64,000 nt of DNA from Aeromicrobium senzhongii (GTDB lineage: Bacteria > Actinomycetota > Actinomycetes > Propionibacteriales > Nocardioidaceae), in NCBI RefSeq assembly GCF_014334735.1, contig NZ_CP060587.1, positions 2,108,001 to 2,172,000 of the forward strand, given 5' to 3'. Position 1 is the stretch's first letter; the number at the start of each line of letters is the position of its first letter. Both the position numbers and the translations under genes were made by a program. The notes beneath the pieces were generated by a model. The model did no database searches. It saw only the letters and a program-made list of their open reading frames with translations, and was not told where the DNA came from. Of this stretch, positions 1 through 64,000 are shown one piece after another.

Positions 1-604
1 GCAGCGTGGCCAGGTCGATCGCGCCCTGGCGCAGCACCCGCGGCACCGGACCGGTCACGTCGAGGATCGTGGAGGGCGTGGCACCGGTGGTGGGCCCGCC
101 GTCGAGGTAGACCCGGACGCTCTCGCCGAGCATCGTCTCCGCCTCGTCGACCGACGTCGCCGCCGGCTGACCGCTGAGGTTGGCGCTGCTGACGGCGCTC
201 GGCCCCGCCTGGCGCAGCACGGCGCGCGTGCGGTCGTCGTCGGGGACGCGCACGGCGACCGTCCCGTGGGTCTCCCCCAGGTCCCAGGTGAGCGACGGCT
301 GCGCACGGAAGACCACCGTGAGCGGACCGGGCCACAGGTCGTCGAGCATCGTCTGCAGCCAGAGCGGCGGCCGCTCGGCGACGAGCGCGTCGAGCGTGGC
401 CGGCTCGGCGATCAGGACCGGAGGCGGCATGTCCCGGCCCCGGCCCTTCGCCCGGAGCAGACCGGCGACGGCGGTCGCGTCGAACGCGTCGGCGGCGATC
501 CCGTAGACGGTGTCGGTCGGCAGGACCACGAGCGCACCGTCGCGCAGGGCCGCCACCGCGGCCTCGACGCCGGCGTCGAGCTCGGTCGCGCAGTCGAACC
601 TCAT
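1..604 (-). CDS. Threonylcarbamoyl-AMP synthase, Sua5/YwlC/YrdC family (3' end off the window)
   Basis: Makes threonylcarbamoyl-AMP from threonine, bicarbonate and ATP for the t6A37 modification of ANN-decoding tRNAs; cytoplasmic. The visible N-terminal ~200 residues have the YrdC fold signatures: LPTDTVYGIAADA near the start, then AKGRGRDMPPPVLI (the KxR nucleotide-binding loop), AVSSANLSGQPAAT and STILD. The C-terminus lies beyond base 1, so I cannot tell whether the C-terminal Sua5 domain is present. The ATG at 604 follows a TAACCT hexamer by 7 nt with no Shine-Dalgarno, so it is probably leaderless. It lies downstream of prfA-prmC, a common actinobacterial order, separated here by a plus-strand transporter. 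Confidence 0.9.
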   Translation of the reverse strand, partial: MRFDCATELDAGVEAAVAALRDGALVVLPTDTVYGIAADAFDATAVAGLLRAKGRGRDMPPPVLIAEPATLDALVAERPPLWLQTMLDDLWPGPLTVVFRAQPSLTWDLGETHGTVAVRVPDDDRTRAVLRQAGPSAVSSANLSGQPAATSVDEAETMLGESVRVYLDGGPTTGATPSTILDVTGPVPRVLRQGAIDLATL

Positions 605-611
605 ACTTCCA

Positions 612-617
612 AGGTTA
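612..617 (-). promoter_or_regulatory. -10 hexamer (TAACCT), leaderless start of the Sua5 gene
   Basis: TAACCT ends 7 nt before the ATG at 604; transcription would start at or within a base of the start codon. Confidence 0.5.
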
Positions 618-665
618 GGGGTCGGCGGCGGCACCCACGCGTGCGGCCACCGATGAATCGATCGG

Positions 666-671
666 TAGGAT
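666..671 (+). promoter_or_regulatory. -10 hexamer (TAGGAT) ahead of the 17-codon leader ORF
   Basis: TAGGAT is followed by 7 nt and then an ATG at 679. The DMT gene itself begins 58 bases further on, so the leaderless start belongs to the small ORF. Confidence 0.5.
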
Positions 672-678
672 CGTGCAG

Positions 679-732
679 ATGCCCCACTCGCCCGCGGCTG
701 CGGTCGACCGCCCGGCGGTCGCCGCGTCATGA
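679..732 (+). CDS. Candidate leaderless leader peptide (17 aa) coupled to the DMT transporter
   Basis: An ATG at 679 opens a 17-codon frame reading MPHSPAAAVDRPAVAAS. Its TGA (730-732) overlaps the transporter ATG (729-731) as ATGA. A TAGGAT -10 hexamer lies 7 nt upstream of this ATG, so a transcript from it would begin with this ORF. The transporter start has no recognisable Shine-Dalgarno of its own, which fits termination-reinitiation coupling. The peptide has no run of one amino acid that would suggest a classical attenuator. Function is unknown; this could be an accidental frame. Confidence 0.4.
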   Translation: MPHSPAAAVDRPAVAAS

Positions 733-1607
733 CTCCCTCCCCGACCCTCGCGGCCGTCCTCGCCCTGTGCTCGGCGCTCGGCTTCGCGTTCTCGACGTCG
801 TTCCAGCACCTGGCCGCGGGCCGCGTGCAACTGACGGTCACCCATCCCCTGTTGGTGCTGCTGCAGCTGCTGCGCAGTCCCCGGTGGCTGGCGGGGAGCA
901 CGATCGGGCTGGCTGCCTGGCTCCTGCACGCGGTCGCCCTGAATCTCGGCACGCTGTCGCTGGTCCAGCCGATCATCCTGCTCGGCGTCGTCCTCGCGGT
1001 CGTGGTCCGGTCCTCGCTGGAGCGCCGCCTGCCCCAGCTCACCGAGCTCGCGGGGGTCGTCGTCACGATCGTCTCCCTGATGGCCGTCGTCTCGGTCGCC
1101 GACACGAGCCACCAGGGACGGGACGCTCCGACGGTGGCGATGCTGGCCGTGGCCGCGACGGGCGTCGTGATCGCCCTCGCCGTCACGCGACTGTCGAACC
1201 AGCTGCCGCGCCGCGGGATGGCCGCGTTCGTCCTTGGCATGACCGCCGGGATGCTGTTCGGCATCACCGCCTGCCTGATGAAGGTGGTCGGCACCGCCAT
1301 GAGCGACCACGGGTTCCCCGGCTTCCTGGGCACCTGGTCGCCCTGGGTGCTGCTGGCCTGCGCCCTGCTGGCGATGTCGCTGAACCAGCGCGCCTACCAG
1401 CTCTCGCGGCTCTCACACTCGATGCCGGTCCTGAACGTCACATCGGTGCTGCTGTCGATCCTGCTGGGCTCCCTGCTGTTCGACGAGTCGTTGCCGACCA
1501 CGCCCGGCGCGCTCGCGATCCAGGCCATCGGCCTGGTGGGCATCGCCTGGGGCCTCTACCGCATCGCCGACGCGGGCAGCCGCGCCACCGTCGTCACCAC
1601 CGACTGA
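729..1607 (+). CDS. DMT-superfamily (EamA/NIPA-like) membrane transporter
   Basis: Predicted 292-residue integral membrane protein with about nine or ten hydrophobic helices filling the whole chain and only short polar loops, the size and layout of drug/metabolite transporter proteins. The substrate cannot be read from sequence; NIPA-like relatives are annotated as magnesium transporters and EamA relatives as metabolite exporters. It lies on the opposite strand to the flanking Sua5 and prmC genes, so it is an insertion in an otherwise conserved minus-strand set. Its ATG overlaps the stop of the small upstream ORF. Confidence 0.75.
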   Translation: MTPSPTLAAVLALCSALGFAFSTSFQHLAAGRVQLTVTHPLLVLLQLLRSPRWLAGSTIGLAAWLLHAVALNLGTLSLVQPIILLGVVLAVVVRSSLERRLPQLTELAGVVVTIVSLMAVVSVADTSHQGRDAPTVAMLAVAATGVVIALAVTRLSNQLPRRGMAAFVLGMTAGMLFGITACLMKVVGTAMSDHGFPGFLGTWSPWVLLACALLAMSLNQRAYQLSRLSHSMPVLNVTSVLLSILLGSLLFDESLPTTPGALAIQAIGLVGIAWGLYRIADAGSRATVVTTD

Positions 1608-1622
1608 CGACCGGGCGCCCGC

Positions 1623-2465
1623 TCAGGGGCGACGAGCGGTGACGAACCGCGGACGGTCGGCGAGGTCGCGGTGGTCGCGGACCTCGGCCCAGCGCGCGGT
1701 GAAGACCGCCGGTGCGCTCTCGCCCTGGGCGTCGGCGTGCTCGGCCCCGACGACGCCGCCGGGTCGCAGCAGTCGCCAGGCGACCTGCTCGACGACGCGC
1801 ATCGCGTCGAGCCCGTCGTCGCCCGACCACAGCGCGAGCTGGGGGTCGTGGTCGCGGGCCTCCGGAGCCACGGACTCCCACGCGTCGAGTGGGATGTACG
1901 GCGGATTCACGACGACGACGTCGACCGTCCCGTCGAGCTCGGGGAAGGCGTCGGCCATGTCCCCGCGGCGCAGGTCGACTCCCGTGCCGTCGAGGTTGCG
2001 CAGGGCCCAGGCGTACGCGGACTCGTCGAGCTCGACCGCGTGGACGCGCGACTCCGGGACCTCGTGGACCATCGACAACGAGATCGCCCCGGATCCGGCG
2101 CACAGCTCGACGACGACCGGCGCGCGCCCCTCCCCCGCCACGAGACGCGCCGCGTCGATGGCCCAGCCGGCGAGCAGCTCGGTCTCGGGCCGCGGCACGA
2201 AGACGCCGGGTCCGACCTCGACGTCGACGTAGCGGAACGCGGCCGTCCCGGTGATGTGCTGCAGCGGCACCCGCCGGGCCCGGGCGTCGATCATCTCCAG
2301 GTAGGTCCGACGCTGGACGTCGTCCACGCGCGCCGTGAGGGTGAGCAACGCACGCGGCGTGCCCGTGACGTGGCTGAGCAGCACCTCGGCGTCGTGTCGG
2401 GGCGAGGCGACACCTCCCTGCTCGAGCCGCGCCGACGCCTCCTCCAGCAGCCGCCGGGTGCTCAT
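1623..2465 (-). CDS. prmC: Release factor N5-glutamine methyltransferase PrmC
   Basis: Methylates the glutamine of the GGQ motif of peptide-chain release factors using S-adenosylmethionine. The 280 aa include an N-terminal helical domain (about 1-80), a Rossmann methyltransferase domain with [15 protein letters not shown] near residue 120, and the substrate-gripping NPPY tetrapeptide in [10 protein letters not shown]. Its ATG overlaps the prfA stop by 4 bases (ATGA), so enzyme and substrate are co-translated. Length and gene order are standard for the family. Confidence 0.95.
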
Positions 2466-3526
2466 CGGCGGTCCTCCAGGGCAGCGAGGCGCTCGGCCAG
2501 GTCCGCCTCGACGAGCGAGCCGATCACGTCGTCGAGCGCACCGTCGATCACCTGGTCGAGGTTGTAGGCCTTGAACCCCGTGCGGTGGTCCGAGATCCGG
2601 TTCTCGGGGAAGTTGTACGTGCGGACGCGCTCGGAGCGATCGACCGTGCGGACCTGCGAGCGGCGGGCGTCCGACGCCTCGGCGTCGGCCTCGGCCTGCG
2701 CCGCGTCGAGCATCCGCGACCGCAGGATGCGCATCGCCTGCTCCTTGTTCTGCAACTGGGACTTCTCGTTCTGGCAGCTGACGACGATGCCGGTCGGCAG
2801 GTGCGTGATCCGCACCGCGGAGTCGGTCGTGTTGACGCTCTGGCCGCCGGGACCGGAGGACCGGAACACGTCGATCCGCAGGTCGTTGTCGTTGATCTGG
2901 ACGTCGACGTCCTCGGCCTCCGGCAGCACCAGGACCCCGGCGGCGGACGTGTGGATCCGCCCTTGGGACTCGGTCACGGGGACGCGCTGGACGCGGTGCA
3001 CGCCGCCCTCGAACTTGAGCAGGGCGTACGGCGCCTGACCGGGTTCGGGCGTGCCCTTGGCCTTGACCGCCGCGGTGACCGACTTGTAGCCGCCCAGAGC
3101 CGTCTCGGTGGCGTCGAGCACCTCGACCTTCCAGCCGTGCTGCTCGGCGAACCGCGAGTACATGCGCAGCAGATCGGCGGCGAACAGGGCAGACTCGTCG
3201 CCGCCCTCGCCGCCCTTGATCTCGAGGATGACGTCCTTGCCGTCGGCGGGGTCGCGCGGCACGAGCATGCGCTCGAGACGCTCGGCCAGCACCGGCACGC
3301 GACGCTCGAGGTCGGCGGCCTCGTCGTCCATGTGCAGCTCCTGGGCGGCCACGAGGTCCTCGCGGGCGTGCTGCCAGTCGCGATAGGTGCGGATGATCGC
3401 CGTCAGCTCGGCGTACCGCCGGCCCAGGTCGCGGGCGCGCCGCGGATCGGCGTGCACGGCCGGGTCGGCCAACTGCCCCTCCAACTCGGCGTGCTCGTCG
3501 ATCATCGATTCGACGGCTTCGAACAT
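2462..3526 (-). CDS. prfA: Peptide chain release factor 1
   Basis: Terminates translation at UAA and UAG. The 354-residue chain has the GGQ catalytic loop in [17 protein letters not shown] and the release-factor core before it ([20 protein letters not shown]). I take the ATG at 3526 rather than the upstream codon at 3559 because AGGAG lies 8 nt before it and the chain then begins [16 protein letters not shown], as in other RF1 proteins. It forms an operon with prmC through a 4-base overlap. A hairpin separates it from rpmE upstream. Confidence 0.96.
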
Positions 3527-3565
3527 GACCTCAACTCCTGCGCTCGGATGCCCGGACACGACAAC

Positions 3566-3600
3566 GGCGCCGGCCGCTCAGCAAGGGAGCGACCGGCGCC
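3566..3600 (-). terminator. rpmE terminator hairpin
   Basis: Fourteen-base arms (GGCGCCGGCCGCTC and GAGCGACCGGCGCC, one mismatch) with a 7-nt loop, 9 bases after the rpmE stop. There is no long T tract, so termination may be intrinsic without a U-run or aided by Rho. Confidence 0.65.
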
Positions 3601-3609
3601 GACGACGAC

Positions 3610-3816
3610 TTACTTCTTGCCGTAGCGCTTCTCGAAGCGGGCGACGCGGCCGCCGGTGTCGAGGATCTTCTGCTTGCCCGTGTAGAACGGGTGGCAGGCC
3701 GAGCAGACATCGGCGCGGAGGGAACCCTCGGTGGCCGTGCTGCGGGTCGTGAACGAGTTGCCGCAGGTGCAGGTCACCTGGGTCTCGACGTACGCGGGGT
3801 GGATGTCCTTCTTCAT
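3610..3816 (-). CDS. rpmE: 50S ribosomal protein bL31, zinc-binding (C+) form
   Basis: A 68-residue ribosomal protein starting [16 protein letters not shown]. Cysteines 16, 18, 38 and 41 form the zinc site of the C+ type, unlike the Cys-less Zur-controlled paralogue. The C-terminus ends FEKRYGKK. The ATG at 3816 has GAGAGGA just upstream and gives the normal family length; longer upstream frames are spurious. Its place next to prfA and near rho is conserved in actinobacteria. A promoter lies about 65 bases upstream. Confidence 0.96.
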
Positions 3817-3881
3817 GATGTCCTCTCGTGAGGTCGCCGGGTCGGCCGCGGGCGCGCACCGTGAACCGGAACCAAGGATCG

Positions 3882-3911
3882 ATTGTGCCAGTCTGTAGTT
3901 GCATAACCCAA
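3882..3911 (-). promoter_or_regulatory. Probable rpmE promoter
   Basis: On the minus strand TTGGGT, 18 bases, then CACAAT, a plausible housekeeping -35/-10 pair about 65 bases upstream of the rpmE ATG. Confidence 0.45.
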
Positions 3912-3957
3912 ATCGGGCCCCATCTGTTCCCGACTCCCCTCCAGACCCTTGAGCGCC

Positions 3958-3963
3958 TACTAT
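3958..3963 (+). promoter_or_regulatory. -10 hexamer (TACTAT), leaderless start at 3970
   Basis: TACTAT lies 6 nt before ATG 3970. It favours this ATG over the in-frame codon at 3949, which would lie upstream of the transcription start. Confidence 0.5.
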
Positions 3964-3969
3964 GACGCC

Positions 3970-4305
3970 ATGGCCGACACGCGCGGGAGAATCAAGACCA
4001 TCGTCATCAGTCTGGTGATGCTCGTCGTGATGGGCGCTGCCGCGGTCTACCTCTCGACCGAGTACGGCACCAACCGGGCGATCACCGTGCTCGTGGCGGT
4101 CGCGCTCATCGCGGCGCTGGTCTGGCTGATCCTGACCGTCATCGGCATCCTCGTGGCGACGAGCGCCCGCCGGACCCGGACGGGGGCCGAGGACGACTCG
4201 ACGCTGCGCAACGAGCAGCGTCCCGTGCCGCGACGCGCGCCCATCATCTCGAGTGAGGACCCGGCCAAGCGCGTCGGTCGCCGCCGGAAGGACCCCGACG
4301 CCTGA
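3970..4305 (+). CDS. Small two-helix membrane protein, unknown function
   Basis: A 111-residue protein starting [18 protein letters not shown]. Two strongly hydrophobic helices (about residues 8-28 and 38-62) are followed by a basic, proline-containing cytoplasmic tail ending RRRKDPDA. The start at 3970 is chosen because a TACTAT -10 hexamer lies 6 nt upstream. I do not recognise the family. It lies divergently from rpmE and convergently with the glutathione peroxidase, with only 12 bases between the two stops. Confidence 0.7.
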
Positions 4306-4317
4306 CACCCGTCGGCG

Positions 4318-4800
4318 TCAGCTCGGCAACAGGGCCTCGATGTCTGCCGCGATGTCCTGGGGGCTGGTCGTCGAGCCGTAGCGCTTGACCACGTTGCCCT
4401 GCGGGTCGACGAGGAACTTGGTGAAGTTCCACTTGATGGCGCCGCCGAGGATGCCCTTCTTCTCGCCCTTGAGCCAACGGAACAGCGGGTGCGCGCCGTC
4501 GCCGTTGACGTCGACCTTGGCGAACATCGGGAACTGGACGCCGAACTGCGACTCGCAGAACGTGGCGATCTCCTCCTCGGCGCCGGGTTCCTGGTGCCCG
4601 AACTGGTCACACGGGAAGCCCAGGACCACGAAGCCACGGTCGGCGTACGTGTCGTAGAGCTCCTGCAACGGCCCGTACTGGGGCGTGAAGCCGCACTGCG
4701 AGGCCGTGTTGACGACCAGGGCGACCTTGCCCCGGTAGTCAGCCAGCTGCCGGTCGATGCCGTCGATGGTCGTGGCGCTGAAGTCCCAGGCGGTCGTCAT
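4318..4800 (-). CDS. Cysteine glutathione peroxidase family protein (thiol peroxidase)
   Basis: A 160-residue peroxidase of the GPx fold that reduces hydroperoxides with a cysteine rather than selenocysteine. Seen: peroxidatic Cys36 in NTASQCGFTPQY, FPCDQFGHQEPG (Cys64), a probable resolving Cys82 in ATFCESQFG, and the WNFTKFLV block with the catalytic Trp/Asn. This arrangement is typical of thioredoxin- or mycothiol-dependent bacterial enzymes, and actinobacteria usually lack glutathione, so the family name is historical. TATTCT lies 6 nt before the ATG, so the gene is probably leaderless. It stands alone between rho and the small membrane protein. Confidence 0.92.
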   Translation of the reverse strand: MTTAWDFSATTIDGIDRQLADYRGKVALVVNTASQCGFTPQYGPLQELYDTYADRGFVVLGFPCDQFGHQEPGAEEEIATFCESQFGVQFPMFAKVDVNGDGAHPLFRWLKGEKKGILGGAIKWNFTKFLVDPQGNVVKRYGSTTSPQDIAADIEALLPS

Positions 4801-4806
4801 GTCGCG

Positions 4807-4812
4807 AGAATA
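4807..4812 (-). promoter_or_regulatory. -10 hexamer (TATTCT), leaderless start of the peroxidase gene
   Basis: Six nt separate TATTCT from ATG 4800; no Shine-Dalgarno is present. Confidence 0.5.
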
Positions 4813-4836
4813 GCCCGCGCACCCACCCCACGAACG

Positions 4837-4874
4837 CGACCGGCCCGGTCCCCTCGCGGGGGCCGGGCCGGTCG
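4837..4874 (-). terminator. rho terminator hairpin
   Basis: Seventeen-base arms starting CGACCGGCCCGG with one mismatch and a 4-nt loop, directly after the rho stop. Very GC-rich, with no U tract. Confidence 0.7.
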
Positions 4875-4891
4875 ATGGAGTCGCTGAGAGC

Positions 4892-6904
4892 TCAGTCGTC
4901 GCCGTTGCTGGCGCCGCCGGGCATCGTCTTGTTGATCTCCATGAGGAACTCGACGTTGTTCTGCGTCTTCTTGAGCTTGCCCAAGATCAGCTCGAGGCCC
5001 TGCTGGCCGTCCAGGCCCGAGAGCAGGCGACGCAGCTTCCACACGATCGCCAGCTCGTCGCGGGCCATCAGCAGCTCCTCGCGGCGCGTGCTGGAGGCGT
5101 CGACGTCGATGGCCGGGAAGATGCGCTTGTCCGCGAACTCGCGGCGCAGACGCAGCTCCCAGTTACCGGTGCCCTTGAACTCCTCGAAGATGACCTCGTC
5201 CATGCGCGAACCGGTCTCGATCAGCGCCGTGGCCAAGATGGTCAGCGAGCCGCCGTCCTCGATGTTGCGCGCCGCACCGAAGAACTTCTTCGGCGGGTAC
5301 AGCGCCGAGGAGTCGACACCGCCGGACATGATCCGGCCGGACGCCGGAGCGGCGATGTTGTAGGCACGACCCAGACGCGTGATGCCGTCCAGGAGCACGA
5401 CGACGTCGTGACCCAGCTCGACCAGGCGCTTCGCCCGCTCGATCGCCAGCTCGGCCACGGTCGTGTGGTCGGACGCCGGGCGGTCGAAGGTCGAGGCGAT
5501 GACCTCGCCCTTGACGGTGCGCTGGAAGTCGGTGACCTCTTCGGGACGCTCGTCCACCAGGACGATCATCAGGTGGCACTCGGGGTTGTTCTCGGTGATC
5601 GCGTTGGCGATCTGCTGCATGACCATCGTCTTGCCGGCCTTCGGCGGCGAGACGATCAGGCCGCGCTGGCCCTTGCCGATGGGCGAGACGAGATCGATGA
5701 CCCGACCGGTCAGGCCGCCGGCCTGGCCCTCGAGGCGCAGACGCTCCGACGGGTACAGCGGCGTCAGCTTCGAGAAGTCGACGCGGCGCTTCGCCTCATC
5801 GGCGTCCGACCCGTTGACCGTCTCGACCTTGACCATCGGGTTGAACTTCTCCTTGCGCTCGCCCTCACGGGGCTGACGCACCTGACCGGTGATCGCGTCG
5901 CCGCGACGCAGGCCCAGCTTGCGCACGAGCGACATCGACACGTAGACGTCGTTCTCGCTGGGCAGGTAGCCGGTGGTGCGCACGAACGCGTAGTTGTCGT
6001 GGATGTCGAGGATGCCGGCCGCGGGGACGAGCACGTCGTCCTCGGTGAAGGTCGGCTCGACCTCGAGGCCCCGGGTGCCCGTGGCACCGCGGTTGCGACC
6101 GCGGCGGTTGCGACGGCGACCGCCGTCGTCGCCCTGGCCACCCTGGGTGCGGTCCCGGTCCTGGGTGCGCTCGCGGTCCTGGGTGCGCTCGCGGTCCTGG
6201 GTGCGCTCGCGGTCCTGCGTGCGCTCGCGGTCCTGGGTGCGCTCGCGGTCCTGGTTACGGTCCCGGTCCTGGTTGCGGTTCTGGTTGCCCTGGTTCCGGT
6301 TCTGCTGGCGACCCTCGCGGTCGCCGGAGTCGCGGTCGCGGCGATCGTTCTCGCGGCGGTCGCTCTGGCTCTTGTCGCCGTCACGACGGTCGTCGCCGTC
6401 GCGACGGTCGCTCTGGGTCTTGGTGTCGTTCTGACCCTTGTCGTTCTGGGTCTTGTCGTTCTGGGTCTTGTCGCCACGCTCGGGCTGGCTCTCGGCGCGG
6501 TCCGACTTCTCGGGGGTCGCCGGCTGCTCGGAGCGATCGCTCTCGCGCGGCTCGCTCTTCTCGGCCTGAGGCTGGTCGACCTGCTCGGTCTTCGCAGGCT
6601 TCTGGGCGCGCGTCGCGCGGCGGCGGGCCGGCTTGGTCTCGGCGGCGGGGACGTCGACGAGTGCGTCCTGGGTGGCGCGGGGCGCCTCGGCGGGCTTGGA
6701 CTCGCCACGCGCGGTCTTGATGGCATCGATCAGCTGGCCCTTGCGCATCTTGGCAGCGCCTTCGATGCCGAGGCCGGCGGCGATCTCCTGGAGCTCGGCG
6801 ATCACCTTTCCGCCGAGCGCACCCCCGGACTTGCGGGGGGCCTTCGCGGGCGCCTTGTCGGCGCCATCCGCGGGAGTGGGATCGACCGTGGTTGATTCCG
6901 TCAC
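4892..6904 (-). CDS. rho: Transcription termination factor Rho with extended disordered N-terminus
   Basis: Hexameric RNA-dependent ATPase that ends transcription. From the GTG at 6904 (AAAGGA upstream) the protein is 670 aa, against about 420 in E. coli. Order: Rho N-terminal helical domain (LQEIAAGLGIEGAAKMRKG, about 25-60); a long insert rich in Arg, Asp, Gln and Asn (about 60-270) with tandem TQDRER repeats; the cold-shock-like RNA-binding domain (ILDIHDNYAFVRTTGYLP); and the ATPase with P-loop SPPKAGKT. Large Arg/Asp/Asn-rich inserts are a known actinobacterial Rho trait linked to RNA binding. The open frame continues upstream of 6904, but only the GTG has a Shine-Dalgarno. A TAGTGT hexamer at 7045-7050 would give a leader of about 130 nt. 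Confidence 0.96.
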   Translation of the reverse strand: MTESTTVDPTPADGADKAPAKAPRKSGGALGGKVIAELQEIAAGLGIEGAAKMRKGQLIDAIKTARGESKPAEAPRATQDALVDVPAAETKPARRRATRAQKPAKTEQVDQPQAEKSEPRESDRSEQPATPEKSDRAESQPERGDKTQNDKTQNDKGQNDTKTQSDRRDGDDRRDGDKSQSDRRENDRRDRDSGDREGRQQNRNQGNQNRNQDRDRNQDRERTQDRERTQDRERTQDRERTQDRERTQDRDRTQGGQGDDGGRRRNRRGRNRGATGTRGLEVEPTFTEDDVLVPAAGILDIHDNYAFVRTTGYLPSENDVYVSMSLVRKLGLRRGDAITGQVRQPREGERKEKFNPMVKVETVNGSDADEAKRRVDFSKLTPLYPSERLRLEGQAGGLTGRVIDLVSPIGKGQRGLIVSPPKAGKTMVMQQIANAITENNPECHLMIVLVDERPEEVTDFQRTVKGEVIASTFDRPASDHTTVAELAIERAKRLVELGHDVVVLLDGITRLGRAYNIAAPASGRIMSGGVDSSALYPPKKFFGAARNIEDGGSLTILATALIETGSRMDEVIFEEFKGTGNWELRLRREFADKRIFPAIDVDASSTRREELLMARDELAIVWKLRRLLSGLDGQQGLELILGKLKKTQNNVEFLMEINKTMPGGASNGDD
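6144..6252. repeat. 18-bp tandem repeat inside rho
   Basis: About six near-identical copies of an 18-bp unit (plus-strand phase GTCCTGGGTGCGCTCGCG) encode the TQDRER hexapeptides of the Rho insert. Copies are close to perfect, so the array is recent or homogenised and a candidate for length variation. Confidence 0.8.
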
Positions 6905-7044
6905 ACGTTGTCCTTTATCGGGAGGCCACGTCTCCTGGTTCCGGCGCCTGTCGGTGGGACCGACGTCGCGTTCAGGATCGCCCGTATCCGACGGGCTCGA
7001 AAGTGGCAGGGTGCCGGGGAGAGAAACTCGACTCCGACGTCTCC

Positions 7045-7050
7045 ACACTA
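7045..7050 (-). promoter_or_regulatory. Candidate rho -10 hexamer (TAGTGT)
   Basis: The only good TANNNT on the minus strand between thrB and rho; no clear -35. It implies a leader of about 130 nt that could carry Rho autoregulation. Confidence 0.3.
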
Positions 7051-7057
7051 GCACGGC

Positions 7058-7936
7058 TCAAGGCACGAGGGCAGCACCCTGAGACGACACGCGAAGTTCG
7101 CGTTCGGCCCATCCTGGCGGGTTCCATTCCTGCACCCCGTGGGCGAACGCCAGCACCGTCGGACCCGCTCCGGAGACCACGGCCGGGACACCCTCGACCC
7201 GCAGTCGCCGCAGCAGTTTGTAGGACTCCGGCATGGCGTCGGCGCGATAGGTCTGGTGGAGGCGGTCCTCCGTCGCGGAGATCAACCGCTCGGGGGCGCC
7301 CGTCAGCGCCGCGACCAGCAGCGCAGCACGCCCCGCGTTGAACGAGGCGTCCGCGTGCGGCACCTCGGCCGGCAGCAGGCCGCGCGCCACCGAGGTGGCC
7401 ACCGCCTCCGGTGGGACGAACACGGTGACATCGACGTCGACGTCGAGCCGCAGCGTCTCGGCCGCAGCACCGTCGACCCACGAGATCGTGAACCCGCCGA
7501 ACAGGGCCGGGGCCACGTTGTCGGGGTGACCCTCGAGATCGGTCGCGAGGCCGAACAGGGTGCGGTCGTCCAGCCGGTCCGCTCCCCCGACCACCAGGGC
7601 GCGGGCCAGCACGACGCCCGCGACGATCGCGGCCGCCGACGAGCCCAGGCCGCGCCCGTGCGGGATCGTGTTGCGGCAGGTCAGGTGCACGCCGGCCGGG
7701 TGCTCGCCGAGCAGGTCGAACGCGGCGTCCATCGCCCGGTAGAGCAGGTGGGTCTCGTCGCGCGGCACCTCGTCGGCGCCCTCGCCCCGGATGTCGAACG
7801 TCAGGCCGGACTCGGTGACCTCGGCCGTGACCTCGTCGTACCAGCTCAGCGCCAGTCCCAGGGAGTCGAAGCCCGGCCCGAGGTTCGCACTCGTGGCCGG
7901 CACCCGGACGGTGACCGGCCGATCGACGAAGGTCAT
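7058..7936 (-). CDS. thrB: Homoserine kinase
   Basis: GHMP kinase that phosphorylates L-homoserine with ATP, the penultimate step of threonine synthesis. The 292 aa start [20 protein letters not shown] and include the ATP-binding loop [16 protein letters not shown] near residue 90 and a C-terminal [10 protein letters not shown] motif. The ATG overlaps the thrC stop by 4 bases (ATGA), so I reject the long upstream extension of the frame. It is the last gene of hom-thrC-thrB. Confidence 0.95.
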
Positions 7937-8997
7937 GCGAGCCCGGCCGCTTCGGCGGCCGCGTGCACGTCGGCGTCCACCACCGTGTCGACGACCGAGT
8001 CGATCTGCGCGAGCGGCGTGTCGATGTCCTTGAGGCCGTGCCCGGTCACCGTGATCGTGATCGTCAGGCCCGTCGGCACCTCGCCGGCAGCCACGGCGGC
8101 GAGCAGCCCGGCGACACCTGCCGCAGAAGCGGGCTCGACGAAGATGCCCTCGTGGCGGCCGAGCTCGCGCTGGGCGTGCAGGATCTGCTCGTCGGTGACG
8201 GCGTCGATGCGGCCACCGGACTCGTCGCGGGCGTTCTCGGCGAGCGTCCAGGACGCAGGGTTGCCGATCCGGATCGCCGTGGCGATGGTCTCGGGGTCGG
8301 GGACGACCTCGCCACGCACGAGCGGCGCGGCCCCGGCGGCCTGGAAGCCCCACATCTGCGGACGCGAGGAGGCGTCGCCGGACTCGTGGTACTCGACGAA
8401 GCCCTTCCAGTACGCGCTGATGTTGCCCGCGTTGCCCACCGGCAGCACGTGCAGGTCGGGAGCGCGGCCCAGGACGTCGACGATCTCGAAGGCGGCGGTC
8501 TTCTGACCCTCGAGCCGCATCGGGTTGACCGAGTTGACCAGCGCGACCGGGTACTCCTTGGCGAGGCCGCGCGACATGTTCAGGCAGTCGTCGAAGTTGC
8601 CGCGCACCTGGATGATGTCGCCGCCGTGCATGACCGCCTGCGCCATCTTGCCGGCGGCGATCTTGCCCTGGGGCACGAGCACGATGGGGGTCAGCCCTGC
8701 GCGGGCGGCGTAGGCCGTCATCGACGCGGAGGTGTTGCCCGTCGAGGCGCAGACGACCGCCTTGGCACCCTCGGCCACGGCTGCCGAGATCGCGGTGGTC
8801 ATCCCGCGGTCCTTGAACGAGCCGGTCGGGTTGTCGCCCTCGACCTTGACGAACACGTCACCGCGGACGAGGCCGGACAGCCACGCCGAGTGGATCAGCG
8901 GGGTGCCGCCCTCCCCCAGCGACACGATGGTCGCTCCCGGGTCGAGCGGGATGCGGTCCCGGTACTCCTGGATGACTCCACGCCACGGGCTGGCCAT
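7933..8997 (-). CDS. thrC: Threonine synthase
   Basis: PLP enzyme converting O-phosphohomoserine to threonine. The 354 aa carry the PLP lysine (Lys62) in [13 protein letters not shown] and the phosphate-binding [17 protein letters not shown] loop; the length matches the short bacterial class. The ATG at 8997 lies 7 nt after GGAG; an adjacent GTG at 9000 is a possible alternative. The start overlaps the hom stop, and the gene overlaps thrB by 4 bases, so the three genes form one translationally coupled operon. Confidence 0.95.
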
Positions 8998-10319
8998 CAC
9001 GACACTCCTTCGACTCGCATGACCGACGAAACCCCGCGCACCATCTCCAGTTCGCGGATCTTCCCCACCGTCGCCGCGAGCGCGGCGTCGTCGGCTTCGT
9101 GGGTGACGACGACGAGCTGGGCGTCGTCGCCGCGGCCCTCCTGGCGGACCGTCCTGATCGACACGTCGTGGTCCGCGAAGGCGTGGGCGACCGCGGAGAG
9201 GACACCCGGACGGTCGTCGACGTCGATCGACACGTGGTACCTCGTGCGGGCACGACCGATGTCGAGGACCTCGACCTGCGCATGCGCGGTCTCGCCCGGC
9301 CCGAAGACTCCCTCGACGCGGTGACGCGCCACCGTGACGACGTCGCCGAGGACGGCGCTGGCCGTGGGGGCGCCCCCGGCACCGGGGCCGTAGAACATGA
9401 GCTGGCCGGCGGCCTCGCTCTCGACGAACACGGCGTTGTAGGCGCCGCGCACGCTGGCGAGCGGGTGGGTCTTCGGGATCATCGCCGGGTGGACGCGCGC
9501 CGAGACGGCCGTGCCCTCGGCATCGATCTCGCAGATGGCCAGCAGCTTGACGACGCAGCCCATCTCGTCGGCGGACCGGACGTCGGCCGCGGTGACCTCG
9601 GTGATGCCCTCGCGGTGGACGTCGGCGATCGTCACGCGGGTGTGGAAGGCCAGGCCCGCCAGGATCGCCGCCTTGGCAGCAGCGTCGAAGCCCTCGACGT
9701 CGGCCGTCGGGTCGGCCTCGGCGAACCCGAGGCGCTGCGCCTCGTCGAGTGCCTCGTCAAAGCTGGCGCCCGTCGAGGTCATGGCGTCGAGGATGAAGTT
9801 GGTGGTGCCGTTGACGATGCCCAGGACCCGCTCGACCCGGTCGCCGGCGAGGGACTCGCGCAACGGGCGGACGATCGGAATGGCGCCGGCGACGGCGGCC
9901 TCGTAGTAGAGGTCGCGCTCGGCCTTGACGGCGGCCTCGTAGAGGGTGTCCCCGTCCTCGGCCAGCAGCGCCTTGTTGGCCGTCACGACGGACGCCCCGC
10001 TCTCGAGGGCGGCGAGGATCAGCTCGCGGGCCGGCTCGATGCCGCCGATGACCTCGATCACGACGTCGAGGTCGCCCCGGGTCACCAGCCCCAGGGCGTC
10101 GGTCGTGAAGAGTTCGGCAGGCAGGTCCAGGTCGCGGGTGCGGTCGATGCGCCGGACGGCGATGCCGACCAACTCGATCGGAGCGCCGACACGTCGACCC
10201 AGTTCCTCGGCGTCACGCACCAGGAACCGGGCGACCTCGGTGCCGACGACACCGCAGCCGAGCATCGCGATGCGGATCGGGCGGGCTCCGTCGGGAGCCT
10301 CCAGCGGGGGCATGGTCAC
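8997..10319 (-). CDS. hom: Homoserine dehydrogenase
   Basis: NAD(P)H-dependent reduction of aspartate semialdehyde to homoserine, the branch point from lysine to threonine and methionine. The 440 aa have a Rossmann motif [11 protein letters not shown] (about 19-29), the catalytic core with [14 protein letters not shown], and a C-terminal ACT domain (about 355-430, [17 protein letters not shown]) typical of threonine feedback. TAGGCT lies 6 nt before the GTG at 10319, suggesting a leaderless message starting at that GTG; ATG 10313 is the alternative. In many actinobacteria lysA lies directly upstream; here two unrelated genes intervene. Confidence 0.95.
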
Positions 10320-10325
10320 CGGGTC

Positions 10326-10331
10326 AGCCTA
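10326..10331 (-). promoter_or_regulatory. -10 hexamer (TAGGCT), leaderless start of hom
   Basis: Six nt separate TAGGCT from GTG 10319. This gives the threonine genes their own promoter, independent of argS-lysA. Confidence 0.5.
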
Positions 10332-10418
10332 TCTGCGGTGCGGCGTCGCTCGCGGTCGCGTCCAGTACACGGCGGCTCCAGCGGTGGCAGAATCGACATC
10401 GGAGCAGGGGGTGGTCCC

Positions 10419-12005
10419 ATGGTGGGTGTTCTCGAGTTCCTCGGCGACCAGCCCCTGATCCTGCTCGGACTGCTGATCGCCCTGGGCTCGGCGGCCGGAC
10501 GTCTCGGCATCGGCGGCGTCTCGCTGGGACCGGTCGCCGTGCTCTTCGTCGCCATCGCCCTCACGGCCCTGGGCACCACCTACGACGTCACGCTGGAGGT
10601 GCCCGAGCTGCTGGGCAGCATGGGCCTGGCCCTGTTCGCGTTCGCCACCGGCATCCTGGCCGGGCCCAGCTTCTTCACGACCTTGAGATCGGCCTGGCAG
10701 GTGGTCCTGGCCGTCGCGGGAATCCTCATCCTGGCGGCCGGCGCCGGAGCGGTCGTGGGCCGCTCGCTGGGGCTGAACTCCGAGGCGATCGCGGGCGCAT
10801 TCGCCGGCGCCGTCAACAACACCCCGGCCCTGGCCGCTGCGGGCGGCACCCCGCAGGCGACGGTCGGATACGCGACGGCCTACCTCTACGGCGTGGTCGC
10901 GATGCTGTTCGTCACCGGGCTGGCGGTGAGCCGCGGTGAGCGCGACCGCGACACTCCCGCCGAGATCACGGACCTGACGGTGCGGGTCGAGGGCGACAGC
11001 AGCGTCTCGGTCGCCGACCTGCGTCACCGCTACGGCGACCGGCTGACGTTCTCCCGGGTCGCTCCCAACGCCCACACTCCTCCCGAGCCGGTGCTCGAGG
11101 ACACCCGCGTCGGCCCGGGCGATCTCGTGACGGTGGTCGGACCACGCGAGGAGGTCGAGGCATGCTGCCGGGAGCTCGGGCACGCCTCCTCGCACGACCT
11201 GACCCGCGACCGGTCCTCCCTGGACTTCCGCCGGATCACGATCTCCGACCCTCGCCTGGCCGGACGCCGGGTCGGTGACCTGGACCGCGACCTCGGGCGC
11301 CGCTTCGACGCGGGGATCACCCGGGTCCGGCGCGGGGACGTCGACTTCGTGGCCACGCCGGACCTCATGCTGCAGCTGGGCGACCGGGTGCGCGTCGTCG
11401 CCCCGCCGGAGACCATCGGCGAGGTCAGCCGGGTGCTCGGCGATTCGTCGCGCGGACTGACCGACGTCAACCCGGTGGCCCTCGGGGTCGGCTTCGCCCT
11501 CGGGCTGGGACTGGGCCAGGTCGCCGTGCCGGTGCCCGGGTTCGGCTCGGTGATGGTGGGCGCTGCCGCCGGCACGCTCCTCGTGGGACTCGTGATGGGC
11601 CGCCTCGGACGCGTGGGGCGGGTCGCCACCACGTTGCCCCACACCGCCGCCTCGGTCATGGTCGAGCTCGGCCTGCTGGTGTTCCTGGCGTACGCCGGCA
11701 CCCGCGCCGGATCGCAGATCATCACCGCGTTCACGGACGGCGAGGTCCTGAACCTGCTCGTGACCGGCGCCGTCGTGACGACCACGGTCGGCATCGGCGT
11801 CTACACGGTCATGCGGTGGGGCTTCAAGGTCGGACGCATCCGACTCGCGGGCATCGTCGCGGGCAGCCACACCCAGCCGGCGCTGCTGGCGTTCGCCAAC
11901 GCGCGCACGGGCCACGACCCGCGGGTCGCTCTCGGGTACGCGCTGGTCTATCCGGCGGCCATGGTCGTCAAGATCATCCTCGCCCAGCTGTTGGTCGTGC
12001 TGTAG
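10419..12005 (+). CDS. AspT/YidE-type putative transporter with two RCK_C (TrkA-C) domains
   Basis: A 528-residue membrane protein starting MVGVLEFLGDQPLILLG. Layout: about five helices (1-170), a soluble insert with two RCK_C-like domains (about 180-340, each ending in a GDLVTVVGP- or GDRVRVVAP-type strand), then about five more helices (350-528). FAGAVNNTPALAAAGG and GSHTQPALLAFANA are the paired family motifs. Relatives include the aspartate:alanine exchanger AspT, but the substrate here is unknown. The ATG at 10419 follows AGGGGG; the very long upstream frame is a shadow of hom. It interrupts the lysA-hom neighbourhood on the opposite strand. Confidence 0.85.
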   Translation: MVGVLEFLGDQPLILLGLLIALGSAAGRLGIGGVSLGPVAVLFVAIALTALGTTYDVTLEVPELLGSMGLALFAFATGILAGPSFFTTLRSAWQVVLAVAGILILAAGAGAVVGRSLGLNSEAIAGAFAGAVNNTPALAAAGGTPQATVGYATAYLYGVVAMLFVTGLAVSRGERDRDTPAEITDLTVRVEGDSSVSVADLRHRYGDRLTFSRVAPNAHTPPEPVLEDTRVGPGDLVTVVGPREEVEACCRELGHASSHDLTRDRSSLDFRRITISDPRLAGRRVGDLDRDLGRRFDAGITRVRRGDVDFVATPDLMLQLGDRVRVVAPPETIGEVSRVLGDSSRGLTDVNPVALGVGFALGLGLGQVAVPVPGFGSVMVGAAAGTLLVGLVMGRLGRVGRVATTLPHTAASVMVELGLLVFLAYAGTRAGSQIITAFTDGEVLNLLVTGAVVTTTVGIGVYTVMRWGFKVGRIRLAGIVAGSHTQPALLAFANARTGHDPRVALGYALVYPAAMVVKIILAQLLVVL

Positions 12006-12011
12006 CCGCCG

Positions 12012-12635
12012 TCACCGGACGAAGTTCGCCCCGAGGTTGATCGCGGTGACGAGGATGACCGTGCCGAACAGGTACGAGAGCAATCCGTGGCGCAGGGTGA
12101 GCGACCGCAGTCGGCTGCTCTGCAGGTTGGTGTCGGCGATCTGGTAGGTCATCCCCACGGTGAAGGCCATGTAGGCGAAGTCGCCGTAGCGCGGCGGGTC
12201 CTCGGTGTTGAAGTCGACCCCGCCCGCCGGCCCGCTGTAGTAGGCGCCGGCGTAGCGCAGCGTGTAGAGCGTGTGGATCATGATCCACGAGCACGCCACA
12301 CTGCCCACCGCCAGCAGCGCACGGACCCGCTCGGCCGTGTGGGTGTCGGCCTGGGCCACGAGCATGTAGCCGACGGCGCCGAAGCTGGCGACCGTCGCCA
12401 GCACCATCGCGGCCTCCGTGAAGTGTCGCGACGGGTCGGCCTCCAGCGCGTGCGCCCGCGTGCCGGTCGCGTCCAGGCGCCGGGTCGTCAGGTAGATGTG
12501 CAGGACGTACGCGGCACAGGCCGTTCCCCAGCCAATGACGGGGGCGACCGGTCCGGCCGAGAGCACCGCCGCCAGGATCCCGGCCGGGACCCCGGTGACG
12601 ACCATCAACAGCAGATGGCTGGCTCCCCGGTTCAC
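12012..12635 (-). CDS. DUF1345 family membrane protein
   Basis: A 207-residue protein with four or five hydrophobic helices and the DUF1345 signature DFAYMAFTVGMTYQIADTNL near residue 155. The function of the family is not established. TACGCT lies 6 nt before its GTG (12635), so it probably has its own leaderless message. Its stop is 6 bases from that of the convergent transporter gene. Confidence 0.88.
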   Translation of the reverse strand: MNRGASHLLLMVVTGVPAGILAAVLSAGPVAPVIGWGTACAAYVLHIYLTTRRLDATGTRAHALEADPSRHFTEAAMVLATVASFGAVGYMLVAQADTHTAERVRALLAVGSVACSWIMIHTLYTLRYAGAYYSGPAGGVDFNTEDPPRYGDFAYMAFTVGMTYQIADTNLQSSRLRSLTLRHGLLSYLFGTVILVTAINLGANFVR

Positions 12636-12641
12636 TCTCGC

Positions 12642-12647
12642 AGCGTA
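12642..12647 (-). promoter_or_regulatory. -10 hexamer (TACGCT), leaderless start of the DUF1345 gene
   Basis: Six nt separate TACGCT from GTG 12635. Confidence 0.5.
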
Positions 12648-12675
12648 GGCCGGTTCCGGCGGCCCCGCCGCGCGC

Positions 12676-14076
12676 TCACTCGACGTCGAGCGCGAGCAGG
12701 TCGTCCTCGGTCTCGCGACGCAGGATCAACCGCGCCTCGCCGTCTCGGACCGCCACCACGGCCGCGCGCGGCACGTGGTTGTAGTTGTTGGCCAGCGAGC
12801 GGCAGTAGGCGCCCGTCCCCGGGACGGCGAGCAGGTCGCCGGCGGCCACGTCCGACGGCAGGAACTCGGACTTGACGACGATGTCGCCGGACTCGCAGTG
12901 CTTGCCCACGACGCGCGCCAGGACCGGCCGGGCGTGCGACTCGCGGGAGGCGAGCGTGCACGAATAGTCGGCGCCGTAGAGCGCGGGCCGGATGTTGTCG
13001 CTCATCCCGCCGTCGACCGAGACGTAGAGGCGCGAGCCGCCGTTGTCGAGACCGACCGCCTTGGTCGTGCCGACCTCGTACAGCGTGAACGTGGACGGTC
13101 CGGCGATGGCGCGGCCGGGCTCGATCGACAGCTGCGGCACGTCCATCCCGAGCGCGGCGCACTCGTCGGTGACGATCTTGACGATCTCGCTGCCCAGGTC
13201 CTCGGGGGCCCGGGGATCGTCCTGGGTCGTGTAGGCGATGCCGAAGCCACCGCCGAGGTCGAGCTCGGGCGCCGTGACGCCCAGCTCGCGGGCGATCTGC
13301 GCATGCAGACGCAGGACCCGGCGGGCGGCCACCTCGAAGCCGTCGGTGACGAAGATCTGCGAGCCAATGTGCGAGTGCAGACCGAGGAAGTCCAGTCCGT
13401 CGGTGGCCAGCACGCGCCGCACGGCCTCGAGCGCTGCGCCGTCGGAGATCGAGAAGCCGAACTTCTGGTCCTCGTGCGAGGTCGAGATGTACTCGTGGGT
13501 GTGGGCCTCCACGCCGGCGGTGACGCGCACCATGACCGGCGCCCGGACACCCAGCTCGGCGGTGAGGGCGCCGAGGCGCTCGATCTCCTCGAAGGAGTCG
13601 ATGACGATGCGGCCGACACCGACCTCGAGGCACCGGCGCAGCTCGGCCACCGACTTGTTGTTGCCGTGGTGGCCGATGCGCTCGGTCGGGAACCCCGCCC
13701 GCAGCGCGACGGCCAGCTCGCCGCCGGTGCACACGTCGAGGTTGAGACCCTCCTCGGCGATCCAGCGGGCCGTGGCGACGCACAGGAACGCCTTGCCGGC
13801 GTAGTAGACGTCGGCGGTCGGGAACGCGTCGCGGAAGGCGCGGGCCCGGGACCGGAAGTCGTCCTCGTCGACGACGTAGAGCGGCGTGCCGAACTCCTGG
13901 GCCAGCTCGGGGGCCGACTGGCCGGCGACCGTCAGGACCCCGTCGACCTTGCTGACGTTGGCCGCCCACAGGTGCGGCACGAGCTGGTTGGCGTCGTCGG
14001 GCTCGCGGAGCCACTCCGGGCCCCGGCTGCCGGCCTGACCGTGCAGGGCACCCGCCTCGTGGGAACGCATGGTCAC
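12676..14076 (-). CDS. lysA: Diaminopimelate decarboxylase
   Basis: PLP enzyme catalysing the last step of lysine synthesis, decarboxylation of meso-diaminopimelate. The 466 aa show the fold-III features: PLP lysine (Lys95) in YYAGKAFLC, HIGSQ, the glycine-rich DLGGGFGIAYT, EPGRAIAG, and the second-subunit CESGD cysteine near residue 385. The GTG at 14076 overlaps the argS stop as GTGA; ATG 14070 is an equally possible start 6 bases on. There is no clear Shine-Dalgarno, as expected for a coupled start. Confidence 0.95.
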   Translation of the reverse strand: MTMRSHEAGALHGQAGSRGPEWLREPDDANQLVPHLWAANVSKVDGVLTVAGQSAPELAQEFGTPLYVVDEDDFRSRARAFRDAFPTADVYYAGKAFLCVATARWIAEEGLNLDVCTGGELAVALRAGFPTERIGHHGNNKSVAELRRCLEVGVGRIVIDSFEEIERLGALTAELGVRAPVMVRVTAGVEAHTHEYISTSHEDQKFGFSISDGAALEAVRRVLATDGLDFLGLHSHIGSQIFVTDGFEVAARRVLRLHAQIARELGVTAPELDLGGGFGIAYTTQDDPRAPEDLGSEIVKIVTDECAALGMDVPQLSIEPGRAIAGPSTFTLYEVGTTKAVGLDNGGSRLYVSVDGGMSDNIRPALYGADYSCTLASRESHARPVLARVVGKHCESGDIVVKSEFLPSDVAAGDLLAVPGTGAYCRSLANNYNHVPRAAVVAVRDGEARLILRRETEDDLLALDVE

Positions 14077-15734
14077 ATCCGATCCGGCGCGGAGACGCCG
14101 AGCAGGTCGAGCCCGTTGGCCAGGACCTGACGCGTCGCGGCGACCAGCACGAGGCGCGCACGGTGCGTGTCGGTCGGCTCCTCGTCACCCTGCGGGAGGA
14201 CGCGGCACTCGTCGTAGAACTTGTGGAAGGTCGACGCGGTCTCCTCGAGGTACCGCGCGATGCGGTGCGGCTCGCGCAGCTCGGCGGCGCGGGCGACGAC
14301 GCGGGGGAACTCGGCGAGGGCGCGCAACAGCGCACCCGCCCGCTCCTCCACCAGCTGCGACGGGTCGAACGTCTCGAGGTCGGCGGCCAGCCCGAGGTCG
14401 GCGCCGTTGCGCACGATCGACGAGAGCCGGGCGTGGGCGTACTGGACGTAGTAGACCGGGTTGTCGTTGCTCTTGCGGGTCATCTCGGCGACATCGAGGG
14501 TCAGCGGCGAGTCGGCCGGGTACCGGATGAGCGTGTACCGCAGCGGGTCGACGCCGATGAGGTCGATCAGCTCGCGCAGCGACACGATCGTGCCGGCCCG
14601 CTTGCTGAGCTTGAGCTCCTGACCGTTCTGCAGGATCTTGACCAGCTGGCCGATGAGCACCTGGATCTGCTCACCGGGGGTGTCGCCGACGCAGGCCGCC
14701 ATGGCGTTGAGGCGCCCGACGTAGCCGTGGTGGTCGGCGCCCAGCAGGTAGATGCAGGTGTCGAAGCCGCGGTCGCGCTTGTCGACGTAGTAGGCCGTGT
14801 CGGACGCGAAGTAGGTCAGCTCGCCGTTGCCGCGCAGCAGGACGCGGTCCTTGTCGTCACCGAAGTCGGTGGTGCGCATCCACGTCGCGCCGTCGGCCTC
14901 GAACAGCCGGCCCTGTTCGCGCAGGCGCGCGAGGCTGCGGTCGACCGCGTCGGACTCGTGCAGCGACCGCTCGGAGAACCACACGTCGAAGTGCGTGTTG
15001 AGCTCCGCCAGCTCGGACTGGTGCTCGTGCAGCTGCAGGGCGTACCCGGCCTCGCGGAAGGCGACCGCCTGCTCGTCGCGCGGCAAGGAGGTGATGCCCG
15101 GGTCGGCCTCGACGATCCGCGCGGCCAGGTCGGCGACGTACGCGCCGTGGTACCCGTCCTCGGGCGGCTCCTCGCCGTGCGCCCGCGCCATCAGCGAGGC
15201 GCCGAACTTGTCCATCTGGTTGCCGCGGTCGTTGATGTAGAACTCGCGGGTGACGTCGTCACCGGCCGCGGCCATGACGCGCGCGATCGCGTCGCCGACG
15301 GCGGCCCAGCGGGTGTGGCCCAGGTGCAACGGGCCGGTCGGGTTGGCGCTGATGAACTCGAGGTCGACCTTGCGGCCGGTCGGCGCGCCGTGGCCGTACG
15401 TGGCACCGGCCTCGAGGACGTGACGGGCGATCTCGCCCTGCGCGCCCGCGGCGACCCGGATGTTCAGGAAGCCGGGACCGGCGACCTCGGCGGCCGAGAT
15501 GCCGTCGGCACCGGCCAGCTCCGTGGCGAGCAGCTCGGCGAACTCGCGCGGGTTCATGCCGGCCTTCTTGCCCAGCTGCATCGCGATGTTCGTGGCGTAG
15601 TCGCCGTGCTCCTTGACCTTCGGTCGCTCGACGCGCACCTGGCTGGGAACCGGGTCGGAAAGGGTCACGCGGCCGGCGTCCACGAGGGACGTCAGGGCCG
15701 CGACGATGGCGTCGGAAAGCTGCTCGGGGGTCAC
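14073..15734 (-). CDS. argS: Arginyl-tRNA synthetase
   Basis: Class I synthetase charging tRNA-Arg. The 553 aa contain the N-terminal Add1 domain (about 1-110), the HIGH-type motif HLGH (137-140), the KMSK-equivalent KLSKRAGT, and the C-terminal DALR anticodon-binding domain ending LDLLGVSAPDRM. TAGGCT lies 6 nt before the GTG at 15734, so argS-lysA probably starts with a leaderless message. A tRNA-Arg gene lies about 450 bases upstream. Confidence 0.96.
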   Translation of the reverse strand: MTPEQLSDAIVAALTSLVDAGRVTLSDPVPSQVRVERPKVKEHGDYATNIAMQLGKKAGMNPREFAELLATELAGADGISAAEVAGPGFLNIRVAAGAQGEIARHVLEAGATYGHGAPTGRKVDLEFISANPTGPLHLGHTRWAAVGDAIARVMAAAGDDVTREFYINDRGNQMDKFGASLMARAHGEEPPEDGYHGAYVADLAARIVEADPGITSLPRDEQAVAFREAGYALQLHEHQSELAELNTHFDVWFSERSLHESDAVDRSLARLREQGRLFEADGATWMRTTDFGDDKDRVLLRGNGELTYFASDTAYYVDKRDRGFDTCIYLLGADHHGYVGRLNAMAACVGDTPGEQIQVLIGQLVKILQNGQELKLSKRAGTIVSLRELIDLIGVDPLRYTLIRYPADSPLTLDVAEMTRKSNDNPVYYVQYAHARLSSIVRNGADLGLAADLETFDPSQLVEERAGALLRALAEFPRVVARAAELREPHRIARYLEETASTFHKFYDECRVLPQGDEEPTDTHRARLVLVAATRQVLANGLDLLGVSAPDRM

Positions 15735-15740
15735 CGGCCC

Positions 15741-15746
15741 AGCCTA
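15741..15746 (-). promoter_or_regulatory. -10 hexamer (TAGGCT), leaderless start of argS
   Basis: Six nt separate TAGGCT from GTG 15734. Confidence 0.5.
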
Positions 15747-15756
15747 TCGGCGTGCG

Positions 15757-16137
15757 CTAGCGGCGAGATTCGAGGACCCGGCGCACGGTCGCGACGAGCG
15801 TGTCCGGGTCGAACGGCTTGGTCACGTACTCGTCCACGCCGGCGGCCGCCGCACGGTTGAGATCGATCTGCTGGCTCTGGGTCGAGACCATCACGAGTCC
15901 CACCCGGGCGAAGCGTGGGTTCGCCCGCACGCGGGTGATGGCGGTGACGCCGTCCATGCGCGGCATCATCATGTCCATCGTGATGACGTCGGGCAGTGTC
16001 TCGAGGCCGGCCAGGACGTCGAGGCAGTCCTGACCGTCCTCGGCCTCGATCACGTCGAATCCGGCCAGCTCGAGGTTCGTGCGAATCAGGAAACGGATCG
16101 ACGCCGTGTCGTCGACGACCAGCACGGTGGGGGGCAC
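15757..16137 (-). CDS. Single-domain response regulator (CheY-like receiver)
   Basis: A 126-residue receiver domain with no output domain. Seen: the acidic pair in LVVDDT, the phospho-acceptor Asp in ITMDMMMPRMDG, the Ser/Thr in LVMVSTQS and the Lys in VTKPFDPDTL. Such stand-alone receivers act through partner proteins. No kinase is adjacent; the nearest in the window is PdtaS-like at 36.2-37.6 kb, with no evidence of pairing. The GTG at 16137 is preferred because TACCGT lies 7 nt upstream; GTG 16146 would add three residues. Confidence 0.88.
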   Translation of the reverse strand: MPPTVLVVDDTASIRFLIRTNLELAGFDVIEAEDGQDCLDVLAGLETLPDVITMDMMMPRMDGVTAITRVRANPRFARVGLVMVSTQSQQIDLNRAAAAGVDEYVTKPFDPDTLVATVRRVLESRR

Positions 16138-16144
16138 GGCCCCC

Positions 16145-16150
16145 ACGGTA
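16145..16150 (-). promoter_or_regulatory. -10 hexamer (TACCGT), leaderless start of the receiver gene
   Basis: Seven nt separate TACCGT from GTG 16137. It overlaps the alternative GTG at 16146, which argues against that start. Confidence 0.4.
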
Positions 16151-16191
16151 CCGGTGCGCTACCGTAGGTTCCCGCGGCACCGCCGTGAACG

Positions 16192-16263
16192 GCCCCCGTA
16201 GCTCAGGGGATAGAGCACCGCCCTCCGGAGGCGGGAGCGCAGGTTCGAATCCTGCCGGGGGCA
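16192..16263 (+). tRNA. tRNA-Arg (anticodon CCG)
   Basis: A complete cloverleaf: acceptor arms GCCCCCG and CGGGGGC, D arm starting TAGCTCAGGGG, anticodon stem CCGCC/GGCGG around loop CTCCGGA (anticodon CCG, reading CGG), T arm GCAGG-TTCGAAT-CCTGC, discriminator A. The 3' CCA is not encoded (ACCG follows). No integrase or duplicated 3' end lies nearby, so it is not a used attachment site within this window. Confidence 0.96.
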
Positions 16264-16284
16264 CCGTTCATGTAGCGCGACCGA

Positions 16285-16848
16285 TCACGGCTCCTCGGGG
16301 CGCAGGCCCCTCGCGAGGATCGACACCAGCCGCGTCCTCAGGTCCGGTGCCGCACGCCGCACCGACTCGGGCACCGGCCGCGTGATCATCCCCACGGTGG
16401 TGACGAGCTCCATCGCCGTCAGGTCCGTGCGCACCAGACCTTCGCCCTGCGCGGTCTCAAGCAGCTGGTCCACGCCGGCCAGCGCCTCGTCCTGGGCCGC
16501 ACGGACCTCGGGCGACAGGGCTTCGCCGGCGTGCTCGGCCAGCGCCGCCGTCAGTGCGCCGAGCTCGAGTCCGACGAGCCGCTCCACGAACTCGTCCCAG
16601 GCTCCGCCGGGCTCCTCCCCCAGCCGGTCCGCGGCATCGCGCGTCGCGGCGCGCACGTCGGACAGGATCGACAGCGCGACCTCGTCCAGCAGGGCGGCTC
16701 GGGAGTCGAAGTTCCGGTACAGCGTGCCGATCCCGACCCCAGCGGCCTCGGCGACCGCGTCGAGGGCCACGTCGCTGCCCCGCGCGGCGACCAGCGATCG
16801 CGCCGCATGGACGATCGTCTCGCGGCGCCTGGCGGCATCTGCCCTCAT
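16285..16848 (-). CDS. TetR-family repressor
   Basis: A 187-residue regulator. The helix-turn-helix spans about residues 15-45 (LDAVAEAAGVGIGTLYRNF); the rest is a helical ligand-binding domain with no recognisable ligand. GGAG precedes the ATG at 16848. It is divergent from a membrane-protein gene, and the 106-bp gap holds two operator-like repeats, so it most likely represses that gene and itself. Confidence 0.9.
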   Translation of the reverse strand: MRADAARRRETIVHAARSLVAARGSDVALDAVAEAAGVGIGTLYRNFDSRAALLDEVALSILSDVRAATRDAADRLGEEPGGAWDEFVERLVGLELGALTAALAEHAGEALSPEVRAAQDEALAGVDQLLETAQGEGLVRTDLTAMELVTTVGMITRPVPESVRRAAPDLRTRLVSILARGLRPEEP

Positions 16849-16892
16849 CGGCTGCTCCTGCGTGCTGGGTCGATTTGACTTCCCATCCTAAC

Positions 16893-16909
16893 CGGAGGAA
16901 TATCTTCCG
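16893..16909. promoter_or_regulatory. TetR operator candidate 1
   Basis: Imperfect palindrome CGGAGGAATATCTTCCG. It shares 13 of 17 bases with the second copy, whose start is 23 bp downstream. Confidence 0.55.
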
Positions 16910-16915
16910 AATAAG

Positions 16916-16932
16916 CGGAGGAACTTCATCCG
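16916..16932. promoter_or_regulatory. TetR operator candidate 2
   Basis: CGGAGGAACTTCATCCG, nested in a perfect 7-bp inverted repeat (AAGCGGA at 16913-16919 and TCCGCTT at 16929-16935). It ends 22 bases before the ATG of the divergent membrane protein. Confidence 0.6.
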
Positions 16933-16954
16933 CTTGGAAGACGAGGTCCCCCGC

Positions 16955-17974
16955 ATGTCATCCCCCACCGCCACCGAGCCGCGCGCCACCGAGAGCAGCG
17001 TCCGCCGGAGCATCCCGCCGCTGGCCCAGCTCGCCGGCCTGACCGCCGCCCTGGGCGCGATCCTGATCGCCCTGCTGGCGCTGTTCATCCTGCCCTCCCT
17101 CAAGAGCGGGGCCCATGACCTCCCGCTCGGCATCGCGGGCGACCCTGCCGCGGTCACCCAGGCGAAGGCGGCACTGGAGTCCGCAGCGCCCGGCGCCTAC
17201 GCCGTCGAGCTCTTCTCCTCGGCCGACGACCTCGACGACGCGATCGCGGACCGGACGGTCCACGGCGGCCTCGTGGCCGGCCCGCAGGGACTCGAGGTCC
17301 ACGTCGCGAGCGCGGGCTCGACCGCCATCTCCGGCTCGCTGACCGCGACCGCCCAGGGCGTCGGCCGGGCCATGGCCCTGCCCGTCAGCATCTCCGACGT
17401 CGTTCCCCTGCCCGAGGACGACCCGACCGGCATCGGCATCGGCGGTCTCGCCTTCCCGCTGGTCTTCGGCGGCATCGTCCCGGTGGTCGCGTTCCGCAGC
17501 ATCTTCAAGAACAGCGACCGCTGGAAGCTCGCCGGACTCACGTCGTTCGCGGTGATCGGCGGCGTCATCGTGGCCGCCGTCCTGCGCTTCTGGTTCGGCA
17601 GCATCACCGACTCCTTCTGGCCCGTGGCCGGCTCCATGGCCCTGGGCATCGCCGCCCTCGCCATCCCGCTCGCGGGACTCCAGCAGGCGCTGGGCGCCAA
17701 GGGCTTCACGATCGGCGCCGCCTCGATGATGTTCCTCGGAAACCCCCTCGCGGGCATCGCGACCACGGGCGCCTGGCTCCCCTCGGGACTGGGCGACCTG
17801 GGCCAGCTGCTGCCGCCCGGCGCGGCCGGAGCACTGGTCCGCTCGACCGCCTACTTCGACGGAGCCGGCAGCCTCGGCGCGACGCTCACCCTCACGGGGT
17901 GGATCGTCGCCGGCGGCGTCCTGCACGCCGTGGGGACGCGACGCGCTGCACGTCGCGAGACCATCACCGCCTGA
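16955..17974 (+). CDS. ABC-2/YhgE-like membrane protein, probable exporter component
   Basis: A 339-residue protein: one N-terminal helix (about 28-50), an extracytoplasmic domain of about 120 residues, then five or six helices (about 155-330). This layout resembles the YhgE/Pip and ABC-2 permease families. The ATG at 16955 has GAGG upstream and is preferred to the TTG at 16934, which lies inside the operator. No ATPase gene is adjacent. With the divergent TetR it looks like a ligand-induced efflux or envelope protein; the substrate is unknown. Confidence 0.72.
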   Translation: MSSPTATEPRATESSVRRSIPPLAQLAGLTAALGAILIALLALFILPSLKSGAHDLPLGIAGDPAAVTQAKAALESAAPGAYAVELFSSADDLDDAIADRTVHGGLVAGPQGLEVHVASAGSTAISGSLTATAQGVGRAMALPVSISDVVPLPEDDPTGIGIGGLAFPLVFGGIVPVVAFRSIFKNSDRWKLAGLTSFAVIGGVIVAAVLRFWFGSITDSFWPVAGSMALGIAALAIPLAGLQQALGAKGFTIGAASMMFLGNPLAGIATTGAWLPSGLGDLGQLLPPGAAGALVRSTAYFDGAGSLGATLTLTGWIVAGGVLHAVGTRRAARRETITA

Positions 17975-17989
17975 GCGAACGGGGCCGCC

Positions 17990-20900
17990 TCACGGCCCGC
18001 GCTCGGGCTTCACGAGCGGGAACAGGATCGTGTCACGGATGCTCAGTCCCGTCAGGTTCATGACGAGACGGTCGATCCCCAGGCCCATGCCGCCCGCCGG
18101 CGGCATGCCGTACTCCAGGGCCGCCAGGAAGTCCTCGTCCACCTGCATCGCCTCGGCGTCCCCGGCCGCGGCGAGCAGGGACTGGGCGACCAGCCGCTCG
18201 CGTTGGTCCACCGGGTCGGTCAGCTCCGAGTAGGCGGTCCCCTGCTCGGCCCCGAAGATCACCAGGTCCCACTTCTCGGCGAGCCGCGGGTCCTTCCGGT
18301 GGGCGCGGGTGAGCGGAGCGTTGTCCTTGGGGAAGTCGGTGTAGAACACCGGCGCCGTCGTCCGCTCCTCGCACATCGGCTCGTAGATGCCCTCGAGCGC
18401 GGCTCCCCAACTGGGACTCTCACCCAGCTCGGCGCCGACCTTCTCGGCGTGGCGCAGGAGATCGGCGAGCGGCGTGTCCGCCGTGATCTCCTCGCCGAGC
18501 GCCTCCGAGACCGCCTCGCACATCGTCTTGACGGGCCAGTCCCCCGACAGGTCGTACTCGACGACCGTGCCGTCGCGCTCGCGACGACGGGCGACCGGGG
18601 CGCCGTGGACGGCCGTGGCCGCCTCCTGGACCAAGGCCTGCGTCAGCAGCCGCATGCTCTCGTAGTCGCCGTAGGTCGCGTAGACCTCGAGCGACGTGAA
18701 CTCCGGGTTGTGCTTGTGGTCCGCGCCCTCGTTGCGGAACTGACGACCCACCTCGAAGACCTGCTCCATCCCGCCGACGAGCAGTCGCTTGAGGTGCAGC
18801 TCGGTCGCGATCCGCAGGTAGAGGTCGAGGTCGTAGGCGTTGATGTGCGTCTCGAACGGGCGGGCGTTCGCCCCGCCGTGGACGGTCTGCAGGATCGGCG
18901 TCTCGACCTCGGTGAACCCGCGCGCGTGCAAGGAGTCGCGGATGCTGCGCACCACCGTCGCCCGCTGGTAGGCCACCGTGCGGGCGTCCGGCCGGACGAT
19001 CAGGTCGACGTACCGACGCCGGACCCGGGCCTCCGGATCGGTCAGGCCGAGGTGCTTGTCGGGCAGTGGGCGCAGCGACTTGCTGGTCATCATGACCGAG
19101 GTCGCCCGGACGCTGAGCTCGCCCTTGCGCGTCGTGACGACCTCTCCGGTCACGCCGACCTGGTCGCCCAGGTCCACCTCGTGCTCCCAGAAGCGGACGC
19201 CGTCCTCCCCGAGGTGCTGCACGTCGACCATCACCTGCAGGTCGCCGCTGCCGTCGCGCAGGGTCGCGAACGCCAGGCCGCCCATGTCGCGTTTCAGGAC
19301 CACCCGGCCCACCACGGACACAACCGTTCCGGTCTCGGTGTCCGGTGCCGGCTCCCCCGCCTCGGCGCGGACGTCGGCGAGCGTGTGGGTCCGTGGAGCC
19401 GTGACCGGGTAGGGATCGATCCCCGCCGCGCGCAACCGGTCGAGCTTGAGCCGCCGCACGCGCATCTGCTCGGGCAGCCGGTCGATGGCCAGCGCCTCGG
19501 CGACGGGGTCGGGGGCGGGCGGCACCAGGGCCAGGACCTGCGCCGCGTAGTCGTCCTGCCCCGTGGACAGGCCCTCCTCGTACCGACCCCGCCGGCGCAG
19601 GAGGCTGATCGACGGCACCGTCAAGAACCCCTCCGCGCTGCCCGCGGCCATTCCGACGCGCGGCAGGTCGGAGGTGTACTCGTACCCCATGTACCGCGAT
19701 TGCCAGCGGGGCAGGTACTTCGCGTTCGAGCGGTAGAGCGACTCGAGCTGCCACGTCCTGCTGGCGAGCAGCAGCCCTTGGCGCCACACCCGGGCCACCG
19801 GGCCGGCGCCGACCTCCGCCCCTCGCTCGAACGCCTCGCGGAACATGGCGAAGTTCAGCGAGACCGGGCCGACCCCCAGGCGCGGAGCCTGGGCCGCGAG
19901 CGAGGCGACCAGGAACTCCACGAGACCGTTGGCAGCCGCCGGGTCGCGTCGCATCAGGTCGAGGGACAGTCCGGTCCTGCCCCAGGGGACGAAGCTCAGG
20001 AACCCGCGCAGCCGACCGGTCTCGTCGCAGGCGCGGACCAGGACGCAGTCGCCGTCGAGCGGATCGCCCAGCCGGCCCAGCGCCATGGAGAACCCCCGTT
20101 CGTCGCCCCCGTCTCCCCTCCAGTGCTCGGCCGCGTCGGCCAGCGCGGCGAAGTCCTCCTGATCGAGCGCCGAGTGACGGAGGACCTCGGCGGTGTACCC
20201 CCGGCGCTGCAGCCGGTGGACCGATCGACGGACGTCCTTCATCCCGGGCGCGTTGAGCGAGAACTCGGCCATGTCGACGACGGCCTCGTCGCCGATGTCC
20301 AGCATGGTCAGTCCCGCGTCGGCGTAGGCCTCGGCGCCTCGCCGGCCCGCGCCCATGACCGCGAGCGAGAGCCCTTCGCCACGCGACCACGTCCGCCACG
20401 CGTCGATCGCCTCGGTCCAGCGCTCGGGATCCCCCACCGGGTTGCCGCTGGCCAGGGACACCGAGCCGACCGCGCGGAAGGACACCCCGGCCCGCGCCGT
20501 GGCCGGATCGCCGGTGTCCCACACGACCGCCTTGTCGCGCCGCGTCGCGAAGTAGCCGAGCGAGTCCTCCTGGCCGTGGTCGCGCAGCATGCCCCGCACC
20601 ACGGCCTCGTCGCGGGCCGAGAGCCGCCGGCCCTCCCCGGGCGGGCGGAAGAGCATGTGCGCCGCCCCCAGCACCGTGAGCGCGCCGAGCAGGCCGATGA
20701 CCAGCCGCACCCAGGCCGGCGCCCTCACCCCGGTCGCCAGGTCGATCCCCGTCCGGCCGAGGTCGGCGAACATCGACGCCTGGACGAAGGCCGCGGCCTC
20801 GGCGAGCTCGTCGGCGGTGCCGTACACCCGCACCAGGCCCGAGCAGACGAGCATCATCACCAGCCCTCCGCCGAAGAAGACCAGCACCGCGCGGACCACG

Positions 20901-21340
20901 TTGGCGGGCACCCACCGCGCGACGAACTGGTCGCGGACGCGCCAGGCCAGCGTCACCAGGACGGCACTCACCAGCAGCCCGAGGAGGTTCAGGACGCGAT
21001 GCTCCCCGTTCGCCACGGCCCAGAGCCGCCCGATCGACGGCACGACGAACCACCACAGCACGACGACCACGAGGGCCGCGCGGAGCCGCCGCCGCAGCGC
21101 CACGGCGATGACGAAGAGCAGTGCCGTGTAGACCAGGCCCGGGACGACGGGGGCCACGAGGAGCGAGACGACGTCATTGCTGCGGGCGAAGTGGCGGTAC
21201 CACGGCGGAACCACCGTGATGACGAGCACGAAGCTCGCGAAGGCGAATCCCGCCGCGGCGAAGACGTCGGGCCATCGGTCCTGCGAGGGCGTCCGGCGCT
21301 CGACGAGCTCGTCAGGCGCCTCCTCGTCGTGTTCACTCAT
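17990..21340 (-). CDS. lysX: Bifunctional lysylphosphatidylglycerol synthase / lysyl-tRNA synthetase LysX
   Basis: A 1116-residue fusion that makes Lys-tRNA and transfers lysine to phosphatidylglycerol, lowering membrane negative charge and conferring cationic-peptide resistance in mycobacteria. Order: about six N-terminal membrane helices (30-240), a GNAT-like DUF2156 transferase domain (about 255-590), the OB-fold anticodon domain (about 640-750) and a class II LysRS core with QVFEVGRQFRNEGADHKHN (motif 2) and GGMGLGIDRLVM (motif 3) at the C-terminus. Length and architecture match mycobacterial LysX. Its ATG overlaps the upstream DUF998 gene by 8 bases. Confidence 0.95.
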   Translation of the reverse strand: MSEHDEEAPDELVERRTPSQDRWPDVFAAAGFAFASFVLVITVVPPWYRHFARSNDVVSLLVAPVVPGLVYTALLFVIAVALRRRLRAALVVVVLWWFVVPSIGRLWAVANGEHRVLNLLGLLVSAVLVTLAWRVRDQFVARWVPANVVRAVLVFFGGGLVMMLVCSGLVRVYGTADELAEAAAFVQASMFADLGRTGIDLATGVRAPAWVRLVIGLLGALTVLGAAHMLFRPPGEGRRLSARDEAVVRGMLRDHGQEDSLGYFATRRDKAVVWDTGDPATARAGVSFRAVGSVSLASGNPVGDPERWTEAIDAWRTWSRGEGLSLAVMGAGRRGAEAYADAGLTMLDIGDEAVVDMAEFSLNAPGMKDVRRSVHRLQRRGYTAEVLRHSALDQEDFAALADAAEHWRGDGGDERGFSMALGRLGDPLDGDCVLVRACDETGRLRGFLSFVPWGRTGLSLDLMRRDPAAANGLVEFLVASLAAQAPRLGVGPVSLNFAMFREAFERGAEVGAGPVARVWRQGLLLASRTWQLESLYRSNAKYLPRWQSRYMGYEYTSDLPRVGMAAGSAEGFLTVPSISLLRRRGRYEEGLSTGQDDYAAQVLALVPPAPDPVAEALAIDRLPEQMRVRRLKLDRLRAAGIDPYPVTAPRTHTLADVRAEAGEPAPDTETGTVVSVVGRVVLKRDMGGLAFATLRDGSGDLQVMVDVQHLGEDGVRFWEHEVDLGDQVGVTGEVVTTRKGELSVRATSVMMTSKSLRPLPDKHLGLTDPEARVRRRYVDLIVRPDARTVAYQRATVVRSIRDSLHARGFTEVETPILQTVHGGANARPFETHINAYDLDLYLRIATELHLKRLLVGGMEQVFEVGRQFRNEGADHKHNPEFTSLEVYATYGDYESMRLLTQALVQEAATAVHGAPVARRRERDGTVVEYDLSGDWPVKTMCEAVSEALGEEITADTPLADLLRHAEKVGAELGESPSWGAALEGIYEPMCEERTTAPVFYTDFPKDNAPLTRAHRKDPRLAEKWDLVIFGAEQGTAYSELTDPVDQRERLVAQSLLAAAGDAEAMQVDEDFLAALEYGMPPAGGMGLGIDRLVMNLTGLSIRDTILFPLVKPERGP

Positions 21341-21995
21341 CGCCGGGTCCCCTCCCGATCGACGCCGCGGAGCGTGCCGCCACGACCCCCAGGATCACTA
21401 ACCAGATACTGACACCGAGAATGTGGACGCGCTGGACGTACGCCGTCAGCGCCTGCTCGTCGGTGAGCAGGCCGAAGTACCCGAAGACCGCCGTCGCGAG
21501 CACGCCGGCGATCCAGAAGAGCCACCACGCGACGCGGGCCAACCAGGCCGGACCGGTCGTGCGTGTCTGCCACCAGACTGCGGCCACGCCGATGAAGAGC
21601 GCGGTCTCGGACAGCGTGCTGGCCGCATCGTGGAGGTCCGCCTCCAGCCGATCCAGGTCCGTCAGACACCCCTCGCCCAGCCCGCACGGCATCGGGATGG
21701 CGGCGGCCAGTGCGGCACCGGCGGCGAACACGGCGCACGAGACCACGAGCACCTGGTTCGGCCGCCCCGGCGGGAAGGCCCGGCGCACCGCGGGCAGGAG
21801 CAGCAGGACGAGCACGCCGCACAGCACGCTCGTCACCCGCAGCAGCGTCGAGAAGGGCTCACCGGGGGTCTCGAGATAGCTCACGACGATGTCCATGCCG
21901 GTGAATCCGCGCAGGACCCAGTCGATCAGGAAGTTGGAGTACAGCAGTGCCGCCGCCGTCCCGAGGGCGAGACATGCGACGGGCCGCATGCGCAT
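21333..21995 (-). CDS. DUF998 family membrane protein
   Basis: A 220-residue protein with six hydrophobic segments starting MRMRPVACLALGTAAALL; consistent with DUF998, a family of unknown function. I prefer ATG 21995 (or 21989) to the upstream codon because a TTAACT hexamer lies 6 nt before it, a weak leaderless signal. The stop overlaps the lysX start by 8 bases, so the two membrane proteins are translationally coupled and may act together in the envelope. Confidence 0.75.
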   Translation of the reverse strand: MRMRPVACLALGTAAALLYSNFLIDWVLRGFTGMDIVVSYLETPGEPFSTLLRVTSVLCGVLVLLLLPAVRRAFPPGRPNQVLVVSCAVFAAGAALAAAIPMPCGLGEGCLTDLDRLEADLHDAASTLSETALFIGVAAVWWQTRTTGPAWLARVAWWLFWIAGVLATAVFGYFGLLTDEQALTAYVQRVHILGVSIWLVILGVVAARSAASIGRGPGDE

Positions 21996-22110
21996 GCCGC
22001 CAGTTAACAGCAGGACACGGCCGGCTGCCACGGCTCAGCGCGACCGCGAGCCGTCGCCGCGGAGGTGCGATCGACCCATGGGCGCGCCACTCGGCGTCCC
22101 GTCCACCACA

Positions 22111-23154
22111 ATGGTTCCGATGCCCGACACGAACGACAGCACCCTGGACCTTCCCGAACTGCCGACCCCGTGGCGTGCCCGCGTCCCCGGTTATGCCGAC
22201 ATCGACGCGCTCGTGGAGCTCAGACGACTCGATGAGCTGCAAGGCACGGGCGAGGCCCACGTCGACCCGGCGGGGATCGAGTCGGAGGTCGCCGGCCAGG
22301 CGTCGTGGACCCGGCGCCAGCTCGTCGCCGTGGGTCCGGACGACGTCCCCCGGGCCTGGATCACGGTGCACGACCGTGCCGCCGGCCGCGCGCTGATCTG
22401 GGGCTACTTCGACCGTGACGTCCCGGAGATCGACGCGATCGCCGCCGTGTTCTACGCCTGGGCCGAGTCCGCCGCCGTGGGCATGGCCCGGTTCCGCGGC
22501 GTCGACGCGACCCGGCTGGACGAGAGTCCGTTCGCCGACGACGCGCGGCAGGCCGGCTGGCTCACGCAGGCCGGCTACGCCAAGCGGCGGACCTGGCTGC
22601 ACATGACCCGCCCGGTCACCGCGGACGAGGCCTCACTGACCCCTCGCGCGGGCGTCACGGTCCGCCCGGTCGAGCGCCACGAGAACGGCATGCCGGTCGC
22701 GTCCGACCTGCAGATCGTGCACCAGATGCTCGAGACCTCGTTCCAGGACCACTTCAACTCCTACCGCGAGAGCTTCTCGGAGTTCGTCCAGCGGCTGCGC
22801 GAGGACCCGGGCCACAGCTGGGACCACTGGTGGCTGGCCTACGTCGAGACCGACGAGGGCGCGCACGTCCCGGCCGGCACCGTCGTGTGCTCGTCCAAGG
22901 CGGCACCCGAGGGCGGCACCCAGGGCACGTACGTCGAGTACATCGGGGTCAACCGGGCCGCGCGCGGGCGCGGCGTGGCGAAGTCGCTGCTGGCCACGGT
23001 GATCGCCGACGCCGCGCACCACGGCCGGGACCGTGTCGACCTCGAGGTCGACGCCGACTCGCCGACCAAGGCCGACGAGCTCTACCGGTCGCTGGGGTGG
23101 GAGACCGAGTACGTGACGGAGTCCTGGTTCAAGGACCTCGACCTCACGACCTGA
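22111..23154 (+). CDS. Tandem GNAT-fold acetyltransferase-like protein
   Basis: A 347-residue protein with two GNAT halves. The C-terminal one (about 185-345) has a good acetyl-CoA loop in GVNRAARGRGVAKSLL and the DADSPTKADELYRSLGW block; the N-terminal half is degenerate. Tandem GNAT proteins in actinobacteria include mycothiol synthase MshD, but the distinctive MshD blocks are not obvious, so the substrate is open. ATG 22120 is an alternative start, with CACAAT 7 nt upstream as a possible leaderless signal. The 3' end overlaps the convergent 88-codon ORF by 11 bases. Confidence 0.8.
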   Translation: MVPMPDTNDSTLDLPELPTPWRARVPGYADIDALVELRRLDELQGTGEAHVDPAGIESEVAGQASWTRRQLVAVGPDDVPRAWITVHDRAAGRALIWGYFDRDVPEIDAIAAVFYAWAESAAVGMARFRGVDATRLDESPFADDARQAGWLTQAGYAKRRTWLHMTRPVTADEASLTPRAGVTVRPVERHENGMPVASDLQIVHQMLETSFQDHFNSYRESFSEFVQRLREDPGHSWDHWWLAYVETDEGAHVPAGTVVCSSKAAPEGGTQGTYVEYIGVNRAARGRGVAKSLLATVIADAAHHGRDRVDLEVDADSPTKADELYRSLGWETEYVTESWFKDLDLTT

Positions 23155-23410
23155 CGCCGGCCGGGTCGGTGCGCTCGCGAAGCCACGTCGTCGTGCCCGG
23201 AGCCATGCCCCGTGACTTCGGGGTGGAGTCGACCGGACTGACGATGAGGGCCGCCTCGTCCGGCAGCGACCACTTCAAGGCGTGATAGACGACCGAGAGC
23301 GTCTCGGAGCTCTCGAACAGGAAGAGCCCCGGCGCGATCGCCCGGGCCTCCTGCCACGGGCCGTCCAGAGCCTCGGGCTCCTCGGCGGTCCAGGCGAGGT
23401 AGACGGTCAC
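23144..23410 (-). CDS. 88-aa protein coupled to arsR, unknown function
   Basis: GTG 23410 overlaps the arsR stop as GTGA. The frame begins VTVYLAWTAEEPEALDG and continues with FLFESSETLSVVYHALKWSL and a C-terminal MAPGTTTWLRERT. It contains no cysteine or histidine cluster for arsenic binding, no membrane segment and no signal peptide. The composition (aromatic, acidic, balanced charge) looks like a genuine small globular protein. I do not recognise the family. The tight coupling suggests a role with ArsR or in the same stress response. Confidence 0.6.
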   Translation of the reverse strand: MTVYLAWTAEEPEALDGPWQEARAIAPGLFLFESSETLSVVYHALKWSLPDEAALIVSPVDSTPKSRGMAPGTTTWLRERTDPAGVRS

Positions 23411-23760
23411 ACCGCGCCTCGGTCGCCGGGCCGCAGCGCGTCGGCCAGGGAGGTCAGCTCCGCCTCCACCACGCGGTAGTACGCCCAGCGGCCGCGCTGC
23501 TCGCGGGTGACGAGGCCCGCTTCGACCAGGAGCTTCATGTGGTGCGACACCGTCGGCTGGCTCAGGCCGATGGGCTCGGTGAGATCGCAGATGCACGCCT
23601 CGGCGCCCTCGGCGGCCGCGATCATCGACAGCAGACGCACCCGCGTGGGATCCCCGAGGGCCTTGAACTTCGCGGCCAGGGCCGAGGCGGCCTCGTCGTC
23701 GAGGGCACCGCCGGTCAGCGGTGAGCAGCAGGTGTCGACGATCGGCAGCGGGGAGGCCAT
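23407..23760 (-). CDS. arsR: ArsR-family arsenic-responsive repressor
   Basis: A 117-residue winged-helix repressor that leaves DNA when arsenite or antimonite binds. Seen: helix-turn-helix IGLSQPTVSHHMKLLVEAG, the metalloid site CxCD in EACICDLTEP just before it, an extra cysteine pair at the N-terminus (VDTCCSPLTGG) and the wing EQRGRWAYYRVV. Start ATG 23760 gives the usual N-terminus. It is divergent from arsM across an 83-bp gap with a long inverted repeat, and overlaps the 88-aa gene. Confidence 0.92.
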   Translation of the reverse strand: MASPLPIVDTCCSPLTGGALDDEAASALAAKFKALGDPTRVRLLSMIAAAEGAEACICDLTEPIGLSQPTVSHHMKLLVEAGLVTREQRGRWAYYRVVEAELTSLADALRPGDRGAV

Positions 23761-23780
23761 GGCCCCAGCCTGCCACACAC

Positions 23781-23832
23781 ATTGACATCGATCGATGCAT
23801 GCGTCAGAGTCGATCCATCGACGAACGTCAAT
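23781..23832. promoter_or_regulatory. ArsR operator region between arsR and arsM
   Basis: ATTGACATCGATCGATG (23781-23797) and CATCGACGAACGTCAAT (23816-23832) form an inverted repeat with 13 of 17 pairs matching around an 18-bp spacer. The left arm contains the perfect palindrome CATCGATCGATG. The position covers both divergent promoters. Confidence 0.65.
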
Positions 23833-23843
23833 ATGGAGGAACG

Positions 23844-24638
23844 ATGAGCACCGACGAGGAACTGGTCGAGCAGGTCCGGCAACGCTACGCGGCAGCGGCG
23901 GTCAGCGCCGGCTCCGGCGCGACCAACGCGTCGATCCTGGACCTCGCCGACGCCGGGGCGGGCGACTGTTGCTCCGGCGACAGCAGCGCCCCGACCGTCG
24001 GCGACGCCCGCTTCGGTGCCGATCTGTACGACCCGCAGGCCGCCGGCGACGTGCCGGCCGAGGCGCTCGCCGCGAGCCTGGGCTGCGGCAATCCCACCGC
24101 CGTGGCCGCCCTGCACCCCGGCGAGCGGGTCCTCGACCTCGGCTCCGGCGGCGGGATCGACGTCCTGCTCTCGGCCCGGCGCGTCGGCGAGACCGGCTTC
24201 GCCTACGGCGTCGACATGACCGACGAGATGCTCGACCTGGCGCGGGCGAACGCCGAGAAGGCCGGGGCGCGCAACGTCGAGTTCCTGCGCGGCACGATCG
24301 AGGACGTCCCGCTGCCGGACGGCTCGGTCGACGTCGTCATCTCCAACTGCGTGATCAACCTGTCGGTCGACAAGCCGAAGGTCATGGCCGAGATGTTCCG
24401 CGTGCTGACCCCCGGCGGACGCGTCGGCGTGTCCGACGTCGTCGCCGAGGACCACCTCAGCGTTGCCGAGCGCGCCGAGCGTGGCTCGCACGTCGGCTGC
24501 ATCGCCGGTGCCCTCTCGCGCTCGGAGTACCTGGCGGCCCTGACGGCGGCCGGCTTCGTGGACGCCGAGGTCGAGTTCACCCACGAGGCCGTCCCGGGCA
24601 TGCACGGGGCGATCGTCCGCGCGACCAAGCCCGCCTGA
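23844..24638 (+). CDS. arsM: Arsenite S-adenosylmethionine methyltransferase
   Basis: Methylates As(III) to methylated arsenicals. The 264 aa have the SAM motif [14 protein letters not shown] near residue 100 and the conserved arsenic-binding cysteines in [29 protein letters not shown] and [15 protein letters not shown] lies just before the ATG at 23844. The operator-like repeat to the left indicates ArsR control. No arsenite pump or arsenate reductase gene is present in the window, so methylation may be the main local detoxification route. Confidence 0.94.
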
Positions 24639-24649
24639 CGCCGAGCGCG

Positions 24650-26776
24650 TCAGCGCAGCGGCGACCGCACGAGGTCCAGGGCCGCCTGGACGATCTCCTC
24701 CTCGCCGAGCAGCACCGTCTCGGCTGCGGGCCCGAGCGGGATGAAGCTGTCGGCGCTGGCGACCCGCGCGATCCGCCCGGGCTGCCGGGCGTCGACGAGC
24801 GCGCTGACGACACCCTCCCCCACCCCCGCGGAACGCCGGGTCTCGTCCACCACGAGCACGCGGTCGAACCCGCGACACACGTCCACGAGGGCCTCGACCG
24901 GCAAGGGGGCCAACCACCGCAGGTCGACGACCGTGACGGCGACGCCCCGGGCGCGCAGCTGCTCGGCCGCGCGCAGGCTCAGCCAGGTGCCGTTGCCGAA
25001 GGTCACGAGGACGGCGTCGCGGCCGTCGCCGTAGACGCCGACCTGCCCCGGCGGGATCACGGCGTCCGTCTCGGGTGCGGCGGTCCACAGGCCGTCGCCG
25101 TCCTCGTGCAGGTCGCGCGAGTGGTACCGCGCGATCGGCTCGAGGAACACGCACACCGTCCCCTGGCGCGCCAGCTCGTGACAGGCCCGCAGCAGGCCCG
25201 GCGCGTCCGAGGGGTGGCTGGGGACGGCCAGCACGAGCCCGGGGACGTCGCGCAGCACGGCGACCGAGTTGTCGTTGTGGAAGTGGCCGCCGAAGCCGCG
25301 CTGGTAGGCCAGTCCGGCGATGCGGACGACCATCCCGTTGCGGTACTGCCCGGCCGAGAAGAACGCCAGCGACGCCGCCTCGCCGCGCAACTGGTCCTCG
25401 GCGTTGTGCAGGTACGCCAGGTACTGGATCTCGGGGATCGGCAGGAAGCCGGCCAGCGCGGTGCCGAGCGCGGTGCCCAGGATCGTCTGCTCGTCCAGCA
25501 GGGTGTCGAACACGCGCTGGCCGCCGTAGCGCTTGCGCAGCCCGCGCGTCACGCCGTACACGCCACCCTTGACCGCCACGTCCTCGCCGAAGACGAGCGT
25601 GTCGGAGTGCTCCTCCAGCAGCTCGGCCAGCGTCGCGTTGATGGCTTGCGCCAGGGTGCGCCGGGGGCCCTCGGTCTCGCGCCCCGGCACCGGCGCCACG
25701 GCCGGCGTCGCCAGGGGCACCATCACCGCCGACCCGGACTCCAGGTGCGCCTCCCCGAGCACCTCCTCGGCCTGCTCCATCACCTGGTCACGCATCGCCT
25801 CGTACGTCGCGAGTGCCTCGGCACCGGTCAACGCCCCCGCGTCGACCAGCGCCTGCGCGGTCGCGACGAGCGGGTCCTGGGCGTAGTCGGCCTCGATCTG
25901 GCGACGGGTGCGGTAGGAGATCTCGGCGTCGGAGCCCGCGTGCCCCGAGAACCGCACGGTGCTCAGGTGCAGGACGCCCGGCCGGCGGCTCGACCGCACG
26001 GCGTCCAGGGCCTGGCGCGTGTGCTCCAGCAGGCCGATCGGATCGTCTCCGTCGGCCGTCCGGTACTCGATCCCCGGCAGCCGGTCCAGCATCGCTCCGG
26101 GCCAGCCGCGCGGGGATGCCGTGCTGATGCCGATGCGATTGTCCTCGCACACGAACAGCACCGGACACTGCAACCCTCGGTGGGCGAGGTAGGCCGCGGC
26201 GTTGAGGGCACCCACCGCGGTGGAGTGGTTCGCCGAGGCGTCGCCGAAGCTGCACAGCACGATCGCGTCCTCGGGCCAGGCGGTGTGCCGCCCCAGGGCG
26301 GGCGCGAAGCCCAGCCCCAGCCCGAGCCCGACCGAGCGCGGCAGGTGCGAGGCGATCGTCGACGTCTGCGGGATGATGCTGAGTCCGGGATGACCGAACA
26401 CCTTGTGCCGGCCACCGGACATGGGATCGCTGCGGGCGCTGACCAGGCTCAGCAAGATCGCGCGGATCCCGTCCTCGCGCCCCGCCCTGGCCGACCGCGC
26501 CGCGTACAGACCGCCCGAGCGGTAGTGCAGCAGCGCGGGATCGGTGACCTCCGACAGCAGCCCCAGGGCCGCGTTGCTCTCGTGGCCGGCCGAGCCGATC
26601 GTGTAGAACCCCGCACCCCGGGCCTGCAACCAGCGGGCCGCGAAGTCGAGGTGACGGCTCTGCACCTGCGCGGCGAACAGGTCCTGCAGCGTCTGCGGGT
26701 CCCTCGCCCGCTCCGCCCCGGGCCGCGGCTCGAGCGCGGGGAGTGTCCGGACGACGTACTCGTCGATCGTCTCCAT
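24650..26776 (-). CDS. 2-oxoacid dehydrogenase E1, fused alpha and beta subunits (branched-chain type)
   Basis: A 708-residue thiamine-diphosphate enzyme that decarboxylates a 2-oxoacid and passes the acyl group to an E2 lipoyl protein. The alpha-like half (about 1-345) has the TPP motif FGDASANHSTAVGAL...CEDNRIGIS; the beta-like half (about 355-700) has FGEDVAVKGGVYGVTRGL and VVDETRRSAGVGE. Fusions of this kind are usually annotated as 2-oxoisovalerate or general 2-oxoacid dehydrogenase; specificity cannot be read. No E2 or E3 gene lies nearby. Its ATG overlaps the stop of the upstream metallo-hydrolase gene by 1 base. Confidence 0.88.
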   Translation of the reverse strand: METIDEYVVRTLPALEPRPGAERARDPQTLQDLFAAQVQSRHLDFAARWLQARGAGFYTIGSAGHESNAALGLLSEVTDPALLHYRSGGLYAARSARAGREDGIRAILLSLVSARSDPMSGGRHKVFGHPGLSIIPQTSTIASHLPRSVGLGLGLGFAPALGRHTAWPEDAIVLCSFGDASANHSTAVGALNAAAYLAHRGLQCPVLFVCEDNRIGISTASPRGWPGAMLDRLPGIEYRTADGDDPIGLLEHTRQALDAVRSSRRPGVLHLSTVRFSGHAGSDAEISYRTRRQIEADYAQDPLVATAQALVDAGALTGAEALATYEAMRDQVMEQAEEVLGEAHLESGSAVMVPLATPAVAPVPGRETEGPRRTLAQAINATLAELLEEHSDTLVFGEDVAVKGGVYGVTRGLRKRYGGQRVFDTLLDEQTILGTALGTALAGFLPIPEIQYLAYLHNAEDQLRGEAASLAFFSAGQYRNGMVVRIAGLAYQRGFGGHFHNDNSVAVLRDVPGLVLAVPSHPSDAPGLLRACHELARQGTVCVFLEPIARYHSRDLHEDGDGLWTAAPETDAVIPPGQVGVYGDGRDAVLVTFGNGTWLSLRAAEQLRARGVAVTVVDLRWLAPLPVEALVDVCRGFDRVLVVDETRRSAGVGEGVVSALVDARQPGRIARVASADSFIPLGPAAETVLLGEEEIVQAALDLVRSPLR

Positions 26777-27507
26777 CAGGTGTCCAGCGCCTCGGCGACC
26801 GCACGAGCGATGGGCAGGTGCGCGACCGGTCCGTGCCCGGGCAGGACCAGGTCGGCGTCGAGACGGGCCAGCTCCGGCAGCGTGGCACGCAGTCGCGCGG
26901 TGTCGTGATGGAAGAACCCGTCGATGGCCTGCGGTCCCTCGACCGAGCTGAGCGAGTGACCCGTGACCAGGGCATCGCCGGTCACGACCACGCGCTGGGC
27001 CGGGAAGTGGAACGCCGTGTGGCCCGAGGTGTGACCCGGCAGGGAGATCGGGACCGGCGAGCGGGCGACGTGGAGCGGCTCCCCCGGGCGCACCGCCTCG
27101 GGGCGGTCGATCCGCGGATGCTGTGAGCCGCCCAGCCGCGCGATGGTGAGCGCCCAGCGCAGGACCCGCGGGCGCCAGGCCCGCACCAGCACGTCGCGCG
27201 TCGTGGCGCTCTCGATGCGCTCGCCGCGCAACATGGGCAGCTCGTCGGCGCCGGCCAGGACCCGCACGCCTCGCGCGGCGAGGGCGGGCATCGAGCCGGT
27301 GTGGTCGACGTGGTTGTGGGTCAGGACGAGCGCCTCGACCCGGTCCATGGTCGAGCCAGCCCGCCGGACGGACTCCTCCACGAGAGCCGCCTGGCCCGGG
27401 TAGCCGCAGTCGATCAACGCCGCGCGGTCCCCCTCGACGAGCACCACCCAGTTGACGACCTCGGTGCGGGCGAACCAGATCCCGTCGGCGACCTCAGTGA
27501 CCTCCAC
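26776..27507 (-). CDS. Metallo-beta-lactamase-fold hydrolase
   Basis: A 243-residue MBL-fold protein with the metal motif LTHNHVDHTGSMPAL near residue 60, a further His in LPGHTSGHTAF, the bridging Asp in VVTGDALV and a late LPGHGPV histidine. The closest broad type is the glyoxalase II/hydrolase group; the substrate is unknown. TAGGTT lies 6 nt before GTG 27507, so the pair MBL-E1 probably starts with a leaderless message. The 1-base overlap with the E1 gene suggests a joint function, perhaps thioester hydrolysis. Confidence 0.87.
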   Translation of the reverse strand: MEVTEVADGIWFARTEVVNWVVLVEGDRAALIDCGYPGQAALVEESVRRAGSTMDRVEALVLTHNHVDHTGSMPALAARGVRVLAGADELPMLRGERIESATTRDVLVRAWRPRVLRWALTIARLGGSQHPRIDRPEAVRPGEPLHVARSPVPISLPGHTSGHTAFHFPAQRVVVTGDALVTGHSLSSVEGPQAIDGFFHHDTARLRATLPELARLDADLVLPGHGPVAHLPIARAVAEALDT

Positions 27508-27513
27508 GGCTCG

Positions 27514-27519
27514 AACCTA
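27514..27519 (-). promoter_or_regulatory. -10 hexamer (TAGGTT), leaderless start of the MBL gene
   Basis: Six nt separate TAGGTT from GTG 27507. Confidence 0.5.
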
Positions 27520-27614
27520 GGAGCGGACCGCGGCGCTGTCCACGGACGCGCCGTGCGGACGTCGCGATTCGTGGTTAGCGTCGTGAGGGAACCACCATCA
27601 ACGCAGGAGGTCTC

Positions 27615-28061
27615 ATGCCCACTCGTACCGCACGCACCGCCTGGGACGGCGGATTCGAGGACGGCTCCGGACAGGTCGAGCTGACCTCGTCGGGGCTCGG
27701 AACGTTCGAGATGTCGTTCCCCAAGCGCTCCTCCGAGGACGGAGGCGGCGCGACGAACCCCGAGGAGCTCATCGCCGCGGCCCACTCGTCCTGCTTCACC
27801 ATGCAGCTGACCGCCCTGCTGGGCCGGGCCGGCGCGACCGTCCGCTCCGTCGAGACGTCGGCCGACGTGTCGCTCGCGCCCGACCCCGACGGCGGGTTCC
27901 GGATCAATCGCATCGCCCTGACCGTGCGCGCCGAGGCCGAGGGGATCGACGCCGAGAAGTTCGCGCAGGTCGCCCAGGAAGCCAAGGAGACCTGCCCCGT
28001 CAGCAAGGCCCTCGACGGCGTCGACGAGATGACGTTGGACGCCACTCTCGAGGCCGTCTGA
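27615..28061 (+). CDS. OsmC-family hydroperoxide reductase
   Basis: A 148-residue thiol peroxidase of the OsmC/Ohr fold. It has the two reactive cysteines in AAHSSCFTMQL (about residue 60) and ETCPVSKAL (about residue 127), and GGATNPEELIAAAH before the first, as in OsmC rather than Ohr. AGGAGG lies 5-10 nt before ATG 27615. It is a single gene divergent from the MBL-E1 pair and ahead of kgd. Confidence 0.92.
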   Translation: MPTRTARTAWDGGFEDGSGQVELTSSGLGTFEMSFPKRSSEDGGGATNPEELIAAAHSSCFTMQLTALLGRAGATVRSVETSADVSLAPDPDGGFRINRIALTVRAEAEGIDAEKFAQVAQEAKETCPVSKALDGVDEMTLDATLEAV

Positions 28062-28136
28062 GACCGTCGGGCGGACGTCCCGAGCCGCTCATCGACGGGT
28101 TGCACCACCTGACTGCGTGCGACTATGCGCGCGCGT

Positions 28137-28142
28137 TACCCT
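28137..28142 (+). promoter_or_regulatory. Candidate kgd -10 hexamer (TACCCT)
   Basis: TACCCT would start a transcript near 28149, giving a leader of about 58 nt before GTG 28208. Confidence 0.35.
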
Positions 28143-28207
28143 GTGATGAGTCCACCACCCGTGCGCCAGCACGCGAGCAACTTTCCCCGGAAGAGGCGAT
28201 TCAGGCC

Positions 28208-31200
28208 GTGGCCGAGTCCTCCCCCGCGTCGACGACCGACGCTCCGCACCCCGACTTCGGAGCCAATGAATGGCTCGTCGAAGAGATGTACGACCAGTTC
28301 ACCGCAGACCCGTCCTCGGTCGGCGATGAGTGGGCCGAGTTCTTCCGCAAGGGAGGATACGGCTCCGACGGCGAGTCGAACGGCGCCCGCTCGTCGAACG
28401 GCTCCTCGTCCGCCCAGAAGGGCACGAACGAGTCGTCCGAGACGAAGACCGGCGAGCCGGCACGCGAGCCCTCGGCCAAGCAGGCCGAGAAGCCGGCCAC
28501 CCCGGCGGCCTCGCCGGCCGAGCACGCCGCCGACGACAAGAACCCACCGGCACCTGCCGAGGCTCCCTCCACGCCGAAGCCGGCCGCCAAGTCGCAGCCG
28601 AAGAAGACGGCGGCCAAGGAGCAGGCTCCCACCCAGCCCTCGGGCCCCGGCGAGGTCGAGAAGGTCGTGCTCAAGGGCGCGGCCGCCCGCACGGCGACCA
28701 ACATGGACGCCAGCCTCACGGTGCCCACGGCCACCAGCGTCCGCTCAGTGCCGGTGAAGCTGCTGTTCGACCAGCGCGTCGTCATCAACAACCACCTCGC
28801 CCGCGCCCGCGGCGGCAAGGTCTCGTTCACGCACCTGATCGGCTTCGCGGTCGTCCAGGCGCTCAAGGCGATGCCCGAGATGAACACCGGCTTCGAGTAC
28901 AACGAGAAGGGCAAGCCGGTCCAGCTCAACCCCGAGCAGGTCAACTTCGGCCTGGCCGTCGACGTGCAGAAGGCCGACGGCTCGCGCTCGCTCATGGTGC
29001 CCAACATCAAGGGCGCCGACCAGATGGACTTCGCCCAGTTCTGGCGCGGCTACGAGACGATCGTGCGCAAGGCGCGCGACAACAAGCTCGAGGTCAGCGA
29101 CTTCCAGGGCACGACCGTCAGCCTGACCAACCCCGGTGGCATCGGCACCAACCACTCGGTGCCGCGCCTCATGGCCGGTCAGGGCCTCATCGTGGGCGTC
29201 GGCTCGATGGAGTACCCCGCCGAGTTCCAGGGCACCTCCGAGGACACCATCGCGCAGATGGCCGTCTCGAAGATGATGACGCTCACCTCGACGTACGACC
29301 ACCGAGTCATCCAGGGTGCCACGTCGGGCGAGTTCCTGCGTCGCGTCCACCAGCTGCTGCTGGGCGCCGAGGGCTTCTACGACGACATCTTCCGTTCGCT
29401 GCGGATCCCCTACGAGCCCATCCGCTGGGCCAAGGACATCTCGGTCCGCCACGACGACGACGTCGACCGCCAGGCGCGCGTCCTCGAGCTGATCCACGCG
29501 TACCGGGTCCGCGGCCACCTCATGGCCGACACCAACCCGCTCGAGTACCGCCAGCGCACGCACCCCGACCTCGACATCGCGTCGCACGGCCTCACGCTGT
29601 GGGACCTCGACCGCGAGTTCCCGGTCGGCTCGTTCGGCAAGGCCTCGGGCAAGCGCTTCATGAAGCTGCGCGAGATCCTGGGCATCCTGCGTGACTCGTA
29701 CGTGCGCACGATGGCCGTGGAGTACATGCACATCCAGGAGCCCGAGGAGCGCGCCTGGTTCCAGGAGCGCCTCGAGCGCCCGCACGTCAAGGAGCCCCGC
29801 GAGGAGCAGCTGCGCATCCTGCAGAAGCTCAACCAGGCCGAGGCCTTCGAGACGTTCCTGCAGACGAAGTTCGTCGGCCAGAAGCGCTTCAGCCTCGAGG
29901 GTGGCGAGACCGTCATCCCGCTGCTCGACGAGATCTGCGAGGGCGCGGCCGCCGACGGCCTCGAAGAGGTCTGCATCGGCATGGCCCACCGTGGCCGCCT
30001 CAACGTGCTGGTCAACATCGCCGGCAAGGACCCCGCGCAGGTGTTCCGCGAGTTCGAGGGCAACATCGACCCGCGCACCGTCCAGGGCTCCGGCGACGTC
30101 AAGTACCACCTGGGCGTCGACGGCGAGTACACCTCGGTCCACGGCGACAAGGTCAAGGTCTCGGTCGCGGCGAACCCGTCGCACCTCGAGGTCGTCGACC
30201 CGGTCCTGGAGGGCATCGCCCGTGCGAAGCAGGACGTGCTGAACCGTGGCGAGGAGTTCCCGGTCCTGCCGGTGCTCGTCCACGGTGACGCGGCGTTCGC
30301 CGGCCAGGGTGTCGTCGCCGAGACGCTGAACCTGTCCCAGCTGCGCGGCTACCGCACCGGCGGCACGGTCCACGTCATCGTCAACAACCAGGTCGGCTTC
30401 ACCACCAGCCCGTCCTCGTCGCGCTCGTCGACGTACAGCACCGACGTCGCCCGGATGATCCAGGCGCCGATCTTCCACGTCAACGGCGACGACCCCGAGG
30501 CGTGCATCCGCGCGGCCCAGCTGGCCTACGAGTACCGCCGCACGTTCCACAAGGACGTCGTGATCGACCTCGTCTGCTACCGCCGCCGCGGTCACAACGA
30601 GGGCGACGACCCCAGCTTCACGCAGCCGCTGATGTACGACACGATCGAGAAGAAGAAGTCGGTGCGCAAGCTGTACACCGAGGCTCTCGTCGGTCGTGGC
30701 GACATCACGCTCGAGGAGGCCGAGGAGGCGCTCAAGGAGTACCAGAAGCTCCTCGAGCAGAACCTGGCCAAGGTCAAGCAGGCCCAGGACGACTCGGGTT
30801 ACACGCGGACGCCGGACTACCCGGAGAAGCCGTACGACGACGACCTCGTCACCGCGGTCACGCCGGACACGCTCAAGGCGATCGCCGACGCGTACACGAA
30901 CGTGCCCGACGGCTTCACGGTGCACCCGAAGGTGCTGCCGCAGCTGCAGCGTCGCGCCGCGTCGATCACGGCCGGCCCCATCGACTGGGGCACGGGCGAG
31001 ATCATCGCGATGGGCTCGTTGCTGCTCGACGGCCGTCCCGTCCGCCTCGTCGGTCAGGACTCCCGCCGCGGCACGTTCACGACGCGCTTCGCGACGATCA
31101 TCGATCGCCAGAACGGCGACGAGTGGACCCCGCTGCAGCACGTGGGCGAGGACCAGGCGTCGTTCTACGTCTACGACTCGCTGCTGAGCGAGTACGCTGC

Positions 31201-32002
31201 GCTCGGCTTCGAGTACGGCTACTCCGTGGCCCGTCCCGAGGCGCTGACGATGTGGGAGGCCCAGTTCGGCGACTTCGTCAACGGCGCCCAGTCGGTCATC
31301 GACGAGTACATCAGCTCGGGCGAGACCAAGTGGGGCCAGAAGTCCGGCGTCGTGCTGCTGCTGCCGCACGGCTACGAGGGCCAGGGGCCGGATCACTCGT
31401 CAGGCCGCATCGAGCGCTTCCTGACGCTCGCCGCCAACGACGAGATGACGATCGCGCAGCCCTCGACCTCCGCGTCGTACTTCCACCTGCTGCGTCGTCA
31501 GAACCTGCAGGCCCAGCACCGTCCGCTCATCGTCTTCACCCCGAAGTCGATGCTGCGCAACAAGCTGGCCGCCAGCCAGCCCGAGGACTTCACCCAGGGC
31601 ACGTTCCGCCCGGTGATCGGTGACGACCAGGTCGATCCCCAGAAGGTCGAGCGCGTCATCTTGTGCTCGGGCAAGATCACCTGGGACCTGATGACCGAGC
31701 GCAAGCAGCGCGAGGGTGACAGCCCCCGCACGGCGATCGCTCGACTCGAGCAGCTCTACCCGCGTCCGCTGGAGGAGCTCAAGGCCGAGATCGCCAAGTA
31801 CCCGAACGCGAAGCAGATCATCTGGGTCCAGGACGAGCCCGAGAACCAGGGCCCGTGGCCGCACGTCGCGCTGTACCTGCGCGACGAGCTGGGTCTGCCG
31901 ATGTCGCGGGTCACCCGTCCGGAGTCCGGCGCGCCGTCGGTGGGCTCGCACTCGGTGCACGTCGCCGAGTTCAAGGACCTGATGAACCGCGCGTTCGCCT
32001 GA
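28208..32002 (+). CDS. kgd: Multifunctional 2-oxoglutarate decarboxylase/dehydrogenase E1-E2 fusion
   Basis: A 1264-residue actinobacterial TCA-cycle enzyme (Kgd/OdhA). Order: N-terminal E1 helix FGANEWLVEEMYDQF (about 14-45); an Ala/Pro/Lys/Glu linker (about 55-155); an E2-like acyltransferase domain (about 160-400) with DHRVIQGATSGEF, lacking the usual HxxxDG aspartate; then the TPP-dependent E1 core with GMAHRGRLNVLVNIAGK (about 590), HGDAAFAGQG and RRRGHNEGDDP. A separate lipoylated E2 is expected elsewhere. I choose GTG 28208, not the TTG at 28100, because the N-terminus then fits the mycobacterial homologue and GGAAGAGG lies upstream. FHA-type regulators (GarA/OdhI) usually control it; none is in the window. 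Confidence 0.95.
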   Translation: MAESSPASTTDAPHPDFGANEWLVEEMYDQFTADPSSVGDEWAEFFRKGGYGSDGESNGARSSNGSSSAQKGTNESSETKTGEPAREPSAKQAEKPATPAASPAEHAADDKNPPAPAEAPSTPKPAAKSQPKKTAAKEQAPTQPSGPGEVEKVVLKGAAARTATNMDASLTVPTATSVRSVPVKLLFDQRVVINNHLARARGGKVSFTHLIGFAVVQALKAMPEMNTGFEYNEKGKPVQLNPEQVNFGLAVDVQKADGSRSLMVPNIKGADQMDFAQFWRGYETIVRKARDNKLEVSDFQGTTVSLTNPGGIGTNHSVPRLMAGQGLIVGVGSMEYPAEFQGTSEDTIAQMAVSKMMTLTSTYDHRVIQGATSGEFLRRVHQLLLGAEGFYDDIFRSLRIPYEPIRWAKDISVRHDDDVDRQARVLELIHAYRVRGHLMADTNPLEYRQRTHPDLDIASHGLTLWDLDREFPVGSFGKASGKRFMKLREILGILRDSYVRTMAVEYMHIQEPEERAWFQERLERPHVKEPREEQLRILQKLNQAEAFETFLQTKFVGQKRFSLEGGETVIPLLDEICEGAAADGLEEVCIGMAHRGRLNVLVNIAGKDPAQVFREFEGNIDPRTVQGSGDVKYHLGVDGEYTSVHGDKVKVSVAANPSHLEVVDPVLEGIARAKQDVLNRGEEFPVLPVLVHGDAAFAGQGVVAETLNLSQLRGYRTGGTVHVIVNNQVGFTTSPSSSRSSTYSTDVARMIQAPIFHVNGDDPEACIRAAQLAYEYRRTFHKDVVIDLVCYRRRGHNEGDDPSFTQPLMYDTIEKKKSVRKLYTEALVGRGDITLEEAEEALKEYQKLLEQNLAKVKQAQDDSGYTRTPDYPEKPYDDDLVTAVTPDTLKAIADAYTNVPDGFTVHPKVLPQLQRRAASITAGPIDWGTGEIIAMGSLLLDGRPVRLVGQDSRRGTFTTRFATIIDRQNGDEWTPLQHVGEDQASFYVYDSLLSEYAALGFEYGYSVARPEALTMWEAQFGDFVNGAQSVIDEYISSGETKWGQKSGVVLLLPHGYEGQGPDHSSGRIERFLTLAANDEMTIAQPSTSASYFHLLRRQNLQAQHRPLIVFTPKSMLRNKLAASQPEDFTQGTFRPVIGDDQVDPQKVERVILCSGKITWDLMTERKQREGDSPRTAIARLEQLYPRPLEELKAEIAKYPNAKQIIWVQDEPENQGPWPHVALYLRDELGLPMSRVTRPESGAPSVGSHSVHVAEFKDLMNRAFA

Positions 32003-32005
32003 GCC

Positions 32006-32179
32006 GTGTACTTCACCGATCGAGGCATCGAGGAGCTGGCGGCCCGCCGGGGTGAGGAGGAGGTCTCCTTCTCCTGGCTGGCCGAGCAGTTCTCGATCTT
32101 CGTCGACCTGAACCCCGAGTTCGAGGTTCCCGTCGAGCGGCTGGCCACCTGGCTGGCCCGCCTCGACGACGAGGACTAG
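32006..32179 (+). CDS. DUF6104 family small protein (57 aa)
   Basis: GTG 32006, 3 bases after the kgd stop, opens a 57-codon frame starting VYFTDRGIEELAARRGEEEV and containing VDLNPEFEVPVERLATWLAR. It is acidic, soluble and has no motif. Small proteins of this type follow kgd in many actinobacteria, so the placement supports a real gene, probably translated by coupling with kgd. Function unknown. A strong terminator follows. Confidence 0.85.
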   Translation: MYFTDRGIEELAARRGEEEVSFSWLAEQFSIFVDLNPEFEVPVERLATWLARLDDED

Positions 32180-32199
32180 GTCGACACCAGACACGCTCG

Positions 32200-32229
32200 A
32201 AGGCCGCGCCCCGCGAGGGGCGCGGCCTT
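32200..32229 (+). terminator. kgd operon terminator
   Basis: Perfect 13-bp arms (AAGGCCGCGCCCC and its complement) around loop GCGA, 20 bases after the DUF6104 stop. The stem ends in TT but lacks a long U-run. Confidence 0.75.
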
Positions 32230-32265
32230 CGTCGTCCCTGCGGGCGGGACGTCGGTCATGGCCGC

Positions 32266-32271
32266 TACGGT
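32266..32271 (+). promoter_or_regulatory. -10 hexamer (TACGGT), leaderless start of the ATPase gene
   Basis: Six nt separate TACGGT from GTG 32278. Confidence 0.5.
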
Positions 32272-32277
32272 GCTGCC

Positions 32278-32991
32278 GTGGACTTCGACCAACCGCCCGT
32301 CGTGCGGGTCACCGGCACCGAGCCGGACGACTGGTCCGCCTCGATTCCCGCCGTGCGCCAGTTGGTGCGTGACGGCCTCGACCTCGGCCCCGGGGTCACG
32401 TTCCTGGTCGGCGAGAACGGGTCCGGCAAGTCCACGCTCGTCGAGGCGGTCGCCGTCGCCTACGGATTGTCGCCCGAGGGCGGCTCGGCCTTCGGGCGCC
32501 ACCAGACCCGCGAGACCGAGTCGTCCCTGTGGCAGCACCTGACGATCCAACGCGGGGTCGGCAGCGGCAGGTGGGGGTTCTTCCTGCGCGCCGAGACGAT
32601 GCACGGCTGGTACTCCTACCTCGCGGACCATCCCGGCGGCAGTCCCCACGAGCCCGACTTCCACGCGATGAGCCACGGCGAGTCCTTCGTGGCGCTGCTG
32701 CAGCACCGCTTCGACACGGCAGGGTTCTACTGCCTGGACGAGCCGGAGGCCGCCCTGTCGTTCTCCAACACGCTCGCCCTCATGGCGACCCTCGACCAGA
32801 TCACCCGCGACCGGGCCCAGGTCCTGTGCGCGACGCACTCCCCCGTCCTGGCCTCACTGCCCGGCGCGCGCATCCTCGAGGTCGGGGCGTGGGGCCGGCG
32901 CGAGACCGCCTGGGCGGATCTCGAGGTCGTGCACCACTGGCGCACGTTCCTCGACCGCCCCGACCGGTTCCTGCGACACCTGCTCGACTGA
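32278..32991 (+). CDS. AAA/ABC-type ATPase with SMC-like head, unknown role
   Basis: A 237-residue P-loop ATPase: Walker A VGENGSGKST (about residue 43), signature-like AMSHGESF (about 130), Walker B FYCLDEPEAAL (about 155) and a following His switch in CATHSP. It has no membrane segment and no coiled-coil insertion, so it is a compact AAA_15/AAA_21-type protein rather than a transporter or full SMC. Such proteins are often annotated only as predicted ATPase. No nuclease or toxin partner is adjacent; the neighbours are metabolic. Confidence 0.85.
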   Translation: MDFDQPPVVRVTGTEPDDWSASIPAVRQLVRDGLDLGPGVTFLVGENGSGKSTLVEAVAVAYGLSPEGGSAFGRHQTRETESSLWQHLTIQRGVGSGRWGFFLRAETMHGWYSYLADHPGGSPHEPDFHAMSHGESFVALLQHRFDTAGFYCLDEPEAALSFSNTLALMATLDQITRDRAQVLCATHSPVLASLPGARILEVGAWGRRETAWADLEVVHHWRTFLDRPDRFLRHLLD

Positions 32992-32993
32992 GC

Positions 32994-33962
32994 TCAGCGG
33001 GTGAGGACGATCTTGCCGAAGACGTCGCCGTCGAGGACGCGCTGCAGGCCGTCGGCGGCCTGCTCCATGGGGATCTCGGCGTCGATGAGGGGCTTGGTGC
33101 CCGTGACGGCCATGAACTCGGCGAGGCGGCGCAGTTCGTCGCGCGTGCCCATCGTCGAGCCGTGGACGCGCATCTGCTGGAAGAAGATCCGGGTCAACTC
33201 GGCGTGCGACGGCGCATCACCGGACGTGGCGCCGGCGATGACCAGCGTGCCGCCGGGGCGCATCGACTTGATGGAGTGCGACCAGGTGGCCGCGCCGACC
33301 GTCTCGATGACGGCGTCGACCTTGACCGGCAGGCGCTCACCGGAGTCGAAGACCTCGTGCGCACCGATCTCGAGGGCCCGCTGACGCTTCTGCTCGTCGC
33401 GACTGGTGGCGAACACGCGGAAGCCCGCGGCGCGGGCCAGGGTGATCGCGGCGGTGGCGACGCCGCCGCCCGCGCCCTGGACGAGCACCGCGTCGCCGGG
33501 GTTCAGGTCGGCCTGCGTGAACAGCATCCGGTAGGCCGTGAGCCACGCCGTGGGCAGGCAGGCGGCCTCGGCGAACGAGAGCCGCTCGGGCTTGGCGACG
33601 ATGTTGCGCTTCGGGACGGCGACCTTGTCGGCGAAGGTGCCCTGGAAACGCTCCGACAGCAGCGAGCGGCGCGGGTCGAGCGTCTCGTCGCCGACCCAGT
33701 CGGGCGAGCTGATGACGGCGTGGACGAGGACCTCGTTGCCGTCCTCGTCGTAGCCCGCCGCGTCGCAGCCCAGGATCATCGGCAGCGACTCCTCACGCAG
33801 CCCGACGCCGCGCAGGCTCCAGACGTCGTGGTGGTTGATGGAGGCGGCCTTCACCGTCACCGTGGTCCAGCCGTCCGGCACCTCGGGTTCGGGCCGTTCG
33901 CCGACGACGAGTCCGTCCATCGGGTTCTTGGGGTCCATCGAGGCGGCGTAGACAGCGAACAC
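32994..33962 (-). CDS. Medium-chain NADPH:quinone-type oxidoreductase
   Basis: A 322-residue MDR enzyme (quinone oxidoreductase/zinc-binding dehydrogenase type) with the nucleotide motif VLVQGAGGGVATAAITLARA near residue 155 and the catalytic-domain start ASINHHDVWSLRG. The usual structural zinc cysteines are absent, pointing to the quinone-reductase subgroup. GTG 33962 has AGGAG 9 nt upstream and is preferred to the earlier codon. Its stop lies 2 bases from that of the ATPase gene. Confidence 0.88.
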   Translation of the reverse strand: MFAVYAASMDPKNPMDGLVVGERPEPEVPDGWTTVTVKAASINHHDVWSLRGVGLREESLPMILGCDAAGYDEDGNEVLVHAVISSPDWVGDETLDPRRSLLSERFQGTFADKVAVPKRNIVAKPERLSFAEAACLPTAWLTAYRMLFTQADLNPGDAVLVQGAGGGVATAAITLARAAGFRVFATSRDEQKRQRALEIGAHEVFDSGERLPVKVDAVIETVGAATWSHSIKSMRPGGTLVIAGATSGDAPSHAELTRIFFQQMRVHGSTMGTRDELRRLAEFMAVTGTKPLIDAEIPMEQAADGLQRVLDGDVFGKIVLTR

Positions 33963-34055
33963 TGGCGATCTCCTGGGTCGTGACGTCGTGACGAGCAACT
34001 ACGCCTGCGACCCTAACCGGGTCGCCCGCTGCGCGCCCGGGAGGGGCGACGAGCG

Positions 34056-35270
34056 TCAGTAAGGGCGACGGGCGAGGCCGTCGCGGCGCGCGGTGTCCGT
34101 CACCGCGCGAGCGACCGCCTGCGAGACGCGAGGATCGAACGGCGACGGGATGATGTGCGTCTCGCTCAGCTCCTCGTCGTCGACCAGGTCTGCGATCGCG
34201 CGGGCCGCGGCCAGCTTCATCGACTCCGAGATCATCGTCGCCCGGACGTCGAGCGCGCCGCGGAAGATGCCCGGGAAGACCAGCACGTTGTTGAGCTGGT
34301 TCGGGAAGTCCGAGCGGCCGGTGGCCACGATGCGGGCATGGCGGTTCGCGACGTCGGGGTGGACCTCGGGGTTCGGGTTCGCCAGCGCGAAGATGATCGC
34401 GTCCGGAGCCATGGCCGCGACGGCCTCCTCCGGGATCGTCCCGCCGGAGACACCGATGAAGACGTCGGCGCCGTTCAGCGCATCGGAGACCGAGCCGGGA
34501 CGCGCCCAGCCGGCCGTCTCCTCGGCCAGCCACTGCTTGACCTCGTTGAGGTCCTCACGCTCGGGGGTGATGACGCCCGTGCGGTCGACGACGCTGATCT
34601 TGCGGACGCCGGCCGAGCGGAGGATCTTGGTGATCGCGACGCCCGCGGCGCCGGCGCCGGAGATGACGACCTTGACCTCGTCGGGCTCGCGCTCGGTCAG
34701 GCGCAGGGCGTTGTAGAGGCCGGCCAGGACGACGACGGCGGTGCCGTGCTGGTCGTCGTGGAAGACGGGGATCTCGAGCCGCTCGATCAGTCGGCGCTCG
34801 ATCTCGAAGCAGCGCGGGCTGGAGATGTCCTCCAGGTTGACGCCGCCGAACGTCGGCGCGAGACGCACGATCGTCTCGACGATCTCATCGGTGTCCGTGG
34901 TGTCGAGGGCGATCGGGATCGCGTCGACGCCACCGAACTGCTTGAACAAGATGGCCTTGCCCTCCATGACGGGCATGGCGGCCGCGGGGCCGATGTCGCC
35001 CAGGCCGAGCACGGCGGTGCCGTCGGTGATCACGGCGACGGTGTTGCCGACCCACGTGTACTGGTGGGCGACCTCCTTGTCGGCGGCGATCGCCTCACAC
35101 ACGCGGGCGACGCCCGGCGTGTACGCCAGCGACAGGTCCTCGGCATTGGCCACGGGAACCGTCGAGGCGACTTCCATCTTGCCGCCGCGGTGCAGGGCGA
35201 AAACAGGATCGTCGTGGTCGGTCAGCGTCATGAGCAGGTCGGATTCGATCGGATCGAGTTGGGTGGACAT
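34056..35270 (-). CDS. NAD(P)-dependent malic enzyme
   Basis: Oxidative decarboxylation of malate to pyruvate. The 404-residue short bacterial form has the malic N-terminal domain (AYTPGVARVCEAIAA, KAILFKQFGGVDAIPIAL) and a Rossmann domain with VVISGAGAAGVAITKIL near residue 205 and FALANPNPEV. It has no C-terminal phosphotransacetylase-like domain. AGGA lies a few bases before the ATG. It stands alone. Confidence 0.93.
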   Translation of the reverse strand: MSTQLDPIESDLLMTLTDHDDPVFALHRGGKMEVASTVPVANAEDLSLAYTPGVARVCEAIAADKEVAHQYTWVGNTVAVITDGTAVLGLGDIGPAAAMPVMEGKAILFKQFGGVDAIPIALDTTDTDEIVETIVRLAPTFGGVNLEDISSPRCFEIERRLIERLEIPVFHDDQHGTAVVVLAGLYNALRLTEREPDEVKVVISGAGAAGVAITKILRSAGVRKISVVDRTGVITPEREDLNEVKQWLAEETAGWARPGSVSDALNGADVFIGVSGGTIPEEAVAAMAPDAIIFALANPNPEVHPDVANRHARIVATGRSDFPNQLNNVLVFPGIFRGALDVRATMISESMKLAAARAIADLVDDEELSETHIIPSPFDPRVSQAVARAVTDTARRDGLARRPY

Positions 35271-35385
35271 GGTTCCTCGCGCGGCGTGGACTACGGGTGC
35301 CGACGGCGCCGATCCGGCTGCCGTGGTGCGGTCTGAGGCCGCGGGTGAGGACGGGTGTGCCCCAGCGTCCAGTCTCGCACACGGG

Positions 35386-35781
35386 TCACTGCGACGGGTC
35401 GTCGCCCAGCGCCTTGCGGGCCGACCCGGTGGCGAGGCATCCGAGCACCACCACGGCCGAGGCGGCGATGGCGAGCGCGACCGCCCGGTTGTCCCCCGTG
35501 TTGGGGTCCGGGTTGCGCAACGACCACGCCAGCCCCAGACCGATCAACTGGGCCACGACCACCGGCCCCCGCGAGACCGGTGCGCCCCGCAGCAGCCCCA
35601 CGGCGGCCGCCGCCAACCCCACGCCCACCAGCAGCAACATCACGCCGATGCCGATCCCCACGCCGACCCGTCCTTCGACCAGACCACCGAGGTCCAGGAC
35701 CGCCAGAACGATGAAGACGCAGGCCTGGAGGCCGACGACGGTTGCGGCGATGACCAGTGGGTACGGGGAAGAAAGGCGCAC
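35386..35781 (-). CDS. Small membrane protein, unknown function (131 aa)
   Basis: Four hydrophobic segments starting VRLSSPYPLVIAATVVG, with a glycine-rich second helix and a short polar C-terminus. I do not recognise the family. TAGCCT lies 6 nt before GTG 35781, so the message is probably leaderless. It is divergent from whiB1 across a 180-bp regulatory gap. Confidence 0.7.
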   Translation of the reverse strand: MRLSSPYPLVIAATVVGLQACVFIVLAVLDLGGLVEGRVGVGIGIGVMLLLVGVGLAAAAVGLLRGAPVSRGPVVVAQLIGLGLAWSLRNPDPNTGDNRAVALAIAASAVVVLGCLATGSARKALGDDPSQ

Positions 35782-35787
35782 GCACTC

Positions 35788-35793
35788 AGGCTA
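35788..35793 (-). promoter_or_regulatory. -10 hexamer (TAGCCT), leaderless start at 35781
   Basis: Six nt separate TAGCCT from GTG 35781. Confidence 0.45.
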
Positions 35794-35831
35794 CCGGGGT
35801 GAGATTTCAAGCATTTCGAACGATCGCCACA

Positions 35832-35847
35832 TGTGAGATTTGCGACA
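35832..35847. promoter_or_regulatory. CRP-like site upstream of whiB1
   Basis: TGTGAGATTTGCGACA: one perfect TGTGA half and a 3-of-5 second half at the correct 6-bp spacing. GTGAGATTT recurs 34 bp upstream at 35799-35807. Mycobacterial whiB1 is a known CRP target with two sites. Confidence 0.5.
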
Positions 35848-35961
35848 GAATCGCCTGTGGCCAAGTGTTGTTATGTGAATGAAACCTTGGGAGACTGAAG
35901 TGAGTGGTGCGCCGCAGTGCGCACGTTCCCCCACTTTCTCGGCCCCTAAGGAGTCATCGGT

Positions 35962-36213
35962 ATGGATTGGCGTCATCGTTCGGCCTGCCTGGACGAAGAT
36001 CCCGAGCTGTTCTTCCCGATCGGCAACACGGGCCCGGCGATCCTCCAAGTGGAGGAAGCGAAGATGGTGTGCCGTCGTTGTGACGTGCGCGAACAGTGCC
36101 TGCAGTGGGCGCTCGAGTCCGGTCAGGACCACGGAGTCTGGGGCGGACTCAGCGAGGACGAGCGCCGCGCGCTCAAGCGTCGCAACGCCCGCGCCCGCAT
36201 CCGCACGGCCTGA
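35962..36213 (+). CDS. whiB1: WhiB1-type iron-sulfur transcription factor
   Basis: An 83-residue Wbl protein that binds a [4Fe-4S] cluster and acts with the primary sigma factor; WhiB1 is NO-sensitive and essential in mycobacteria. Cysteines 9, 37, 40 and 46 are the cluster ligands; GVWGG follows and the C-terminus is basic (RRALKRRNARARIRTA). The start MDWRHRSACLDEDPELFFP is diagnostic of WhiB1. AAGGAG lies 9 nt before the ATG. The convergent sensor kinase next door mirrors the mycobacterial whiB1-pdtaS order. Confidence 0.95.
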   Translation: MDWRHRSACLDEDPELFFPIGNTGPAILQVEEAKMVCRRCDVREQCLQWALESGQDHGVWGGLSEDERRALKRRNARARIRTA

Positions 36214-36214
36214 T

Positions 36215-37612
36215 TCACGACAGCCCGATCGCGATCGTCACCGTCGTTCCGCCCGTCGGCGACGACTCGTACTCCAGCTCGCCCTTCAGCTCCCCCCGCA
36301 CCAACGTCGACACGATCGACAGGCCCAGGCTCAGTGTCGGATCGAAGTCCTCGGGCAGGCCTCTGCCGTCGTCACTGACCCGCATCCGGATCCGACCCCG
36401 GATCCGGTTCACGGCCAAGGTCACCCGGCCACCCTCGGGCCCGAAGGCATGCTCGGCGGCGTTCTGCACGAGCTCGGTCAGCGCCATCGCCAACGGCGTC
36501 GCGATCTCGGCCGACACCAGGCCGAAGGAACCGACGCGCTCGGCCTTGACCACCCCTCCCCCGACGTCCAGCACGGTCCGCAGCAGGGTGTCCGCGATCG
36601 CGTCGAACTCGACCGACTCGTCGAACGACTGGCTCAACGTCTCGTGGACGAGAGCGATGGAGCCGACGCGGCGCTCGGCCTCCTGCAGCGCCTCGCGTGC
36701 CGCGGGGATGTCCATCCGCCGGCTCTGCAGCCGCAACAGGGCCGCCACCGTCTGCAGGTTGTTCTTCACGCGGTGGTGGATCTCGCGGATCGTCGCGTCC
36801 TTGCTGACCAGCTCGCGCTCGCGCAGCCGCAGCTCGGTCACGTCACGCAGCAGGATCAGTGAGCCGGTCGCCTTCCCCCCGCTGCGCAGCGGCATGATCC
36901 GCAGCAGCATCGAGGCGCCCGCGCTCTCGATCTCGGCCTCGGTCTCGCCGGAGCCGAACAGGGCCGCGAAGGGGCGGTCGGCGTCCGCGCCGATCAGCGC
37001 GGTGCTCAGCTCGATCAGGTCGGCGCCCTGCAGGTCGCCGACGTGGCCCAGTCGCCGGTAGGCCGACAACGCATTGGGGCTGGCGAAGGCGACCCGGCCG
37101 TCCACGTCCGTCCGCACGAAGCCGTCGCCGACGCGCAGGGAGTCGGCCAGTTCGGACGGCACCCCCGGCAGCGGGAACTCGCCGCGCTGGATCATCTCGA
37201 ACAGCTCGTCGCTGGTGCGGCGGTACGCCGACTCCAGGGCGCCCGCCGGCCGCTGGTCGGTGGCAGGGCGACGCTTCTGGATCACGCCGATGCGCCGGCC
37301 GGCCCACATGACCGGCACGGCGGACTGGCGGATCGCGGTCCCGTCGGCTGCCGTCTCGTCCTTCAGCTCGGTGGCGTCCCGTGGCAGGAACGTGCCGACG
37401 ACGTCCTCCAACAGGGTCGTCGGGCCCGTCGTGGGGCGGATCTGCGCCGCGGCCCACATGCCCTTGGCCTCGGCGTCGTCGACCCAGAGCACGAGGTCGC
37501 TGAACGACAGGTCGGCGACGATCTGCCAATCGGTCACGAGCAGCTGCAGTCGGTCGATCTGCGCGCTCGTCAGCGCGGTCTGCGCGTCGGCGATGTCTTC
37601 GAAGGAGGGCAC
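36215..37612 (-). CDS. pdtaS: PdtaS-like sensor histidine kinase
   Basis: A 465-residue soluble kinase without membrane helices: an N-terminal GAF-like H_kinase_N domain (about 1-150), a PAS domain (about 165-270), HisKA_2 dimerisation with the phospho-His in IREIHHRVKNNLQTVAALLR (about 285), and an HATPase domain with ELVQNAAEHAFGPEGG. In mycobacteria PdtaS phosphorylates the ANTAR regulator PdtaR; no ANTAR gene is in this window. TAGGCT lies 6 nt before GTG 37612. Confidence 0.92.
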   Translation of the reverse strand: MPSFEDIADAQTALTSAQIDRLQLLVTDWQIVADLSFSDLVLWVDDAEAKGMWAAAQIRPTTGPTTLLEDVVGTFLPRDATELKDETAADGTAIRQSAVPVMWAGRRIGVIQKRRPATDQRPAGALESAYRRTSDELFEMIQRGEFPLPGVPSELADSLRVGDGFVRTDVDGRVAFASPNALSAYRRLGHVGDLQGADLIELSTALIGADADRPFAALFGSGETEAEIESAGASMLLRIMPLRSGGKATGSLILLRDVTELRLRERELVSKDATIREIHHRVKNNLQTVAALLRLQSRRMDIPAAREALQEAERRVGSIALVHETLSQSFDESVEFDAIADTLLRTVLDVGGGVVKAERVGSFGLVSAEIATPLAMALTELVQNAAEHAFGPEGGRVTLAVNRIRGRIRMRVSDDGRGLPEDFDPTLSLGLSIVSTLVRGELKGELEYESSPTGGTTVTIAIGLS

Positions 37613-37618
37613 GTCCCG

Positions 37619-37624
37619 AGCCTA
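37619..37624 (-). promoter_or_regulatory. -10 hexamer (TAGGCT), leaderless start of pdtaS
   Basis: Six nt separate TAGGCT from GTG 37612. A divergent leaderless promoter lies about 50 bases away. Confidence 0.5.
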
Positions 37625-37672
37625 GGGCGCGCCCGTTCCCGGACTCAGGCTCCCCCGGAAGCGACTCGCGGG

Positions 37673-37678
37673 TAACCT
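37673..37678 (+). promoter_or_regulatory. -10 hexamer (TAACCT), leaderless start of the TPP enzyme gene
   Basis: Seven nt separate TAACCT from ATG 37686. Confidence 0.5.
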
Positions 37679-37685
37679 GCGTCAC

Positions 37686-39374
37686 ATGACCGACGATCAC
37701 ACTCCAGAAGCGGCCTTCCCGGAGCCGACCGGCCCTCACGGTGGCCACCACGCGCTCGACGTGGCGCGGGCTCACGGCGCCGAGGCGATGTTCACCCTCT
37801 CGGGCGCCCACATCTTCCCGATGTACGACGCCGCGGTGAAGTCCGAGCAGCCGATGCCGATCATCGACGTCCGCCACGAGCCCTCCGCCGTCTTCGCGGC
37901 CGAGGCCATCGGCAAGCTGACCCGCACCCCCGGCCTCGCCGTCCTGACGGCCGGTCCCGGTGTCACCAACGGCGTCAGCCCGGTGGCCCAGGCGTTCTTC
38001 TCCGGGTCCCCGCTCGTCGTGGTCGGCGGCCGCGCGGCCGCATCGACCTGGGGCACCGGCACCCTGCAGGAACTGGACCATCCGCCGATCTTCGAGACGA
38101 TCACGAAGTACGCGACGACCGCCTCGACGCTGGCCGACATCGCGCCCGTCGTCGACCAGGCGTTCACGCTGGCCGGCTCGTCGCACCGCGGCCCCACGTT
38201 CGTGGACATCCCCATGGACGAGTTCTTCAACTCCGGGCCCGTGCAGCACACCTCCGCCGGGCCCGGCACCACCCGACTGGAGCCGGACCCCGAGGCCATC
38301 TCGAAGGTCGTGGGTCTGCTCGCCGGCGCCCAGCGCCCCGTCGTGATCCTGGGTACCGACGTGTGGTCCGACCACGCCGAGGAGGCCGCCCTGCGCTTCG
38401 TCGAGGAGACCGGCATCCCCGCCATCGCGAACGGCATGGGTCGCGGCATCGTGCCCGGCGGGCACGGCAACCTCGTGACGCGGGCCCGCTCCCGGGCGCT
38501 CGGCACGGCGGACCTCGTGGTGGTCGTCGGAACCCCCTTGGACTTCCGCCTGGGCTTCGGCCGCTTCGGCGGCAAGGACGGCGCCGCGCCGGCCGTGACG
38601 GTTCACGTGGCCGACTCCCCCGACCAGGTCTCGGCGCATGCGGCCTTGGGCGCCTCGGTCGCCGGAGACCTCAGCCTGGTGTTCGACGGCCTGCTGACCG
38701 GCCTGCAGGCGGGCGTCTCCAAGCCCGACTGGTCGCCGTGGCTGGCTGAGCTGCAGGACATCGTGGCCGCCGCGATCGAGCGCGACTCCGCCCTGCTGAC
38801 GGCCGAGGCCGACCCGATCCACCCGGCGCGCATCTACGGCGAGCTGCTGCCGCGGCTGGCCGACGACGCGGTCGTCATCGGCGACGGTGGGGACTTCGTC
38901 TCCTTCGCGGGCAAGTTCGTCGAGCCCCAGCGGCCCGGCGGCTGGCTCGACCCCGGCCCGTACGGCTGCCTCGGTGCCGGACTCGGCGCCGCGATGGCCG
39001 CACGCATCGCCCGCCCGTCCAGCCAGGTCGTGCTGTTGATGGGCGACGGCGCCGCCGGCATGTCGATCATCGACATCGACACCCTGGTCCGCCACAACCT
39101 GCCCGTCGTGATCGTCGTGGGCAACAACTCGGCGTGGGGCCTGGAGAAGCCCCCGATGCAGATGCTCTACGGCTACGACGTGGCAGCGGACCTGGCGCCC
39201 AACACGCGGTACGACCAGGTGGCCCAGGCCTTGGGCGCGGGCGGCGAGTTCGTGACCGACCCGAAGGAGATCGGACCGGCCCTGGACCGTGCCTTCGCCT
39301 CGGGCGTGCCCTACCTCGTCAACGTCGCGACGGACGTCAACGCGCTGTACCCGCGCACCACGATGGGCGTCTGA
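37686..39374 (+). CDS. Acetolactate synthase-like thiamine-diphosphate enzyme
   Basis: A 562-residue ThDP enzyme with the three domains of the acetolactate synthase family: N-terminal PYR domain with the catalytic Glu in DVRHEPSAVFAAEA (about 62), a central domain, and a C-terminal PP domain with the GDG-N motif GDGAAGMSIIDID...GNNSAWG (about 455-485). Mycobacteria carry an IlvG-like paralogue of this type. Without a small subunit gene nearby, and with an acyl-CoA thioesterase next to it, oxalyl-CoA decarboxylase or 2-hydroxyacyl-CoA lyase activity is an alternative. Confidence 0.85.
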   Translation: MTDDHTPEAAFPEPTGPHGGHHALDVARAHGAEAMFTLSGAHIFPMYDAAVKSEQPMPIIDVRHEPSAVFAAEAIGKLTRTPGLAVLTAGPGVTNGVSPVAQAFFSGSPLVVVGGRAAASTWGTGTLQELDHPPIFETITKYATTASTLADIAPVVDQAFTLAGSSHRGPTFVDIPMDEFFNSGPVQHTSAGPGTTRLEPDPEAISKVVGLLAGAQRPVVILGTDVWSDHAEEAALRFVEETGIPAIANGMGRGIVPGGHGNLVTRARSRALGTADLVVVVGTPLDFRLGFGRFGGKDGAAPAVTVHVADSPDQVSAHAALGASVAGDLSLVFDGLLTGLQAGVSKPDWSPWLAELQDIVAAAIERDSALLTAEADPIHPARIYGELLPRLADDAVVIGDGGDFVSFAGKFVEPQRPGGWLDPGPYGCLGAGLGAAMAARIARPSSQVVLLMGDGAAGMSIIDIDTLVRHNLPVVIVVGNNSAWGLEKPPMQMLYGYDVAADLAPNTRYDQVAQALGAGGEFVTDPKEIGPALDRAFASGVPYLVNVATDVNALYPRTTMGV

Positions 39375-39414
39375 GCGTCGCCGGTCTCGCGCCCACCGAC
39401 GACGGTCACGCCGA

Positions 39415-39420
39415 TAGGGT
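39415..39420 (+). promoter_or_regulatory. -10 hexamer (TAGGGT), leaderless start of the thioesterase gene
   Basis: Six nt separate TAGGGT from ATG 39427. Confidence 0.5.
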
Positions 39421-39426
39421 CGTCCG

Positions 39427-39795
39427 ATGAGCGAAGCCCAGATCACCCACACCGTCGGACCGGAGCACACCGCGCGCGCCGTGGGCAGTGGCGACCTGGA
39501 GGTGCTCGGCACCCCCGTCGCCCTGGCCTGGCTCGAGGAGGCCACCTGTGCCGCGCTCGACCTCGAGGAGACCCAGACCAGCGTCGGCACCCGCGTCGAG
39601 CTGCAACACCTGGTGGCCAGCGCAGTCGGCGCCACGATCACGACGACCGCCTCGGTCTCGCACCGCGACGGGCGCATGGTCATCTTCGAGGTGGCTGCCC
39701 GAGACCAGAACGGCGTCCTGGTCGCCAGTGGTCAGGTGCGCCGCGTCGTGGTCGATCGCGAGCGGTTCCTGTCCCGGGTGCCAGGCGTCGACTGA
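39427..39795 (+). CDS. FlK-like hotdog thioesterase
   Basis: A 122-residue hotdog-fold protein similar in layout to fluoroacetyl-CoA thioesterase FlK: LAWLEEATCAALD near residue 35, TSVGTRVELQHL near 57 (the T..H pair), and a strand-rich C-terminus. Catalytic Thr, Glu and His equivalents are plausible. The true substrate is unknown; most relatives do not act on fluoroacetyl-CoA. It follows the TPP enzyme by 52 bases but has its own -10. Confidence 0.82.
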   Translation: MSEAQITHTVGPEHTARAVGSGDLEVLGTPVALAWLEEATCAALDLEETQTSVGTRVELQHLVASAVGATITTTASVSHRDGRMVIFEVAARDQNGVLVASGQVRRVVVDRERFLSRVPGVD

Positions 39796-39835
39796 GTATG
39801 GGAGACTTGATGGTCAGCTTTATTAGGAGGAGACC

Positions 39836-39910
39836 ATGGGCAAGACCGGTCGCAAGCGTCGGGCACGCCGCAAGAAGGGCGCAAACCACGGCAAGCGCCC
39901 CAACGCGTGA
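39836..39910 (+). CDS. 50S ribosomal protein bL37 (24 aa)
   Basis: ATG 39836, preceded by TTAGGAGGAGACC, opens a 24-codon frame starting MGKTGRKRRARRKKGA and ending NHGKRPNA. The strongly basic sequence and the NHGKRPN ending match the tiny actinobacterial large-subunit protein bL37 seen in mycobacterial ribosome structures. The Shine-Dalgarno is the best in the window, fitting high expression. A strong terminator follows 15 bases after the stop. Confidence 0.88.
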   Translation: MGKTGRKRRARRKKGANHGKRPNA

Positions 39911-39925
39911 ATCGTGCCGAGAAGA

Positions 39926-39957
39926 ACGAAACCCCATCCGCTCGGATGGGGTTTCGT
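39926..39957. terminator. Bidirectional terminator between bL37 and rsrA
   Basis: Perfect 14-bp arms (ACGAAACCCCATCC and complement) around loop GCTC. T-rich on the plus side and A-rich on the other, so it can serve both convergent genes. Confidence 0.85.
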
Positions 39958-39971
39958 CGTTCCTGGGTGCG

Positions 39972-40238
39972 TCAGGGCAAGGTCTCGGTGCGAATCTCGA
40001 CCTGCACCGAGCGGATCCGGTAGAGCACCTTGTCGCGCAGCGGCGGCGGTGCGGTCTCGGTGCATGAACGCCCCACCAGAGACTTCACGATCTCCTCGAG
40101 GTGGTACTCGGTGAGGCAGTTGGAGCAGTCGTCCAGATGGGTCTGGATCTCGTCGCAGCTGGCGCCGTCGAGCTCGTGGTCGAGGAAGTTGTAGAGATTC
40201 CTCAGAGCCTTCTCGCAGTCGGGTCCGTCGCAGCTCAT
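39972..40238 (-). CDS. rsrA: RsrA-type zinc anti-sigma factor (mycothiol system anti-sigma-R factor)
   Basis: An 88-residue redox-sensing anti-sigma factor that binds the sigma factor while reduced and zinc-loaded and releases it on disulfide stress. Cys8, His34, Cys38 and Cys41 correspond, shifted by 3, to the zinc ligands Cys11, His37, Cys41 and Cys44 of Streptomyces RsrA (HLDDCSNC). A further Cys is near residue 59. The start overlaps the sigma-factor stop by 4 bases, ensuring balanced synthesis. Confidence 0.94.
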
Positions 40239-40849
40239 GAGGCGTCACCTCCCGTCGGAACCTTCATACCTCGCTCGCGGGCGTAATCCGTGAGCAGCTC
40301 ACGCAACTGACGGCGTCCGCGGTGCAGTCGCGACATCACGGTGCCGATCGGCGTGTCCATGATCTCGGCGATCTCCTTGTAGGGGAACCCCTCGACGTCG
40401 GCGAGGTACACCGCGAAGCGGAAGTCCTCGGGCAGCTTCTGCAGGGCGTCCTTGACGTCGGAGTCGGGCAACCGCTCGAGAGCCTCCATCTCGGCCGACT
40501 TCATGCCGGTCGAGCTGTGCGCCGCGGCCGCCGCGATCTGCCAGTCCTCGATCTCGTCGGTGACCTGCTGCGGCTGGCGCTGCTTCTTGCGGTAGTGGTT
40601 GATGTACGTGTTCGTCAGGATCCGGTACAGCCACGCCTTCAGGTTCGTGCCGGGCTTGAACTGGTGGAAGGCGCTGAACGCCTTCGCGTACGCCTCCTGC
40701 ACCAGGTCCTCGGCGTCCTGGGGGTTGCGGGTCATCCGCAACGCGGCGGAGTAGAGCTGGTCGAGGAAGGGAAGGGCGTCGGCCTCGAATCGGGCCTGGC
40801 GCGCCTCCGCGGTCTCGGTCGAGGGGTCCACGACGGTGTCGTCAGTCAT
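40235..40849 (-). CDS. sigR: ECF sigma factor SigR/SigH (thiol-oxidative stress)
   Basis: A 204-residue ECF sigma factor starting [17 protein letters not shown]. Region 2 spans about 25-95 ([40 protein letters not shown]) and region 4 about 135-190 ([40 protein letters not shown]). The start at 40849 (GGGAG upstream) gives the normal length. An in-frame ATG at 40894 with AGGAGG 5 nt upstream would add 15 residues. The promoter upstream is an exact sigma-R site, so the gene is autoregulated. It is coupled to rsrA. Confidence 0.94.
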
Positions 40850-40894
40850 CGTCTCCCAGCCTACTGTGGCCGGTCGTACGGGGCATGCGAGCAT
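40850..40894 (-). other. Alternative N-terminal extension of SigR (upstream start)
   Basis: In-frame ATG 40894 with AGGAGG (40900-40905) adds 15 residues, [15 protein letters not shown]. Streptomyces makes a longer unstable sigma-R' from an upstream start on its autoregulated transcript; this arrangement looks equivalent. Confidence 0.5.
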
Positions 40895-40914
40895 TCGATC
40901 CTCCTGTGAGGTCA

Positions 40915-40941
40915 AACCGTCGTGGCGCCCCGGCTATTCCC
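40915..40941 (-). promoter_or_regulatory. Sigma-R autoregulatory promoter
   Basis: Minus strand GGGAAT (40936-40941), exactly 18 bases, then GTT (40915-40917): the full sigma-R consensus. The -35 overlaps the stop codon of the upstream SRAP gene. Predicted start near 40908, only a few bases before the AGGAGG of the upstream ATG. Confidence 0.8.
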
Positions 40942-41638
40942 CGAGCGGCAGCGGCTCGACGAGCTCGGGACCGTTGTTGCGCACGTTGTTGACCGCGGTC
41001 GAGACCGGCCAGGCGCGCAGTTCGCCCGGCGTGGCGGGCACCAGGTGCTCGAGCGCGTCGGGCCACGGCTCGGCCGCCAGCCAGCGGCTCGCGATCTCGC
41101 CGTCGACGATCAGGGGCGCACGATCGTGGATGCGGCCGTCCTCGCCCTCGGCCGACGTCGTGAGGATCGTGTAGGTCAGCAGCCACTGGCCTTGCGGGTC
41201 CTTCCAGAACTCGTAGAGCCCGGCCAGGCCCAGTCCGCCCTCCGCGCTCATGAAGAAGGGCTGCTTCGGCGGCCGCTTGCCGTCCGCGCCGGCCTCGGGC
41301 TGGTACCACTCGTAGAACCCGTCCGCGGGCACGATGGCCCGACGCTTCGCGAAGGCCTTGCGGAACGACGGCTTGTCCGCGACGGTCTCGCTGCGCGCGT
41401 TGATCAGCTTGTTGCCGATGGAGGGGTCCTTCGCCCAGGACGGCACCAGGCCCCACTTGGCGGTCACCAGCTCACGCCGGAAGCCCTCGTCCTTCGTCCG
41501 GCCCACGACCAACGGCGCCAGCTTGGTCGGGGCGAGGTTGAAGTCCGGTCCGGTGTCGGTGAACAGGTCGCCGACCTCGGCCTCGAAGTCGTCGACCAGG
41601 TTCGCCGGGGTCCGCGAGGTCGCGTAACGGCCGCACAT
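40934..41638 (-). CDS. SRAP-domain DNA-protein crosslink protein (YedK/HMCES family)
   Basis: A 234-residue protein that shields abasic sites in single-stranded DNA by covalent attachment through Cys2. It starts MCGRYATSRTPANLV, so Cys2 is exposed after Met removal; LINARSETV, FYEWYQPE (the catalytic Glu) and the His in GRIHDRAPLIVD complete the active site. The start at 41638 is fixed by Cys2 and by TACGAT 6 nt upstream. The sigR promoter begins inside its stop codon. Confidence 0.93.
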   Translation of the reverse strand: MCGRYATSRTPANLVDDFEAEVGDLFTDTGPDFNLAPTKLAPLVVGRTKDEGFRRELVTAKWGLVPSWAKDPSIGNKLINARSETVADKPSFRKAFAKRRAIVPADGFYEWYQPEAGADGKRPPKQPFFMSAEGGLGLAGLYEFWKDPQGQWLLTYTILTTSAEGEDGRIHDRAPLIVDGEIASRWLAAEPWPDALEHLVPATPGELRAWPVSTAVNNVRNNGPELVEPLPLGE

Positions 41639-41644
41639 GCGGCC

Positions 41645-41650
41645 ATCGTA
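41645..41650 (-). promoter_or_regulatory. -10 hexamer (TACGAT), leaderless start of the SRAP gene
   Basis: Six nt separate TACGAT from ATG 41638. Confidence 0.5.
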
Positions 41651-41677
41651 GGCACCCGCGGTGCCCACCGGACCGAT

Positions 41678-41721
41678 CCGGCGGGTTCCGCCACACCCGA
41701 GATGGTGGCGGATCCCGCCGG
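41678..41721 (-). terminator. Terminator after the GGDEF-like gene
   Basis: Seventeen-base arms (CCGGCGGGTTCCGCCAC and its partner, one mismatch) and a 10-nt loop, starting 1 base after the stop codon. Confidence 0.75.
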
Positions 41722-41722
41722 C

Positions 41723-42373
41723 TCACCCGGTGAGTGCGTCGACCACCCAGGTCACGTCCTGTGCGTCAGCAGGCAGCATCTCGAGCCACACCCGTGGAGG
41801 CGGCGACTCGAACGTGCGGCGCAGCAGGATCGTGACGAGGTTCATCGTCGGCTGGTCCAACCGGTCTCGGTCGGCCACGACGCAGAACCTTCGGGGGGTC
41901 AGGTGGGCGATCACCTCGTCGCCGGGGAAGACGGTGCGCAGGGCGACGCTCACGTCGACCGCGTGCAACGTCGACTCCAGCGCGTGACCGGACTGCCGGT
42001 GCAGTTCGACCACGAGGAGACCGTGTCGATCCGAGACCGTCGTGCCGTCCCGGATCGCGCCGCGGTACAGCGCGTCCAGGCTGTGACGCAGGTGCGCCAC
42101 GGTCGACAGTTGGGTCAGCGGATCCTCACAGGACGTCTCGAGTTGCAGCCCTCGAGACGTCTCGGCCCACGCCACGGCGACCCCGCGGACCATCGCGAAC
42201 GATGGCTCGAGGCCGTCGAAGGCCCTCTCCACGCGGTCCAGGACCTCGTGAAGTGGAACCCCCAGGGACGCTGCACTCGCTCCCACCTCGTGTGCAACGT
42301 CCACCGCGTCCACCCGGCCGGCACGGACTGCCGAGTCGAGTTCGAGATAGTTCACGTCGTCGTACGGGTTCAT
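41723..42373 (-). CDS. Degenerate GGDEF-like protein
   Basis: A 216-residue soluble protein starting MNPYDDVNYLELDSAVR. The N-terminal half is helical; DPLTQLSTVAHLRHSLDALYR near residue 95 resembles the start of a diguanylate cyclase domain, but the GG(D/E)EF active-site loop is absent (FPGDEVIAHLTPRRF stands in a similar position). It is therefore probably not a cyclase, and could bind a nucleotide or protein. GAGGAGG 5 nt before the ATG fixes the start; the upstream part of the frame is non-coding. It is divergent from the ECF sigma gene. Confidence 0.65.
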   Translation of the reverse strand: MNPYDDVNYLELDSAVRAGRVDAVDVAHEVGASAASLGVPLHEVLDRVERAFDGLEPSFAMVRGVAVAWAETSRGLQLETSCEDPLTQLSTVAHLRHSLDALYRGAIRDGTTVSDRHGLLVVELHRQSGHALESTLHAVDVSVALRTVFPGDEVIAHLTPRRFCVVADRDRLDQPTMNLVTILLRRTFESPPPRVWLEMLPADAQDVTWVVDALTG

Positions 42374-42694
42374 CCGTGCCTCCTCTCGCAAGCCGGGCGG
42401 AATCGCCGTGTCACATGGAGGAGACGCGAGCCACGTTGCCCCATGACGCGATTTTTCGCAGCATAATTCGGACATTCGCCTCACTTCTGCGGGCCCCTGC
42501 CCGCTCGACCCCGCTGCGCCGACGTCGCGTAACTGGCAGTTCAGACCGTCGCCCCGGGGCGAATGATCACCCGAAGTGGTCCCGATGAGCCACGACAAGG
42601 CAGGGACAGCAGCGGCGAGAGCCCCCTAGACTGACACCGAGGTTCACCGTGGCCGCACACGGTGACCGCATGACCGGGCGAGAGGGGGCAGGCC
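42374..42694. other. 321-bp divergent intergenic region upstream of the ECF sigma gene
   Basis: The only gap above 300 bases. It holds the leader of the GGDEF-like gene with a possible minus-strand TATGCT -10 (42460-42465), a plus-strand TAGACT (42627-42632) and a hairpin (42645-42664) near the sigma-gene start. The middle, 42466-42620, shows no gene or clear repeat. Confidence 0.6.
42627..42632 (+). promoter_or_regulatory. Candidate -10 (TAGACT) of the ECF sigma gene
   Basis: Predicts a leader of about 55 nt containing the hairpin CACCGTG-GCCGCA-CACGGTG at 42645-42664. Confidence 0.4.
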
Positions 42695-45136
42695 GTGTCA
42701 GTTGACGCACGCACTGCTCCCATGGGCGATGAGCGCAGCGACGCCGACCTGTTGAGCGCCGTCCGCGCCGGCGATCAGGCGGCGTACGGCGAGCTCTACG
42801 GCCGCCACCAGGTGGCTGCCATGCGACTCGCGCGTCAGCTGATGCGCGGACCCGACGCGGACGACCTCGTCGCCGAGGCGTTCACGAAGGTCCTCGTCAC
42901 GATCCAGAAGGGCGGCGGCCCCGAGGAGTCCTTCCGCGCCTACCTGCTGACCGCCGTGCGGCGTCTGCACGTCGATCGCATCCGTGCCGTCACCCGCGAG
43001 CGTCCGACCGACGACCAGTTCGAACTCGACGGCCGCGTCGACTTCGTCGACACCGCCGAGCTGGGTTTCGAGCGCACGACGACGGCCGAGGCCTTCGCCT
43101 CCCTGCCCGAGCGCTGGCAGATGGTGCTGTGGCACCTCGACGTCGAGGGCCAGAAGCCCGCGGACATCGCGCCGATGCTCGGCATGAGCGCGAACAGCGT
43201 CTCGGCCCTGGCGTACCGCGCCCGCGAGGGCTTGCGTCAGGCGTACCTGCAGAAGCACCTGGTCCCCGCGACCACGCCGGAGTGCCAGTTCGCGATCGGC
43301 AACCTCGGCGCCTTCGTCCGTGGCGGACTGTCGCGCCGCGACTCCGGCAAGGTCCAGCGTCACATCGACGAGTGCCGGGGCTGCATGGGCCTGTACCTGG
43401 AGCTGCAGGACTTCAACCACGGCCTCGCCGGGATCCTGGCCCCCGCGATCCTCGGCACGGCCGCGTCGGGATACCTGCAGGCAACGGGCGGATCGGGTGT
43501 GCTGGCCGGCGCCGCGGGCGCCCTGCGCCAGGGCGGTGGATCCGCCGGTGGCGGTGCCGGTGCCGCCGGCGGCTCGACGTCGGGCGTCATGGGCGTCCTG
43601 GGCACCATCGGTCCTGCGGGGATCGCCGCCGGCGCCGCGGCCAGTGTCGTCCTGATCGCCGGAGCGGCAGCGCTGATCTCGGTCGACTCGCCCCCGGCCC
43701 TCGAGACCACCACCCAGGCCTCGCGGCCCGGGTTGTCCACGCTTCCTGGCGAGGGTCCGTTCGACCCCGCTCCCCCGGTCGTCGGACCCGTCCTGGACCC
43801 CGACGTGTGGCAGGACGCCCCCGACGGCTCCGACGAGTCGCAGGACTCACCACCGGACGACACGCCACCGGACCAGACCATGCCGCAGGAGCCGTTCCCG
43901 GACGTGGAGTTCCCGCTGCCGACGGACGAGCCCACCGCCGGGCACGACGATCCCGCGCCACAGCCCACCGACCCCGCGTCGCAGCCGACCAACGAGCCGA
44001 CGCCGGAACCGACCACGATCCCGACGCCGGACCCGACCACCGAGCCGACCAACGAGCCGAGCACGGAACCGACTGAGGAACCCACGACGGAACCGACTGA
44101 GGAACCCACGACGGAACCGACTGAGGAACCCACCAGCCCGGCGACCTCGGACCCCACCGACGAGCCCACCAGCCCGCCGACGACGGACCCGACCACCGAG
44201 CCCACCAGCCCGCCGACCTCGGAGCCCACACCGGACCCGACCACCGAGCCGACCACGGAGCCGACCACCGAGCCGACGACGGACCCGACGACGGAGCCCA
44301 CCACGTCGCCGACCTCGGACCCGACGCCTGAGCCGACGACCATCCCCACGCCCGAGCCGACCACGGAACCGACGACTCAGCCCACCAGCGAGCCGACGAC
44401 GGAACCCACCACGGAACCGACCACCGAGCCGACGACTCAGCCCACCAGCGAGCCGACGACGGAACCGACCACGGAACCGACGACAGCGCCCACGACGGAA
44501 CCGACCACGCAACCCACCACGGAACCGACCACCGAGCCGACCACGCAGCCCACCACGGAACCGACCACCGAGCCGACGACGGAGCCGACCACGGAACCGA
44601 CGACAGCGCCCACGACGGAACCGACCACCGAGCCGACGACAGCGCCCACGACGGAACCGACCACGCAACCCACCACCGAGCCGACCACGGAACCGACCAC
44701 CGAGCCGACGACGCAACCCACCACCGAGCCGACCACGGAACCGACCACCGAGCCGACGACTGAGCCGACGACGGACCCGACCACCGAGCCGACGCCGAGC
44801 CCTGTCGACTCCTCGGTCTCGGGCCTGGCGCGGGTGGGCTTCTTCTCGGTGAACCTCGACTTCCGCGTCGGACGCGGTGCCGTGGCGGGACAGCGGGTCG
44901 TCGTCCGAGTCGACTTCACCGGCGGACTTCCCGACGTCGAGCTCGTCACCGGGTGGACGAAGGGCTGGGACTGCGAGCGCGCGTCCGCCTTCAGCGCGCA
45001 GATCACCTGCACCCACCAGGTCTCCGCCGACCGCTCGGTCCCCAGCCTGCGACTCGGCACCCTGACGCCGTTCCCCACGGGCACGTTCACGGTCACGAGC
45101 GCCGGGGACAGCATGTGGGGCGCCTTCGGGAGTTGA
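42695..45136 (+). CDS. Single-chain transmembrane ECF sigma factor with zinc finger and extracellular repeat domain
   Basis: An 813-residue fusion. Sigma region 2 spans about 20-105 (GPDADDLVAEAFTKVLVTI) and region 4 about 125-180 (LPERWQMVLWHLDVEGQKPA). A zinc-finger anti-sigma-like motif follows, HIDECRGC (His223, Cys227, Cys230); then a Gly/Ala-rich stretch, one membrane helix (about 305-330, AASVVLIAGAAALISV), a Pro/Thr/Glu repeat of about 270 residues (about 432-703) and a C-terminal beta-rich domain with two Cys. The layout matches ECF groups with C-terminal extensions (ECF53-like), in which sensor, anti-sigma and sigma are one protein. Release from the membrane would presumably need proteolysis. 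GTG 42695 has AGGGGG upstream. The extracellular ligand is unknown. Confidence 0.88.
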   Translation: MSVDARTAPMGDERSDADLLSAVRAGDQAAYGELYGRHQVAAMRLARQLMRGPDADDLVAEAFTKVLVTIQKGGGPEESFRAYLLTAVRRLHVDRIRAVTRERPTDDQFELDGRVDFVDTAELGFERTTTAEAFASLPERWQMVLWHLDVEGQKPADIAPMLGMSANSVSALAYRAREGLRQAYLQKHLVPATTPECQFAIGNLGAFVRGGLSRRDSGKVQRHIDECRGCMGLYLELQDFNHGLAGILAPAILGTAASGYLQATGGSGVLAGAAGALRQGGGSAGGGAGAAGGSTSGVMGVLGTIGPAGIAAGAAASVVLIAGAAALISVDSPPALETTTQASRPGLSTLPGEGPFDPAPPVVGPVLDPDVWQDAPDGSDESQDSPPDDTPPDQTMPQEPFPDVEFPLPTDEPTAGHDDPAPQPTDPASQPTNEPTPEPTTIPTPDPTTEPTNEPSTEPTEEPTTEPTEEPTTEPTEEPTSPATSDPTDEPTSPPTTDPTTEPTSPPTSEPTPDPTTEPTTEPTTEPTTDPTTEPTTSPTSDPTPEPTTIPTPEPTTEPTTQPTSEPTTEPTTEPTTEPTTQPTSEPTTEPTTEPTTAPTTEPTTQPTTEPTTEPTTQPTTEPTTEPTTEPTTEPTTAPTTEPTTEPTTAPTTEPTTQPTTEPTTEPTTEPTTQPTTEPTTEPTTEPTTEPTTDPTTEPTPSPVDSSVSGLARVGFFSVNLDFRVGRGAVAGQRVVVRVDFTGGLPDVELVTGWTKGWDCERASAFSAQITCTHQVSADRSVPSLRLGTLTPFPTGTFTVTSAGDSMWGAFGS
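43988..44805. repeat. Pro-Thr-Glu minisatellite within the ECF sigma gene
   Basis: About 270 codons of PTEPTTEP-type units (also PTDPT, PTAPT, PTQPT, PTSPT) with 12-18 bp DNA periodicity and near-identical blocks, for example in 44340-44480. It encodes a stiff extended spacer that could span the cell wall; glycosylation at Thr is plausible but not shown. Confidence 0.85.
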
Positions 45137-45179
45137 GCGTCGCCTCGGCACCGACGCCGTCCTGCGGCATGATGAACCC

Positions 45180-45665
45180 ATGACTCTCCTGCGTGTGGTG
45201 GCCCGTCCGATGTTGGCGACGATGTTCATCTCCGGCGGGGTGATGGCGTTGCGCAAGCCCGACGCGCTGGCCGCGAAGACGCAGCCGGTCGCCGACGTCC
45301 TGCGCAAGGTGGCGCCCCAGGCCCACCTGTCGGCCAAGAACCTCGTCCGTCTGAACGCGCTCGTCCACATCACGGCCGGCGGGACGCTGGCCACCGGCCG
45401 GCTGCCGCGGACGTCCGCCCTCGTCCTGGCGGCCACCATGCCCGCCACGACCGTCACGGGTCACCCCTTCTGGAACGAGACCGACCCCGTGGCCAAGCGG
45501 AACCAGTTCACGCACTTCATGAAGAACGTCTCGCTGACGGGTGGCCTGCTGCTGTCGACGCTCGACCCCGAGCCGCACAAGCCGTGGCTGGGCTCGCGTG
45601 CCGCTCGTCGCGCCGTCGCGGCCAAGGACACCGTCGTCGACCAGATCAGCGACTTGCGAGGATGA
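45180..45665 (+). CDS. DoxX-family membrane protein
   Basis: A 161-residue protein with three or four hydrophobic segments, starting MTLLRVVARPMLATMFISGG; the LRVVARPMLATMFI helix and LVRLNALVHITAGGTLA are DoxX-like. In mycobacteria a DoxX protein joins a membrane redox complex with superoxide dismutase; no such partner is here. Its stop overlaps the aroA start (ATGA). CATGAT lies 6 nt before its ATG, a weak leaderless signal. Confidence 0.8.
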   Translation: MTLLRVVARPMLATMFISGGVMALRKPDALAAKTQPVADVLRKVAPQAHLSAKNLVRLNALVHITAGGTLATGRLPRTSALVLAATMPATTVTGHPFWNETDPVAKRNQFTHFMKNVSLTGGLLLSTLDPEPHKPWLGSRAARRAVAAKDTVVDQISDLRG

Positions 45666-46921
45666 CCGACTGGCGTGCCCCGCGGGTGGCAGGCGCGGTC
45701 CACTCCGACGTCCTGCTCCCCGGCTCGAAGTCCCAGACCAACCGGGCACTCGTCCTGGCCGCGATCTCCGACGGCCCCAGCGTCGTCAGACTCCCCCTGG
45801 TCGCCCGCGACACCGAGCTCATGGCCTCGGCCCTGGTGTCCCTCGGCGCGCGGATCGACCGCGGCGAGGACCGGTGGACGGTCGAGCCGATCACTCCCGT
45901 CGAGTCGGCGACGGTCGACTGCGGTCTCGCCGGCACCGTCATGCGCTTCGTCCCGCCGGTCGCCGCGCTCGGCACGGGACCCGTGCGCTTCGACGGTGAC
46001 CCCCGGGCCCGCGAGCGGCCCATGGGCACCACGATCTCCAGCCTGCGCGACCTGGGCGTGCAGATCGACGACGACGGCCGCTCGACCCTGCCCTTCACCG
46101 TGCACGGCGCCGGCGAGGTCCGCGGCGGGCCGCTGACCGTCGACGCCTCGGCCTCGAGCCAGTTCGTGTCCGCCCTGCTGCTGGTCGCCCCGCGCTTCCG
46201 CGAAGGCCTGGACCTGCGGCACGAGGGTGGGTCGCTGCCCTCGTTGCCCCACGTCGCCATGACAGTCACCGAGCTGCGCCGCCGCGGGATCGTCGTCGAC
46301 GAGTCCCCCGGTCGGTGGCAGGTCCATCCGGGCCCCGTCAAGGCGCTGGACGTCACCATCGAGCCCGATCTGTCCAACGCCGGCCCCTTCGTCGCCGCCG
46401 CCCTGGCGACCGCGGGCCGCGTCCGGGTGCGCCACTGGCCCGAGCAGACCGACCAGGCCGGTGACGCCTGGCGCGACCTCGCCGCGGCCTTCGGCGGCAC
46501 GGCCGCACGCGACGGGGACGACCTGGTCTTCACCGGACCGGACCGGCTGCGCGGTGTCCAGCTCGACCTGCACGACGTCGGCGAGCTCACTCCGGTGGTG
46601 GCCGCGCTGGCCGCCCTGGCGGACACCCCCAGCACCCTGACCGGCATCGCCCACCTGCGCGGCCACGAGACCGACCGGCTCGCGGCCCTGGCCACCGAGA
46701 TCAACCGGCTCGGCGGCCGGGTCGAGGAGCGGGAGGACGGACTCGTGATCTCGCCCGCTCCGTTGCACGGCGGCTCCTTCGCCACCTACGAGGACCACCG
46801 CATGGCGCACGCCGGGGCGGTCATCGGACTGCGCGTCGACGACGTCACGGTCGAGAACATCGGCACCACGGCCAAGACCTACCCGGGCTTCGCCGACGAC
46901 TGGATGCGAGCGGTGTCGTGA
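45662..46921 (+). CDS. aroA: 3-phosphoshikimate 1-carboxyvinyltransferase (EPSP synthase)
   Basis: Transfers the enolpyruvyl group of PEP to shikimate-3-phosphate. The 419 aa have the N-terminal LLPGSKSQTNRALVLAA (Lys and Arg active-site residues), GLAGTVMRFVPP (about 82-93) in place of the usual NAGTAMRP, and the C-terminal EDHRMAHAGAVIGL. The start ATG overlaps the DoxX stop, fixing the frame origin. It heads aroA-rsgA, a conserved actinobacterial pair. Confidence 0.95.
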   Translation: MTDWRAPRVAGAVHSDVLLPGSKSQTNRALVLAAISDGPSVVRLPLVARDTELMASALVSLGARIDRGEDRWTVEPITPVESATVDCGLAGTVMRFVPPVAALGTGPVRFDGDPRARERPMGTTISSLRDLGVQIDDDGRSTLPFTVHGAGEVRGGPLTVDASASSQFVSALLLVAPRFREGLDLRHEGGSLPSLPHVAMTVTELRRRGIVVDESPGRWQVHPGPVKALDVTIEPDLSNAGPFVAAALATAGRVRVRHWPEQTDQAGDAWRDLAAAFGGTAARDGDDLVFTGPDRLRGVQLDLHDVGELTPVVAALAALADTPSTLTGIAHLRGHETDRLAALATEINRLGGRVEEREDGLVISPAPLHGGSFATYEDHRMAHAGAVIGLRVDDVTVENIGTTAKTYPGFADDWMRAVS

Positions 46922-47895
46922 GGGACGAGCACGACCAGTACGAGCGGCCCCGTCGCCGCACCCGGCCCCGCACGAAGGACCGGCCGGACTACTCCGACGC
47001 CGTCGTGGCCATCGTCACCACCGTCGACCGCGGTCGCTACACGCTGCTGCTCGAGGACGGCACCGTCGTCACCGCGATGAAGTCGCGTCCCCTGGGGCGC
47101 CAGGGCGTCGTCGTGGGCGACGAGGTCCGCATCGTCGGCGACGTGTCCGGCGCACCGGGCAGCCTCGCGCGCATCGTGGAGGTGCTCGAGCGGCGGACCG
47201 TGCTGCGGCGCAGCGCCGACGACGACGATCCGATCGAGCGCGTCGTCGTGGCCAACGCCGACCAGCTGGTGATCGTCACCGCGCTGGCCGACCCGCCCCC
47301 GCGTCCGGGTCTGATCGATCGCTGCCTGGTGGCGGCGTACGACGCGGGCATGGACCCCGCCGTGTGCCTGACCAAGGCAGACCTGGCACCGGCCGAGGAC
47401 GTCGTGGCGCAGCTCGCGCCGCTGGACGTGCGCATCGTGACCACCCGCCTCGACGGCGACCTCGACGACCTGCGCGACCTGCTGCGCGACCGCACCAGCG
47501 TGTTGATCGGCCACAGTGGCGTGGGCAAGTCCACGCTCGTCAACGCCCTCGTCCCGGACGCACACCGCACGACCAGCCACGTCAACGTGGTCACCGGCCG
47601 CGGCCGGCACACCTCGACCTCGGCGATGATCCTGCAGCTGCCCTTCGGGGGCCGGATCGTCGACACCCCCGGGTTCCGCTCCTTCGGGCTCGCGCACGTC
47701 GACATCGAGCGGATCCTGCGCGCCTTCGCGGACCTGAACACCGCCGCACGGGACTGCCCGCGTGGTTGCACGCACCTGGCCGAGGAGCCCGAGTGCGCCC
47801 TGGACACGGCCGCTGCGAACGGCGAGATCGACCCGGCGCGCCTCCAGTCGTTCCGCCGGATCATGGCCAGTCGCTCGCTCGCCGACGAGTACTGA
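46918..47895 (+). CDS. rsgA: Ribosome small-subunit-dependent GTPase RsgA
   Basis: A circularly permuted GTPase that assists late 30S maturation. The 325 aa: OB domain (about 25-85), then G4 LTKAD, G1 GHSGVGKSTLVNAL (about 200) and G3 DTPGF in permuted order, and a C-terminal zinc site CPRGCTHLAEEPEC (about 280-294). GTG 46918 overlaps the aroA stop as GTGA. Confidence 0.95.
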   Translation: MRDEHDQYERPRRRTRPRTKDRPDYSDAVVAIVTTVDRGRYTLLLEDGTVVTAMKSRPLGRQGVVVGDEVRIVGDVSGAPGSLARIVEVLERRTVLRRSADDDDPIERVVVANADQLVIVTALADPPPRPGLIDRCLVAAYDAGMDPAVCLTKADLAPAEDVVAQLAPLDVRIVTTRLDGDLDDLRDLLRDRTSVLIGHSGVGKSTLVNALVPDAHRTTSHVNVVTGRGRHTSTSAMILQLPFGGRIVDTPGFRSFGLAHVDIERILRAFADLNTAARDCPRGCTHLAEEPECALDTAAANGEIDPARLQSFRRIMASRSLADEY

Positions 47896-47917
47896 CCGGG
47901 ACGCGGGCGCCAGACCG

Positions 47918-47923
47918 TAGGCT
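47918..47923 (+). promoter_or_regulatory. -10 hexamer (TAGGCT), leaderless start of hisN
   Basis: Six nt separate TAGGCT from ATG 47930. Confidence 0.55.
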
Positions 47924-47929
47924 GACCCC

Positions 47930-48826
47930 ATGGCCAACCCGTACCTCGACGACCTGCGACTGGCCCACGTCCTGGCCGACTCCGCGGACAACCTCAGCAT
48001 GGACCGCTTCGGCGCCCTCGACCTCGAGGTCTCGACGAAGCCGGACATGACGTACGTGACGGAGTCCGACCGTGCCGTCGAAGACGCGATCCGGCGCACG
48101 CTGAAGACCTCGCGCGGGCGCGACATCGTGCTGGGCGAGGAGTCCGGCGAGATCGAGGGGACGTCCGAGAACGCCGAACGGCGCTGGATCGTCGATCCGA
48201 TCGACGGCACCTCCAACTTCGTCCGTGGCGTCCCGGTGTGGGCCACCCTGATCGCCCTCGAGGAGGCCGGCGAGATCGTCGTCGGCTGCGTCTCGGCGCC
48301 GGCCCTCGGCCGCCGCTGGTGGGCGATGAAGGGCGACGGCGCGCACACCGGCAAGTCCTTCCGCCAGACCCGCCCCATCCACGTGTCGGCCGTGCGCGAG
48401 CTGACCGCCGCGTCGATGTCGTACTCCTCGGCGCCCAGCTGGGACCAGATCAACCGCCAGGGCGAGTTCGACGCGCTGCTGCGCCAGTGCTGGCGCACCC
48501 GGGCCTACGGCGACTTCTGGTCGTACATGCTCGTGGCCGAGGGCGCGGTCGACATCGCCGCCGAGCCCGAGCTCAACCTGTGGGACATGGCTGCGCTCGA
48601 CATCATCGTGCGCGAGGCCGGCGGCCAGTTCACGAGCCTGGCCGGCGAGCCCGGACCGTGGGGTGCCAACGCCATCGCGACCAACGGCCGGCTGCACGAC
48701 GCGGTCATGGCGTACCTGGGTCACTTCCCCGACCACGACTCGGTGTGGGCGGACGAGTCGGGCGACTCCGCCGACGAGCCCGTCGCCGACAACGTCACGC
48801 GCCTGCGCTTCAACCGCGACGACTGA
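47930..48826 (+). CDS. hisN: Inositol-monophosphatase-family histidinol-phosphatase
   Basis: Dephosphorylates histidinol phosphate in histidine synthesis; actinobacteria use this IMPase-type enzyme. The 298 aa contain the metal site GEESGE (about 65), WIVDPIDGTSNFVRGVPVW (about 86) and LNLWDMAALDIIVREAGG (about 217). The identification as HisN rather than another IMPase rests on family resemblance and on the position after aroA-rsgA, seen in other actinobacteria. Confidence 0.88.
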   Translation: MANPYLDDLRLAHVLADSADNLSMDRFGALDLEVSTKPDMTYVTESDRAVEDAIRRTLKTSRGRDIVLGEESGEIEGTSENAERRWIVDPIDGTSNFVRGVPVWATLIALEEAGEIVVGCVSAPALGRRWWAMKGDGAHTGKSFRQTRPIHVSAVRELTAASMSYSSAPSWDQINRQGEFDALLRQCWRTRAYGDFWSYMLVAEGAVDIAAEPELNLWDMAALDIIVREAGGQFTSLAGEPGPWGANAIATNGRLHDAVMAYLGHFPDHDSVWADESGDSADEPVADNVTRLRFNRDD

Positions 48827-48878
48827 CGACTGAGTCCCACCCGCGAGACGGGCCCTGCGCTTCGGCTGTGATCAGAGT

Positions 48879-48884
48879 TACACT
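48879..48884 (+). promoter_or_regulatory. Candidate -10 (TACACT) of the CBS-protein gene
   Basis: Predicts a start near 48891 and a short leader carrying AGGAGG (48897-48902). Confidence 0.4.
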
Positions 48885-48906
48885 GCCGAGCAACCTAGGA
48901 GGCCAC

Positions 48907-49335
48907 ATGCGCGTACGCGACGTCCTCACTGCCAAGGGCAGTGCCACCGTCCTGACCATCTCGCCCGATGCCACGGTGGACGAGTTGCTGGACATGCTCG
49001 CCGAGCACAACATCGGCGCCCTGGTGGTCAGCACCGACGGCCGCTCGATGGGCGGGATCGTCTCCGAGCGCGACGTCGTTCGCAAGCTGCGAGGGCTCGA
49101 GAACCCGCGCTCGGCCACGGTCTCGCAGATCATGACCACCGACGTCCGCGTGTGCGGGCCCGAGGACTCCTTCGGCTCGTTGATGAGCACGATGACCGAC
49201 CACCGGGTGCGGCACGTGCCGGTGCTCGAGAACGACGAGGTCGTCGGGCTCCTCAGCATCGGGGACGCCGTGAAGTTCCGGATGGACCAGCTGGAGTTCG
49301 AGCGCGACCAGCTCTCGAACTACGTGCAGGGCTGA
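48907..49335 (+). CDS. Two-CBS-domain protein
   Basis: A 142-residue protein made almost only of two CBS motifs (about 8-60 and 75-125: GGIVSERDVVRKL, VVGLLSIGDAVKF), which bind adenine nucleotides. It resembles stand-alone CBS proteins such as mycobacterial Hrp1 in size but lacks recognisable zinc-site residues. ATG 48907 is fixed by AGGAGG; the long upstream frame is a hisN shadow. Partner unknown. Confidence 0.9.
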   Translation: MRVRDVLTAKGSATVLTISPDATVDELLDMLAEHNIGALVVSTDGRSMGGIVSERDVVRKLRGLENPRSATVSQIMTTDVRVCGPEDSFGSLMSTMTDHRVRHVPVLENDEVVGLLSIGDAVKFRMDQLEFERDQLSNYVQG

Positions 49336-49390
49336 GTCCGGCCCCCGCCCCACCGAGGTCGTCGGCGCGTCGACCTATCGTTGACGTGTC

Positions 49391-49409
49391 GACGACGACC
49401 GTCGTCGTC
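49391..49409. promoter_or_regulatory. PadR operator candidate
   Basis: Perfect 9-bp inverted repeat GACGACGAC-C-GTCGTCGTC just downstream of a TATCGT hexamer and 21 bases before the PadR ATG; positioned for autorepression. Confidence 0.45.
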
Positions 49410-49430
49410 CCGAACCGAGAGGGGACGATC

Positions 49431-50009
49431 ATGCATCGCACCGAGCACCGGCCTGCCGGGCGCCCCGGTCACCCCCACCGCTCGCGGCGCGGCGGCCCGC
49501 GCGACTTCGAGTGGGAGCTCGGTCCCGGCCGCACGGGCCGCGGCGGACGGCGTGGCCGCAAGGGCGGCGACGTGCGCGCGGCCGCCCTGCTGCTCCTGGC
49601 CGAGGCTCCCGCCCACGGCTACAGCCTGATCCAGCAGATCGCCGCGCGCAGCGACGGCGCCTGGTCCCCCACCCCCGGGTCGATCTATCCCGTCCTGCAG
49701 CAGCTGGAGGACGAGGGTCTGATCGAGTTCGAGCGGGTCGAGGGCCGCAAGACCGCCAGCCTGACCGACACCGGAGCGGCGTACGTCGAGGAGAACCGCG
49801 ATGCGCTCGGCGAGCCCTGGGACGCCGAGCAGCTCGGTCGCGGCATCCCCGCGGAGTCCGCGGCGCTCAACACCGCCCTCAGGTCGCTCATGTCCGCGGC
49901 ACGCCACGTCATGACCGACGGCTCCCCCGCGCATCAGGCCCAGGCGGCCGCGATCGTGGCCGACGCGCGTCGCCGGCTCTACGGCCTGCTCGCCGACGAT
50001 GAGTCCTGA
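49431..50009 (+). CDS. PadR-family transcriptional regulator
   Basis: A 192-residue repressor. The N-terminal ~45 residues are basic and Gly/Arg/His-rich; the winged helix spans about 48-120 (LLLAEAPAHGYSLIQQIA, PTPGSIYPVLQQLEDEGLI), followed by a helical C-terminus. GAGAGGGG precedes ATG 49431. PadR proteins often control efflux pumps, but the coupled gene here is arfB, overlapping by 11 bases. Confidence 0.9.
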   Translation: MHRTEHRPAGRPGHPHRSRRGGPRDFEWELGPGRTGRGGRRGRKGGDVRAAALLLLAEAPAHGYSLIQQIAARSDGAWSPTPGSIYPVLQQLEDEGLIEFERVEGRKTASLTDTGAAYVEENRDALGEPWDAEQLGRGIPAESAALNTALRSLMSAARHVMTDGSPAHQAQAAAIVADARRRLYGLLADDES

Positions 50010-50406
50010 CCGGCCGGTCGTCCGACTCCCCGAGTCCGAGCTGACCTGGCGCTTCAGCCGCTCGTCCGGCCCGGGCGGCCAGCACGTCAACACCACCGAG
50101 ACCCGCGCCGAGGTCCTCTGGTCCCCCACCGACAGCAGCGTCCTCACGCCCGAGCAGAAGGCGCGCGTCGTCGCGCGGCTGCGCGGGCGGCTCGTCGACG
50201 GTCACCTGTCCGTCGTCGCGTCGGCGCACCGGTCGCAGCTGCGCAACCGCGAGGACGCCGTGCGGCGTCTGGAGGGGCTGGTCGCGGAGGCCCTGCGTCC
50301 CGTGAAGAGCCGCCGGCCCACGCGCCCCACCCGCGGGTCCGTCGAACGGCGACTCGACGCCAAGAAACGGCGCAGCCAGATCAAGCGCGGCCGCCGCGAG
50401 TGGTGA
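49999..50406 (+). CDS. arfB: Alternative ribosome-rescue factor ArfB (YaeJ/ICT1 type)
   Basis: A 135-residue peptidyl-tRNA hydrolase that frees ribosomes stalled without a stop codon. GGQ lies in SSGPGGQHVNTTETRAEV (about 19-36), without the codon-recognition domains of RF1/RF2, and the basic C-terminal tail (ERRLDAKKRRSQIKRGRREW) is the part that enters the empty mRNA channel. It overlaps PadR by 11 bases. Confidence 0.93.
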   Translation: MSPDRPVVRLPESELTWRFSRSSGPGGQHVNTTETRAEVLWSPTDSSVLTPEQKARVVARLRGRLVDGHLSVVASAHRSQLRNREDAVRRLEGLVAEALRPVKSRRPTRPTRGSVERRLDAKKRRSQIKRGRREW

Positions 50407-50430
50407 CCCATCCCTCGGGTCCGGCGGCGG

Positions 50431-50436
50431 TAACGT
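50431..50436 (+). promoter_or_regulatory. -10 hexamer (TAACGT), leaderless start of cls
   Basis: Six nt separate TAACGT from ATG 50443. Confidence 0.5.
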
Positions 50437-50442
50437 GCCGTC

Positions 50443-51909
50443 ATGGATCACGCCGGCACGCTCCTCTCGCTGGCCGCCGTGGCCGCCCACTTCGCGATCA
50501 ACATCGCGGCCATCGGCATCATCCCTGAGGGGCGTCGCCCGCAGACGGCCATGGCGTGGCTCATCCTGATCGCCTTCGCGCCGTTCGTCGGCGCACTCGC
50601 CTTCCTGCTCTTCGGCAGTGCCCGCATCGGTCATCACCGCCGCCGCGAGCTGACCACCGCCAACCGCGTGATCGCCCGCGAGACCGAGGCACTCACGGCT
50701 CCCGCCCCGGCCGACGCACCGGACTACGTCGAGCCCATCGTGCAGCTGAACCACCGGCTGGCCTCGATGCCGTTGACGGCCGGGAACCACGTCACGCTGC
50801 TGCCGGACTACCAGGAGTCGATCGACGAGATGATCGCGGCCATCGATGAGGCCCGCGAGCGCGTCCACGTCGAGTTCTACATCATGGCGCTCGACGAGAT
50901 GACGACGCCGTTCTTCGACGCGCTCGACCGGGCGACGGCGCGTGGGGTGGTCGTCCGGCTGCTCTTCGATCACCTCGGCACACGCCGCATCAACGGGTAC
51001 CGCGAGCTCAAGCGACGCCTGGCCGCCTCCGACATCGACTGGCACCTGATGATGCCGCTGTTGCCACTGCGGGGCCGCTTCCGCCGGCCCGACCTGCGCA
51101 ACCACCGCAAGCTGCTGGTCGTGGACGACGTCGTCGGGTTCACCGGGTCGCTGAACCTGACCCACCCCTCGTACGGCAAGCCGAAGAACCGCCGGATCGG
51201 CCGCGAGTGGGTCGAGCTGTGGTGCCGGCTCGAGGGCCCCGTGGTGGCCACGATCGATGCGCTGTTCAGCGCCGACTGGGCCCTCGAGACCGGGGAGGTG
51301 CTCGACATCGCGACCCACGAGGTCGAGCAGACGCCGCACTCGCCCCGGGACGTGGTGGGCGTGGCCGTCCAGCTGATCCCCAGCGGGCCCGGGTTCGAGG
51401 AGGAGAACAACCTGCGCCTGTTCACCTCGTTGCTCTACAACGCCCGCCACCGCATCTCGCTGACCAGTCCGTACTTCGTGCCGGACGAGACGCTGCTGTA
51501 TGCCGTCACCACGGCCGCGCAGCGCGGCGTCGACATCGAGCTGTTCGTCAGCGAGCAGGCCGACCAGTTCATGGTGGGGCACGCGCAGGCGTCGTACTAC
51601 CGCGAGCTGCTCGAGGCCGGCGTCCGGATCTGGCTCTACCCGGCCCCGCTGGTGCTGCACGCGAAGCACCTCAGCATCGACGACGACGTCGCCGTCCTGG
51701 GCACGAGCAACATGGACATGCGCTCGTTCGCACTGAACTACGAGATGACCCTGATGCTGCCGGACGCGTCGGTCGTCGAGCGGATCAGGCAGGTCGAGGA
51801 CGCCTACCGCGCGAAGTCACGCGAGCTGACGATCGAGGAGTGGACGCGACGCCCCGCGCACCTGCGGTTCGTCGACAACGCGATGCGCCTCACGGCGACG
51901 TTGCAGTGA
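50443..51909 (+). CDS. cls: Cardiolipin synthase (phospholipase D type)
   Basis: A 488-residue membrane enzyme joining two phosphatidylglycerols. Two N-terminal helices (about 5-30, 36-56), then two PLD domains: HKD1 NHRKLLVVDD (about 221-230) and HKD2 HAKHLSIDDDVAVLGTSN (about 406). The length is normal for ClsA-type enzymes. Some actinobacteria instead use a CDP-alcohol-type synthase; the PLD motifs here are clear. It converges on the CAP gene with 3 bases between stops. Confidence 0.92.
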   Translation: MDHAGTLLSLAAVAAHFAINIAAIGIIPEGRRPQTAMAWLILIAFAPFVGALAFLLFGSARIGHHRRRELTTANRVIARETEALTAPAPADAPDYVEPIVQLNHRLASMPLTAGNHVTLLPDYQESIDEMIAAIDEARERVHVEFYIMALDEMTTPFFDALDRATARGVVVRLLFDHLGTRRINGYRELKRRLAASDIDWHLMMPLLPLRGRFRRPDLRNHRKLLVVDDVVGFTGSLNLTHPSYGKPKNRRIGREWVELWCRLEGPVVATIDALFSADWALETGEVLDIATHEVEQTPHSPRDVVGVAVQLIPSGPGFEEENNLRLFTSLLYNARHRISLTSPYFVPDETLLYAVTTAAQRGVDIELFVSEQADQFMVGHAQASYYRELLEAGVRIWLYPAPLVLHAKHLSIDDDVAVLGTSNMDMRSFALNYEMTLMLPDASVVERIRQVEDAYRAKSRELTIEEWTRRPAHLRFVDNAMRLTATLQ

Positions 51910-51912
51910 CCC

Positions 51913-52362
51913 TCAGGCCGGGCGACCGAAGACCTGCGCGGTCCACGTGTGCCCCCGGGCGTCCTTCGCCACGCCGATCCCCAGCCGCGTGTACTTGCGG
52001 CTGAGCATGTTGTGACGGTGCCCCGGCGAGTCCAGCCACGCCCGGATGTTCGACCGAGGCGTCCGGTAGCCGTGCGCCACGTTCTCGCCGACGGCGCGCG
52101 CGTTGCACTGTCGCAACACCACCGAGAGGTCCTGGTGGAACATCCGCTGCTGCTTCGCCATCCGGCGGGCCTGGCGCTGGGCGTAGCGGTCGAGACACGC
52201 GTGGAAGCGCAGCTTCCTCAGGTGGTGCGCCTGGCGCGAGCGGTTCGTCTGGTCGTGCAGCCGCTGGTCGAACGTGGTCGCCGAGACCGCCGCCGAGGCC
52301 GGAGCAGACGGAACCGCGGCCAGTGCCGTGGCCATGACTAGGGCGACGAGGATCCGGCGCAT
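51913..52362 (-). CDS. Secreted CAP/SCP-domain protein
   Basis: A 149-residue exported protein: signal peptide MRRILVALVMATALAAV to an ASA cleavage site near residue 25, then a compact CAP domain with DQTNRSRQAHHL, ENVAHGY and WLDSPGHRHNMLSRKY, the conserved His/Glu cavity residues. Two Cys (CLDRY, RQCNARA) could pair. The role of bacterial CAP proteins is mostly unknown. GGGAGG precedes the ATG. A perfect CRP-type palindrome lies 39 bases upstream. Confidence 0.92.
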   Translation of the reverse strand: MRRILVALVMATALAAVPSAPASAAVSATTFDQRLHDQTNRSRQAHHLRKLRFHACLDRYAQRQARRMAKQQRMFHQDLSVVLRQCNARAVGENVAHGYRTPRSNIRAWLDSPGHRHNMLSRKYTRLGIGVAKDARGHTWTAQVFGRPA

Positions 52363-52400
52363 GACTACCTCCCGAGTGTCAGGAGGTCATCGTAGTCACA

Positions 52401-52416
52401 TGTGATGCGTTTCACA
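52401..52416. promoter_or_regulatory. CRP/GlxR-type binding site, perfect consensus
   Basis: TGTGATGCGTTTCACA fits TGTGA-N6-TCACA exactly. A TACGAT -10 for the CAP gene lies at 52389-52394, so the site covers the -35 region. Only the CAP gene reads away from here. Confidence 0.75.
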
Positions 52417-52434
52417 CCACCTGTTTGAACTACG

Positions 52435-52755
52435 TCAGGTGCCGGAGTAGCCGTTCAGCAGTGCGTAGAAGACGAGCGCGGCCACCGCCGCGGCGGTCAG
52501 ACCCGCTCCGGCACCGACGACCACCCGGTGTCCGAGCCGGTGTCCCTCACCGGCGATCGCCGGGACGAACACCCACAGCAACGCCCCCACGACGACCATG
52601 AGGAGCACGAAGACCGGCAGGATCGCGCCCTCGTTCGTCTCGTCGAACACGGCGGCGGTCGCGGGGAACAGCCCCAGTGCGAGCAGGAGCAGGACGCCGG
52701 CGATGGCGATCCGGCGGTAGCCCCGGCGCTCCGAAGGTGAGTACGAGTCGTCCAT
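52435..52755 (-). CDS. Small membrane protein, unknown function (106 aa)
   Basis: Starts MDDSYSPSERRGYRRIAIAG; three hydrophobic segments (about 15-35, 45-65, 75-100). I do not recognise the family. ATG 52755 is preferred because TAGGTT lies 7 nt upstream; the longer frame would start before the transcript. Confidence 0.72.
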   Translation of the reverse strand: MDDSYSPSERRGYRRIAIAGVLLLLALGLFPATAAVFDETNEGAILPVFVLLMVVVGALLWVFVPAIAGEGHRLGHRVVVGAGAGLTAAAVAALVFYALLNGYSGT

Positions 52756-52762
52756 GGCCCCG

Positions 52763-52768
52763 AACCTA
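52763..52768 (-). promoter_or_regulatory. -10 hexamer (TAGGTT), leaderless start at 52755
   Basis: Seven nt separate TAGGTT from ATG 52755. Confidence 0.5.
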
Positions 52769-52844
52769 CTGGCCCCGGACGCGGTCGCGCACCTGCGAGA
52801 GGCGCCCGGGTGAGGCACGATCGAACAGAGCGAAGGAGGCCATC

Positions 52845-53021
52845 ATGACCATCGACCCGGAGCAGCCCCAGACCCCCGCCGAGCCGGACCTGATCCCCAC
52901 GGCCGAGCCCGCCGACGCCGCCGAGCAGCAGCGCGACGCCTGGGACGACGAGGACGACGACGACGTCGTCCCGGACGCAGAACGGTCGGTGCCGTTGGAC
53001 GAGGACGAGTCGACCGAGTGA
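52845..53021 (+). CDS. Small highly acidic protein (58 aa), unknown function
   Basis: ATG 52845 with AAGGAGG 5 nt upstream opens a 58-codon frame starting MTIDPEQPQTPAEPDLIP, with the core DAWDDEDDDDVV and the ending LDEDESTE. It contains no cysteine and no hydrophobic core, so it is probably disordered. The strong Shine-Dalgarno supports real expression. No family recognised. Confidence 0.65.
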   Translation: MTIDPEQPQTPAEPDLIPTAEPADAAEQQRDAWDDEDDDDVVPDAERSVPLDEDESTE

Positions 53022-53028
53022 CGACCGG

Positions 53029-53733
53029 TCAGACCATGCCGCTGGAGCCGAGCAGCCGGCCGATCAGGTAGGTCAGGGCCAGCGCCAGGGCGCCACCCAC
53101 GACGAGCCGCACGGCGGCTCGGCGCCGGTCCCCGCCCCCGATGCGGGCCGAGATCGTCCCGGTCAGCGCGAGCGCCACCAGCACCGTCGCGAAGGTGACC
53201 GCGAGCCTCGCGTCCAGTCCCGTGGCCAGCATCGCCACGAGCGGCAGCAGACCGCCGGCCGTGAACGCCACGGCCGAGGAGAACGCCGCGCTCCACGGGC
53301 TGATCAGGTCGTCGGCGTCGATGCCCAGCTCGACCTCGAGGTGCGCGGCGAGGGCGTCGTGCTCGGTCATCTCGCGGGCCGCCTGACGGGCCGTCGCCTC
53401 GGCGATACCTCGCTCCTGCAACATCTGGGTGAGCTCCTCGAGCTCGCCCTCGGGGTCCTCACGCAGCTCCCGGCTCTCCAGCCCGATCATGTGCCGCTCG
53501 CTGTCGCGCTGACTGCTGACCGAGACGTACTCCCCCAGCGCCATCGAGACCGCGCCGCCGACCAGGGCCGCCGTCCCTGCGGTCGCGATCGCCCCGGTGT
53601 CGCTCGTGGCGCCGGCCACGCCCACGACGAGGGAGGCCACGGACACGATGCCGTCGTTCGCCCCCAGGACCCCGGCCCGCAGCCGGTTCAGCTTCTGCGA
53701 CGTGCAGGAGACGTGCGGCTCGTCGACGCTCAT
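53029..53733 (-). CDS. VIT1/CCC1-family transporter
   Basis: A 234-residue membrane protein of the vacuolar iron transporter family, which moves Fe2+ or Mn2+. Seen: RAGVLGANDGIVSVASLVVG at helix 1, GGAVSMALGEYVSVSSQRDSE, the cytoplasmic metal-binding helical segment (about 85-145, Glu-rich) and three C-terminal helices. TACGCT lies 6 nt before ATG 53733. Direction and metal are inferred from family only. Confidence 0.9.
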   Translation of the reverse strand: MSVDEPHVSCTSQKLNRLRAGVLGANDGIVSVASLVVGVAGATSDTGAIATAGTAALVGGAVSMALGEYVSVSSQRDSERHMIGLESRELREDPEGELEELTQMLQERGIAEATARQAAREMTEHDALAAHLEVELGIDADDLISPWSAAFSSAVAFTAGGLLPLVAMLATGLDARLAVTFATVLVALALTGTISARIGGGDRRRAAVRLVVGGALALALTYLIGRLLGSSGMV

Positions 53734-53739
53734 GCGGTC

Positions 53740-53745
53740 AGCGTA
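53740..53745 (-). promoter_or_regulatory. -10 hexamer (TACGCT), leaderless start of the VIT gene
   Basis: Six nt separate TACGCT from ATG 53733. Confidence 0.5.
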
Positions 53746-53771
53746 GGGCGCACCGAGGGCCGCACCCCGGT

Positions 53772-54263
53772 TCAGACGCGGACGACCAGCACCGCCACCA
53801 GCCAGGCGCCCGCGGTCAGCAGGGCACCGGTCAGCTCGACGAGGATCGCGATGCCGGTGGCGCGCAGCGCGTGGCCCGTGGCTCGGCGCGCCGCCGGCTC
53901 GTCGCCGAGGCGCTGCAGTTCCGACAGGTACGTGCCGCCGGCGAATCCGACGAAGAGGCCGACGACCGGGATGACGAAGAAGCCGACGACGCCCAGGACC
54001 GCACCCACGACGAGGCTGCGGTTCGGGACCCCTCGCCGTTGCAGGTACCGCCCGGCGAGCAGGTACTTCAGCCCCATCGCCGCGAGCGTCAGCACGAGCG
54101 CCAGGGCCGCCACCGTCCAGCCGGTGGCCCCACCCGTGACGATCCCCCACACGATGACGGCCCCACCGACGACGAAGCCACCGGGGACGACCTGCACGAT
54201 CGCGCCGACCAGGCCCAGGACGATGACCAGCGCGATGACCAGGTCGAAGACGACGCCGCTCAC
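53772..54263 (-). CDS. DUF456 family membrane protein
   Basis: A 163-residue protein with four or five hydrophobic segments rich in glycine (IVQVVPGGFVVGGAVIVWG, VVGLFVGFAGGTYLSE), consistent with DUF456, of unknown function. GTG 54263 overlaps the acyl-CoA dehydrogenase stop as GTGA, so it is coupled to that gene; the rest of the upstream frame is a shadow. Confidence 0.8.
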   Translation of the reverse strand: MSGVVFDLVIALVIVLGLVGAIVQVVPGGFVVGGAVIVWGIVTGGATGWTVAALALVLTLAAMGLKYLLAGRYLQRRGVPNRSLVVGAVLGVVGFFVIPVVGLFVGFAGGTYLSELQRLGDEPAARRATGHALRATGIAILVELTGALLTAGAWLVAVLVVRV

Positions 54264-55411
54264 GAGAAGGCGCTGATCCCGGTCTCGGACCGACCGATGA
54301 TCAGCTTCTGGATCTGGCTCGTGCCCTCGTAGAGGGTCATGACCCGCGCGTCGCGCATGTACTTCGCCACCGGGTACTCGTCGACGTACCCGTAGCCGCC
54401 GAAGACCTGGATCGCGAGGTTCGCCGCCTTGACGGCCTGCTCGGAGGCGTAGAGCTTCGCCTTGGACGCCTCGACGCTGAAGCGCTCGCCCCGGTCGATC
54501 AGGTCGGCGGCACGCCACGTCAGCAGTCGCGCGGCGTCGGCGTCGACCGACATCTCGGCGATCATGTCCTGGACCAGCTGGTACGACGCGATCGGCCGGC
54601 CGAACTGCTCGCGGGCGGTGCTGTACTCGACCGACGCCTCGAGGCAGCCCTGGATGATGCCCACGCAGCTGGCGGCGATGCCCACGCGGCCCTTGTCGAG
54701 CGAGGTCATGGCGATCCGGAAGCCCTGGCCCTCCTCGCCCAGCAGGGCGTCGGACGGCACGCGCATGCCACTGAAGGACAGCGCCCCGGTCGCCTGTCCG
54801 CGCAGACCGAGCTTGCCCTTCACCTCGGTCGCCTCGAACCCGGGTGTGTCCGTCGGGACCAGGAAGGCGGACACGCCCTTGGGTCCGGGACCGCCCGTGC
54901 GGGCGAAGACCAGCGCCACGTCGGCCCACGTGCCGTTCGTGATGAAGATCTTGGAGCCGTCGATCACCCACTCGTCGCCGTCACGCACGGCCCGCGTGCG
55001 CAGGTTGCCCGCGTCCGAGCCGTTGTCGGGCTCGGTCAGGCCGAAGCAGCCGAGCAACCGGCCCGAGGCGATGCCCGGCAGCCACCGCTGCTTCTGCTCC
55101 TCGCTGCCGAACTGCAGGACCGACTTGCCGAACAGGCCCGTCGAGACCGAGACGATGCCTCGGATCGCCGAGTCGGCCCGGCCCAGCTCCTCCATCGCGA
55201 GCACGTACGTGACGTAGTCGCCGCCGATGCCGCCGTACTCCTCGGGGATCGTCAGGCCCATGAAGCCGATGTCGCCGAGCTTGGGGATGATCGCGGTGTC
55301 GACGGACTCGACCCGGTCCCATTCGGCGCGGTGGGGCACGACCTCGCGGTCGAGGAATTCCCGGGCGAGCGCGCGGAAACCGCGCTGGTCCTCGGTGAGC
55401 GTCAGATCCAT
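54260..55411 (-). CDS. Acyl-CoA dehydrogenase
   Basis: A 383-residue FAD enzyme introducing an alpha-beta double bond in an acyl-CoA. Seen: N-terminal helical domain, CFGLTEPDNGSDAGN (FAD/substrate loop, about 125), the middle beta domain, QVFGGYGYVDEYPVAKYMRD, and the catalytic Glu near 362 in LYEGTSQIQ. The layout is closest to short/branched-chain or glutaryl-CoA types; specificity is not readable. No beta-oxidation partners lie nearby; it is coupled only to DUF456. Confidence 0.92.
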   Translation of the reverse strand: MDLTLTEDQRGFRALAREFLDREVVPHRAEWDRVESVDTAIIPKLGDIGFMGLTIPEEYGGIGGDYVTYVLAMEELGRADSAIRGIVSVSTGLFGKSVLQFGSEEQKQRWLPGIASGRLLGCFGLTEPDNGSDAGNLRTRAVRDGDEWVIDGSKIFITNGTWADVALVFARTGGPGPKGVSAFLVPTDTPGFEATEVKGKLGLRGQATGALSFSGMRVPSDALLGEEGQGFRIAMTSLDKGRVGIAASCVGIIQGCLEASVEYSTAREQFGRPIASYQLVQDMIAEMSVDADAARLLTWRAADLIDRGERFSVEASKAKLYASEQAVKAANLAIQVFGGYGYVDEYPVAKYMRDARVMTLYEGTSQIQKLIIGRSETGISAFS

Positions 55412-55433
55412 GGCCCTGATCCTGCCACCGCCC

Positions 55434-55439
55434 TACGAT
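55434..55439 (+). promoter_or_regulatory. -10 hexamer (TACGAT), leaderless start of the Gfo/Idh gene
   Basis: Seven nt separate TACGAT from ATG 55447, which therefore is preferred to ATG 55438. Confidence 0.5.
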
Positions 55440-55446
55440 GCGGCGT

Positions 55447-56475
55447 ATGGCACTTCCCCCTTCTCGGATCCGCGATCCCCGTGACGCCCCCGTCCTGCGC
55501 TGGGGCATCCTCGGTGCCGGACACATCGCGGCAGCCATGACCCAGGCGCTGCTCGAGGGCACCGGCCAGCAGGTCGTCGCCATCGGGTCGCGCGACCGTG
55601 ACCGGGCCCGCCGGTTCGCCCAGAGCTTCGGCGTCGCCGGGTTCCACGGCTCCTACGAGGATCTGGTCGCCGATCCGCAGGTCGACGCGGTGTACGTCGC
55701 CACGCCGCACTCGGAGCACCGCGACCACGCGCTGCTGGCCATCGCGGCCGGCAAGCACGTGCTGGTCGAGAAGGCCTTCACCCGCAACGCTCGCGAGGCC
55801 GCCGAGGTGCTGACCGCCGCCGAGGCGGCCGGGGTCACCTGCGTCGAGGCGATGTGGTCGCGCTTCCTGCCCGGCTACGACGTGGTGCGCCGGGCCGTCG
55901 AGGAGGGCGTGCTGGGCGACGTGCGCGTGGTCCAGGCCGATCACGGCCAACTGCTGTACCCGGACGGACCCGCGCGGCTCGCGGCCCCCGAGCTCGCCGG
56001 CGGCGCGCTGCTCGATCTCGGGGTCTATCCGGTGCACCTCGCCGCCATGCTGCTGCCCCGGATCGAGGCCGTCCGCGCCGTGGGCACCCTGACCCCGCTC
56101 GGTGTCGACGAGCACGAGTCCATCGCGCTGCACGGTGCCGACGGTGCGGTCGCGGCACTCACCGCCTGCATGTCCGCCACCACCGCGACCGTCGCGACCA
56201 TCGCGGGCACGCGGGCCCGGCTCGACCTGGCCGGACCGTTCTACCAACCGACCGCGATCCGCCTGACCGACCCGGCCGGCGAGGTCCTCGAGGTCTGGGA
56301 GCCCGAGGTGCACGAGGCCCACCTGGGGCTGCGCTACGAGGCGGTCGAGCTCGCGCGGTGCGTGGCCGACGGACGACGCGAGTCGCCACTGCTGCCCTGG
56401 GACGAGACCCGCCGCGTCATGGCACTCATGGACGAGGTCCGCGCCCAGCTGGGCGTCCTGCTGCCCGGAGAGTGA
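55447..56475 (+). CDS. Gfo/Idh/MocA-family oxidoreductase
   Basis: A 342-residue NAD(P)-dependent dehydrogenase acting on a sugar, polyol or related compound. N-terminal Rossmann motif WGILGAGHIAAAMTQAL (about 20), the dinucleotide-domain end HVLVEKAFTRNA (about 95-106, the EKP-like motif with A in place of P), and a C-terminal alpha/beta domain with GGALLDLGVYPVHLA (about 180). The substrate is unknown. Confidence 0.88.
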   Translation: MALPPSRIRDPRDAPVLRWGILGAGHIAAAMTQALLEGTGQQVVAIGSRDRDRARRFAQSFGVAGFHGSYEDLVADPQVDAVYVATPHSEHRDHALLAIAAGKHVLVEKAFTRNAREAAEVLTAAEAAGVTCVEAMWSRFLPGYDVVRRAVEEGVLGDVRVVQADHGQLLYPDGPARLAAPELAGGALLDLGVYPVHLAAMLLPRIEAVRAVGTLTPLGVDEHESIALHGADGAVAALTACMSATTATVATIAGTRARLDLAGPFYQPTAIRLTDPAGEVLEVWEPEVHEAHLGLRYEAVELARCVADGRRESPLLPWDETRRVMALMDEVRAQLGVLLPGE

Positions 56476-56505
56476 GTCGCCGCCCTCGGCTCCCGGGGGT
56501 GCAGG

Positions 56506-57525
56506 TCACGGCCAGAGCAACGCCTTGACGGCGCGCCGCTCGTCCATCGCCCGGTACCCCGCGGGGGCGTCCTCGAGCGGGACCTGCAGGTCGAAGACCC
56601 GACCCGGATCGATCTCCCGGTTCCAGATCAGGTCGATCAGCTCGGGCAGGAAGCGGCGCACCGGAGCCGGGCCGCCGTGGAGGTGGACTCCGGCCATGAA
56701 GAGCGGACCGCCGGGGATCGAGACGTCATGGGAGACGCCCACGAAGCCGACGTGCCCGCCGGGCCGCGTCGACCCGATGGCCTGCATCATCGCCTCCTGG
56801 GTGCCCACCGCCTCGATCGTGGAGTGCGCGCCCAAGCCGCCCGTCAGGTCCTTGATCCGTGCCACCGCCGCGTCACCGCGCTCGGTCACGATGTCGGTGG
56901 CACCGAACTCCCGCGCGAGTGCCTGCCGGTCCTCGTGGCGGCTGCAGGCGATGACCCGCTCGGCTCCGAGCCGGCGGGCCGCCAGGATCCCCATCAACCC
57001 GACGGCGCCGTCGCCCACGACCGCGACCACCGTGCCGGGACCAGCCTCGGCGGCCACGGCCGCGAACCAGCCGGTCCCCAGCACGTCGGACGCCGTCAGC
57101 AACGACGGCAGCAGGTCCTCCTCGGGAACCGCCGGCGTGGCCACGAGGGTGCCGTCCGCGAGCGGGATCCGCGCGCGCTCGGCCTGGGTCCCGATCGCCC
57201 CCATCGGGACCCGGTGCACGCAGTAGGCCTCGTAGCCCGACCGGCAGATCTCGCAGGTGCCGTCCGAGGCCCAGAACGAGCCGACCACGAAGTCACCGAC
57301 CCGGATCGTGCTCACGTCCGGACCGACCTCCTCCACGACACCGACGTACTCGTGTCCCATGACCTGGTCGTGGACGGGCTCGGCCCCGCGGTACGGCCAC
57401 AGGTCGCTGCCGCACACACAGGTCGCGGTCACCGCGATGATCGCGTCGGTCGCCTCCTCGATCCGCGGATCGGCCCGTTCCTCCACCCGGACGTCACCCG
57501 GCTGATGCATCACCACTGCCCGCAT
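56506..57525 (-). CDS. Zinc-dependent alcohol dehydrogenase (MDR family)
   Basis: A 339-residue MDR dehydrogenase. Catalytic zinc ligands Cys in CVCGSDLWP (about 38) and GHE in VMGHEYVGV (about 57-59); the structural-zinc loop is reduced (CEICRSGYEAYC); coenzyme motif VVGDGAVGLMGILAARRL (about 172). GAGGAG 7 nt before ATG 57525 sets the start; the upstream part of the open frame is spurious. Substrate unknown. It converges on the Gfo/Idh gene. Confidence 0.9.
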   Translation of the reverse strand: MRAVVMHQPGDVRVEERADPRIEEATDAIIAVTATCVCGSDLWPYRGAEPVHDQVMGHEYVGVVEEVGPDVSTIRVGDFVVGSFWASDGTCEICRSGYEAYCVHRVPMGAIGTQAERARIPLADGTLVATPAVPEEDLLPSLLTASDVLGTGWFAAVAAEAGPGTVVAVVGDGAVGLMGILAARRLGAERVIACSRHEDRQALAREFGATDIVTERGDAAVARIKDLTGGLGAHSTIEAVGTQEAMMQAIGSTRPGGHVGFVGVSHDVSIPGGPLFMAGVHLHGGPAPVRRFLPELIDLIWNREIDPGRVFDLQVPLEDAPAGYRAMDERRAVKALLWP

Positions 57526-57680
57526 GTCGCTTCTCCTCGGGGGTTCGGGACGATCCGGCCGCATCGACCGCCTCCCTCCATGGAAACCCCGGACGAGGCG
57601 CGCCGCGAACGCTGACCGGTGTCCCGCCGCGCGGGCCCGACCCGCGGGGCGAGCTGACCGATCACCGGTGAACGCCGGAC

Positions 57681-57686
57681 TACGGT
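57681..57686 (+). promoter_or_regulatory. -10 hexamer (TACGGT), leaderless start of the lipase gene
   Basis: Seven nt separate TACGGT from ATG 57694. Confidence 0.5.
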
Positions 57687-57693
57687 GGATCCG

Positions 57694-59340
57694 ATGCGCC
57701 TCGACCGATCGTCCCGCCCGGGTGGCTCCGCGCTGGCCGCCGTGGCGGCCCTGGCGGGCGTCGTCGCGATCGCCCGCCCCCTCAGTGCGGTCGACGCCCT
57801 GCTGATCGTGACCGTGGTCGTGCTGGCCGTGGCCGGAGTCCACGAGCTGGTCACGGCGCGGACCGCGCGCGACCGGCTGATCGGCGTCCTGCTGGTGACG
57901 GCCGCGATCGTGCTGGCCGTGCGCCCCGTGTGGGGAGTCCGCGCCCTCGTGGTCGCGCTGGGGGTCGTCCTCATCGGCGAAGGGCTGCTGGCCGTCCATC
58001 GACGCCGGTCGTGGTGGGACGTCGCCGGGGGTGTCGGACTCGTCCTGCTGGGGCTGCTGGCCCTGGCCTGGCCGGACATCTCGGTCTTCATCGTGGGGGT
58101 GCTGCTGGGCGTGCGCCTCCTGCTGGTGGGGTTCCCGGGCCTCGCGCCCGACCTCCCCCGTCCGGTCACGGCGACGGTCGTCCTGACCACCGCGGTCGCG
58201 CTGTGCGGCTACACCGTCGTCGTCACGTCCACGGTGCCGGAGCCCGGCCGCTTCTACACGGCGCCGGCCGAGGCACCGCGCTCCCCCGGACTGCTGCTGC
58301 GCGCCGAGCCGTTCACCACCGACGTGCCCAGCGGCGCCCGCGCCTGGCGCATCCTCTACAGCACGACCCGCGCGGGCGACGAGCCCACGATCGCCAGTGC
58401 GGTCGTCGCGGTGCCGCGCGACCAGCTGATGGGGCGCGCCCCGGTCATCGCGTGGGCGCACGGCACGACGGGACTCGAGTCGCGCTGCGCCCCGAGCCTG
58501 CGCGCGCGCCACACCGTGGGCGCCGGCGGGATCGCCGCCGTGCACGCCGCGCTCGACCGGGGCTGGGCGGTCGTCGCCCCCGACTATCCCGGGCTGGGCA
58601 CCGGCGGGGTCCAGCCCTACCTGATCGGCTCGGGCGAGGCGCGCTCGGTGCTGGACGCCGTGCGCGCGGCCCGGCGCATCCCCCAACTGGACTTGGGTCG
58701 CCGCACCGTCGTCTGGGGCCACTCCCAAGGTGGCCATGCGGCGTTGTGGACCGCCATGTCGCAGCCGGACTACGCACCGGACGTCAGCCTCTCCGGCGTC
58801 GTGGCCGTCTCGCCGGTCAGCAATCCGACGACCTTCCTGCGCGACCTGCAGCGCCGGCCCGTGGGCACGATCTTCGTCGCCTACGCACTGGCGGCATACG
58901 ACGCCACCTACGACGACGTCGACACGGGTGACCACGTCCGGGCCAGCGCCCGACTGCCGATCGACCGGATCGCGAGCCGCTGCCTGCGGTCCAAGGCCGC
59001 GCAGGTCTCACTGACCCAGGCCCGCGTGATGGCCGACCGCTTCGTCGCGGGTTCCCTGTACGAGGGAGCGCTGGCCCGGCGGTTGAGCGAGAACGACGCG
59101 ACCGGTGCCATCACGGCCCCCCTGCTGATCGCCCAGGGGGAGAGCGACCGCGTCGTCACGCTGCGCCTGCAGGACGACTACGTGCGTGGCCGGTGCGCCG
59201 CCGGACAGTCGCTGGACTACCGGACCTACGCCGGGCGGGGTCACGGCGACCTGTTGAGGGCGACCAGCCCGTTCGTCGACGAGCTGCTCGACTGGACCGC
59301 CGACCGGTTCGCCTCCAAGCCCACCACGACCACCTGCTGA
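57694..59340 (+). CDS. Membrane-anchored lipase: DUF308-like helices fused to a secretory-lipase domain
   Basis: A 548-residue protein. The first ~175 residues hold six or seven membrane helices resembling DUF308/HdeD repeats (WWDVAGGVGLVLLGLLALAW); the remainder is an alpha/beta hydrolase of the secretory-lipase type with GHSQGGHAALW (nucleophile Ser about 350), an oxyanion-type WAHGTTG, a late Asp in GESDRVV and a His in GRGHGDLL. The hydrolase would lie outside the membrane. Fusion to a DUF308-like module is unusual and suggests a tethered enzyme. Substrate unknown. Confidence 0.82.
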   Translation: MRLDRSSRPGGSALAAVAALAGVVAIARPLSAVDALLIVTVVVLAVAGVHELVTARTARDRLIGVLLVTAAIVLAVRPVWGVRALVVALGVVLIGEGLLAVHRRRSWWDVAGGVGLVLLGLLALAWPDISVFIVGVLLGVRLLLVGFPGLAPDLPRPVTATVVLTTAVALCGYTVVVTSTVPEPGRFYTAPAEAPRSPGLLLRAEPFTTDVPSGARAWRILYSTTRAGDEPTIASAVVAVPRDQLMGRAPVIAWAHGTTGLESRCAPSLRARHTVGAGGIAAVHAALDRGWAVVAPDYPGLGTGGVQPYLIGSGEARSVLDAVRAARRIPQLDLGRRTVVWGHSQGGHAALWTAMSQPDYAPDVSLSGVVAVSPVSNPTTFLRDLQRRPVGTIFVAYALAAYDATYDDVDTGDHVRASARLPIDRIASRCLRSKAAQVSLTQARVMADRFVAGSLYEGALARRLSENDATGAITAPLLIAQGESDRVVTLRLQDDYVRGRCAAGQSLDYRTYAGRGHGDLLRATSPFVDELLDWTADRFASKPTTTTC

Positions 59341-59364
59341 ACGACCCGGGTCGGCCGCCTCCGC

Positions 59365-59736
59365 TCAGGGCTGCGGCGCGGGCACGTTCAGCTCGTCGGC
59401 CACCGCGGTCTCGATCTCGTGCACGCGGGCGGCGACCTGCTCGCCCAGACCCGAGAGCGCCACGACCGCGCGCCGCTTGTCGGCGGGGTCGATGCGCCGG
59501 ATCACGAGGGCGTGCTCCACGAGGTGGTCGACGTGCCGGGTCAGGCTGGCCGCCGGCAGGACCGCCAGCTCGGCGAGGTCGGTCATCCGCAGTCCGGGCT
59601 GCTCGCGCAGGGCGGCGAGCACCTGCCACTGCTCGAAGGTGACGGCCTGCTCGGAGAGCACCGGGTGCACGGCGCGACGCAGCGCCGCCTCGGCGTGCTT
59701 GAGCCGCAGGGTCGCGCCCGTGGGGTGGTGCAGCAT
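59365..59736 (-). CDS. MarR-family regulator
   Basis: A 123-residue winged-helix regulator: LRMTDLAELAVLPAASLTRHVDHL recognition region (about 50-73), wing RRIDPADKRRAVVALS (about 80-95), helical dimerisation ends. AGGAGGGAG precedes ATG 59736. It converges on the lipase gene and is divergent from the binding-protein gene; its target is not evident. Confidence 0.9.
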   Translation of the reverse strand: MLHHPTGATLRLKHAEAALRRAVHPVLSEQAVTFEQWQVLAALREQPGLRMTDLAELAVLPAASLTRHVDHLVEHALVIRRIDPADKRRAVVALSGLGEQVAARVHEIETAVADELNVPAPQP

Positions 59737-59896
59737 CGTGGATCTCCCTCCTGCGGCTCACGATACTGCCGTCTGAAAGCATCCGGAACGACCCTCGTGT
59801 CACGTCCGGTTACATCGTCGTGAAGTCATGTGACGGCCGCGTGACGATTGCCGTCGGCCCCTCGTGACCGCCGCCTCGGGAGCGCAGACTGGGCAG

Positions 59897-60982
59897 GTGG
59901 TCGCCCCCGCCATCGCTGTGCCCGAGCCGCGCTTGCGTGTCGCTTTCGTGGTGCCGTTGCAGGGTCCGACCGGCATCTACGGCCCGTCGTGCCTGGCCTG
60001 CGGCCAACTCGCGACGGAGCAACTGAACGCGCACGACGGGATCGCTGGGCGCGAGGTCGAGCTGGTGATCGTCGACGCCGGACGGCAGCCCGAGGTGGTG
60101 GCCGCCGAGGTGGACGCACTGGTCACCTCGGGTGCGGTCGATGCGGTCGCGGGGTGGCACATCTCAGCCGTGCGCCAGGCGATCACGCGCCGCATCGGCG
60201 GCCGGGTCGTCTACGCCTACGCCGCGATGCACGAGGGCCGTGACGACACCCCCGGCGTCTTCATGCTGGGCGAGCGGCCGATCAACCAACTGCTGCCGGC
60301 GGCCCACTGGATGCGCGAGGAGCTGGGGGTGCGGCGGTGGGCCGTCGTCGGCAACGATTACGTCTTCCCCCGGGTCACCGGCACGACGGCGCGGCTGGCG
60401 CTGCGGGACACGGCGTCGCAGGTGGTCAGCGAGACCTACGTCCCGTTGGGCACCCGGGACTTCGACGGCGTGCTCGAGTCCCTCCGGGGCGCGGAGGCCG
60501 ACGGTGTCGTCATGCTGCTGATGGGCCAGGACGCCGTGCACTTCAATCGCCAGTTCGCGCGGCGCGGACTCGACGACCGGTTGGCCCGGCTGAGTCCGGC
60601 GGTCGAGGAGAACACGCTGCTCGGCGGTGGCGTGGACGCCCACCGCGACCTCTATGCCGCCGCCGCGTACTTCGACGGACTCGACACCGTCGAGAGTCAC
60701 GCGCTGGCCGCGGACTACCACCGCCGGTTCGGGCCGTGGGCGCCGGCGCTCAACGCCGTCGGTGAGTCCTGCTACGAGGCGATCTGGTTCCTGGGCCGCC
60801 TCGGCCGACGGTGCGGTGGCGTGGGCATGGACGCGATCGCAGCGTTCGGGTCGGGCACCTTCTACGACGGCCCTCGCGGCCTCATGCGACTGGACGGGAA
60901 CCTGCTCGACCAGGACGTCTACCTCGCGAGGGCCGACGGCCTGCAGTTCCGGGTCGAGGAGCAGATCGCCCGCACGAGCTGA
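59897..60982 (+). CDS. Periplasmic-binding-fold protein (UrtA/AmiC type) without a signal peptide
   Basis: A 361-residue type I ligand-binding fold: LRVAFVVPLQGPTGIYGPSC (about 11-30), LNAHDGIAGREVELVIVDAG and a C-terminal NAVGESCYEAIWFLGR. Relatives bind urea or short-chain amides. From either GTG start (59864 or 59897) the N-terminus is polar/Ala-Pro with no hydrophobic core or lipobox, so it should be cytosolic, as is the amide sensor AmiC. CAGACT lies 6 nt before GTG 59897. No permease gene is adjacent. Its end overlaps convergent ureD by 64 bases. Confidence 0.72.
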   Translation: MVAPAIAVPEPRLRVAFVVPLQGPTGIYGPSCLACGQLATEQLNAHDGIAGREVELVIVDAGRQPEVVAAEVDALVTSGAVDAVAGWHISAVRQAITRRIGGRVVYAYAAMHEGRDDTPGVFMLGERPINQLLPAAHWMREELGVRRWAVVGNDYVFPRVTGTTARLALRDTASQVVSETYVPLGTRDFDGVLESLRGAEADGVVMLLMGQDAVHFNRQFARRGLDDRLARLSPAVEENTLLGGGVDAHRDLYAAAAYFDGLDTVESHALAADYHRRFGPWAPALNAVGESCYEAIWFLGRLGRRCGGVGMDAIAAFGSGTFYDGPRGLMRLDGNLLDQDVYLARADGLQFRVEEQIARTS

Positions 60983-61713
60983 CGCGCCTGGGCCCATGCC
61001 TCGTGCGGCACGGCCAGATGGGCCGCGTCGGCGAGGTGCCGCACCATCGTGCCGCGTCCCTCGAGGTCGAGCCGGGTGCCCTCGGTCGTCGCGGGCAGCC
61101 GCTCGCCCACCACCGTGACCGTCCCCATGACGCGCGCACCGAGCAACAACGGGCTCGAGTCCGGACCGACCTGCAGCGACTCGACGAGCACCGGGACGTC
61201 ACCGGCGCCGAGCAGGACCAGGTCCTGCTCGACCACCCCGGGACGCTCGCCGTGGCGTCCGAGCACGAGCACCTCCCGCAGGGCCAGCCGCGCCTCCCAG
61301 CCCAGCCGCACCCTGGTCCGGCGGGCGACCCGGGCCCCCTCGGCGACGACGAAGGGCTCCCCGGCCCACACCAGGCCGGCCGCGGCCTCCACCACGACGT
61401 CGACATCCCAGCGCGCGCACCCGCCGTCCATCGCGTAGGCCACGGTTCCGGCGGGCTCGACCAGCTCGAGGTGGGCGCCCGGGCCCACGACCACCTCGAT
61501 CCGGACGGCGTCGCCGGCCAGCAGCAGCGCACCCTCCGGCACGAGGGAGACGCGGGCACCGTCCTCGTCGGAGCTCAGCAGCATCGGCCGCACGAGCGGT
61601 CGGTCCGCCGATCCCGAGCACGCCAGCAGCACCTCGCACCGGCCCCCGGACGCGGGCCGGCGCACCTCGATTCGGGTCAGGCTCGTCGTCTCACACGTGG
61701 ACGTGGTCATCAT
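60919..61713 (-). CDS. ureD: Urease accessory protein UreD
   Basis: Scaffold that with UreF and UreG loads nickel into urease. The 264 aa are strand-rich, with [18 protein letters not shown] at the start, [19 protein letters not shown] and [19 protein letters not shown] typical of UreD/UreH. Two adjacent ATGs (61713, 61710) are possible starts. It overlaps ureG by about 20 bases and is the last gene of ureC-F-G-D. Confidence 0.9.
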
Positions 61714-62428
61714 CGGCGCCGTCGTGGGTGTGCGCCGTGCCGTCGGCATGGACGTGGGCCGCCATCGGTCCCGGGTCCTCCGGGACGAGCATCCCCGCCC
61801 GGTGCGAGCCGAGCTGCTCGAGCAGCCAGGACGTCAGCGCGCCGACCGACTCCTCGTCACTGCGCGACAGGGCGATCACGGGGCGTCCCTCCCGGACGGC
61901 GCCGGCGTCCGCGACCATTTGCTTCGCGTCGACGCCGACGTACGGGGCCAGATCGGTCTTGTTGACGACGAGCAGGTCGGCGCGCGTGATTCCGGGACCG
62001 CCCTTGCGCGCGACGTCGCCACCGCCGGCCACGTCGATCAGGAAGATCTGCGTGTCCACGAGCGCCGGCGAGAACGTGGCGGTCAGGTTGTCGCCACCGG
62101 ACTCGACCAGCACGAGATCGAGGGGGGCGAAGTCCTCCTCGAGCTCCTCGACGGCCAGCAGGTTCGCCGTGATGTCGTCGCGGATCGCGGTGTGCGGGCA
62201 GGCACCCGTCTCGACGGCGCGGATCCGCTCGGGATCGAGCACGCCGGCCGAGCGCAGGAAGCGCGCGTCCTCGTCGGTGTAGATGTCGTTCGTGATGACG
62301 CCGATCCGCAGCAGGTCGGCCAGCCGCGAGCAGACCAGGGCGATCAGTGAGCTCTTGCCCGTGCCGACGGGTCCGCAGACCCCCACGCGCAGGGATCGGG
62401 ACGACGGGCTCATGGGTGCTTCAGGCAC
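61691..62428 (-). CDS. ureG: Urease accessory GTPase UreG
   Basis: SIMIBI GTPase that delivers nickel to the urease active site. The 245 aa: P-loop [11 protein letters not shown] (about 15), the nickel-binding CPH in [13 protein letters not shown] (about 80), [17 protein letters not shown], and the NKTD guanine motif. The C-terminus is His/Asp-rich ([13 protein letters not shown]), a likely nickel store, possibly compensating for the absence of a visible ureE. GTG 62428 has AGGAGG 7 nt upstream and overlaps the ureF stop. Confidence 0.95.
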
Positions 62429-63080
62429 TGAACAACCTCCTGGTGGTGGCGGCGTGGGCCTGGGCCCATGCCTCGATCCGTGGTGCCCCGGCGGCCGGGA
62501 TGCCGGCCGGGGTGGTCAGCGGGGCGACGTCGGCGGCGAGCCGGTCGACCCGGGGCAGGGCGGCCAGGACCCAGGCGGCGACCTCGGCCGGGTCGAGCGG
62601 CAGCAGCTTGAGCGCGGCGGCCGCGACCGTCTGGACGTCGTCGTAGCCCACGAGTCGGGCCAGCGCCCGGGCGTCGAGGCCGGCCGCATCGGCGGCGGCC
62701 CCCAGCACCACGGCGCGCGAGGTCCCGCGCGGCAGCGAGGCGAGGCTGGCGTGTGCGGGCCACAGCCGCGAGACCAACCGCGTCAGGGCGCGACCCATGG
62801 ACCGCGACGTCGCGCGCATCGCCGCGCTCGGCGTCCGCGCGGCCCAGGCCACCTCGACCGCGTCCAGCGGCAGTCCCGCCCGCACGTGGTGCAGGGCCAC
62901 GACGGCCGTGGCCGCCTCGACCCGGGTGACGGTGTTGAGCCGCAGCGCCATGAAGGCGGGCACCTGCGCGGGCGTCAGCCCGGACTCGACGGCGGGCTCG
63001 AGCTGGGCCGACTGCGTGTGCCCGGCGGTGGGCAGGCGCGCGTCGGCCAGCAGCATGAGCATCAGATCGGGTGAGGTCAT
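62421..63080 (-). CDS. ureF: Urease accessory protein UreF
   Basis: Helical accessory factor bridging UreG and UreD. The 219 aa start [20 protein letters not shown], the usual UreF N-terminus, with [16 protein letters not shown] and the C-terminal [22 protein letters not shown] 63080 is chosen; the long upstream frame is a shadow of ureC. It lies 5 bases after the ureC stop. Confidence 0.9.
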
Positions 63081-63085
63081 GGCGC

Positions 63086-64000
63086 TCAGAACAGCGAGTA
63101 GAGCTGGGTCAGGGGCAGGGACTCGGCGGGCGCGGGCTGGACCAGCTCTCCGTCGACGTGGATCGCGAAGGTCTCGGGGTCGACGCGGATGTCGGGCAGC
63201 GCGTCGTTGTGGATCATGTCGGCCTTCCCGACGTCGCGCGTCGGCTTGAGACCGACCAGGCGGCGGCGCAGGCCCAGCTCGTCGGCCAGGCCGGCATCGA
63301 TCGCCGCGGGCGAGACGAACGTGACCGCGTGGTCCGCTCCCCCGCTGGCCGGATCGACGAGCGTCGGTCGCATCAGCTGGGGCTGCGGCGTCGGGATGGA
63401 GGCGTTCGGATCGCCCAGCGACCCCCACACCAGTGCGCCGGACTTCAGCACGACCTCGGGACGGAAGCCGAAGAACCGCGGGTCCCACAGCACGAGGTCG
63501 GCCAGTTTGCCCGGCTCGACCGATCCGATCTCGTCGTCCAGACCGTGCGCGATGGCCGGGTTGATCGTGTACTTCGCGACGTAGCGCTTGGCCCGGAGGT
63601 TGTCCGCGGGTCCGCCCCACGAGCCGAAGCGGTCCTTCATCACGTGGGCGACCTGCCAGGTGCGCGTGACGACCTCGCCGATCCGGCCCATCGCCTGGGC
63701 GTCCGACGACGTGATCGACAGGGCGCCGAGGTCGTGCAGCAGGTCCTCGGCGGCGATCGTGGTCGCCCGGATGCGCGACTCGGCGAACGCCAGGTCCTCG
63801 GGCACCCGCGGGTTGAGGTGGTGGCAGACCATCAGCATGTCGAGGTGCTCCGCGACCGTGTTGACCGTGTGCGGCAGGGTCGGGTTGGTCGAGCCCGGGA
63901 TGACGTGCGGCAAGGAGGCGATCGTCAGGATGTCGGGCGCGTGACCACCGCCCGCCCCCTCGGCGTGGAAGGCGTGGATCGAGCGCCCGGCGATCGCGCC
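63086..64000 (-). CDS. ureC: Urease alpha subunit (5' end off the window)
   Basis: The C-terminal ~304 residues of the nickel hydrolase that splits urea. The fragment has [14 protein letters not shown] (a nickel/active-site segment), [12 protein letters not shown], the mobile-flap MVCHHLN with the catalytic His, the FAESRIR arginine, and [11 protein letters not shown]. The frame stays open to base 64000; the N-terminal part, including the carbamylated Lys, and ureA/ureB should lie just outside. Confidence 0.95.

Follow-up and report, generated by a model that had tools for sequence, protein, structure and literature searches.

The sigR locus of Aeromicrobium senzhongii raises the question of whether a single sigma factor gene, read from two in-frame start codons only 15 codons apart, can supply both a basal stress regulator and a form of it that is removed once the stress has passed. 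In actinobacteria, antibiotic producers and mycobacteria included, disulfide stress is handled mainly by the SigR/RsrA (SigH/RshA) switch. Aeromicrobium is a soil-type actinobacterium, and the genome considered here comprises 3.13 Mb on one contig. The window analysed is a stretch of 64,000 nucleotides of this contig (NZ_CP060587.1, positions 2,108,001 to 2,172,000 of the forward strand), and all coordinates below refer to it unless another source is given. From the arrangement of the locus and its comparison with relatives, we consider it probable that promoter choice sets the SigR isoform, with an inner promoter, p1, giving the short form at basal level and an upstream promoter, p2, giving under stress a longer form, SigR', with a likely degradation tag.

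The sigR-rsrA locus

The sigR core open reading frame, taken from the inner ATG (40235..40849, on the minus strand, as are all features of the locus described here), encodes 204 amino acids and scores 350.2 bits against TIGR02947 (cut-off 251.55). The rsrA gene (39972..40238), which overlaps the sigR stop by 4 nt, encodes a zinc-binding anti-sigma factor with a zf-HC2 domain and a score of 90.6 bits against TIGR03988 (cut-off 62.5), and the HxxxCxxC zinc motif of RsrA-type proteins is present as HLDDCSNC. By sequence, the pair qualifies as a SigR/SigH-type ECF sigma factor with its RsrA-type anti-sigma factor.

Immediately upstream of sigR lies a SRAP (YedK/HMCES-type) gene (40934..41638; PF02586, 6e-64). 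Its stop codon falls within the -35 region of p2 (40934-40941, GGGAATAG), and the overlapping GGAATAG is retained in most Aeromicrobium loci. Elsewhere in the window, a long open reading frame on the plus strand (42695-45136) combines an ECF-type sigma factor part at its start, which includes a Cys-containing segment, with several hundred residues of PTTEP-type repeats behind it, an unusual fusion of a sigma factor to a repeat tail.

A sigma-R-type promoter and the putative start of the long form

Upstream of the inner start, the minus strand reads, in order, GGGAAT, 18 nt, GTT, TGACCTCAC, AGGAGG, ATCGA, ATG 40894, 15 codons and ATG 40849. The predicted p2 promoter comprises the sigma-R-type -35 element GGGAAT (40936..40941), which overlaps the TAG stop of the SRAP gene, and the -10 element GTT (40915..40917), placed 18 nt behind it. 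The string matches exactly the Mycobacterium tuberculosis SigH consensus GGAAYR-N17-GTT, which was derived from ChIP and 5'-end data (PMC4803200). By itself it is weak evidence, as the window has one GGGAAT-N16-20-GTT where 0.23 would be expected, and 21/100 shuffles have at least one; its strength comes from the context. A chance origin, which the window scan alone is insufficient to dismiss, is ruled out by conservation in the family and by genome counts: a site with the GGAAY element lies upstream of sigR in 71/71 SigR loci examined from the family, and GGAAT-N18/19-GTT is found at 33 sites genome-wide, compared with one for the reversed-pattern control. The initial annotation had proposed an autoregulated sigR with an exact sigma-R promoter, and the GGGAAT-N18-GTT at 40941-40915 bears out this reading as far as sequence can.

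Sites of the GGAAT-N18/19-GTT type precede clpB, dnaK and the genes for RbpA, a DsbA-like protein and HSP20. Sigma-R-type sites also precede an ErpA/IscA-type gene, a luciferase-like monooxygenase gene, an ArsR-like regulator gene and a sigma-70 gene with region 1.2, and the site of trxB has the GGAAC variant. By these sites, trxB, clpB, dnaK, rbpA and other genes with GGAAY-N18-GTT promoters would form a SigR-type regulon in this genome. An inverted repeat resembling an HspR (HAIR) site, CTTGAGT-N7-ACTCAAC, overlaps the clpB promoter, GGAAT-N18-GTT-N9-ATG (L239 1716-1741, minus strand; C1:2783288-2783313), and this arrangement suggests joint control of clpB by heat and disulfide.

The long form has an AGGAGG Shine-Dalgarno sequence (40900..40905; duplex energy -10.3) 5 nt before its ATG. 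Both the AGGAGG (40905-40900) and the in-frame ATG (40894-40892), 15 codons ahead of the sigR ATG at 40849, had been described before; all are present and the frame between them is open. Nearly all of the relatives examined provide the long form with either a Shine-Dalgarno sequence or a leaderless equivalent. In 58/149 loci the distance from GTT to the upstream start is 7-10 nt (9 nt in 43/58), so that the p2 RNA would be leaderless there. Most Aeromicrobium have a Shine-Dalgarno sequence instead, and its first base lies exactly 9 nt behind GTT in 23/31 such loci. The start codon is also found 9 nt behind GTT at five other predicted sigma-R targets (L009, L010, L013, L252 and clpB, L239), and leaderless mRNAs may be common in the sigma-R-type regulon of this genome. 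Given this GTT-N9 spacing, the first base of AGGAGG, A40905, is the predicted start of the p2 transcript, with an error of about three bases possible (range 40905-40908). This refines the earlier proposal of a start just before AGGAGG, near 40908.

A putative near-leaderless promoter within the extension

The initial annotation missed p1, which would make the two starts separately addressable. The hexamer TAGGCT (40858..40863), which lies within the extension codons GTA GGC TGG and 8 nt before the inner ATG, looks like the -10 element of a housekeeping, near-leaderless promoter. In Actinobacteria, leaderless genes are known to be marked by a TANNNT box beside the start codon (PMC3160421, PMC3898074). 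In an unbiased scan of TANNNT-Ns-ATG spacings across 185 non-redundant sigR loci of the class, TANNNT-N8-ATG was found at 149, other spacings at no more than four loci each, and none in control windows inside the gene; within the family, 70/71 SigR loci have TANNNT 8 nt before the inner ATG. The middle bases of the box vary among relatives (TAGGCT, TACTGT, TAGACT, TATCGT, TACGCT), as those of a -10 box should. Behind the box follows a GGGA-like discriminator with a conserved C at -2 (0.75) and G at -1 (0.86-0.91), which in the window is the 8-nt GGGAGACG (40850..40857). No convincing -35 element was identified for p1. A start of the short form led by a Shine-Dalgarno sequence was also considered and discarded, as GGGAG is too near the inner ATG. 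The predicted p1 sits inside the extension codons, and its RNA could encode the short SigR only.

The N-terminal extension of SigR'

The extension of SigR' (40850..40894) consists of 15 codons, one of them for Cys. An in-frame start that runs open into sigR is found in 151/151 non-redundant two-promoter loci, compared with 63 and 10 in the other frames, although the loci are related and such counts are not independent trials. The two-promoter loci span at least 15 families of the class, and in all 32 Aeromicrobium loci that have a start with a Shine-Dalgarno sequence, the start with the strongest one is in frame with sigR.

Across loci, the extension ranges in length from 13 to 59 codons and its middle is poorly conserved. 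Comparison of the extensions reveals a conserved N-terminal motif, in Aeromicrobium MLACP[EVA]R[PT] (40871..40894), which is a candidate degron. The window extension starts with MLACPVRP; other Aeromicrobium extensions begin with MLACPERP or MLACPVRP, and the clade of the window has V or A in place of the E of the ERP motif. Related N-termini are found in Nocardioides (MIATLERP, SLTLERP), Cellulomonas (MSCSTLERP), Brevibacterium (NATAVLERT) and a further family coded f21 (ATCLERP). The pattern [ED]R[PTS] occurs within extension residues 2-15 in 64/149 loci, compared with 13 and 10 in the other frames and with a mean of 4.4 and a maximum of 11 in residue shuffles, and the Arg of the motif is encoded by all six codons across loci. 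In the promoter-free part of the extension, pN/pS is 0.31 within the window's own clade, a value based on few sites; the 100-codon sigR yardstick for pN/pS was misaligned by indels in two groups and was left unused there. That the extension is coding is well supported by these comparisons, in which its frame and N-terminal motif are conserved together with its start codon and with a ribosome site or leaderless spacing.

The initial annotation had drawn attention to a short extension with one Cys. The Cys is indeed present, and many Aeromicrobium extensions have it, but its importance is not borne out: one entire Aeromicrobium subclade, with extensions starting MLTxx (MLTYA, MLTHA, MLTQT), is devoid of it, which makes a redox role unlikely and leaves the idea of the tail Cys as a redox sensor without support.

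A probable two-isoform switch and its alternatives

Together, these elements are consistent with the following sequence of events. In unstressed cells, the p1 RNA would begin one or no base before ATG 40849 and yield only the short SigR, which would be held by RsrA. Disulfide stress would free SigR, which would then fire p2, and the p2 RNA, starting at or near AGGAGG, would be translated from ATG 40894 into SigR' with 15 extra residues, thereby amplifying the response. The extension would most likely act as a degradation tag, as in Streptomyces SigR', and the amplified pool would be gone after the re-reduction of RsrA. The steps up to the release of SigR and the firing of p2, including the amplification, follow from the anatomy of the locus and the established biology of SigR/RsrA (PMC4921905). 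Both promoters, the open frame, the N-terminal motif, the sigR/rsrA pair and the SigR-type regulon are drawn from sequence and comparison; from these we infer the transcription starts, the production of the isoforms, the instability of SigR' and the involvement of a protease, with the instability being borrowed from Streptomyces.

A two-start logic like that of Streptomyces had been suggested for this locus, and the conserved frame, start, ribosome site or leaderless spacing and motif speak for it. The part of that logic in which an unstable long form shuts the response down does not find the same backing. A sigma-R-type site (GGAAT/C-N16-20-GTT) was not found in the clpP1P2 or clpC-like locus; clpB, dnaK and trxB have one. 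Sigma-R control of clpP1P2 is thus not supported by the search at that locus, and the Streptomyces protease loop, in which genes of the degrading Clp protease are part of the SigR regulon, is not reproduced by sequence.

The main alternative, which we regard as unlikely, is that both starts are real and the extension is no degradation tag, being either a by-product of the position of p2 upstream of p1 or a segment that alters RsrA binding or promoter choice. The variable length and poorly conserved middle of the extension would fit such a role, as would the lack of a sigma-R site at clpP1P2 and the clpC-like gene, and the instability of SigR' is known from published cases only; a 15-residue tail may also be too short for a degron. 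Against this stands the short N-terminal motif, which is kept at the protein level across families and is similar to the N-terminus of SigR' from Streptomyces, whose instability is published. It is very improbable that the upstream ATG is the sole real start, with a gene 15 codons longer than annotated and TAGGCT explained by chance or by the coding of VGW. While no sequence at the inner ATG comes near AGGAGG-N5-ATG as a ribosome site, this reading has to contend with a TANNNT box that lies exactly 8 nt from the ATG in four-fifths of the loci scanned, with almost no other spacing, and stays invariant while its middle bases vary. Hardly credible is the converse reading, in which only the inner ATG is used and the upstream ATG with AGGAGG belongs to a short noncoding leader: conservation is best for the inner start, at the boundary of the sigma factor domain, but the extension frame is open and joined to sigR in every two-promoter locus despite its varying length, and the codons of the motif Arg are synonymous.

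The unusual spacing of the inner start

In 464 kb of stretches of the host genome, TANNNT precedes in-frame start codons at N6 in 44 cases, at N7 in 23 and at N8 in three, one of which is sigR. Of the 67 N6/N7 leaderless candidates, 41 have a C directly before the start codon, whereas in sigR the conserved C lies one base further back and a G directly precedes the ATG; this shift suggests that p1 RNA starts at G40850 and would begin GAUG. The need to keep the extension frame open explains the spacing only partially: N6 would often close it, as the TAG is then read as a stop (29/44 N6 candidates), but N7 keeps it open.

In Streptomyces, a GTC start codon of sigR keeps RsrA in excess (PMC5472188). 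Given the rarity of N8 in the host genome, we hypothesize that this spacing may serve to weaken the basal translation of the short form, analogous to the GTC start. The Streptomyces-type arrangement itself, a GTC start behind AGGAGGTG, is absent from the window sigR, where the inner start is an ATG behind TAGGCT-N8. A GTC-type inner start (one of them GTT) behind a AGGAGGTG-like site is present in 12/34 loci that lack TANNNT-N8-ATG, compared with 5/136 control windows, a count that takes in the Streptomyces-type loci. Starts of this type are not confined to Streptomyces and are also seen in L113 (Thermomonospora), L141, L188, L201, L205, L207 and L214. Tentatively, and with the odds somewhat against it, we extend the idea to many families: the short start would be deliberately weak by either of two unrelated routes, a noncanonical GTC behind a perfect ribosome site or an ATG with N8 whose RNA begins GAUG and is poorly translated, p2 would add a CPxRP or LERP destruction tag, and N8 would be the functional counterpart of GTC in keeping RsrA in excess.

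Comparison with known systems

The two-promoter SigR system with an unstable isoform has been published for Streptomyces (PMC4921905, PMC5472188). For Streptomyces coelicolor, sigRp1, sigRp2 and the unstable SigR' are described by Kim et al. 2009, as cited in PMC4921905, and by Feeney et al. 2017 (PMC5472188), and the half-life of SigR' in Streptomyces is about 10 min, compared with hours for the short form. What appears to be new here is the compact tail of 15 residues and the near-leaderless inner start placed in its frame, both widely conserved; some of this conservation may already have been reported in Kim et al. 2009/2012. If the proposed switch is real, a two-isoform logic known mainly from Streptomyces extends through much of the class, a tail of 13-15 residues suffices for it, and the common N-terminal motif leaves about eight residues in which to look for the degron. 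One and the same stretch of DNA would be both the -10 box of a promoter and coding sequence of the longer protein, and exact transcription starts can be predicted, at 40905 for p2 and 40850 for p1.

As in S. coelicolor, SigR is paired with RsrA and preceded by a sigma-R-dependent promoter, here recognized from sequence alone. The upstream in-frame ATG would likewise be read only from p2 RNA, since p1 lies downstream of it, and a putative housekeeping promoter, here TANNNT-N8-ATG, is placed between the two starts. Loci with the Streptomyces architecture, that is, with GTC (L186, L191, L193) or GTT (L192) behind AGGAGGTG, encode SigR' N-termini (MGSTICPSRSQA, MGSVACPQRPQA, MGSTICPNRPQA and MGSTFCPTAGSR) that resemble MGSxxCPxRP, with which Streptomyces SigR' begins. 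They share a CPxRP-like start with the MLACPVRP of the window, and the short tail is therefore similar to the N-terminus of the unstable isoform known from the literature; the Cys of Streptomyces SigR' also recurs in many Aeromicrobium extensions. In contrast to S. coelicolor, the extension has 15 residues instead of 55-58, the short form starts from an ATG directly behind a TANNNT box and not from GTC behind AGGAGGTG, and a sigma-R site was not found at clpP1P2 or the clpC-like gene.

The sigH and sigE genes of M. tuberculosis and the sigH-rshA genes of Corynebacterium glutamicum provide further parallels, with SigR orthologues, zinc anti-sigma factors and GGAAYR-N17-GTT promoters, and a p1 promoter that gives a leaderless mRNA has been reported for M. 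tuberculosis sigE (PMC4921905, PMC4803200, PMC3489674). Different from the arrangement described here, sigH of the C. glutamicum operon is reported to be preceded by several SigA-type promoters, and rshA to have a SigH-dependent one (PMC4921905, PMC4803200, PMC3489674); the mycobacterial-type loci L195-L197 lack the TANNNT-N8-ATG of the window sigR. As in actinobacterial leaderless genes (PMC3160421, PMC3898074), a -10 box adjoining the start codon would define the translation start of the short form; unlike in those genes, the spacing at sigR is 8 nt, which is rare in the host genome, and the box would be translated as part of the longer protein.
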